From Deltaproteobacteria bacterium (GTDB taxonomy: Bacteria > Myxococcota_A > Polyangia > JAAYKL01), in contig JAQTNF010000027.1 in the NCBI GenBank assembly GCA_028713995.1, positions 1 through 43,655 of the forward strand: a stretch of DNA of 43,655 nucleotides. The letters are read 5' to 3'. The first letter of the stretch is position 1. Every line of letters starts with the position of its first letter. Shown here in pieces: positions 1-43,655 of this stretch. Made by a program: the position numbers and the translations under genes. A model generated the notes under the pieces. It was not told the DNA's origin. It was given only the letters and a program-made list of their open reading frames with translations, and did not search any database.

Positions 1-5702
<5,702 letters not shown>

Positions 5703-5994
5703 GTCGGCCTCCTGTGAAGACCTGGTTTTTCGTGCGGACCGCCCCTCGAAACGCAAGCGCGACCGCTGGGAAAGGGAGCCAATATCCCTCTCCTTGCTTA
5801 GAGGACAAATATACAAGAATTTTCCATAAGCGCCGTAAGGAAATAACAACCCCCGATTTCGACCTGAAAAAGAAGGTCATCGCGTTCCTTGCGAAAAAGA
5901 CGACATGGATGATAGAAATTGAATATTCAGTTGTCGAACAGGTCTTGAACGAGAAGTCGGCGGCATGTCGCCGCCACGATTGCGGAGGGTTCCC
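5703..5994. other. Divergent intergenic region, AT-richer than flanks
   Basis: This is about 290 bases between the divergent VWA gene and the Cys-rich lipoprotein gene. Positions 5790-5960 are clearly AT-richer than the genes, as expected for two back-to-back promoters. The ribosome binding sites of both genes are visible at its edges. I could not pick convincing -35/-10 pairs. A 94-codon open frame crosses it but has no family-like features. Confidence 0.5.
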
Positions 5995-7050
5995 ATGAGT
6001 CACAAAACGCTGGTTTGGAAAGGGGTTCTGACGGTCGCGACCCTGTGGGCCGCGGCGTTCCTCATGGCGGTGTCGTGCGACAACGGGGACGACAAGGTGT
6101 CCGTCGACGTCTCTCAGGACAACTTCTGCTCCGAGATCGCCGAGGTCATGTGCGAGAACATGTTCGACTGTTGCACCGGCCTCCAGATCGAGGCGGCCCT
6201 CGGTATCGAGATCTCGACCGACCGGAAAGGGTGCCGGGAGGACATGACGCTCGTCTGCGAGAAGAAGCACGCGGACATCCTCTACGCGCTCGACAAGGGC
6301 ACGGCCTCCATCAACGCGGACATGGCCGACCAGTGCCTCGAGTCCATCCTCGTGGCCGACTCGTGCTTCCTGGTGACGAGCGCCCCGGCCTACGTGGAAA
6401 AATGCAAGAACAGCCCGATCGCGGGCAAGCGGAGCCCCGGCCAGGATTGCCTCTACGCCGTCGAGTGCAGCGGCGACGCGTACTGCGGCGGCGACCGCGT
6501 CTGCCGCCCCTACCCGCTGCAGGGCGCCAAGTGCATCCCGGGCGACGTCGGCGAGAAGGTGTGCGCCACCGGTCTCTTCTGCAACGCCGAACAGAAGTGC
6601 CAGCCGCTGCGGGGCGTGGGTCAGAGTTGCTCAGCGGCCGAGCTGTGCAACGAGACCCTCTACTGCAACTACGATCTGGACACCGGCGAGGGGCAGTGCA
6701 GCCTGAAGAAGGACGCCGGCACGTTGTGCAAAGGCGACGAACAGTGCAGCTCGAACGAGTGCACGCCGGGCGTGTGCAGCAACGACGGCACCAAGGAGTG
6801 CTACGACGATTCCGCCTGCGAGGGCACCTGTCCTGATACGGGTGCCGCGTGCACGGGCGGCAACAAGTGCGCGGGCACGTGCAGCACCTCGGACAACTTC
6901 TGCGACGACGACACGCCGTGCACCGGAACCGGCGAGACCTGCAACCAGGACGACTGCCCGGCCATGTGCATCGGCAACCCAGTGTGCGGGGACGACTACG
7001 CGATTGTTGACTACTGCGCAATCGGGCTCGCGGCCGTCGACATGTTCTGA
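5995..7050 (+). CDS. Cys-rich putative lipoprotein
   Basis: This 351-residue protein starts at the ATG at 5995, preceded by GGAGGG. An upstream in-frame ATG at 5965 lacks such a site. Residues 1-28 form a signal peptide ending in LMAVSC, a lipobox-like site with Cys28, followed by DNGDD. The mature part carries dozens of Cys in short CxxG/CxxD spacing (for example QDCLYAVECSGDAYCGG and CNETLYCNYD), a disulfide-rich pattern common in exported myxobacterial proteins. No catalytic motif is visible. It is probably anchored in the outer membrane and may share a regulatory region with the divergent VWA protein. The function is unknown. Confidence 0.85.
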   Translation: MSHKTLVWKGVLTVATLWAAAFLMAVSCDNGDDKVSVDVSQDNFCSEIAEVMCENMFDCCTGLQIEAALGIEISTDRKGCREDMTLVCEKKHADILYALDKGTASINADMADQCLESILVADSCFLVTSAPAYVEKCKNSPIAGKRSPGQDCLYAVECSGDAYCGGDRVCRPYPLQGAKCIPGDVGEKVCATGLFCNAEQKCQPLRGVGQSCSAAELCNETLYCNYDLDTGEGQCSLKKDAGTLCKGDEQCSSNECTPGVCSNDGTKECYDDSACEGTCPDTGAACTGGNKCAGTCSTSDNFCDDDTPCTGTGETCNQDDCPAMCIGNPVCGDDYAIVDYCAIGLAAVDMF

Positions 7051-7096
7051 GCCGGATCGAAGGTCTGATGAAATAACCAGAGAGCAACAAGCCGCG

Positions 7097-7125
7097 CGCG
7101 GCGGAAAGGCCGTGGCCTCGCCGCG
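7097..7125. terminator. Possible hairpin downstream of the Cys-rich lipoprotein gene
   Basis: CGCGGCG (7097-7103) pairs with CGCCGCG (7119-7125), and AGGCC/GGCCT lies inside the stem. No T-run follows, so a canonical intrinsic terminator is not shown. The rest of 7051-7302 holds no gene that I can support. Confidence 0.35.
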
Positions 7126-7223
7126 TTGTGCTCCGCTCCAGGGAAGATAGTCCGGCAACGGGATCGCTGGGCTTGCGATCCCTCGACACGACGGATCACA
7201 GATCAACCTGATTCAAGGGGGAA

Positions 7224-7253
7224 TTGACGTTTCGCGACGTTGTGAGCTACACC
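7224..7253 (+). promoter_or_regulatory. Possible promoter for the EF-G-like gene
   Basis: TTGACG at 7224-7229 is a good -35. A weak -10 (TACACC, 7248-7253) follows after 18 nt. It sits about 50 nt before the start codon at 7303. Confidence 0.4.
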
Positions 7254-7302
7254 AACAGGTCTTTATTCGGGAGCCGGTGACGACCCCCAGGTGGAGGTTT
7301 CG

Positions 7303-9387
7303 ATGAAAAAGTACGACGTGAAGGACATCCGCAACGTGTGCCTGATCGGCCATGGAGGAAGCGGCAAGACCTCCTTGGGAGAGGCCATCCTCTTCGACAC
7401 CGGCGCCAACTCCAGGCTCGGAAGCGTGCTCGAAGAGACCTCCACGTTCGACTTCGAGCCAGAGGAGGTGAAGCGCGGCGGATCCATCTCCACGGCGTTC
7501 GGCGTGGGAGAGTGGCAGAAAAAGAAGATCCAGATCATCGACTGCCCCGGCGACTCGAACTTCTTCACGGACGCGCGCAACTCCCTGTCGGCGAGCGACA
7601 TCGCGGCCATGGTCGTCTCGGCCGTGGACGGCGTGCAGGTCATGACCGAGCGCATGTGGACGCTCGCCGAGGAGTTCGGCGTCCCGCGCATGGTGGTCAT
7701 CAACAAGCAGGATCGCGAGCGCGCGAGCTTCGAGACCGCGCTCGAGAGCGTGAAGAACATGCTCTCCAAGCGCATCGTGCCCTTCACCATCCCGATCGGG
7801 GCCGAGGACAAGTTCAAGGGCGTGGTGAACGTGCTCAAGCGCAAGGCCTACATGTTCGCGGCCGACGGCAGCAATGCGGTGCAGGAGGCTCCCATCCCGG
7901 CGGACATGAACGACGAGGTGGAGAAGGCGCGCGAGGCGCTCGTCGAGGTCATCGCGGAGAGCGACGACGCCCTCATGGAGAAGTACCTCGAGACCATGGA
8001 GCTGACCGACGAGGAGATCGCCAAGGCCATGCCGGGCGCCATCCTGCGCGGTCTGCTCATCCCCGCGGTGGTCACGTCGGCCACCAAGAACGTGGGGGTG
8101 CAGCCCCTGCTCGACATCATCGCCCACGAGTTCCCGTCGCCGGCCGACCGGGAGCCGCGCAAGGGCACGATGGACGGCGCCGAGGTGATCTGCGCGCCGT
8201 CGCCGGATGCGCCGTTCGTGGGCACGGTCTTCAAGACCATCCAGGACAAGTTCACGGGCAAGCTGACGGTCATCCGCGTGTGGTCCGGCACGCTCAACGC
8301 CGACACGGGGTTCTGGAACGTCAGGCGCGACGAGAAGGAGCGCTTCGGGTCGATCCTGGTGCCCATCGGCAAGAAGCAGGACACGGTGACCGCGGCCGGC
8401 CCGGGCGACATCGTGGCCGTGGCCAAGCTCAAGCTCACGCAGACCGGCGACACGGTGTGCGAGGAGAAGCAGAAGGTTTCGCTCCCCACCCTGCCGCCGG
8501 TGCAGCCCATCATCAGCTTCGCGCTCAAGCCCAAGACCAAGGGCGACGAGGACAAGCTGGCCCAGGCCCTCGCGCGCATCGCGGAGGAGGACGGGACCAT
8601 CTCCATCACGCACGACGCCGAGGCCAAGGAGATCCAGATCTCGGGCATGGGGCAGGTGCACATCGAGGTCACGGTGGAGAAGATCAAGCGCAAGTTCGAC
8701 GTGGAGGTCGAGCTGTCGCCGCCCAAGATCCCGTACCGCGAGACGCTGCGCAAGCGCGTCGAGAACGTGGAGGGCAAGCACAAGAAGCAGACCGGCGGCC
8801 GCGGCCAGTTCGGCGTGTGCTACCTGAACGTGGAGCCCCTGCCGCGCGGCGGCGGCTTCGAGTTCGAGAACAAGATCGTGGGCGGCGCGATCCCCAGGCA
8901 GTGGATCCCGTCGGTCGAGAAGGGCATCGTCAACCGCATGGCGCGCGGCGTCATCGCCGGCTACCAGGTGGTGGACGTGAAGGTCACCATCTTCGACGGC
9001 AAGTACCACGACGTGGACTCCTCGGACATGGCCTTCCAGATGGCCGGATCCAAGGGCTTCAAGGTGGCCGTGGCCAAGGCGGACCCGTACCTGCTCGAGC
9101 CGGTGTGGAACCTGGAGGTCACGTGCCCCGACGAGTTCATGGGCGACGTGATGGGCGACATCAACCAGCGCCGCGGGCGCGTGCAGGGCATGGAGGCGCG
9201 CGGAAAGAACCAGGTCATCAAGGCCCAGGTGCCCATGTCCGAGCTGCTCAAGTACGCGCCGGACCTCAACTCCATCACCGGCGGCCGCGGCACGTTCACC
9301 TGCGGCTTCTCCCACTACGACGAGCTCCCCGCGCACCTCGCCGAGAAGGTCATCTCCGCGTTCAAGAGCGAGGACGAGGAGGAGTAG
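7303..9387 (+). CDS. EF-G-like translational GTPase (EF-G2/FusA2-type)
   Basis: This 694-residue protein is full EF-G length, with a GGAGG just upstream of the ATG. A GTG at 7291 overlaps that site and was rejected as the start. The G domain has the P-loop GHGGSGKTS (16-24), DCPGD in place of the usual DTPGH, and NKQD. The EF-G switch I motif RGITI is replaced by RGGSIS. Domains II to V follow, ending in a well-conserved segment with GDVMGDINQRRGRV and SITGGRGTF. These departures match the EF-G2 or EF-G-like branch rather than the canonical elongation factor next to tuf and rpsL. The role in translocation or ribosome recycling is uncertain. It appears monocistronic, and no ribosomal genes are nearby. 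Confidence 0.92.
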   Translation: MKKYDVKDIRNVCLIGHGGSGKTSLGEAILFDTGANSRLGSVLEETSTFDFEPEEVKRGGSISTAFGVGEWQKKKIQIIDCPGDSNFFTDARNSLSASDIAAMVVSAVDGVQVMTERMWTLAEEFGVPRMVVINKQDRERASFETALESVKNMLSKRIVPFTIPIGAEDKFKGVVNVLKRKAYMFAADGSNAVQEAPIPADMNDEVEKAREALVEVIAESDDALMEKYLETMELTDEEIAKAMPGAILRGLLIPAVVTSATKNVGVQPLLDIIAHEFPSPADREPRKGTMDGAEVICAPSPDAPFVGTVFKTIQDKFTGKLTVIRVWSGTLNADTGFWNVRRDEKERFGSILVPIGKKQDTVTAAGPGDIVAVAKLKLTQTGDTVCEEKQKVSLPTLPPVQPIISFALKPKTKGDEDKLAQALARIAEEDGTISITHDAEAKEIQISGMGQVHIEVTVEKIKRKFDVEVELSPPKIPYRETLRKRVENVEGKHKKQTGGRGQFGVCYLNVEPLPRGGGFEFENKIVGGAIPRQWIPSVEKGIVNRMARGVIAGYQVVDVKVTIFDGKYHDVDSSDMAFQMAGSKGFKVAVAKADPYLLEPVWNLEVTCPDEFMGDVMGDINQRRGRVQGMEARGKNQVIKAQVPMSELLKYAPDLNSITGGRGTFTCGFSHYDELPAHLAEKVISAFKSEDEEE

Positions 9388-9393
9388 CCGCGA

Positions 9394-9410
9394 GGGGCGC
9401 TGCCCCGTTT
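9394..9410. terminator. Short hairpin between convergent genes
   Basis: GGGGC (9394-9398), the loop GCT and GCCCC (9402-9406) are followed by GTTT on the plus strand. It lies in the 25-nt gap between the convergent EF-G-like and ATPase genes and could end the plus-strand transcript. The stem and T-run are both short. Confidence 0.4.
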
Positions 9411-9412
9411 CG

Positions 9413-10558
9413 CTAGAACAGCTTTCCCGCCCACAGGCGCTTGGTGAAATCGGCGACGCTCAGGACGGAGATGCCGTCGTCGGTCAGGCGCGAGTGCTCC
9501 TCGAGGCAGACCACGCAGCGCGTCGCGACCTCCGGGTGGTCCTTCTTGACCTCGCGCAGGCCCTTCAGGTGATCGACGTGGATGCGCTCGCTCGCCTTGG
9601 CCTCGACGGCCGCCTTCATCCGCCCGACGATGAAGTCGACCTCCGGCCCTTGATGCACCTTCCAGTACGAGAGGGTTTCGTCCCTGCCGGCGTACGAGAG
9701 GTACGCCCGAAGCTCGTGGTGGACCCAGTTCTCGAAAGCCTTTCCGAACAGCTCGGAGCGGGGGCGCAGCTCGCCTCGCTGCGCGAGACAGTTCACCACG
9801 CCGACGTCGAAGAAATAGAACTTGGGCGAGCGCGAGATCTTCCGCTTCGGTCGCAGGGTGTAGGCGGGGAGGAACCGCCCGATGAGCGTGTCGCTCAGGA
9901 TCTCGAAGTAGGACCGGATCGTGGGCCCGGAGACGCCGACGTCCCTGGCAAAGGACTCGAGGCCGAGCACCTCCGTGTCGGAGAGCGCCGCGAAGTCGAG
10001 AAACCTCGAAAACGGCGCGAGCCTGCGCACGAGCCCTTCGTCGAAGATCTCCTCCTTCAGGTAGTCGGCGCAGTACGATTTCAGCAGGAGGCCGTGGTCC
10101 GGGTCCGTGGTGATCGCCGGGAGCGTGCCCCGGTTGAGGACGGTCACGAGGTCGAAGTCGTCTCCCAGCTCCTTCGACGTCAGCCCGAAGAGCTCGTGGC
10201 GCACGGCGCGCCCGCCGAGCAGGTTGGCGTGGGACTTCTTGAGCTTGCGCGCGCTCGAGCCGCACAATCCGAAGGTCACGTGATCCTTCTCGATCATGTA
10301 GTGGATCTCATCGAGGAGCTCGGGCACCTTCTGCACCTCGTCGACGACGATGAACCGGGCCTTGAGGTCGAGCACGCGCTCCCGCAGCCGGCCGGGGCGG
10401 GCCTTCAGCTCGACGAGCTCGCGGTTGAGAAGGAGGCTCACGAACGGTGCCTCGGGGTAGGTCCTTTCGAGGAGGCTGGTCTTGCCGGTCTGTCTCGGCC
10501 CCCAGAGGAAGAACGTGCGCCTGGGTTTGGACGGGAGCTTCAACGCCCTGTCATACAT
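9413..10558 (-). CDS. AAA-type ATPase with DUF4143 C-terminal domain
   Basis: This 381-residue protein starts at ATG 10558. A TTG two codons upstream would fall before the expected transcript start. The N-terminal AAA_14-like domain has Walker A GPRQTGKTS (20-28) and Walker B FIVVDEVQKVPEL. The C-terminal half has the DUF4143 pattern: an FYFFDVGVVN strand, FGKAFENWV, YWKVHQGPEVDFIV and VEAKAS. The last two read like a PD-(D/E)XK-type nuclease core. Members of this family are scattered, frequently horizontally acquired and of unclear cellular role. It is a single gene with its own near-consensus promoter, in an AT-rich pocket. Confidence 0.88.
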   Translation of the reverse strand: MYDRALKLPSKPRRTFFLWGPRQTGKTSLLERTYPEAPFVSLLLNRELVELKARPGRLRERVLDLKARFIVVDEVQKVPELLDEIHYMIEKDHVTFGLCGSSARKLKKSHANLLGGRAVRHELFGLTSKELGDDFDLVTVLNRGTLPAITTDPDHGLLLKSYCADYLKEEIFDEGLVRRLAPFSRFLDFAALSDTEVLGLESFARDVGVSGPTIRSYFEILSDTLIGRFLPAYTLRPKRKISRSPKFYFFDVGVVNCLAQRGELRPRSELFGKAFENWVHHELRAYLSYAGRDETLSYWKVHQGPEVDFIVGRMKAAVEAKASERIHVDHLKGLREVKKDHPEVATRCVVCLEEHSRLTDDGISVLSVADFTKRLWAGKLF

Positions 10559-10565
10559 GTCCAAA

Positions 10566-10595
10566 TATATACTTTCATTTTTCTGGAAATGTCAA
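10566..10595 (-). promoter_or_regulatory. Sigma70-type promoter abutting the DUF4143 ATPase start codon
   Basis: Read on the minus strand, TTGACA (10590-10595) is a perfect -35. An 18-nt spacer separates it from TATATA (10566-10571). Only 7 nt lie between the -10 and the ATG at 10558. Transcription would begin at or beside the start codon, and no Shine-Dalgarno site is present, so the mRNA should be leaderless. Confidence 0.75.
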
Positions 10596-10640
10596 AGCAT
10601 CTGTTCGTGCGTCGGCGAGCGGGAGAAAAGAGCGGCTTCG

Positions 10641-11699
10641 TCACTCGATCGTCACGGAGTACTCGCCCGGGCCGAAGCTCTTCACGGTCTCGTGCGAGCC
10701 GTCGGCCTTGGAGTCGAAGACGTCCGTCGCGTACCCGCTCGTCGACGCGTCCTCCCAGCGGAAGCAGCTCTTCACCTTCATGGTCACCGTGGCGACGTAG
10801 CTCGTGGTGATGCTCGGATTGATGGTCATGTTGTCCGACAGGTTCATGAGGAGCCACGTCTTGCCCGCCTCCTCGATCACCTCGCCGGTCGGAGAATCCG
10901 GGAACGGCGGCAGCGTGTCGACGCGCGTGACGTCGAGGCCGGAGAAGTTGAACGCGTACCGCATCCAACCCTTGCTCCTCGCCGTGGAGTCGATGGTCGT
11001 GTCGCTCAGCGCCGCCACCACGGACACGCCGCCCGTGACTGGAATCGCCGTGTGCACGGTGGTCTGCACCTTGAAGCGGGTCATGGCGAGCAGCACCTTG
11101 GCGTACGTGTAGACGCCTTGGGTCAGATCCGAGAGCTTCACCTTGGTGAGCGAGGTCGTGCCCTTCATGTCCACTTCGGTGTACTTGCCGGCCCCGGCGT
11201 CGAAGATGGTCACGGGCGAGGTGTCGTCCGCGCTGGTCATCAGATCCACGCGTCCGATGCCCATGGTGAAGCTGGAAGGCGTCTGCGAGGCGTACGAGTC
11301 CGCGAAGGTCACGTCCGACGTGGCGTCGCCGACGATGACGATCTCCAGGGTCGGTCCGGTGTCCGAGCCCGTGCTCGTGTCGGAATCCGTGTCGGTGTCG
11401 GAATCGGAATCGCCGTCCGTGTCGCCATCCGCGTCTGCGTCGGAATCCGTGTCCGCGTCGGTGTCCCCATCAGCGTCCGTATCGGCATCCCCGTCCGTGT
11501 CGGTATCGCCGTCCGTGTCGCCATCCGCGTCCGTGTCGCCATCGCCGTCCGTGTCGCCATCCGTGTCGCCGTCCGCGTCCGTGTCGGCCGTTCCTGTTCC
11601 GGTGTCCGTTCCCGTGTCGTCGTCGCCGGACGATCCCGAACCGCAACCAAAGGCCGAGAGCGCGAAAGCCATCCCAAGCACGATCATGATCCTGTTCAT
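10641..11699 (-). CDS. Lipoprotein with long Asp/Thr/Gly linker, function unknown
   Basis: This 352-residue protein has a GGAGG ahead of its ATG. Residues 1-19 are a lipoprotein signal ending in LSAFGC (Cys19). Residues 26-115 are almost only Asp, Thr, Gly, Ala and Ser in DTD and DGD steps, a flexible acidic stalk typical of surface lipoproteins in this lineage. The folded part (about 116-352) starts [20 protein letters not shown] and looks beta-rich. I recognise no family and no catalytic residues. Its transcript runs away from the divergent ssb operon. Confidence 0.85.
11355..11624 (-). repeat. Low-complexity hexanucleotide-like repeat coding DTD/DGD linker
   Basis: The plus strand shows runs of GTGTCG, GTCCGT and GCCATC units varied at single bases. 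They encode about 90 residues of alternating Asp with Thr, Gly, Ala or Ser inside the lipoprotein gene. Slippage could change its length in frame when whole codons are gained or lost. Confidence 0.85.
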
Positions 11700-11806
11700 T
11701 GCGTCTACCTCCCGTGAAAAACGATCTGGCCGCGAGAGTACCCGGACTGCGCGAAACGTTCAATGAAACGACCGGCAGCACGCCCGCCGTCGGGGCCCGC
11801 TATCGG

Positions 11807-11835
11807 TTGACGCACGGACGGGGGGTTCCTATAGT
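11807..11835 (+). promoter_or_regulatory. Sigma70-type promoter of ssb and the downstream gene chain
   Basis: TTGACG (11807-11812), a 17-nt spacer and TATAGT (11830-11835) lie about 58 nt upstream of the ssb ATG. No other comparably good promoter was noticed until the one ahead of rpoZ, though internal promoters are possible. Confidence 0.65.
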
Positions 11836-11893
11836 TCGGCGCAAGGCTCGTTTTTGCAGCCGGGGACGAGACCCCGGACGAGGAGGAAAGCCG

Positions 11894-12343
11894 ATGGCCG
11901 AGGGCGTCAACAGGGTCATTCTGGTGGGAAACCTGGGCAAGGATCCGGAGGTCCGCTTCACGCAGGGCGGCACGGCCCAGTGCAAGTTCTCGATGGCCAC
12001 GACCGAGTCGTACAACAACAACGTCGGCGAGCGCCAGGAGCGCACCGAGTGGCACAACATCGTGGTGTGGGGCAAGCAGGCCGAGACCGTCGGCAAGTTC
12101 CTGGCCAAGGGCCGGCAGGTCTATGTCGAGGGCCGGATCCAGACGCGTTCCTACGACGACAAGGAAGGCAAGAAGCGCTACATCACCGAGATCAACGCGA
12201 ACCGCGTCATCTTCCTCGGCGGCCGCGGCGACGGCGGCGGGCGTGACGCCGGGCACGGCGGGCAGGGCGACGGCCAGGCCCCGACCGGCGGCCACGGCTC
12301 GGGCCCGGACTTCTCGCCGGCTGACGACGATATCCCGTTCTGA
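11894..12343 (+). CDS. ssb: Single-stranded DNA-binding protein
   Basis: This 149-residue protein has an excellent AGGAGG upstream. The OB fold is clear: [18 protein letters not shown], then [26 protein letters not shown] and [14 protein letters not shown] Gly-rich linker leads to the acidic C-terminal tip DDDIPF, which in this family docks polymerase accessory and repair proteins. It coats single-stranded DNA in replication, recombination and repair. Its stop codon overlaps the start of the deacetylase gene, so the two are probably translationally coupled. Confidence 0.97.
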
Positions 12344-13142
12344 TGCGCACGCGCGGTGTCCGCGCGCCCGCCGCGCTTCTCCTCCTCGCGCTCCCGGCCG
12401 CGGCGCTCGCGTACGGTTCCATCGACGACGTGCGATTCAAGACAAAGGGCACGGACGGCAACCTGTGGGAGCCGCTCCTCGGCGGCGGAGCGCTCGTGCG
12501 CGGTCACGAACGGCCCGGGACGATCGCGTTCACGTTCGACGATGGGCCCGACCACCGCACCACGCCCGTGCTGCTCGACGAGCTCGACCGTTACGGCGTC
12601 AAGGCCGCGTTCTTCGTCAGCGGCCACCGTTTTCACCCCTTGACCGCGGGCGGAGCCGAAAACCAAGCCGTGCTGCGCGACATGGTCCGACGCGGCCACG
12701 TCATCGGCAACCACGGCTTCAGCCACAAGGACGTGACCGCGCTCGACGAGCAGGGCTGGCGCGACGAGGTGACGCAGGTCGAGCTCCTCGTGAAGACGGT
12801 CACGGGTCGAAAACCCACGCTCTTCCGCCCGCCGTTCGGCCGCTTAGGCGCCGAAGCGCGCGCACGGCTCGAGGCCGAGGGCTACACGGTCGTCATGTGG
12901 AACCTGGATCCGCTCGACTGGCAGCCTGTCGACGCGCGAAGCCTGCTCGACCGCGTGAAGAAGGTGGTGGCCGAGAACCCGGCTGGCGGCGTGTTGCTCA
13001 TGCACGACACGAACCGCACAGTGGTCGAGGCCTTCCCAATGATCATGGAATGGCTCGCCGAGCGCAACGCGGTGGAGCGTGCCGCGGGCCGTCCGGGCCT
13101 TGAGATCGCGGGGCTCGAGAGCTACGTCACCACGAAGAGCAG

Positions 13143-13146
<4 letters not shown>
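12343..13146 (+). CDS. Polysaccharide deacetylase (NodB-fold), exported
   Basis: This 267-residue protein begins in a TGATG overlap with ssb. Residues 1-23 form a signal peptide. The NodB homology motifs are all present: TFDDGP (64-69), metal-binding HGFSH (His124 and His128), RPPFG (162-166), an LDPLDW segment and the late catalytic His in LLMHDTN (His221). It probably removes N-acetyl groups from cell-wall or envelope polysaccharide, using a divalent metal in the periplasm. It overlaps the next gene by an ATGA. Peptidoglycan or exopolysaccharide substrates are both possible. Confidence 0.9.
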
Positions 13147-14272
<1,126 letters not shown>

Positions 14273-14276
<4 letters not shown>

Positions 14277-15358
14277 CCGGGCGGGTCCTTGCGACGCTGC
14301 TCGCGCCCGCGGTCGGCGCGTCGCTGTGCCTCGAGCTGGTCGCACAGCGCGTCGCTCCGATCGGCTTTCCCTGGTGGCTGTGCTCGGCCGCGGCGCTCGT
14401 TCTCGCCGCGGCGCTCGGAGGCGGCTTGCTCGCGCGGCGTCACGCGGCCCGAATGCGCGAGCGGCTCGCCTACCTCACGGACCGCATGCGCGCCTTGCCC
14501 GAGGAGGCCCTGCGCAGCCCCTCGCGCCTGCCCGCGGAGCTCGCGGAACTCGACGCCGGGATCGACGCCTTGCGCGCGTGCTTCCACGAAGCACGGTGCG
14601 ACGAGGAGCGCGCCATCGAGTCCGGGCGCAAGACGCGCCTCATGAAGGCCCAGTTCTTCGCGGGCATGAGCCACGACCTGCGCAGCCCCTTGAACTCGGT
14701 CCTGGGCTTCACCGAGATCCTGCTCAAGGGCGTGGAGGGCCCCTTGCACGAGGGGCCGCGCGCGGCGGTGACGGCCATCGCCCAGAAGGCCGACAAGACG
14801 CTCGTCCTCATCAAGGAGATCCTGGACACGGCGGGCCTCGAGGCGGGGCGCTTCGAGCTCGAATACAACTGGGTGCCGTCCGTGGAGATCCTGACCGATT
14901 GCGTGACCGCGGCCGAGCGCCTCGCAGCCGGGACGCTCGTCGCCGTCGTGAGCGAGCTCCAGCCCGGCCTGCCGCCGGTTCGCATCGACAAGGACCGCGT
15001 GCGCCAGGCCCTCCTCGGCCTCATCCACCGGGCCGTTGGCTCGTTGGAGCGCGGCACGGTCCGCGTCAAGGCGTCGCGCGAGCCCGGTGCCGTTTCGGGT
15101 GAGCCCGGCTGGCTCAAGGTGTCGATCGCGGATACGGGACGCGCCATCCCCGTGGAGGAGCGCGAGCGCATCTTCGAAGCGTTCCACGCGAGCGAGGCGA
15201 GCGCGGGCCGCAGCCTCACCGGCATGAACATGAGCCTCTCCCTCGCGCGAAACATCATCCGCCTGCACGGCGGCGACGTGGAGGTCGACAGCGTCGAGGG
15301 GCGAGGATCCATTTTCACCGTGACCCTGCCCTTGGACGAGCCCGGCGGTAGGCTATGA
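14273..15358 (+). CDS. Membrane histidine-kinase-like protein with His but degenerate ATP-binding domain
   Basis: This 361-residue protein starts in an ATGA overlap with the preceding kinase-like gene. Two hydrophobic segments (about 5-25 and 34-53) precede a linker. The H-box FFAGMSHDLRSPLNSVLGF carries an intact His134. In the catalytic domain the N-box reads QALLGLIHRAVGS, so the two Asn of the family are Gly249 and Arg253. G1 is DTGRAIP instead of DTGPGIP. The G2 box is GMNMSL, with both glycines of GxGLGL after the first lost. Self-phosphorylation looks unlikely; it could accept phosphate from its neighbour. No response regulator is encoded in the window. Confidence 0.88.
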
Positions 15359-15371
15359 TAGGAGTGGGTCC

Positions 15372-16348
<977 letters not shown>

Positions 16349-16352
<4 letters not shown>

Positions 16353-17449
16353 AGCAGGGCGCGAGGGGCGGGCGCGCTTCGGGACGCTTCAAAAGGCTCA
16401 AGCGCCGCATCTTCCCGCGCGGCCTTCGTTTCACCCGCGAGGGCAAGGTCTACGTGCTCGTGACGCTGGGCGTGGGCTTCGCCGCGGTGAACACGGGGAA
16501 CAACCTGCTCTTCCTGGTGCTCGGCCTCATGCTCGGGCTCATCATCGTGAGCGGCATCCTGTCCGAGGCGACCCTGCGAGGTCTCGTGCCTTGCCGCAAG
16601 TGCCCGCCGCGCGTGGAAGCTGGGCGCACGTTCTCGGTGGAGCTCTCCTTGAAGAACGAGAAACGTCGCGTGGCGTCGTACAGCGTGGAGCTGCGCGACG
16701 AGATCGATGGGCAGCCGTTCAAGCGCCGCTGCTTCTTCCTGCGCGTCGCGCCGGGCGAGGAGCGCGCCATATCGTACCGCTGCGAGCTGCCGCGCCGTGG
16801 GCTCGCGCGCTTCGACGGCATCGTGGTGTCGACGCGCTTCCCGTTCGGGCTCTTCGAGAAGCGGCGGTTCGCGACGTTCGAAAGCGAGGTCATCGTGCTG
16901 CCCGCGCCCCTCGACGTCCGGCTGCCGAGCGACATGGTGGTCCACGGAGCGGGCGGCCGCACCGCCGAGCGACGGGGGCCCGGGCAGGACTTCCTCGAGC
17001 TTCGGGAGATGGCCACGGGCGACGATCCGCGCCGCATCCACTGGCCGAGCAGCGCGCGCACAGGCACCCTGTTCCTCAGCGAGACCGAGGCCGAGGCCCA
17101 GGGCTTCGTCGAGGTCGTTCTCGATCCGGCTCCGGCCGGGCCGGGCGAGGACGGGCTCGCCCAAGCGGAGCTCAACATCCGCGCAGCCGGTTCGCTCGTG
17201 CGCGAGGCCGTCCGCCGCGGGCTCGCCGTGCGCCTCGTGACCGCCCCGCCGGCCGCGCTCACGGCCCACGGGCGCGACGGCGCGGTGGATCTGCTCGATC
17301 ACCTGGCGCTCATCGATCCGCAGGAGGCGCGCGCGTCCTCGCCCCCGGTCGGGAGGAGCGCGGGCGCGGTGCTCGTCGGCCCTCGTGCCCGCGGGAACGG
17401 GGTGAGCCACCGGATCGCCCTGCCACGTCCTGCGGCGCAAGGAGCCTAG
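16349..17449 (+). CDS. DUF58 membrane protein, MoxR partner
   Basis: This 366-residue protein starts at the GTG that overlaps the MoxR stop as GTGA, with GGTGGAG upstream. An upstream in-frame ATG at 16274 would overlap the ATPase gene deeply. Two hydrophobic segments lie near residues 30-75. The DUF58 signature is clear: RGPGQDFLELREMATGDDPR followed by RIHWPSSART. Members usually form a VWA-like domain that works with MoxR on an envelope target. The surroundings (MoxR before, transglutaminase after) are the classic three-gene arrangement. Confidence 0.92.
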
Positions 17450-17452
17450 AAC

Positions 17453-19570
17453 GTGGCATTCGGACGCACCCAGAAGATCCTCACCTTCGTGCTCGCGGCC
17501 GTGGCTGTCGCGCCGGTGCTCGCCTCGGGCGAAATCGGTGCGCCCTTCGGGGCGGCCTGCGCGGCGCTCTTCGTCGCCGGATGGTTCCTTGAGCCGCCTT
17601 TCACCCTGCGCCCGCGCTTTCGCCGCGGCGTGACCGCGGTGGTCGTCGTCCTGTTCGCCGTGCAGACGGCGCGCGCCTTCCTGGGCGGGCCGGTGGCGAG
17701 CCTCGGAATGGAGTTCGCCGCGGTCCTTCTCGGCCTGAAGCTCGCGAGCCGGGGCACGGCGGGCGACTACCAGCAGATCGTGGTCCTCGCGTTCCTCCAC
17801 GTCATCGCGTCGACCATCGTGGTGGACGACCTCTCCTACGCCGGCAGCTTCCTTGCGTTCGTGCTCCTCTCGCCGCCCGTGCTGGCGCTGGCGCACCTGC
17901 GCAGCGAGATGGAGAACCGCTTCGCCGCCGACCCGCGGGCCGGCGATCGCCGCATGCTCGAGCGCCTCCTCGCGTCCAAGCGCGTGGTCACGGGGAGCTT
18001 CCTGGCCGGGTCCGCGCTCCTGTCGTTGCCGGTGCTCGCGGTGACGGCCGTGCTCTTCATCACGTTCCCGCGCATCGGCTTCGGGCTCCTGGGGCGCATC
18101 CCGAGCAGCCGCTCGGTCCTGGGCTTCGCGGCCGAGGTCAAGCTCGGGGATCTGGAGCTGACGCGCCTCGAGGAGACCGTCCTCGTCAGGCTCGAGCCGG
18201 CCGTCCGGCCGAAAGCCGCGCCCGACCGGCTGCCCCTCAAGCTGCGCGGCGCCGCGTTCGACACCTACGTGAACAGCACGTGGAAGCAGTCGCGGCCGAA
18301 TGCGTGGACCCGCATGAAGTCGACGGACAATTATCACTTCCTGTCCGGACTGCCCGTGACGGACGACAGTGCCTCCTACGAGGTTTTCCTCGAATCCATG
18401 GACCCGCCCATCCTGTTCGTGCCCGAAGGCACCGGCCTCATCGTCACCAATTCCGTCATCAAGGCGGGCGTGCTCAAGCCGCGGTCGCTCGACGTGAACG
18501 ACATGGGCGCCGTGCGCTACCACGACGACGCCAAGGTGGGCATCAGGTATAAGGTGTCGCTGAACGGCTCGCCCCCCCCCGGACCCGCCCCCGACAAGGA
18601 GCGCGAGTACCGCTCCCTGCCGCCCGAAAGCGCGCGTCTTGCCGCCCTGGCCCGCGAGATGGCCGGGGCGGGGGCGGATCGCGAGCGCGCCGCAAGGCTC
18701 GTGCGCGGGCTGCAGACGAGGTACCGCTACTCCCTCGAGCCCGATCCCGCGGACAAGGCCGGCGGCGAGTCGACGCCGCTCGACCGGTTCCTGTTCCGGC
18801 GCCGCACGGGCAGCTGCGAGCACTTCGCCACGGCCCTCACGCTCATGTTGCGCACCGTGGGCATCCCGGCGCGGTTCGTCACCGGCTTCGGCAGCGCGGA
18901 GTGGAACCCCATCGGCGGGTACTACGCGGTCAGGGAGCGCTCCGCCCACTCGTGGACCGAGGCGTTCATCGCCGGCGGGTGGGTGACCCTCGACGCCACG
19001 CCCGCGGCCGAGGGCGCCCCCCGCACCCGACCGTCCACGTTCGCCCTGCTCGTCGACGCGCTCAGGATGCGCTGGCTCAAGCACGTGGTGGGCTACGACG
19101 TGGCGTCCCAGATGGCCATCGCCGACAGGGTCAGGAAAGGCTGGCTCGATCTGTTCGGGGAGCCGGGCGAGCGGGATCACGTGCGCCTGCCGAGATGGGC
19201 GCCGTGGGGCGCGGCCGGGGTCGTGGCGCTCGTTGCGGCGGTCTTCCTCTTCTTGCGCCGCCGGCGCTTCGGGTTCCGGCGCGCCGGTGCGAAATCCGGC
19301 GATCGCGGCGTTGCGGGCGAGGCCACCCGTCTGTACCGCGAGCTCGACCGCAGGCTGGCCCGGCTCGGCCTGGCCCGGCCGCCCGCGACCACCCCGCTCG
19401 AGCACATCGCGTCCGTGCGCGAGGCTTCCTCGCCGCTCGCCGGCCCGGTCGAGGAGATCACGACGCGCTACAACGAGGCGCGCTTCGGCGGCCGCGCCTT
19501 CGAGCCCGGGGAGGCCGAGCGCCTGCGAATGGCGATCCGCGAGCTGCGCGCACGAAAGGAAAACCCATGA
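17453..19570 (+). CDS. TgpA-like membrane transglutaminase (DUF3488-transglutaminase core)
   Basis: This 705-residue protein starts at GTG 17453, with AAGGAG upstream and 3 nt after the DUF58 stop. About six or seven N-terminal membrane helices (to about residue 210) precede an extracytoplasmic region with the transglutaminase core. The likely triad is Cys455 (in GSCEHFAT), His499 (in AHSWTE) and Asp514 (in LDATP). A further helix near 583-602 and a cytoplasmic DUF4129-like tail follow. Homologues such as Pseudomonas TgpA are essential periplasmic enzymes of unknown substrate. It overlaps the next gene by ATGA. Confidence 0.93.
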   Translation: MAFGRTQKILTFVLAAVAVAPVLASGEIGAPFGAACAALFVAGWFLEPPFTLRPRFRRGVTAVVVVLFAVQTARAFLGGPVASLGMEFAAVLLGLKLASRGTAGDYQQIVVLAFLHVIASTIVVDDLSYAGSFLAFVLLSPPVLALAHLRSEMENRFAADPRAGDRRMLERLLASKRVVTGSFLAGSALLSLPVLAVTAVLFITFPRIGFGLLGRIPSSRSVLGFAAEVKLGDLELTRLEETVLVRLEPAVRPKAAPDRLPLKLRGAAFDTYVNSTWKQSRPNAWTRMKSTDNYHFLSGLPVTDDSASYEVFLESMDPPILFVPEGTGLIVTNSVIKAGVLKPRSLDVNDMGAVRYHDDAKVGIRYKVSLNGSPPPGPAPDKEREYRSLPPESARLAALAREMAGAGADRERAARLVRGLQTRYRYSLEPDPADKAGGESTPLDRFLFRRRTGSCEHFATALTLMLRTVGIPARFVTGFGSAEWNPIGGYYAVRERSAHSWTEAFIAGGWVTLDATPAAEGAPRTRPSTFALLVDALRMRWLKHVVGYDVASQMAIADRVRKGWLDLFGEPGERDHVRLPRWAPWGAAGVVALVAAVFLFLRRRRFGFRRAGAKSGDRGVAGEATRLYRELDRRLARLGLARPPATTPLEHIASVREASSPLAGPVEEITTRYNEARFGGRAFEPGEAERLRMAIRELRARKENP

Positions 19571-20067
19571 GCTTCGGTCTCTTAAAGAGCACGGATTTTG
19601 CCCGGACCGTCTCGGAAAGCGCGGTTCGCTGGGCCCTGGGGCACGAGCCGCAATGCCGTCTGGATTTTCTGTTTTCCGTCGCCGTGACCGTTGCCGCTTC
19701 GTCCTTGTCCATATGTTATGGGCTTCAACAGTTTTCTCCCATCATCGACTCTCCGTTACCGCCACACATGGCGTCACATGTGGACCAGGCGTCCAACCGG
19801 TTCGGCCTGCAATTGAATAGACGCCGCGAGATCTTCGAGACCATGGCAGCCGCGGAGATCAAGCGCATCAAGGCCATACGAAAGGTCGGTGACGGATATC
19901 GAAGGAGAGCATCCTTCGGCTCTCAGGAAAAGGAATTCGCTCTGCGCACCGCGGAGGTCTTCGGCGTTCATGTTTCCGTGGTGTTCGCGATTCTCGATGA
20001 AGGCATTCGAGAGGGGTGGACCACCGGCGCGAACGCGGCGCCACTCATGCCGCGCCCGGTGTTCTAG
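19567..20067 (+). CDS. Hypothetical protein with one membrane helix
   Basis: This 166-residue protein starts in an ATGA overlap with the transglutaminase gene, with AAAGGA upstream. One hydrophobic helix (about 34-55) is followed by a basic, helical region with NRRREIFETMAAAEIKRIKAIRK. I recognise no family. Base composition becomes AT-richer here than in the genes before it, and this continues through the next gene. The overlap suggests it is co-translated with the upstream gene. It could instead be a recently joined unit. Confidence 0.65.
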   Translation: MSFGLLKSTDFARTVSESAVRWALGHEPQCRLDFLFSVAVTVAASSLSICYGLQQFSPIIDSPLPPHMASHVDQASNRFGLQLNRRREIFETMAAAEIKRIKAIRKVGDGYRRRASFGSQEKEFALRTAEVFGVHVSVVFAILDEGIREGWTTGANAAPLMPRPVF

Positions 20068-20078
20068 GAATGATCGCC

Positions 20079-21860
20079 ATGCCGGTTGCCACGTCCCAGC
20101 GCGTCGTCAAATGGGGAAAACCGCTCGACATGTTCGGTGTGAGATTGATCATCTCTATCTTTTTGTGCGCATTGCAGTTTCCCGGGCTATTTGTCGATCT
20201 CGACCGGACCGAGCCCAACGGCGACGCTCACCTGTTCTTCCATCACGAGGACATGGCGCGTCGAACGATTCTCTCCTATGGCGAGATGCCGGCGTGGGAT
20301 CCCTATTCGTGCGGCGGGATCCCCGGGATCGCCAACCCGCAAAATCCCGCGCTGTCTCCGGACATGGTCTTCCGGCTCGCCTTTGGGACGGATGCAGGTC
20401 GCCGGTTGGCCGTATTTCTTTTCTTTCTGTGCGGGCTCGAAGGCATGTTCCGCCTGGGCCGCCACTATGGCCTGAGCCCCTTGCCGAGCCTCTTTTCGGC
20501 AATGGTCTTTGCCATGTGCGGTCGTTTCACGGCGGCAACCGCGGTCGGCTGGCTCCACATGCTGACCTTCTTCCTCATCCCCGGCGTTCTTTTCTGTTTT
20601 GAACGGGGTCTGCGCTCATGGAGCTTCCGGATCCTGGGTGGCGCCTTGCTCGCCTGGATGATCCTCGGCGCGGGGACCTACCCCTTCCCCTATGCCTTGG
20701 TCGTGATCGGCCTGACCGCGGTCGTCCGCACCGTTGAAGCGCTGAGCAATCGGACGGAACAGAGAACTTTTCGCTGGTATTCGCCAGCAGCGACCCTTTG
20801 CTCGATGATCGGCATTGCGTTGTTGTTGTCAGCGGTTCGCACGCTGCCGCTCTCCATGGTCGTGTTCGGCCTTCCGCGCCACGTTCCCTTGTCCCCTTCG
20901 CAGTACAACGCGCAGCAGCTCATCGCGTTCTTGCTGGACGGCACCAGGAGCCACTACTCTTGTGAATACTATTTCCTCGGTCCGATTGCTCTTTTGCTCG
21001 CCTTCTTGTCCTGCCACAAAACCGCCCAGGGCGCGCGGATCATGGCGCTGGTCTTTTTCGTTCTGGCGCTCGGGAACTTCGCCCGCTTCGCGCCGTTCAG
21101 CCTGCTCTCCTCGCTGCCGTTGTTCAACCAGCTGCGCGCCGCCGAACGGCAGCTCATCGTCGTCATCATGTACCTGGCGCTGGCCGGCGGCTTTGGATTG
21201 GCGGGGATCGCCGCGCGGCCGCGCGTTCGTTTCTTGCCGACCTCCATCGGTTTTCTCCTTGCGCTGGCCGTTGCGGCTGTCGCGGTCACGCAACTCAACG
21301 ATGCCAACCGCATTCGAGCCGGAAAGGTCTACATCGATCCAGCGCCGCTCTCTGATACGGAAAACGGATTCAGGCAGGCCCGCGGAAATTTCCGCGCTCC
21401 ACAGTATTTCGGGGCGCTCAATCTCGGCAACCTGGCCTGCAACGAGGCGACTCCTTTCCCGAAGTCGGCTGCGCTTCGGGCCGATCTGCCCGCCGAGGAG
21501 TACCCCCTTGATCCGACCGTCGCACGGGTGAACCGATTGCGCTGGACGCCGAATTCAATCGCCCTGCGCGTCCGAGCAAACAAGCCGACGCGGATCCTGG
21601 TCAATCAGAATTACAACCGCTATTGGACCGCAAACATTGGAGGAATACGAAATCACCACGGATTGCTCGCCGTCGATGTGCCCCAAGGGAAATGGCGATT
21701 GAAATTGGTCTATCGCGACCCATGGCAGCGTGTCGGGGCACTGATCTCCTCAATCGCGTTGCTATCGGCCCTGGCCTTCTATGTGACCCTGGCGCTCCGA
21801 AAGTGGCGCGCGTTGCGTCAATGCTGGCGCGGGTGGACGTGGAGCCCGGAAACCCGTTGA
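20079..21860 (+). CDS. YfhO-like multi-pass membrane protein
   Basis: This is 593 residues from the ATG at 20079, chosen because AGGA sits 9 nt upstream; ATG 20070 directly abuts that AGGA. About 12 hydrophobic segments are present. Early motifs GDAHLFFHHEDMARR, MPAWDPYSCGG and IANPQNPALSPD match the first extracytoplasmic loop of YfhO/GT-C-type glycosyltransferases, where acidic residues bind lipid-linked sugar. The C-terminal soluble part (NYNRYWTANIGG, DVPQGKWRLKLVYRDP) also fits YfhO. It may glycosylate envelope polymers. It is AT-richer than its neighbours, and its stop overlaps the rpoZ promoter. Confidence 0.8.
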   Translation: MPVATSQRVVKWGKPLDMFGVRLIISIFLCALQFPGLFVDLDRTEPNGDAHLFFHHEDMARRTILSYGEMPAWDPYSCGGIPGIANPQNPALSPDMVFRLAFGTDAGRRLAVFLFFLCGLEGMFRLGRHYGLSPLPSLFSAMVFAMCGRFTAATAVGWLHMLTFFLIPGVLFCFERGLRSWSFRILGGALLAWMILGAGTYPFPYALVVIGLTAVVRTVEALSNRTEQRTFRWYSPAATLCSMIGIALLLSAVRTLPLSMVVFGLPRHVPLSPSQYNAQQLIAFLLDGTRSHYSCEYYFLGPIALLLAFLSCHKTAQGARIMALVFFVLALGNFARFAPFSLLSSLPLFNQLRAAERQLIVVIMYLALAGGFGLAGIAARPRVRFLPTSIGFLLALAVAAVAVTQLNDANRIRAGKVYIDPAPLSDTENGFRQARGNFRAPQYFGALNLGNLACNEATPFPKSAALRADLPAEEYPLDPTVARVNRLRWTPNSIALRVRANKPTRILVNQNYNRYWTANIGGIRNHHGLLAVDVPQGKWRLKLVYRDPWQRVGALISSIALLSALAFYVTLALRKWRALRQCWRGWTWSPETR

Positions 21861-21885
21861 AAATCCGACGGGCCCGGCGTATGGT
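21857..21885 (+). promoter_or_regulatory. Sigma70-type promoter of rpoZ
   Basis: TTGAAA (21857-21862) overlaps the stop codon of the YfhO-like gene. A 17-nt spacer and TATGGT (21880-21885) follow, about 33 nt before the rpoZ ATG. Confidence 0.6.
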
Positions 21886-21918
21886 TCGCCCCCATCGGGG
21901 CTTCCAAGGAGGAACCAC

Positions 21919-22164
21919 ATGGCACGCGTGACCGTCGAAGACTGCCTGGACAGGATCCCGAGCCGCTTCGCTCTCGTGATCGTGGCCGCCAAGCGCACCC
22001 GCCAGATCCTGAAGGGCTCGAACGCCAAGGTGAAGAGCAAGAACAGGGCGGCCGTGACGGCCCTGCGCGAGATCGCCTCCGGCGCGGTCTACGTCGAGCA
22101 GGACATCCGCGAGCTCATGGAGCAGTACATCGAGTCCACGCACATCGCGCGCCCGGGCCGGTAA
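21919..22164 (+). CDS. rpoZ: RNA polymerase omega subunit
   Basis: This 81-residue protein has AAGGAGG ahead of the ATG. It opens with MARVTVEDCLDRIPSRFALV, the conserved omega start, and continues with AAKRTRQI and the KNRAAVTALREIA helix. Omega binds the beta-prime subunit and assists polymerase assembly; in many bacteria it forms part of the ppGpp site. It is often paired with gmk, but here it stands alone, convergent with the flippase-like gene. Confidence 0.95.
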   Translation: MARVTVEDCLDRIPSRFALVIVAAKRTRQILKGSNAKVKSKNRAAVTALREIASGAVYVEQDIRELMEQYIESTHIARPGR

Positions 22165-22181
22165 CCCCACCCCTCGAACCG

Positions 22182-23264
22182 CTACGCTTCGTCCCCGGCG
22201 GCCTTGAGCCCGGTCGCGCGCCGCAGATCCGCGAGCCCCATGCCCTCCAGCGAGAGCCCGAGCGCCCCGGCCAGGCTGCCGAGCGAGATGTCGATGGCAT
22301 GGCTGAAGATGGCGAACCCCAGGGCCTCCTCCTTGGGGATGCCGAAAACCTGGTTCAGCGCGAACACCACCGCCGCGTGGTACACGCCCAGGAAGGCCGG
22401 CAGTGACGGGAGCGCCACCCCGCCGCTCACGGCGGCCGTGACGAGCAGCACCATGGGAACAATCAGAGGAGCACCCGGGCCTTCAGGCGGCAGGCCGAAG
22501 GCCTTGAACCTGAGAATCATTCCCGCGAGCATGAAGAACCAGATGCCCGCGGCCAGGAGGGTCGTGGTGAACAGCCCGCGGGACGTGGACAGGGCATTGA
22601 AACCGGACGAGAAACGCACCGCCAGGTTCCATGCCAGCACGCGCAGGCGCCGGCCCGGATCGGGCGCGATCTCGGCCCACTTTCGCCTCGAAATGACGGC
22701 CAGCACCACGAACGCGAGGGTCAGCCCGGCACCGACCGCGATCGCGCCGTATTTGCCGGCAAGGACAAGCTGCCGGAAATGGTAGGTGTCGGGATGGCTG
22801 ATGTCGGGCACCGGGGCCACGAGCGTGGCCGCGATCCCGATGTATACGAACATGGCCAGATCGAGGAGCCGTTCGAGGGCCAGCGCGCCCGCCACCGAGG
22901 CGATCCCCACCTCGGCGCGGCGGGCCAGGCCCACGCAACGCACCGCCTCGCCCATGCGGAACGGCAGCACGTTGTTGGCGAGGTACCCGATGCAGATGTA
23001 CTTGTAGGCCGTGCCCATGGTCACGTTCCCAAGCGGACGGATCAGGTGGCGGATGAGCAACGCCCGGATCGTCACCACCCCGAACCAGTACAGGAAGATG
23101 TTGCCGACGAGCGGCAGCACGCGGATGTGGCTGGCGGATGCGACGAGCTTCCCGAAATCGATATCGTGGAACACATAGGTGAGGCTCAGCGCGGAGAGAA
23201 TCACGCCCGCCGCGCCGAACACGATGCGCTTCTTCACCTTGAATCCGGAACCGATGCCGGTCAC
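22182..23264 (-). CDS. Flippase-like / LPG synthase transmembrane-domain protein (UPF0104)
   Basis: This is 360 residues from the GTG at 23264, which has GAGGAGGAGG about 8 nt upstream. Longer frames starting at TTG 23348 or ATG 23330 would run through the gpsA promoter. About eight membrane helices are present, with the family motifs GYLANNVLPFRMGEAVRC and ALALERLLDL, and a late AVSGGVALPSLPAFLGVYHAA. Relatives (AglD/MprF membrane part) flip or modify lipid-linked compounds. The specific substrate is unknown. It is divergent from gpsA. Confidence 0.87.
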   Translation of the reverse strand: MTGIGSGFKVKKRIVFGAAGVILSALSLTYVFHDIDFGKLVASASHIRVLPLVGNIFLYWFGVVTIRALLIRHLIRPLGNVTMGTAYKYICIGYLANNVLPFRMGEAVRCVGLARRAEVGIASVAGALALERLLDLAMFVYIGIAATLVAPVPDISHPDTYHFRQLVLAGKYGAIAVGAGLTLAFVVLAVISRRKWAEIAPDPGRRLRVLAWNLAVRFSSGFNALSTSRGLFTTTLLAAGIWFFMLAGMILRFKAFGLPPEGPGAPLIVPMVLLVTAAVSGGVALPSLPAFLGVYHAAVVFALNQVFGIPKEEALGFAIFSHAIDISLGSLAGALGLSLEGMGLADLRRATGLKAAGDEA

Positions 23265-23311
23265 CCGCGCCTCCTCCTCGCCTTCGCGCCGCGGCGCCGC
23301 TTCGCAGCGGC

Positions 23312-23341
23312 TTGCAACGGCGCGAGCCATTGGCCTATGAT
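23312..23341 (+). promoter_or_regulatory. Sigma70-type promoter abutting gpsA start codon
   Basis: TTGCAA (23312-23317), an 18-nt spacer and TATGAT (23336-23341) end 6 nt before the gpsA ATG at 23348. The predicted transcript start falls on or beside the start codon, and no Shine-Dalgarno site is visible, so gpsA is probably leaderless. Confidence 0.65.
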
Positions 23342-23347
23342 CCGCCA

Positions 23348-24355
23348 ATGAGCGAACAGCCTATCACAATCCTCGGCGGCGGAAGCATGGGAACTGCGCT
23401 CGGCAAGATGCTGGGCGACACTGGGATCCCGGTCAGGCTGTGGGTCTACGAGCCCGAGCTCGTCGCCGAGATCAACTCGAAGAGGGAGAATACCCTGTTT
23501 CTGCCGGGCTCCCCGCTCCCCGCGGCGCTCTTCGCCACGGGCTCCATGGCCGAGGCCCTGTCCGGCGCGGGGCTCGTCATCTCGGCCATGCCCGCCCAGG
23601 TCGTGCGGCGGGTGTGGACCGCGGCCGCGCCCCACCTGGCTCCGGGCGCGGTGGTGGTGAGCGCGTCCAAGGGCATCGAGGTGGGCTCGGCCAAGATCAT
23701 GTCCGAGGTGCTGGCCGAGGTCTTGGACCCGCGGGCGCGCCTCGCGTTCCTGTCCGGCCCCAGCTTCGCCAAGGAGGTGGCCGCGGGCCAGCCCACGGCC
23801 GTGGTGGTCGCCTCGACGAGCGCCGAGGTCGGCGCGCTCGTCCAGAAGACCATGTTCGGGCCGAACTTCCGCGTCTACACCACCGACGACGTGGTGGGCG
23901 TGGAGCTGGGCGGCGCGCTCAAGAACGTGATCGCCATCGCCGTGGGCGCGGCCGAGGGCCTGGGGCTCGGCCACAACGCGCGCGCGGCCCTCATCACGCG
24001 CGGGCTGGCGGAGATCTCCCGGCTGGCGGTAGTGTGCGGCGCGAACCCGCTCACCCTGGCCGGCCTGGCCGGCGTGGGCGATCTCGTGCTCACCTGCACC
24101 GGGCACTTGAGCCGCAATCTTCAGGTGGGCATCCGGCTCGGCCGCGGGGAGCGCCTCGCCGACATCGTGGGCGGCATGCGCATGGTGGCCGAAGGCGTCG
24201 AGACCTCGCGCTCGGCCAAGGCGCTGGCGGACGGCAGGGGTGTCGAGATGCCCATCACCGATGTGGTGGTCGGCATCATCGATGGAGCGCTCGCCCCGGC
24301 CGACGCGGTGCGCGAGCTCATGTCACGCCGGATGCGGTCGGAGCGGGAGCGCTAG
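23348..24355 (+). CDS. gpsA: Glycerol-3-phosphate dehydrogenase [NAD(P)+]
   Basis: This is 335 residues from ATG 23348. The Rossmann start ITILGGGSMGTALGKML binds the cofactor. SAMPAQVVR, SASKGIE, FLSGPSFAKEV, VGVELGGALKNVIAIAVG (with the catalytic Lys), GLGDNxxA-like GLGHNARAALITRGL and GVGDLVLTCTG are all in family order. It reduces dihydroxyacetone phosphate to sn-glycerol-3-phosphate for phospholipid synthesis in the cytoplasm. An odd point is His in the GLGxNARA segment, where Asp or Phe is common. The sensor kinase gene follows after 4 nt. Confidence 0.96.
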   Translation: MSEQPITILGGGSMGTALGKMLGDTGIPVRLWVYEPELVAEINSKRENTLFLPGSPLPAALFATGSMAEALSGAGLVISAMPAQVVRRVWTAAAPHLAPGAVVVSASKGIEVGSAKIMSEVLAEVLDPRARLAFLSGPSFAKEVAAGQPTAVVVASTSAEVGALVQKTMFGPNFRVYTTDDVVGVELGGALKNVIAIAVGAAEGLGLGHNARAALITRGLAEISRLAVVCGANPLTLAGLAGVGDLVLTCTGHLSRNLQVGIRLGRGERLADIVGGMRMVAEGVETSRSAKALADGRGVEMPITDVVVGIIDGALAPADAVRELMSRRMRSERER

Positions 24356-24359
24356 ATCC

Positions 24360-25967
24360 TTGCGCTTCCTCCTGCGCAACGCCGTCTTCGTCCTGTTCAT
24401 CGCTGTCATCGTGGCCGTCATCTTCCTCGGCCGCCTGAGCTTCGGCACGGCCGTGAGCTTCGGCGAGTGGGGTGAGCGGTCGATCGCCGAGAGCACGCTG
24501 CTCATCGCCCGGGAGAAGGTCGAGCGCGTGGAGGAGGTGATCAACTCCACGGATCGGTCGTACTTCCACATCCTCGACCCGAGCCCGGACGCGGCCGCGG
24601 TGGCGTGCGAGCGCTGGCAGCGCGTCATCCGCTTCTCGCGGCTCGTGGAGGCCGCGGCGCTGGTGGACGAGCGCGACGAGATCGAGCTCTTCCTCTACCG
24701 GGACCCGAGCCCGCAGCGCGCCTCCGCGCTGCGCAACCTGTTCGACCGCGAGGTCATCCCGCTCATCGACCGGTACGAGTCGATGGATCAACCCAAGCAC
24801 CTGCACGGCCCCGTGGGCAGCGACGTGCGCCTCGTCACCTTCCTCACGACCATGTTCGACGGCCACGAGCACACGGCCTGCCTGCTGTACGACAACGACG
24901 AGATCTCGAAGGTGCTCTTCGACAACCTGCTCGGCAACGTCGAGCCGGATCGCATCGTCAACGTCATCGACAACGAAAACCGGCTGATCTACGGCCGCGA
25001 CCTGGGAACGGCCGGCGAGTTCATCGTGGGCGTGCGCTTCCCCTCCACGCTCTACAGGTGGCGCGTGCAGCTCGCCCCGCGCTCGGCGGCGCTCTTCACG
25101 TCCAAGGCCCAGACCCAGCGCTTCTCGAAGGCCATGTTCATCCCGCTCGCGCTCGGCATCATCGTGTTCGGCATGGTGGTCCTCTACCTGTCGATCGTGC
25201 GCGAGCGGCGTCTCAGCCGTCTGAAGAGCGACTTCATCGCCAACGTGTCCCACGAGCTCAAGACGCCGCTCTCGCTCATCCGCATGTTCAGCGAGCTGCT
25301 CATGATGGGGCAGGCCGGCGACGAGGCCAAGACGCGCCGCTACCACGGGATCATCCTGCGCGAGACCGAGCGCCTGACGACCCTCATCGACAACGTGCTC
25401 GATCTTTCCAAGATCGAGCGCGGCAAGGCGGCGTACGAGTTCCAGATCCAGAGCATCGCGGACGTCGTGGAACGCGGCGTGGAGATCTACCGGTACCGGC
25501 TCGAGAAGCTCGGCATCCGTCTCGAGTACACGGTCGACCCCGACCTGCCGCTGCTCAGTATCGACGATCACGCCATCACGCTCCTCGTCATCAACCTGAT
25601 AGACAACGCGGCCAAGTACGGGAAGGGCACGGACGTGATCGGGGTGATGCTCAGGAACACGCGCGGCGGCGTGACGCTCGAAGTGTACGATCACGGACCG
25701 GGCATTCCGGCGGGCCAGCTGCGACGCGTGTTCGAGCGCTTCTACCGCGTTTCGAGCGCCGAGACGCGCACGCAGCGCGGCTCCGGGATCGGGCTCAGCC
25801 TCGTGCGCCACATCACGGAGGCCCACGGCGGAAGCGTCGCCGTGACGAGCGAGCCGGGGTTGGAGACGCGCTTCACGGTCACGATTCCGGTCGCGCCGCC
25901 CGAAAAACGGCGGGCGTCCCACCCGATCGCGCCGAAGGCCTCTAGTTCTGCCCCAGGACCTTCTTGA
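24360..25967 (+). CDS. Sensor histidine kinase, two membrane helices with periplasmic domain
   Basis: This is 535 residues from the TTG at 24360, the only plausible start after the gpsA stop; GGGAG lies upstream. Helices at about 4-24 and 258-280 enclose a roughly 230-residue extracytoplasmic sensor of unrecognised type. The kinase core is complete: H-box SDFIANVSHELKTPLSLI (His298), N-box VINLIDNAAKYG, G1 DHGPGIP, F-box FERFYR and G2 GSGIGLSL. Unlike the kinase-like pair at 13-15 kb, nothing essential is missing. No response regulator is adjacent. Its end overlaps the convergent FHA gene by 26 nt. Confidence 0.92.
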   Translation: MRFLLRNAVFVLFIAVIVAVIFLGRLSFGTAVSFGEWGERSIAESTLLIAREKVERVEEVINSTDRSYFHILDPSPDAAAVACERWQRVIRFSRLVEAAALVDERDEIELFLYRDPSPQRASALRNLFDREVIPLIDRYESMDQPKHLHGPVGSDVRLVTFLTTMFDGHEHTACLLYDNDEISKVLFDNLLGNVEPDRIVNVIDNENRLIYGRDLGTAGEFIVGVRFPSTLYRWRVQLAPRSAALFTSKAQTQRFSKAMFIPLALGIIVFGMVVLYLSIVRERRLSRLKSDFIANVSHELKTPLSLIRMFSELLMMGQAGDEAKTRRYHGIILRETERLTTLIDNVLDLSKIERGKAAYEFQIQSIADVVERGVEIYRYRLEKLGIRLEYTVDPDLPLLSIDDHAITLLVINLIDNAAKYGKGTDVIGVMLRNTRGGVTLEVYDHGPGIPAGQLRRVFERFYRVSSAETRTQRGSGIGLSLVRHITEAHGGSVAVTSEPGLETRFTVTIPVAPPEKRRASHPIAPKASSSAPGPS

Positions 25968-27666
25968 ACTGCTCGGACTTGGGGTCGTCGGGATAGAGCT
26001 TGATGAACTTGGCGGCCACGCGCTCGTAACCGGCGCGGTTGCCCGTGTCCTGGTAGAGCTTGGTGAGCAGGACGAGCGCGTTGCGGCTGTTGCCGCCCTT
26101 TTCGAGGATGGCGATGGCGCCCGCACTGTCGCCGCGCTGCATGGCGGCGCGCGCCTCGGTCACCGGATCCCAAGCGGTGGCGTCGGACGGCGCAGAGATG
26201 GGCGGCTGCTCCGCGTCCATGATCTGATGTTTCGCGCCCCTTTTCGCGCCGCCGGCCTGGGGGGGCTCGTCGTACGGGTTCTGGGGCACGGCCCCGGCGC
26301 CCGCTCCCGAGCCGCGGGTCGCAGGAGGCACGGCCCCGGGCGCAAACCCCTGCGCTCCGCCCGGACCCTTGCGCCTCAGGCTCTGCCTGAGCTTCGCTTC
26401 CTCGGCGTGGCAGGTCTCGGGGGTCTCCGGGATGCCGCGGATCTCGTCGAGCAGGCGCTCGGCTGCCAGCGGATCCTCCGACAGCGCAGCGGAACGGGCC
26501 ATCTGCAGGAAGTCGTCGCACAAGGCGCCCGAGGCTTTCCGGAGCTGGTCGAGATCGTAGTAGCGGCTCGACCGGGGCACGGACGAGAGAGTCGCCACCG
26601 CCTTGTTCCAGTCCTTGGCTTCCATGGCGGCGAGGCCGGCGTTGAAGGCCGCCTGGGCATCCACCTCGCCGAGTGCCATCTGTTTGAGCTCCCGGGCGAC
26701 CTTGTGGTTCGGATTGCGGTGCAGGGCCGCCGCGAAAAGCCGCGCCGCCCCGGCCCAGTCCTCGGCCTGCATCTTGTCCTTGCCCGCCTCGATGAGCTCC
26801 TCGTCGCTCATCTCCTCGATGTCGCTCGCGGCCGAGGTATCCCCCGCCCCGCCGCCGCTCGATCCGCGCAACGCGAGGAACACGGCCACCGCCGCGCCCG
26901 CGACCAGGATCCCGGCCGCCGCGAGCACGAGCGGCATGCGCGAGCGCGCCCTGCGCGCGACCGGTTTGGCATGCACCGCCGCATGCTGATCCTCGGGCTT
27001 GAACTCATAGGGCTCGCCCGGCGCCACGAAGCGAAACCGCACCGTGCCGAGCTCGATGACGTCGCCGGCCTTGAGGACGTAGTCGTCCTTCTTCTGGCCG
27101 TTGATCTGGATGCCGTTGATGCTGTCGAGATCCGAGATGGTCCACTTGCCATCGTCGCCGTCCATGCGCGCGTGGGCCCTCGAAATGGATGGATCGTTGA
27201 TCTGGCAATTGGCTTCATCGGATCTGCCGATGACGTAGAGGTTGGAGGTGAGGTCGATCTCGCGGCCCGGCGTGGGATCCGTCAGCACGACGAGGCGCGC
27301 GTGCGGCACGACCTTGCCGATTCCCGCCTCCTGGCCGGCCTCCATCTGGCGCCCGAGAGGCACCGACGCGGACACGTCGGTCCGGATGGACAGGTTGTAG
27401 TCGCCGATGGCGATCTGATCGCCGGTCGAGACGAGCTTGGAGCCGCTCTTGACGACCTCGCCGTTGATCTTGGTGCCGCACAGGCTGCCCAGGTCCTCGA
27501 CGCGGAAATCGGCCTCCTCCCGGACGAGGCGCGCATGCCGACGTGACACGTTCCGGTCCGTCAGCCGGATCGTGTTGCCTTCCTTGCGACCGATGGTGAT
27601 CTCATCCCGGATGACTGGGACGATCGTGGTCTTCCCCTCATCGTCGCAGATGACGAGCTTGAACAT
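25942..27666 (-). CDS. Double FHA-domain membrane protein with TPR-like C-terminal region
   Basis: In this 574-residue protein, FHA domain 1 (about 20-95) has IGRKEGNTIRL, VSRRHARL and GTKING. FHA domain 2 (about 130-212) has IGRSDEANCQI, ISRAHARM and NGIQING. Both keep the Arg, Ser and His that bind phosphothreonine. A basic segment and one helix (about 243-266) follow, then TPR-like helices with EAGKDKMQAEDWAGAARLF and a Pro/Gly-rich spacer. FHA on the cytoplasmic side would read Ser/Thr kinase phosphorylation, such as by the kinase at 36 kb, though no link is shown. The C-terminal part would be periplasmic. Confidence 0.9.
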   Translation of the reverse strand: MFKLVICDDEGKTTIVPVIRDEITIGRKEGNTIRLTDRNVSRRHARLVREEADFRVEDLGSLCGTKINGEVVKSGSKLVSTGDQIAIGDYNLSIRTDVSASVPLGRQMEAGQEAGIGKVVPHARLVVLTDPTPGREIDLTSNLYVIGRSDEANCQINDPSISRAHARMDGDDGKWTISDLDSINGIQINGQKKDDYVLKAGDVIELGTVRFRFVAPGEPYEFKPEDQHAAVHAKPVARRARSRMPLVLAAAGILVAGAAVAVFLALRGSSGGGAGDTSAASDIEEMSDEELIEAGKDKMQAEDWAGAARLFAAALHRNPNHKVARELKQMALGEVDAQAAFNAGLAAMEAKDWNKAVATLSSVPRSSRYYDLDQLRKASGALCDDFLQMARSAALSEDPLAAERLLDEIRGIPETPETCHAEEAKLRQSLRRKGPGGAQGFAPGAVPPATRGSGAGAGAVPQNPYDEPPQAGGAKRGAKHQIMDAEQPPISAPSDATAWDPVTEARAAMQRGDSAGAIAILEKGGNSRNALVLLTKLYQDTGNRAGYERVAAKFIKLYPDDPKSEQFKKVLGQN

Positions 27667-27712
27667 CGCTTCTTCGTCCCACCTTCATCAGGATCCCGCG
27701 TCGAACCGCGCT

Positions 27713-27742
27713 ACCCTACAACCCCGTTCCGGATGGTGTCAA
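27713..27742 (-). promoter_or_regulatory. Possible promoter of the FHA gene
   Basis: On the minus strand, TTGACA (27737-27742) is a perfect -35. An 18-nt spacer separates it from TAGGGT (27713-27718), a poor -10. It lies about 46 nt before the start codon. Beside it, 27748-27775 holds a short direct repeat of GATCCGGCCC. Confidence 0.5.
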
Positions 27743-27857
27743 CGGCAGGCCGATCCGGCCCGATCCGGCCCAAGATCCGAGACACCGCGAACCTTGGACA
27801 GCCACGGCGCTCGGGTGCTATATCCACGCTGGCGCGCGAGAAGTCGCGCCTCACGAC

Positions 27858-28481
27858 ATGCCGGATCCGGGAACCGATATCGCGAGCCCCCACACGCCGC
27901 CCAAGGCCGAGGGACGCTTGACCTTCCGGCGCGCCCAGCTGCGCAGCCTGGTCACGCTCATGTCGATCATGGTGCTGGTGTGGTTCTCGTCGGATCTCAT
28001 GTATCTGATCCAGGGGTTGAAGGGTCCGCGCACCCTCGGCCCTGCTTCGCGCATCGACGTGTCAAAGCTCGAGAACAACACCTTCGTGTCGCTCAAGGCG
28101 GTCCTGGATGTGCCGCGGACCATCTCTTTCAAAGAGACTCACCTGCTCCTGGGGTCGAGCGGCGTCCACAAGATTTCGCCCCTCCTCGACCAGCCGCGCA
28201 TGTTCCTGGAGCGCATCGTGGATGAAAAGGACGGACAGGTCCGCGGGGTCTTCGAGGGCCGGCTCACGCGGCGCGGCCGCCTCGCGCCGAGCTACGGCAA
28301 GGTCTGGGCCCACTTCAAGAAGGAGATGAAGGTCGACGCGCCGGCCGAAGCGTGGCTGCTCGTCCACGGGGAGCGGCCAGGCGACAAGCTTTGGGTCCTG
28401 GCGATCTACGTGGTCTTCCCGCTCGTGATCGCGTTCAACATCCACAAGCTCAGGCGCTTGTGGATCTCCAGGCGGTCCTGA
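27858..28481 (+). CDS. Hypothetical bitopic membrane protein
   Basis: This 207-residue protein has no clear Shine-Dalgarno site; a weak TTGGAC/TATATC pair (27794-27824, spacer 19) lies upstream. One helix is at about 34-53 (TLMSIMVLVWFSSDLMYLI) and another at about 178-195 (LWVLAIYVVFPLVIAFNI). The loop between them, about 120 residues, would be extracytoplasmic. No family is recognised. The next gene begins one nucleotide after its stop, so the two probably act together. Confidence 0.75.
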   Translation: MPDPGTDIASPHTPPKAEGRLTFRRAQLRSLVTLMSIMVLVWFSSDLMYLIQGLKGPRTLGPASRIDVSKLENNTFVSLKAVLDVPRTISFKETHLLLGSSGVHKISPLLDQPRMFLERIVDEKDGQVRGVFEGRLTRRGRLAPSYGKVWAHFKKEMKVDAPAEAWLLVHGERPGDKLWVLAIYVVFPLVIAFNIHKLRRLWISRRS

Positions 28482-28482
28482 C

Positions 28483-29526
28483 GTGGGCGCTCCGGTCAGC
28501 GCGCGACGGACACCCTTCGATATCGGGGCGCCCGGTTGGCTCCTCCTCGTGGCCGCGGTGTGGGAGGTGCTCGCGCACCGCCTGACCGGGGCCGCGGGCT
28601 CATACGGCGGCGAGGCTGTAGGCGGCCTCGTGCGCGGGTTCGCGGGTTCGGGCATCTTCGCGGTGAACGTGGTCGGGATCACGGCGCTGGTCCTCGCCTG
28701 CGTCTCCCTGCCGCGGCTCGCCAACAACCCCGGGTTCGCTCCCTTGCCCTCGCGGCTCGTGCTCATGCTGGCCTCGCCGCTCGTCCTGCCGGTCATCTGC
28801 GTGGCCGTGTTCCGTCCGGTGTCGCCGTGGCTCGTGTTCATGTGCTACCTGGCAGCCGCTGGCCTCGCCTCCTACATCGCGGTCGTCGCCGCGATCCGGC
28901 CCATCGGCGGCGGCCCTCGACGGCTCCTCCTCGCGCTCGCGCTTGTGCAGACGCTCGGCGCCTTGGAGCTCATGGCGCGCATCTTCGACTGGTTCGCCCC
29001 GAACGGTAGCTTCGCGTTCGTCCCGAGGCGCGCCTACCTGTTCTCCGAGGTCCTCTTCGTCGTGTCTCCGGTCTTCGCGTTCCTGGTCCTCGTGCCGGGC
29101 AGGCTCGCCGACTTCGCACGGCGGCCGCATGTCCCGGCTCTCATCGTGGCCACCGCCGCCGCGTTCCTGGCCTCGGTCCTGGCTTGGAGCGCATCGGACG
29201 CCGCGTTCCTCGAGTTCGTTGCGTTCCGCACCCTGGGCGTCACCATGTCCATTCCGGGAGGCGCCGTTGTGTACACACTCTCGCTCTTCTTCGGCGTGCT
29301 GCTCGCAGGCACGCTCTTCATCCCCTCGCGACGCTGGCCTGTGGACGACGGCGCGCGGCGCACGGGGCTCGGCCTCGCCGCGGTGTGGCTCGCCGGCTTG
29401 CAGCCGACCCACCCTTACCAGACCATCCTCATGATCGCCGGGTTCATGATGCTGGCTCGCGGACTCGTGGGCGAGGCGCCCTCACCCTACGGCGATGTCC
29501 CGGATTCCGGCTCCCAGGTGGTGTAG
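28483..29526 (+). CDS. Hypothetical multi-pass membrane protein
   Basis: This 347-residue protein starts at GTG 28483, right after the stop of the preceding membrane protein gene. Around nine or ten hydrophobic stretches fill nearly the whole chain, for example GWLLLVAAVWEVLAHRL, LVLMLASPLVLPVICVAVF and AVWLAGLQPTHPYQTILMIA. No transport or enzyme motif was recognised. Its last 40 nt overlap the convergent thioredoxin-like lipoprotein gene. Confidence 0.78.
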   Translation: MGAPVSARRTPFDIGAPGWLLLVAAVWEVLAHRLTGAAGSYGGEAVGGLVRGFAGSGIFAVNVVGITALVLACVSLPRLANNPGFAPLPSRLVLMLASPLVLPVICVAVFRPVSPWLVFMCYLAAAGLASYIAVVAAIRPIGGGPRRLLLALALVQTLGALELMARIFDWFAPNGSFAFVPRRAYLFSEVLFVVSPVFAFLVLVPGRLADFARRPHVPALIVATAAAFLASVLAWSASDAAFLEFVAFRTLGVTMSIPGGAVVYTLSLFFGVLLAGTLFIPSRRWPVDDGARRTGLGLAAVWLAGLQPTHPYQTILMIAGFMMLARGLVGEAPSPYGDVPDSGSQVV

Positions 29527-30344
29527 CCGAGCAGGCAGTCGAGGACGTCCCTGGTATCGGACCAGTTCACGAGATGCACCCCGTTGACGAAGAAAGTCGG
29601 CGTGGCGGCCACTCCCGCCTCCTCGGCCTCGGCCTTGTCTGCGGCGATCGTGCCCTCGACGGCTGCCGACGGGTAGTCCGCGGCGAACTCATCCATGTCG
29701 AGCCCGAGCGCCTGGGCCATGGCGAAGAGATCGTCACCCATGGGCGTCCCTTTTTCGAGGAGCCAGCCGAAGATGGCGTCGTGTATCTCCCAGAAGCGGC
29801 CCTGCCTGTCGGCCGCCGCGGCCGCGCGGTGCGGGTTCCAGGACGAGTCGGCCGGCGTTCCGAACGGATAGTGCCCAAAGTAGTAGACGACCCGCGTCGC
29901 GTAGGCCGGATCCGCGAAGATGCCCTCGAGCATTGTGGCGGCGTGGGCGCAGTGCGAGCAGCCGAAGTACGAGAAGGCGTTCAAGACGACCTCCGGCGAC
30001 GTCGTGTTGCCCAGGTGGGGCGCATCCGCGTTGTCGAAGTCGAAGCCCGCGCCGGACAGAAAGACGGCGTACTCCGGGTTGCCGCAGAAGTCGCCGCCGT
30101 CCACGCCGCCGTCCCAAGCCGGGCCGGTGTCCGTGTCGCCCGCATCCCCGCACATGCTGCCGTCCGCAACGCACTCTCCATCCGTATCCGAGCCCGTGTC
30201 GGAATCCGCATCCGTGTCCGCACCGCCATCCTCGAGGCCTGCCCAGTAATCGGTGACGACCGGGGCGCACCCGGCGAAGAGCAGCATGCACGCGACAAGA
30301 GCTTCACCCGCCCCGATACGGTTTTCTCGCAAGCCCTTTGTCAT
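29487..30344 (-). CDS. DsbA/thioredoxin-fold lipoprotein
   Basis: This is 285 residues from ATG 30344. A longer in-frame start at 30470 would place 42 odd residues before the signal. The lipoprotein signal ends LLFAGC (Cys26). An acidic DTDADSDTGSDTD linker follows. The thioredoxin-fold part has NAFSYFGCSHCAHA with the redox pair Cys129-Ser-His-Cys132, a helical insert with FWEIHDAIFGWL and the cis-Pro loop VAATPTFFVNGVHL. It resembles DsbA/DsbG-like oxidoreductases and probably handles disulfides of the many Cys-rich exported proteins. No Shine-Dalgarno site is seen; a TATAAT lies 9 nt before the ATG. Confidence 0.9.
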   Translation of the reverse strand: MTKGLRENRIGAGEALVACMLLFAGCAPVVTDYWAGLEDGGADTDADSDTGSDTDGECVADGSMCGDAGDTDTGPAWDGGVDGGDFCGNPEYAVFLSGAGFDFDNADAPHLGNTTSPEVVLNAFSYFGCSHCAHAATMLEGIFADPAYATRVVYYFGHYPFGTPADSSWNPHRAAAAADRQGRFWEIHDAIFGWLLEKGTPMGDDLFAMAQALGLDMDEFAADYPSAAVEGTIAADKAEAEEAGVAATPTFFVNGVHLVNWSDTRDVLDCLLGYTTWEPESGTSP

Positions 30345-30352
30345 GGCTCTGC

Positions 30353-30359
30353 TATTATA
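30353..30359. promoter_or_regulatory. Overlapping divergent -10 elements (bidirectional promoter)
   Basis: The minus strand reads a perfect TATAAT (30354-30359) 9 nt before the DsbA-like ATG. The plus strand reads TATTAT (30353-30358) 34 nt before the DUF6125 ATG at 30393. No good -35 was found for either direction. Only 48 nt separate the two start codons. Confidence 0.45.
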
Positions 30360-30392
30360 CACCGTCCAGTGCAGGGAAAGGAGCCGAGCACC

Positions 30393-30902
30393 ATGAGCGC
30401 CATCCGCGATCTTCCCCACGATAGGCTGCGGGTTCTTGCCGAAACCTTTGCCAAGAACTGGCTCGCCCATGACGGGCTCTGGTTCCAGGCCGTGGAGCGC
30501 GCCTACGGTCTCGACAAGGCCATCGCTCTCGATGCCGAGGCCTGGCGCCTCTTTTCTCCGCTCGAGGCAAAGCGCATCAAGGACTTCCTCGGCCTGCCCG
30601 AGAACGGCGGGCTCGAGGCGCTGCGCGAGGCCCTGGAATATCGTCTTTACGCGGTCTTGAACCGCCAGACGGCAGAGCTGACGGCGGACGGGAAGCTGCG
30701 CTTCTACATGAACGACTGCCGCGTGCAGTCCGCGCGCAAGAAGAAGGGTTTACCGGACTTCCCTTGCAGATCCGTGGGAATCGTCGAGTACTCCACGTTT
30801 GCAAAGGAAATCGATCCTCGCATCGAAACGCGATGTCTCGCCTGCCCACCGGAAGAGCATCCGGATACCTTTTTCTGCGGGTGGGAGTTTTCCATCGATT
30901 AG
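30393..30902 (+). CDS. DUF6125-type cytosolic protein with conserved Cys
   Basis: This is 169 residues from ATG 30393, with AAAGGAG upstream. I recognise the pattern NWLAHDGLWFQAVERAYG, LFSPLEAKRI and the C-terminal Cys-rich block: NDCRVQSARKKKGLPDFPC, VGIVEYSTFA and CLACPPEEHPDTFFC. This is typical of a small family found in anaerobic bacteria and deltaproteobacteria and named DUF6125 from memory. The conserved Cys set suggests metal or cofactor binding. The role is unknown. It sits just upstream of the putative origin and dnaN. Confidence 0.82.
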   Translation: MSAIRDLPHDRLRVLAETFAKNWLAHDGLWFQAVERAYGLDKAIALDAEAWRLFSPLEAKRIKDFLGLPENGGLEALREALEYRLYAVLNRQTAELTADGKLRFYMNDCRVQSARKKKGLPDFPCRSVGIVEYSTFAKEIDPRIETRCLACPPEEHPDTFFCGWEFSID

Positions 30903-31183
30903 CGTCCCTCTTGCAACCTGCACAATTCCGTTGGGAAATCTTGTGGAAAAATATGGTCGGGACGCGTGAAGATCCTGTGGCCGTTTCCGCGTGACTTTTC
31001 TCCCCGCTTTCAAGGACCATGAACCCACAGCCCTCGATCGTCGCCGGACCCGTCTGGCAACGGACAGAAAAAGCTATCCACATTTTCACAATCTCTAATA
31101 CTATTGCCTTTAATAAATATAACCCCTGACTAGACAGCAACGGGCGGTCGATCTGGGGACAAAAGAGGAGAACAGGACCTACA
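30903..31183. other. Candidate replication origin (oriC-like) upstream of dnaN
   Basis: This 281-base spacer is AT-richer than its flanks, most strongly at 31083-31128. It holds CTATCCACA (31074-31082) and, on the minus strand, TTTTCCACA (30942-30950). Each is one mismatch from the DnaA box TTATCCACA. The dnaN-recF order that follows is typical of the oriC neighbourhood. No dnaA gene is present in the window, so this is a candidate only. It must also contain the dnaN promoter, which I could not place firmly. Confidence 0.4.
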
Positions 31184-32326
31184 ATGGATGTGCTCGTTTC
31201 AAAGCATTGTCTCGTATCGGCGCTCGCACGAACAGCCGGCATCGCGGATCGCAAGAGCTCTATGCAGATTCTGTCGAACGTCCTCATCGACGCGAGGAGC
31301 GCGAAGGAGATCCGCATCGCGGCGACGGATCTCAACACGTCGGCGAGCGGCGTCCTCAAGGGCGACGTGACTCTCCGCGGCGCGGTGACCGTTCCGGCAA
31401 AGACGTTCTATGATGTCGTCAAGAGCATGCCCGACGGGCCCATCAACGTTCGCGCCGAGGGAGAAGCCGTCCAGGTGTCTGCGGGCAGAGCCAAGTTCAA
31501 GCTGCTCGGGCTGCCGGCCGACGACTTCCCGCACATCGCCAACGTGGACGGGCTCAAGTTCTACGACATGGAGACCTCGACGCTTGCGGCCATGATAGAG
31601 CGCACGGCATTCTCCATTTCCAACGACGAGACCCGCCCGCACCTGAACGGCGCGCTTTTTCAAGGAGACGGAAAGATCCTGCGCATGGTCACGACGGACG
31701 GTCACAGATTGTCCCGCGTGGAGTTCAAGATCGAGGAGAGCGGCTACTACAACTTCGCCATGGTGGTGCCGAACAAGGGGATCCAGGAGCTCAAGCGCCT
31801 CGTCGAAGATCGCGAGGGCATGGTGTCCGTTGCGTCCCACGAGGGCTCGCTCTTCGCGCGGCGCGACATCGAGGTCGAGAAGGGCGCAGAGGGCGAGAAA
31901 CCGGTCTCGGCCGAGTTCGTCCTCACCTCCAAGCTCATCGAAGCCGAGTTCCCGCCGTACGAGCAGGTCATTCCGTCCAAGCACGAACGCGTCGTTGTTG
32001 CGCCGCGCATGGGGTTGCTCGAAGGCCTGCGCCGCGTGTCTGTGGTTTCGTCGGAGCGCACGCTGGGTGTCAGGTTCCAGTTCTCCGAGGGCCAGATAGA
32101 GATTGTTTCCGATAACCCTTCGGTCGGGCAGGGCACGGAAGTGCTCGACGTGGCGTACAACGGCGCGCCCGTCACCATCGGCTTCAACGCGCGGTACTTC
32201 ATCGACATCCTTTCCGTACTCACGGACGGCGAGGTGGAGATAGAGCTGTCTGGAGAGCTCGATCCCGCGGTCGTCAGGGACACGAGCCACAGCTTCGTCG
32301 GCGTCATCATGCCCATGCGGATCTGA
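31184..32326 (+). CDS. dnaN: DNA polymerase III beta sliding clamp
   Basis: This 380-residue protein has a GAGGAG-type site ahead of the ATG. It has three clamp domains: the start VSALARTAGIADRKSSMQIL, then ETRPHLNGALFQ, MVTTDGHRLSRVE and the late LDVAYNGAPVTIGFNARY. It ends in VIMPMRI, the usual MPMR-type C-terminus. The dimeric ring tethers polymerases and other enzymes to DNA. The recF start overlaps its stop, so both are translated from one mRNA. Confidence 0.97.
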   Translation: MDVLVSKHCLVSALARTAGIADRKSSMQILSNVLIDARSAKEIRIAATDLNTSASGVLKGDVTLRGAVTVPAKTFYDVVKSMPDGPINVRAEGEAVQVSAGRAKFKLLGLPADDFPHIANVDGLKFYDMETSTLAAMIERTAFSISNDETRPHLNGALFQGDGKILRMVTTDGHRLSRVEFKIEESGYYNFAMVVPNKGIQELKRLVEDREGMVSVASHEGSLFARRDIEVEKGAEGEKPVSAEFVLTSKLIEAEFPPYEQVIPSKHERVVVAPRMGLLEGLRRVSVVSSERTLGVRFQFSEGQIEIVSDNPSVGQGTEVLDVAYNGAPVTIGFNARYFIDILSVLTDGEVEIELSGELDPAVVRDTSHSFVGVIMPMRI

Positions 32327-33420
32327 TGGACGCGGTCCGCCTCGCGCGCATCGTAATCCAAGACTTTCGGAACCTCGAACGTGCGGAGGTCTCGCCGGGC
32401 CCGCGCTTCAACGTCTTCGCGGGGCAGAACGGCTCGGGGAAGACCAACTTCGTAGAGGCCGTGTACATGCTCGGCGCGCTGCGCTCGTTCCGCACGTCGA
32501 CACGCTCCGAGCTCGTTTCGCACGGCAAGGAGATGACACGGGTCGAGGGGCTCTTCGGCGGCGCTGGCAAGGGGCTCGTCTGCGAGGTCGCCGTGCGATC
32601 CGACGGGCGGCGCGTGCGCGTGGACGGCAAGCCCGTGGCGCGCGTGGGCGGGCACTACCGGACGCTGCCCATGGTTCTCTTCCACCCGGCCAACCTGACA
32701 CTTGTGCAAGGCGGGCCAGAGACGCGGCGCAGGTTCGTGGACCGCGCGCTCTTCCAGGCGGACGCGGCCTACCCGGAGCTCCACCGGGAGTATGGCAAGG
32801 CGCTCGCGAGCCGCAACAGGCTCCTCAAGGAGCGTCGGCAGGACCGGCGCGCACTCGAGGCGTTCGAAGACCAGATCGCAAAGCTGGGCGCGCGCATCAC
32901 GGCGTGCCGCGCCTGGTTCATCGGGATGCTGGGGGAACGGTTTGCGCACGCGTTTCGCGAGGTGAGCGGCGGGCTCGAGGCGGGTGTGACGTACCGCCCG
33001 AGCGTGGAGGGAGGCGAGCAGGAGCTGGCCCTGGCATTGCGGCAGGGCAGGGCGCGCGACGAGGCGGCCGGGTTCACCGCCTCGGGACCGCACGCGGACG
33101 ACTTCGAGATCGCAATCGCGGGGCGCTCCGCGCGGCGGTTCGCGTCGCAGGGACAGCAGCGCGCCCTCGTGCTCTCGATGAAGATCGCGGAGACCCGCGC
33201 GCTCTTTGAGGCCGTGGGAAGAATCCCGCTCCTTCTGCTCGACGATGTCACGTCGGAGCTCGATCGAACGAGGAACCGCCATCTCTTCCGGTTCCTGGCG
33301 GACGAGGCCGGGCAGGTGTTCATCACCACGACTCATGCGGATCACATTCTCATCGAGATCGATAGAACGGACTTCGTGGTCGACGGCGGGAGAATAACGA
33401 CGGGTTCTGCGAGAACCTGA
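32326..33420 (+). CDS. recF: DNA replication and repair protein RecF
   Basis: This 364-residue protein overlaps dnaN by one nucleotide (TGATG). Walker A GQNGSGKTN (33-41) follows the IQDFRNLERAEV start. The central region has the RRRFVDRALF and YPELHREYGKAL segments. The signature FASQGQQRALVLSMKIAE and Walker B LLLLDDVTSELD are intact near the C-terminus. This SMC-like ATPase helps load recombination mediators at gaps in DNA. Confidence 0.96.
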   Translation: MDAVRLARIVIQDFRNLERAEVSPGPRFNVFAGQNGSGKTNFVEAVYMLGALRSFRTSTRSELVSHGKEMTRVEGLFGGAGKGLVCEVAVRSDGRRVRVDGKPVARVGGHYRTLPMVLFHPANLTLVQGGPETRRRFVDRALFQADAAYPELHREYGKALASRNRLLKERRQDRRALEAFEDQIAKLGARITACRAWFIGMLGERFAHAFREVSGGLEAGVTYRPSVEGGEQELALALRQGRARDEAAGFTASGPHADDFEIAIAGRSARRFASQGQQRALVLSMKIAETRALFEAVGRIPLLLLDDVTSELDRTRNRHLFRFLADEAGQVFITTTHADHILIEIDRTDFVVDGGRITTGSART

Positions 33421-33435
33421 GAAAGGGGGTTCAAA

Positions 33436-34971
33436 ATGAGAATCGCAACGACGGGGATGACGGTGCTGGCGACGGTGCTCGTCTGTACGCTCGGAAGAAC
33501 GCAGGACGTGGCGCCCGCGGCTCCGGCCGGCGGGACCGTGGAGTACGCGGTGGAAAACGGCGCGCTTGTGGTGGTGCAGGGGGAGACACGCACAACGGTG
33601 GCAGCGGACGGGAGAGTGGAGTCCGTGCTCGTGAGCGGCAAGGAGCTCTATGCGGCCCTGGGCGAGCGTGGGGTCGCGGTCTACGCGCTCGGAGATCCCG
33701 CGAGCCCGAAGCTTGCGCGGATCGTGCCGTCGCCGGGGGGGAGGGTGACTGGCTTCCACGTGGCCGGCGGCGAGGTGTGGATGGAGATCGCGTCCGTCTC
33801 GGCCGTGCCGGTTGGGGGAAGAGGGGCGGTTGCGAAGGGCTCGTCGCAGGCGACCCCGGAGGTTTCGATCGAGGCGGAGAAGAAGGAGGCGCAGCTCCGG
33901 GCGAAGCGCATCGCGAGGAAGATCGGCATCAGACGCATGGAGCCCGGGAAGATCGAGGTGGACGCCGGCTCGGCGGACGGGGTGCAGGTCGGCGATCGTT
34001 TGTCCGTGTTCCATACGCGACCGGTCGAGGACGGCGGGGAGGAGAGTTTCGTAGGCCGCGAGCTGGTGGCCGTGGTGGAGGTCATCGCGGTCAAGGAGAA
34101 GAGCGCGCTCGCAGAGCTCGGACGCGGCGCACGTGTCTCCAAAGAGGACGAAGTGGAGCCAGCGCGCGCGGACCACGAGAGCAGCAACACCTACCCGCAC
34201 AAGCTCGAGGGTCTGGCGGAGGTGGGCGCCACCATCCGGCCGCTGATCAAGGTCGGTACGCCCGTGGGCGGCGGGCTTCTGTCCGACGTGTTCGCCACGT
34301 ACCGCGGCGGCTCGTACTTCATGGGGCTGCGCATGCAGCCTCTGGGCCTGGGCTGGACCGATGAGGGGAACGTGGTGTCCGTGAGCGCGCTCGTCGAGGG
34401 GGGATACGACGGCCGTGCATTCGGAGTGGGACTGGGCGTGGGCCTCTCCTCCGTGAACGGAGATATGGATTTCATGCTCGAGAGCAGCTCAGTGGCGGCC
34501 GTGGATGCGGGTGGAAAGGACAAGGGACAAAAGAGCTACTCGCAGCGCACGCGCAACGCGCTCGCGCTCTCGCAGCAGGTGCGCCTGGGCGCCTTGGACG
34601 GGCTCAGCCTCACCGTGTACAACATCATCATCTACCATGACGCGACGAGCGGCGCGGACTCGGGATTCATCTACGGCGGCACGTCCGGACGCGGCAACAT
34701 CCCGCTCGGCACGCGCACGAGCCTGTTCGTGGAGGGCGGCGGCGGCGTGATGGGCTACGGCTTCGGCGCGCTCGGCGTGTCGTCGTGGATTATCGGCAAC
34801 GGCGACGCGGGCTCGCTCCAGCTTTCCGTGTCCGCGGGCGGGGCCGCGGTGTGGGGCTCGCGCGAGGTCACGCAGACCGACAGCGAGGGCAAGGAGTACA
34901 CGACGGCGCAGGAGGTCATGGTGGCCGGGCCCATGGTCTCCATGGGGCTCGCCTACCGGTTCGGGTTCTGA
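33436..34971 (+). CDS. Exported protein with FlgT-like module and predicted outer-membrane beta region
   Basis: This 511-residue protein has AGAAAGGGGG upstream. Residues 1-22 look like a signal peptide. Residues about 25-125 form a strand-rich region with repeated small motifs (VESVLVSGKELYAAL, GVAVYALGDPASP). Residues about 170-255 have the IEVDAGSADGVQVGDRLSVF pattern seen in FlgT C-terminal-like SH3 domains. The rest alternates Gly and hydrophobic residues and ends YRFGF, with a terminal Phe like an outer-membrane beta-barrel. No motility gene is near. The start is 15 nt after recF, so it may be co-transcribed. The function is unknown. Confidence 0.8.
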   Translation: MRIATTGMTVLATVLVCTLGRTQDVAPAAPAGGTVEYAVENGALVVVQGETRTTVAADGRVESVLVSGKELYAALGERGVAVYALGDPASPKLARIVPSPGGRVTGFHVAGGEVWMEIASVSAVPVGGRGAVAKGSSQATPEVSIEAEKKEAQLRAKRIARKIGIRRMEPGKIEVDAGSADGVQVGDRLSVFHTRPVEDGGEESFVGRELVAVVEVIAVKEKSALAELGRGARVSKEDEVEPARADHESSNTYPHKLEGLAEVGATIRPLIKVGTPVGGGLLSDVFATYRGGSYFMGLRMQPLGLGWTDEGNVVSVSALVEGGYDGRAFGVGLGVGLSSVNGDMDFMLESSSVAAVDAGGKDKGQKSYSQRTRNALALSQQVRLGALDGLSLTVYNIIIYHDATSGADSGFIYGGTSGRGNIPLGTRTSLFVEGGGGVMGYGFGALGVSSWIIGNGDAGSLQLSVSAGGAAVWGSREVTQTDSEGKEYTTAQEVMVAGPMVSMGLAYRFGF

Positions 34972-35945
34972 ACCGCGCGTTCCAGGAAGGAAGCCACCGA
35001 CGCGTGTTGTCCGGCGACCGTGGGTAGACACGAGGCAGCGATCGCCGCCCTCCGGCCGAACGGGAAGCGATCGAGCAGGTAGGGCAGGACGAGCGCCACG
35101 CGCGCGCGGGCCCGCCCCGGATCGTAGGATCTGCCGATATCCTCGATGAGACCCAGGATCGCGTCGCGAAAGGCGTCGTTTGAAGGCGCAGGACGAGACG
35201 CATCGCGAGCAAGCGCCGCGGTCTGCGCGAAGATCCAAGGGTTCGCGAGCGCCGACCTTCCGATCATGATCCCGGCGCAACCCGTCTCCGAGAGGTGACG
35301 CAAGGCGACGCAGGGCTCTCCGACGTCTCCGTTGCCCACGACCGGGACATCGAGGCCTTCGACCAGGGCCGCGACCAGGTCCCAACGCGCCTCGCGCTTG
35401 AACTTCTCGCGCAGGAGGCGGCCGTGGAAGAAGACGGCCGTGACGCCGGCGTCAACAAGCGTGCGAAGGAACGAAAGGAGCCGCGCGGGATCGGGAGACT
35501 CGCCGGCACGCAGCTTGACCGTGAGCGCACCCTGCCAAAGACGGCGTGCCTGTGAGACCACCGCCAAGGCGCGCGACGGATCGGACGCCAGACCGGCGCC
35601 GCAGCCGGCCCGCCGCACGTACGGAGCGGCGCAGCCCATGTTGATGTCGATCGCCGCGGGGTCGAGCATACCGAGCACGCGAGGCAGCGAGTCGGCAACG
35701 TCCGCGGCCGTGACCGGCGCGAGCTGCACCGCGAGGGGAGGGGCCCCGTCGACCCCGGTGCCGATCGGAATGTGCAGTGCTTCGTGCGCGCGCACGGCGG
35801 TCGGGGTGAGCATGGGCGTGACCATCAAGCCGCACCCGCCGAGGCGCGCCACGAGCCTACGGAACGGGGGGTCGGTGAGCCCGGCCATGGGGGCGAGGAC
35901 GAGGGGCGGATCGACGGGAAGCGGGCCCAGGGAGAAAGGCGCCAT
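34953..35945 (-). CDS. tRNA-dihydrouridine synthase
   Basis: This is 330 residues from ATG 35945. Further upstream, the in-frame 36017 start gives an implausible leader. The TIM-barrel start PLVLAPMAGLTDPPFRRLV binds FMN. AAIDINMGCAAP carries the catalytic Cys, with Ala where most members have Pro. TVKLRAGESPD, FFHGRLLREKF, VVGNGDV and GIMIGRSALANPWIF follow in order. It reduces uridine in tRNA. I cannot tell the DusA, B or C class. It has no Shine-Dalgarno site; a weak TTCTAA/TATTGT pair lies 6 nt upstream. Its end overlaps the preceding convergent gene by 19 nt. Confidence 0.92.
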   Translation of the reverse strand: MAPFSLGPLPVDPPLVLAPMAGLTDPPFRRLVARLGGCGLMVTPMLTPTAVRAHEALHIPIGTGVDGAPPLAVQLAPVTAADVADSLPRVLGMLDPAAIDINMGCAAPYVRRAGCGAGLASDPSRALAVVSQARRLWQGALTVKLRAGESPDPARLLSFLRTLVDAGVTAVFFHGRLLREKFKREARWDLVAALVEGLDVPVVGNGDVGEPCVALRHLSETGCAGIMIGRSALANPWIFAQTAALARDASRPAPSNDAFRDAILGLIEDIGRSYDPGRARARVALVLPYLLDRFPFGRRAAIAASCLPTVAGQHASVASFLERAVQNPNR

Positions 35946-35981
35946 GGGCCGACAATAGCGCGCGGAGGTCGAGGTTAGAAG

Positions 35982-36010
35982 TTGTGCGTGGCAAAAAGCG
36001 GTGGTATTTT
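35982..36010 (+). promoter_or_regulatory. Possible promoter of the Ser/Thr kinase gene
   Basis: TTGTGC (35982-35987), a 17-nt spacer and TATTTT (36005-36010) lie about 37 nt before the kinase ATG, in the divergent gap with the dihydrouridine synthase gene. Confidence 0.45.
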
Positions 36011-36046
36011 TTTTCAACGTAGAAAACGTGCCCGCACAGAGGTCCG

Positions 36047-37720
36047 ATGCGCACTTGCCAGCAATGTGGAGCGACCTTCGAAGGGGTCGAGACGTTCTGC
36101 CCCAACGACGGGACGCGCTTGTCGGAACCCCAGGAGCCCGCCGCGGTCGTCGCGCCGCCCAAGGTCATCATCGACCCACTCGTGGGGAAGGTGATCCAGG
36201 CGCGCTACCGGGTGATCGGCCGCATCGGCGAGGGCGGCATGGGCGTGGTCTACGTGGCCGAGCACGTGGAGATCGAGAAGAAGGTGGCGCTCAAGGTCCT
36301 GCGCGAGGACTTCTCCAAGCGGCCCGAGGTCGTGGAGCGCTTCCGGCAGGAGGCCAAGAGCGCGAGCCGCATCGGGCACGCGCACATCGTCGACGTGACA
36401 GACTTCGGCCAGCTCGAGGACGGCGGCGTGTACTTCGTCATGGAGTACCTGCAGGGCAAGTCCCTCTCCGATCTCGTGCGCAAGAAGGTCGTCCCGCTCG
36501 ACCGGGCCGTGCCCGTCATCCAGCAGATCGCCCGTGCGCTGCAGGCCGCGCACGACATGGGCATCGTCCACAGGGACCTGAAGCCCGAGAACGTGTTCCT
36601 CATCGAGCGCGACGAATATCAGGATTTCGTGAAAATCCTCGATTTCGGGATTGCAAAGATCTCCGATCGGGACGCGGACGGCAAGCGGCTCACCAAGACC
36701 GGCATGATCTTCGGGACTCCGGAATACATGTCGCCCGAACAGGCCGCGGGCAAGGCGCTCGATCACAGGGTCGACGTGTACGCGCTCGGATGCATCATGT
36801 TCGAGATGTTCACCGGGCGCGTGCCGTTCGAGGGCGACTCGTTCATGGCGGTGCTCACGCAGCACATGTTCGAGCCGGTGCCGCCCATCGAGGAGCTGTA
36901 CCGGCCCACGGACGTGCCGGCCTCCGTGCGCGCCGTGGTCTACAAGGCCATGGCCAAGGATCGCGACGAGCGGTACGCGGACATGACCGCGCTCCTCGCG
37001 GATCTGGATCGGGCGCTCGCTGATGCCAACTACGTCATCGAGACGCCCAAGGATCCCACGATGCGGCGCATCTTGCGCGACGACAGTGCGCGCGCGGCAG
37101 CGGCGCCGCACTCCACGCAAATGGACTGGGCGCCCAAGTCCGGTGCCTACCCGAAGTCCAAGAGTGGAGCGGTCAAGGCCATCGCCATCGCGGGAGGCGT
37201 GGTGTTGTTGCTCGGCGGCGGCACGGCCACGGCCTACTTCATGGGGCTGTTCGGCGCGGGGGCCAAGGTCGTGACGCCGACCCCCAAGGCGGTCGCGGCT
37301 GCTGCGGTTCCGGCTCCCGCTCCAGAGCCGGCCCCTGCTCCCGCACCGGTTCCTGCTCCCGCGGCGGTCCCCGCCCCCGAACCCAAGCGCGTGAGCGTGA
37401 AGATCGTGTCCGATCCGCCGGGCGCGGTGGTCTCGGTGCAGGGGATGGGACAGGTCTGCTCGAGCGCCCCGTGCAGCGTCGATCTCGTCGAGGGTGCATC
37501 GGTCGAGGTCGTGGCGCGGCTCAAGGACAAGACGGAGACCATGACCTTCACGCCCTCGCAGCAGAACAAGGAAATGAGCATTGCGTTCAAGGTCGCGCGG
37601 GCGGGCGGCAAGCCCAAGGGCGGTCGCGGTGGCGCGGGCGTCCCCAAGCCCAAGGGCGATTCCGGTGAGGTCGCGAGCCCGAGCGGGCTCAAGATCCCGG
37701 GCATCTTCAAGGACAACTAA
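36047..37720 (+). CDS. Hanks-type Ser/Thr protein kinase with zinc-ribbon-like N-terminus and PEGA domain
   Basis: This 557-residue protein has AGAGG upstream. Residues 4-22 hold CxxC and CPND, a zinc-ribbon-like knuckle with Asp in the fourth ligand position. The kinase domain (about 54-330) is complete: GEGGMGVVY loop, Lys83 in VALKVL, HRDLKPEN (175-182), DFG (199-201) and GTPEYMSPEQ. One membrane helix (about 379-400) leads to a Pro/Ala-rich spacer and a PEGA domain with VKIVSDPPGAVVSVQG outside the membrane. It likely phosphorylates cytoplasmic Ser/Thr targets in response to an envelope cue. Confidence 0.95.
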   Translation: MRTCQQCGATFEGVETFCPNDGTRLSEPQEPAAVVAPPKVIIDPLVGKVIQARYRVIGRIGEGGMGVVYVAEHVEIEKKVALKVLREDFSKRPEVVERFRQEAKSASRIGHAHIVDVTDFGQLEDGGVYFVMEYLQGKSLSDLVRKKVVPLDRAVPVIQQIARALQAAHDMGIVHRDLKPENVFLIERDEYQDFVKILDFGIAKISDRDADGKRLTKTGMIFGTPEYMSPEQAAGKALDHRVDVYALGCIMFEMFTGRVPFEGDSFMAVLTQHMFEPVPPIEELYRPTDVPASVRAVVYKAMAKDRDERYADMTALLADLDRALADANYVIETPKDPTMRRILRDDSARAAAAPHSTQMDWAPKSGAYPKSKSGAVKAIAIAGGVVLLLGGGTATAYFMGLFGAGAKVVTPTPKAVAAAAVPAPAPEPAPAPAPVPAPAAVPAPEPKRVSVKIVSDPPGAVVSVQGMGQVCSSAPCSVDLVEGASVEVVARLKDKTETMTFTPSQQNKEMSIAFKVARAGGKPKGGRGGAGVPKPKGDSGEVASPSGLKIPGIFKDN

Positions 37721-37847
37721 CAGAGGGCTCCTGGCCCGCCAGTCCCGTTTGTCCCCAAAAACCGGCCCGGCCGTGGTCTGTTTCTTCCAGAATTCGGCCG
37801 TTTCCCGCGCAGCTTCTGCTTTGTAAGAATAATGGCAAGGAAATTGC

Positions 37848-37875
37848 TTGACCGGTTTCTCGCGTCAACTATCCT
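37848..37875 (+). promoter_or_regulatory. Possible promoter of the giant protease gene
   Basis: TTGACC (37848-37853), a 16-nt spacer and TATCCT (37870-37875) lie about 75 nt before the start codon at 37950. Nothing else was recognised in 37721-37949. Confidence 0.45.
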
Positions 37876-37949
37876 CGTTTTAAGGCCAATGAACAAATCG
37901 CTCTGGGGAAGCTGGATGTCCCGGCCGGGACCACAACGAGGAGACCATC

Positions 37950-40900
37950 ATGAATAAGCACGCCCCCTCCCTTATAGACATTCGTTCAGTCGCGGAGAGT
38001 AGCTCTCTTCCCGCGCGGCTATCACTCGGGCTCATCATCTTGGTCTCTATGACCCAGATCCTCGCGGTGGGGTGTGAAGACGGAACCCAAAGCGCTCCAT
38101 CGCCGAACGTGGGCAAGTCCCAGAGCGCGTTGAACGGCGACAACGTCAAGGACATCACCGATTTCGACGATCCCGACTACGTGGCGCACCGCAGAGCCAC
38201 GTTCGCAATGGGATGGAGTACAGACCTAAGAGAGACTTCTTGCAGCGGAATCGCCATAGATCCCTACCACGTTATCACTGCAGCCCACTGCGTCACAGAC
38301 GGAGAGGTGATCTACGGAAGTGTCAGATCCATCAACTTCGGACGGGAGCATTGGTTATTTAAATGGCCCGGGCATGGCGTTTACCCACAGTGCGACGAGG
38401 ATCTCGAATGTCGCAACATCAGTGCCCCCGGTTCTGTAGAGCACGGTTGCGCTTGTGAGAACACCATCTACCCGGCGAACAACTACTCCGGGGTGTTCAT
38501 TGCCGACGACTACAGTTGCTGCAAGGACTGGCCCAAAGACGTGGCGTTATTGAGGCTGAGATACGGCCTGTATCACTATCCCGACGTGGGATATTACGAC
38601 GTCTTCAAATCTCCATACAACAGCGATTATGAGGGAACCGACTACGATTGGGACAATGGTATATTTCCAGATAACCCGGTTCTGTTGGGTGAACCAGGCA
38701 ACATTCTAGGATATGGATGGAGTGATTGCTCGGCAGGCAGCGGGGGTGGAACTAGTGGGAAAGGCCGCCTTCGATATGGTTGGGATTTCAATCTATTTGG
38801 ATTTGGAGGCGACACACGGGAGTTTCAATTCACGGGAACGTCATGGGTCTGCAAGGCAGATTCCGGCTCTCCCGTTTTCAAAGCGAACAACCGGCTCGTG
38901 GGTCTTGCTGTCGGTTTGTACTATGATGGCAGTCGCGATATCGGCGTAGAATTGATGAACCATGGAGCGGACCATTCTCATTGGACCTGGATTGTCAACC
39001 AAATCCTCCAAGATCGTGCGACGTACGACCAAGACGGGGATGGAATCTATAGCTACGATGACAACTGCCCTGGTAACAACGAGACAGACTACAATCCTGG
39101 GCAGCGGGACTATGACCAGGACGGGCGCGGCAACGCGTGCGACCCGTGTGCGAGGTTGGCGAGAGTCGAGAGCGCCCACCAGAAAAGAAACATCTGCTTC
39201 CCAAAAGAGGATCACGGCAACTGCCTTGAATACAATTACGACAAGCCGAGCTACTGGCCATCCAAGCCGGCAACCTGGTACTACGCAGACTACGACGGCG
39301 ACGGCATCCCGAACGCGTGCGACAACTGCGTGGACATCCCCAATACGGACCAAGCCGACACGAACGGCAACTCCTTGACAACGGAGGGTGCGCTTTTCGG
39401 ATATACAGGCGATAAATGCGATCCTGTTCCCTCTCTGGTGATAGACAAGAGTAGATTCAGCCCATCCTCATTCAGCACGGGGGGCTATGGTTGGTCCGTG
39501 ACGCCGAAGTCCGCGATAGAGATCCCGATGATTACCGTGGGGCAGGCTGCGATTCCCGCAGGTCCCATTCAGAAGGAAGTCGCGGTGAAGTTCTGCGATT
39601 GCGGTTACGTCAAGCCGAAAGGGAAAGTGGACGACCTTAAAGATTACTGTAAGAGAAATAACTGTGTGGCAGATGTTTTTGGGATAGCGCAAAATCGAAA
39701 GAGCTGGTGCCCGATATCCTATGACAAGGGTCCGATGTCCGACGAAGCCAAGGACTACACGTCCATGGAGTATACGAACGATGGTCAAACCTTCTACTAC
39801 ATCAAACAACAAGGAGATTGCGACAAGTCGTCATACACCGCTGGCTGGGACCGCTTTGTAGACGCGGATTTCCTTGATTGCCACGGTCAACCGATCGGTC
39901 CGTCATGTTCCACAATTCAAGAGACCGTCGAGCTGTGCGACACGCTCAAGAACGTGCCGTTCGTGTCCGGGAACAAAACCGAGACCAATGCGACCACGGT
40001 CACCTGGCGATGGATGCAGGAGGCCTGGTGGCATCACCGGCAGACCGTGGAATCGGCAATCGCCGCGTTCACGCCAGGAGCCATTGGAGCCTGGGGATTC
40101 CTCTGGGCGCGCGGGATGGGGTTCGACGCGGACAAGACGCCGGAACAATATCTGGATTTCAATATCCCGCTGGGAAGATTCAACATCGTCATGCCGTTGG
40201 GCAAGATCCCGGCCGTCATCAGGCCGATAGGGGGCGATCCGATCGAGAACGTCGATCCGTGCGCGAGCCCGATCATCAACATGGTCGAGGTGGCGCGCTT
40301 TACGAATGAAAGGGGGCAAGGGAAGTTCTATCCGGCGGACAAGATCCAGGACGGCTCGGCCGTGTCGGCGATCAGGTTCGTGGCGTTCGACCGCGGGAAC
40401 TCCCGGGCGAAAGCCGAGGGATACTCGACCTACCAGGGAAACATCGCCATCAACACGACGAGCTCGGCCGTGACGGGTTTCGTGCTCAACGCGGTTCAAG
40501 GGCAGAGTTTGGAGAGCGGTACACTCGGCGCTCCGGGCGCCCCTCCACCTCCGAGCAATCCGGGCGCAAAGGGGACATGGTTCGCGCTGTTCGGAGGCGA
40601 GGACGCCAACGGCACCCTGTCTTCCACCCTGTGGCTCGGCCACGTGCTGCCCCAGGATCGGGAAGGGGACTTCGTGGTCTCGTGGGTCCACACCCCGGCC
40701 GGGATCCTTGCACCGAGCGGACGTCGCAACGCGATCCTGGCGTTCGACCCCGACAGACAGCGGCTCGTGCTGGTCGGCGGCGACACCGGGACGTCTGTGC
40801 TTTCGGACGCGTGGGAGATCGACGCGCAGGGCGCGTGGCGACAGATTGAGATTCAAGGGCTCCCGAACGGCCTGACCGAGACTTCGGTGGTTCCATGGGG

Positions 40901-43655
40901 CGAGCAGGTGCTGCTCGTGGGAGGTCGCGACAGCCAGGGCTTAGTTGACGGGGTCCGTGTCCTCGACCTGGACACCATGACCGTGTCGACTCTGGCCACC
41001 GGAGGCCCGGGCGCCCGGATCAATGCCACGGCCGCGCTGGACCAGCAGAGACGTGACCTGGTGGTGTACGGCGGCCGCGACGGCTCGAGCACGGTGCACT
41101 CGGATCTGTGGCGTCTCGACCTCGGGAGCTGGGAATGGACGCTGGTTTCCGCGGACGACGCCACGGGACCGACGGCCGAGGAAGGCTCGCTCGTGCTTCC
41201 GGGCTCGGACGGGCTCTCGGTGTACGTGTACCCCAGGAACATCAGCAACGGCGTGCCGTACTGGAAGCACAACGGCGCGAGGTGGATGACGCAGCTTGAG
41301 AACGAGCCCGACGGCGACTACGACCTCGACGGCATTCCCAACGCGGCGGACCCGGATCCCTGGACTCCGGAGCAGGACACCGACACGGATACCGAGACCG
41401 AGGCCGTGACGTGCCACGATCCCAGCGTGCCGAATTGCGGCGCCGAGCCTTGCGTGGACGGTTTCTGCTGCGACGACGTGTGCGACGAATGCGAGGCGTG
41501 CAACCTCCCAGGGACCGAAGGGACGTGCTACCCGGTGGCGAACGGGTCCCCATGCTCATCCGGCGCGTGCCAGTGGGGCGTGTGCGTGGACCAGTGCTAC
41601 ATCGGAATCGATTGGTACGACGACGGGGAGACCGACCCGGAGAACGAGTGCCAGGTGTGCGCTCCGGCCGCGGACGGCAACTGGTGGACGAGCAAGCCGG
41701 CCTGGACCGTGTGCGCGGGCGGCGTGTGCGATGGGTTCGGCAATTGCGTTACAACAACGAGCGCATGTGCTCCGGACGAGGTCCTTGAGCCCGGCACCAC
41801 GGACGTGTGCTGGAAGCGCTGCCCGCTGGGCCAGACGTGGAGCGGTTCCGGGTGCGTGGGAACCGCGACGAGCTACACCCAGCTCGACGCCATTGCCGCG
41901 TGCCAAGCGCTCGCCAACTTCACGCAGAACTGGCGGCTTGCGACCACGCGGGACTACGCGCGCATCCTGGGCAATGCGAGCGTGGGCACAGAGACCGGGC
42001 CGCGCTTCACGGGCACGTCCTGCACCGATCCGTCCACGGCCTGCTACGCGATGTTCAACGCAGACATGCAGAGCGCGTCCGGGCTGTGGACCGGAAGCAT
42101 CGCGAGCTCCACGAACGGCGCCCTGGCTGACCTGGGCGCGGGCTCCGCGTCGAGCATTGCGTTCGGCGGGAGCTACTCCGCGTTGTGCCTCAGGAACCTC
42201 GATTCCGCCGCGGCGTGTGAGGCCTCGGCCTCGTCGTTCGTGTACAGCTTCGAAGACGGCGAGCCGGCCACGACATTGTTCGGATGTCAGAGCTGCTGGA
42301 GCGTGGGGCCTCCCACGCCCAACGCGTCGGCTCCGTCTGTCGCGCAGTCAGGCACGAACCTGCTCGGATGCCCGCGCACCGAGGTGTACTCGAACAACCT
42401 GGACTACCACAACAACTGGGCCGAGGGACCGCGCACGAGCGTCTGGGAGGGCTTCAAGCTGGCGGCGTGCGCCGGGCAGAGCGTGAAGGTGAGCTTCTCC
42501 ATGTGGACGGACATGGAGCCCAACCCGAGCTGCAACGGCTGCTGCGACGGCGTGTGGCTGGAGATCTCCCCGGACGGCGGGTACACGTGGGCCATGGTGC
42601 CCACGTCGGTGCCGTTCACGGACGCGTACGGCAACTGGTGCCTGCCGAATTCGGGCTGGCAGGAGCACACGCTCACGCTGCCGGCTTCGTACATCAACGA
42701 CCAGTTCCGCATGCGGTGGATGTTCTACTCCAACAGCCAGAACCGGTTCCGCGGCCCGTTCGTGGACAACGTGCGGGTCGTGCCGTCGCAGTGCGACATC
42801 GACGGCGCCCTGTACGCGGACGGAGCTGTGAACCCCGAGAACGAATGCCAGGTCTGCAACGCGGCCTTGAGCGCCACGTCGTGGTCCGTTGGGACCGACG
42901 GGACCGAGTGCTCGAACGGCCTGTGCCATACGGGCTCGTGCTCTTTCGATGAATGCCTCATCAACGGCACCTGGTACGAGGCGGGCGCGGCTGTCACGGG
43001 CTGCACGTACTGCTCGCCCGCGACGAGCTCGACCTCGGCCACCAACCGTCCGGCAGGCTTTGACGGCGGCTGCGGCACGAGCACGTGCGCCGTGGACACC
43101 TGCGCGGGCAACGTGTTCTACGACTACCCCGGAACCTGCCAGAAGACCTGCAACGCCAGCGGCTCGTGCGATTCGTCGTGCACGTGCACGGCCAGCCAGA
43201 CGGCCTGCACGGCCGGAGGATGCTGCGTCGCGGCGTGCACCACCACGCAGAGCCCGAATTGCACCACCACGGCCGGCACGTGCGCGGACGTGTGCGGCGG
43301 GTCCACGAACACCGTGGGCCGCTCCTGCGGAGGCTGCGGCGGACAAGACGCCAGCGGCACGTGCGCAGGCGGAACGTCCGTCACATGCGGGTCCGGGAAC
43401 AACTGCACGAGCATGTCGTGCGGCGGGATCACGTACTATTGCAACGCCGCGACCTCGACCTGGCAGACCACGAGTCCAAGCACCTGCTGCGCTGCGGACG
43501 AAGTGCAGGAGCACGGCGGAACCGCGTGCTGGAAGCGCTGTCCGCTCGGCCAGACGTGGAGTGGATCCGCGTGCACTGGCACGGCCACTACGTACACCCA
43601 TGCGAACGGGATCTCGGCGTGCCAGGCCCTCGCGACCTCTTCATCCAACTACCGC
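37950..43655 (+). CDS. Giant exported multidomain trypsin-like protease with Kelch-like and Cys-rich repeats (partial, C-terminus off right edge)
   Basis: The frame is open for 1902 codons from ATG 37950, with GAGGAG upstream, to the window edge. A signal with possible lipobox ends near AVGC (Cys42). A trypsin-like domain follows: His113 in VITAAHCV, Asp197 in DVALLRL and Ser305 in ADSGSP, where the usual GDSGGP is altered. Thrombospondin type 3-like Ca repeats come next (DYDQDGDGIYSYDDNC, DYDGDGIPNACDNC). From about residue 870, Kelch-like blades carry repeated LFGGED, LVGGD, LVGGRD and VYGGRD. A DTDTDTETE linker and Cys-rich modules with CWKRCPLGQTWSGS follow. It is probably surface-attached; the substrates are unknown. 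Confidence 0.9.
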   Translation, partial: MNKHAPSLIDIRSVAESSSLPARLSLGLIILVSMTQILAVGCEDGTQSAPSPNVGKSQSALNGDNVKDITDFDDPDYVAHRRATFAMGWSTDLRETSCSGIAIDPYHVITAAHCVTDGEVIYGSVRSINFGREHWLFKWPGHGVYPQCDEDLECRNISAPGSVEHGCACENTIYPANNYSGVFIADDYSCCKDWPKDVALLRLRYGLYHYPDVGYYDVFKSPYNSDYEGTDYDWDNGIFPDNPVLLGEPGNILGYGWSDCSAGSGGGTSGKGRLRYGWDFNLFGFGGDTREFQFTGTSWVCKADSGSPVFKANNRLVGLAVGLYYDGSRDIGVELMNHGADHSHWTWIVNQILQDRATYDQDGDGIYSYDDNCPGNNETDYNPGQRDYDQDGRGNACDPCARLARVESAHQKRNICFPKEDHGNCLEYNYDKPSYWPSKPATWYYADYDGDGIPNACDNCVDIPNTDQADTNGNSLTTEGALFGYTGDKCDPVPSLVIDKSRFSPSSFSTGGYGWSVTPKSAIEIPMITVGQAAIPAGPIQKEVAVKFCDCGYVKPKGKVDDLKDYCKRNNCVADVFGIAQNRKSWCPISYDKGPMSDEAKDYTSMEYTNDGQTFYYIKQQGDCDKSSYTAGWDRFVDADFLDCHGQPIGPSCSTIQETVELCDTLKNVPFVSGNKTETNATTVTWRWMQEAWWHHRQTVESAIAAFTPGAIGAWGFLWARGMGFDADKTPEQYLDFNIPLGRFNIVMPLGKIPAVIRPIGGDPIENVDPCASPIINMVEVARFTNERGQGKFYPADKIQDGSAVSAIRFVAFDRGNSRAKAEGYSTYQGNIAINTTSSAVTGFVLNAVQGQSLESGTLGAPGAPPPPSNPGAKGTWFALFGGEDANGTLSSTLWLGHVLPQDREGDFVVSWVHTPAGILAPSGRRNAILAFDPDRQRLVLVGGDTGTSVLSDAWEIDAQGAWRQIEIQGLPNGLTETSVVPWGEQVLLVGGRDSQGLVDGVRVLDLDTMTVSTLATGGPGARINATAALDQQRRDLVVYGGRDGSSTVHSDLWRLDLGSWEWTLVSADDATGPTAEEGSLVLPGSDGLSVYVYPRNISNGVPYWKHNGARWMTQLENEPDGDYDLDGIPNAADPDPWTPEQDTDTDTETEAVTCHDPSVPNCGAEPCVDGFCCDDVCDECEACNLPGTEGTCYPVANGSPCSSGACQWGVCVDQCYIGIDWYDDGETDPENECQVCAPAADGNWWTSKPAWTVCAGGVCDGFGNCVTTTSACAPDEVLEPGTTDVCWKRCPLGQTWSGSGCVGTATSYTQLDAIAACQALANFTQNWRLATTRDYARILGNASVGTETGPRFTGTSCTDPSTACYAMFNADMQSASGLWTGSIASSTNGALADLGAGSASSIAFGGSYSALCLRNLDSAAACEASASSFVYSFEDGEPATTLFGCQSCWSVGPPTPNASAPSVAQSGTNLLGCPRTEVYSNNLDYHNNWAEGPRTSVWEGFKLAACAGQSVKVSFSMWTDMEPNPSCNGCCDGVWLEISPDGGYTWAMVPTSVPFTDAYGNWCLPNSGWQEHTLTLPASYINDQFRMRWMFYSNSQNRFRGPFVDNVRVVPSQCDIDGALYADGAVNPENECQVCNAALSATSWSVGTDGTECSNGLCHTGSCSFDECLINGTWYEAGAAVTGCTYCSPATSSTSATNRPAGFDGGCGTSTCAVDTCAGNVFYDYPGTCQKTCNASGSCDSSCTCTASQTACTAGGCCVAACTTTQSPNCTTTAGTCADVCGGSTNTVGRSCGGCGGQDASGTCAGGTSVTCGSGNNCTSMSCGGITYYCNAATSTWQTTSPSTCCAADEVQEHGGTACWKRCPLGQTWSGSACTGTATTYTHANGISACQALATSSSNYR
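41808..43655 (+). repeat. Repeated CWKRCPLGQTWSGS module in the giant protease
   Basis: The stretch from 41808 recurs from 43527, an offset of 1719 nt (573 codons), and both encode CWKRCPLGQTWSGS followed by GTAT.YT and ACQALA. The second copy is cut by the window edge. NPENECQVC-type segments recur at about 41634 and 42833. The module resembles DUF1566-type domains, which is my guess from the WRLATTRDY segment. Confidence 0.75.

Follow-up and report, generated by a model that had tools for sequence, protein, structure and literature searches.

The window, meaning the whole stretch of 43,655 nucleotides analysed here, makes up contig C27 (1-43655) of a 4.98-Mb genome in 218 contigs. At its right end an open frame on the forward strand begins with ATG at 37950 and runs stop-free to 43655 (1,902 codons); the contig end cuts the encoded protein, for which 1,902 aa is a minimum length. 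The protein reads, in order, as an S1-type protease, thrombospondin type 3 (TSP3) repeats, a Cys/Trp-rich domain, a Kelch propeller and Cys-rich modules (Table 1), in agreement with a preliminary description of one frame of over 1,900 residues joining a protease to TSP3-like, Kelch-like and Cys-rich parts. By eye, the gene upstream (36047-37720) looks like one for a serine/threonine protein kinase that ends in a transmembrane and Ala/Pro-rich part. Another very long frame (3-5717, forward strand, 1,904 aa) is open at the left contig end, and a long frame on the opposite strand overlaps it.

Table 1 Features of the window gene and its upstream region
Feature	Position	Strand	Basis
Upstream 139 bases, promoter/RBS region	37806..37944	+	95% identical to C132 upstream
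Signal peptide, lipobox-like ...ILAVGC (Cys42), predicted lipoprotein	37950..38075	+	Scripted pattern match
S1 (chymotrypsin-fold) protease head, aa 63-355; H113, D197, S305; ADSGSP	38136..39014	+	Pfam, motifs, homologue alignment
High-divergence segment versus C132, codons 86-333, likely exchanged cassette	38205..38948	+	0/10000 permutations reach segment score
Thrombospondin type 3 (calcium) repeats	39015..39431	+	Pfam TSP_3 30.2 bits; 97.6% nt identity to C132
Central Cys/Trp-rich domain (FCDC ... WRWMQEAWWHH)	39420..40568	+	Without Pfam match or credible PDB match
Kelch beta-propeller	40569..41339	+	PF24681 71.7 bits, aa 878-1076
Asp/Thr-rich linker	41340..41417	+	Sequence
Cys-rich segment 1	41418..41765	+	Sequence
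Repeat module part A (CWKRCPLGQTWSG ... WRLATTRD)	41766..42224	+	Repeat comparison
Repeat module part B (MAM/reelin-like, weak)	42225..42782	+	Reelin_subrepeat-B 18.9 bits, cut-off 27
Cys-rich segments 2 and 3	42783..43487	+	Sequence, C132 comparison
Second module copy, start only, cut by contig end	43488..43655	+	Repeat comparison
Overlap with contig C59 start, likely continuation	43445..43655	+	206/211 bases identical

Contig C59 opens with a 211-base stretch that agrees with the final 211 bases of the window at 206 positions; among nine copies compared, the runner-up agrees at 187 of 211. C59 is likely the continuation of the window gene, and this inferred join would give a protein of about 2,184 aa. 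The same genome holds a complete twin on contig C132, with 2,186 aa, the same domain order at full length and 84% aa identity over residues 1-1902.

The catalytic residues H113 (AAHC), D197 (KDVALL) and S305 (ADSGSP) are intact at the positions first proposed, forming a His-Asp-Ser triad in S1 order with AAHC and DSG motifs. By itself, the window protein scores 22.2 bits against Trypsin_2 (Pfam cut-off 27.6), and a PDB sequence search with the head gave weak trypsin-like matches only (best E 0.029). The S1 assignment follows from two homologues, L074 (656 aa) and L075 (635 aa), of the same bacterial family but different genera. Both pass PF00089 (42.0 and 35.8 bits, cut-off 20.6), and in a four-row alignment with the window protein and C132 none of H, D and S varies. 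On this alignment the head is a divergent S1 protease in which Ala replaces the oxyanion Gly. Compared with the two homologues it has an extra Cys-rich insert between His and Asp, and unlike the S1 family it continues into TSP3, Kelch and module sequence. A profile search at E 1e-15 found the head in 3 of 317 genomes of the class. After their S1 heads, L074 (2479-4446) and L075 (2-1906) have TSP3-like sequence and then non-Kelch C-terminal halves, mutually alike, that read as a further scaffold type behind the same S1 head.

The ADSGSP motif, singled out earlier as a departure from GDSGGP, is present in both the window protein and C132, and only half of the contrast stands. A303, which we take to be position 193 in chymotrypsin numbering, is unusual, Gly being typical but not strictly required at the S1 oxyanion position, and might lower protease activity. 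The Ser after Gly is not unusual here, since L117, an S1-headed protein of another family of the class, has GDSGSP; L074 and L075, the two nearest homologues, have GDSGGP. Trp299, six residues before Ser305 (C-x-x-D-S motif), presumably occupies the position of trypsin's specificity Asp, which makes a tryptic specificity unlikely.

Behind the head, TSP_3 (30.2 bits, cut-off 25) and Kelch PF24681 (71.7 bits, cut-off 50) both exceed their Pfam cut-offs, calcium motifs of the form D.[DN].[DN]G occur at residues 360, 387, 447 and 1123, and the Cys-rich modules are real. The Omp28-related selenoprotein model (NF045500) scored far below its cut-off (39.5 against 200; best stretch 349-404). The central domain, which we call CDC/WWHH, had no match in a Pfam search and a chance match (E 1.3) in a PDB sequence search. 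With the top candidates per genome scored, it occurs in 5 of 317 class genomes and 3 of 377 phylum genomes, all of them in the organism's own family. Against the central domain of proteins with a peptidase C25 head, an HMM gave E 0.0085 for the window protein and 1.9 for C132 (best decoy 0.043; 1,010 sequences), and hhalign gave E 1.6e-4 and a probability of 51% for the window protein versus the C25 type; homology between the two is marginal on these comparisons. One central domain common to all heads was rejected, as C14, G010b and G002 have another kind in the HMM and hhalign tests. A combined central-plus-Kelch profile at E 1e-10 matched in 130 of 317 class genomes, chiefly through the Kelch part alone; the rows of C14, G010b and G002 were built into it, making their own matches true by construction. 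Structure prediction of this region from four sequences (mean pLDDT 38.3) was too poor to interpret.

Divergence between the window gene and C132 is mosaic. The protease is 77.3% identical at the nucleotide level (dN 0.137, dS 1.25), against 97.6% for TSP3 (dS 0.075), 91.8% for the central domain and 94.7% for Kelch (dS 0.16). The 139 upstream bases are 95% identical, and beyond them no upstream sequence matches. In the first module, part A has its positional partner in C132 as nearest relative (85% nt), and part B, 66.5% identical to its partner, has its closest likeness in other genes (up to 82% nt, against 67% for that partner). Of the four-fold sites, 28 of 46 are divergent in codons 201-352 versus 41 of 367 in codons 353-1130 (Fisher p 2.8e-13, for regions picked after the region-wise identities were known). 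Just past the best divergent segment, codon 335 differs and the next 20 codons are identical, four-fold divergence dropping from 61% to 11%. Jumps of this kind in silent-site divergence, placed at domain borders, suggest that exchange or gene conversion took place. The organism's own genome, which has two S1 head copies only, yielded no donor for the diverged head. A dN/dS of about 0.11 in the head (NG86, near saturation, with dS not computable for codons 300-355) argues for purifying selection and hence for a head that is probably functional.

The more interesting point lay outside the window: related scaffolds carry unrelated heads, and between the window gene and its twin the head has diverged much further than the scaffold. 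Peptidase C25 heads precede a TSP3/Kelch scaffold in C53 of the same genome (1,878 aa; 141 bits) and in G010 (1,956 aa; 140 bits), and G017 has a papain-like head just under the cut-off (18.6 versus 20.7 bits). Kelch, mostly after TSP3-like repeats, also occurs in G001, G002, G012, G010b and C14, whose heads are without a firm Pfam match. L062 and L064, from the same bacterial family, are proteins with a gingipain-type peptidase C25. With the window protein they share a central domain, of marginal homology, and Kelch behind a protease head, but they differ in their unrelated cysteine protease, in a lipobox absent by pattern and in an extra segment after Kelch, LVIVD-type in L064.

Fifteen further frames came from the class, of which 11 were scanned against Pfam (L119 in part, without a match) and four (L123, L126, L127 and L128) were read by eye or used in the post-Kelch comparison. 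L117, from genome G026, has S1 (44.9 bits) and Kelch (58.1, cut-off 50) above their cut-offs, TSP3 below (19.8, cut-off 25) and LVIVD (41.6). L122, cut by its contig, probably has the S1-TSP3-Kelch order as well (S1 43.6, TSP3 32.2, Kelch 25 against a cut-off of 50). A papain-like match slightly below cut-off accompanies TSP3 and Kelch in L129; L131 has Kelch and, though no Pfam peptidase model matched, looks papain-like by eye, and L121 shows a HELGH motif by eye. Five more scaffolds have Kelch, most with TSP3 or LVIVD, and matched no peptidase model. The preliminary description knew of no second protein with this order. With C132 repeating it entirely, S1-TSP3-Kelch present in L117 and probably also in L122, the S1-TSP3-Kelch order is rare but recurrent rather than unique. 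In the literature searched on Kelch, LVIVD, TSP3, peptidase C25, secreted peptidases and gene conversion or domain swapping, the architecture was not described.

Scaffolds of different families are further linked by a segment after Kelch that C25-type proteins have in common with C108 and L117. A model of it, made from the C25-type proteins and their close kin, matched C108 (5e-17) and S1-headed L117 (1e-18) as well as L124, L125, L118 and L129, and more weakly L126, L123 and L130; no shuffled decoy matched at E 0.1. The window protein and C132 are without the LVIVD propeller that follows Kelch in other scaffolds, so the notion of one scaffold holds best for TSP3 plus Kelch.

The C-terminal module, about 337 aa long, was found by profile search at E below 1e-20 in 14 places of the organism's genome, of which eight are complete, four run off a contig end and two (C5 and C33) are fragments. 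In all eight loci with the 3' end present, a stop follows directly, making the module the extreme C-terminus; internal copies exist in the window protein, C132 and C108. At E 1e-20 the organism's own genome was the single one among 377 phylum genomes to give a match to the module, and the best match elsewhere in its family (14 genomes) was 1e-13, so by these searches the module appears species-private. Its carriers differ at the N-terminus: S1 in the window gene and C132, a V8-like head by eye in C108 and an alpha/beta-hydrolase-like head in C14 (DUF676, 13 bits, cut-off 20.3). No enzyme was seen in the carriers on C25 and C30, and C30, composed of a lipobox (by eye), an SD stalk and the module, suits a role of the module as a display tip. 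Any MAM/reelin likeness of part B is only suggestive, its Reelin_subrepeat-B score lying below the cut-off. The module had no match up to E 1 among PDB sequences, and its structure prediction from one sequence (mean pLDDT 40.7) was too poor to interpret.

Broken module fragments in L018 (7903-8349) and L017 (8207-8410), one internally deleted and one fused to unrelated sequence, are possible silent copies, decayed copies or assembly errors. Cys/SD-rich genes follow module genes (L011 1058-3605; L009 14209-14742; L010 1-986; L017 8411-9636) and by eye encode lipoproteins with propeller-like repeats. Those after the stop in C59 and C132 are of the same kind (86% nt identical), and C59 has a tandem pair (81% nt). 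The genes behind C108 and C33 resemble each other (69% nt), and C59 and C33 are weakly alike. A 2,588-aa frame in L020 (3751-11514) has 14 FG-GAP stretches, window-like Cys-rich repeats and an SD-rich tail.

Several other explanations were weighed. An in-frame join of unrelated genes by the assembler is already largely refuted and very improbable: the assembly is fragmented and a contig end falls in a repeat, but C132, an independent contig, reads the whole order end to end and S1-TSP3-Kelch recurs in another genome (L117), so that the assembly join held out earlier as a refutation is nowhere visible in the frame. The protein could also be an ordinary secreted multidomain peptidase built by one-off domain accretion, its head diverged through uneven rates with no exchange. 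Large mosaic secreted proteins are common in the group, as the breadth of the central-plus-Kelch profile across the class illustrates, yet uneven constraint on the protein cannot explain the drop at silent sites across the domain border, and we consider this account rather unlikely.

Two further alternatives concern the ends of the protein. The head could be a pseudoprotease that lost its oxyanion Gly and serves as a binding domain, an idea encouraged by the sharing of ADSGSP between both copies where two homologues have GDSGGP. PMC5524700 points both ways, describing a reoriented 192-193 peptide in factor XIa when residue 193 is non-Gly and naming G193A as an example of high activity; with the triad invariant in every aligned row and the low dN/dS of the head, we judge a pseudoprotease quite improbable. 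A role of the C-terminal module as a signal for sorting or attachment, instead of as a distal binding tip, is possible, if doubtful: its invariable terminal position, common to enzymes and non-enzymes, speaks for a signal, whereas the internal copies, its length and the prior anchoring of lipobox-bearing proteins speak against one.

The reading we lean towards, at modest confidence, is that the window protein is an outer-membrane lipoprotein peptidase whose head was replaced as a unit, like a cassette, while the scaffold stayed conserved. The lipobox-like signal peptide at Cys42 suggests a lipid-anchored N-terminus and an outer-membrane lipoprotein; the pattern also matches in C132, L117 and L122, is seen by eye in L074 and L075, and is absent by pattern match from ten scaffolds (C108, C14, C53, L064-L068, L129 and L121). 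The protein would belong, as the catalytic member, to a small family of very large surface lipoproteins that are probably anchored in the outer membrane. Its anchored N-terminus would hold the S1 protease near the membrane, the calcium-bound TSP3 repeats, central domain and Kelch propeller would form a stalk or binding platform, and one or two copies of the species-private Cys-rich module would form the distal tip. Tip and propeller may capture a macromolecular or cell-surface target, which the membrane-proximal protease would cut at the base. Relative to its twin, the head would have been exchanged, or kept diverged, as a cassette, while a recent duplication, or gene conversion, would have left scaffold and upstream region near-identical; unrelated hydrolases are borne by related scaffolds.

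Domain-shuffled secreted hydrolases are an already known kind, of which the window protein is a variant. Polymorphic secreted proteins combine a shared scaffold with swapped enzymatic ends; in the window protein, by contrast, the enzyme sits at the N-terminus and the shared part at the C-terminus. More speculatively, this uncultured lineage may possess a cassette system in which S1, C25, papain-like and lipase-like heads are recombined on TSP3/Kelch surface scaffolds, with the private tip module spread over many surface proteins, gene conversion keeping its copies alike and the C5 and C33 fragments as possible silent copies. Two further outcomes are an unannotated domain, CDC/WWHH, and a private C-terminal module in many copies, with a putative role in tip binding or sorting. 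If the cassette reading is true, bacteria would diversify the enzymes on their surface through replacement of entire catalytic heads while the display scaffold stays constant, leaving the footprint of recombination at the domain border.
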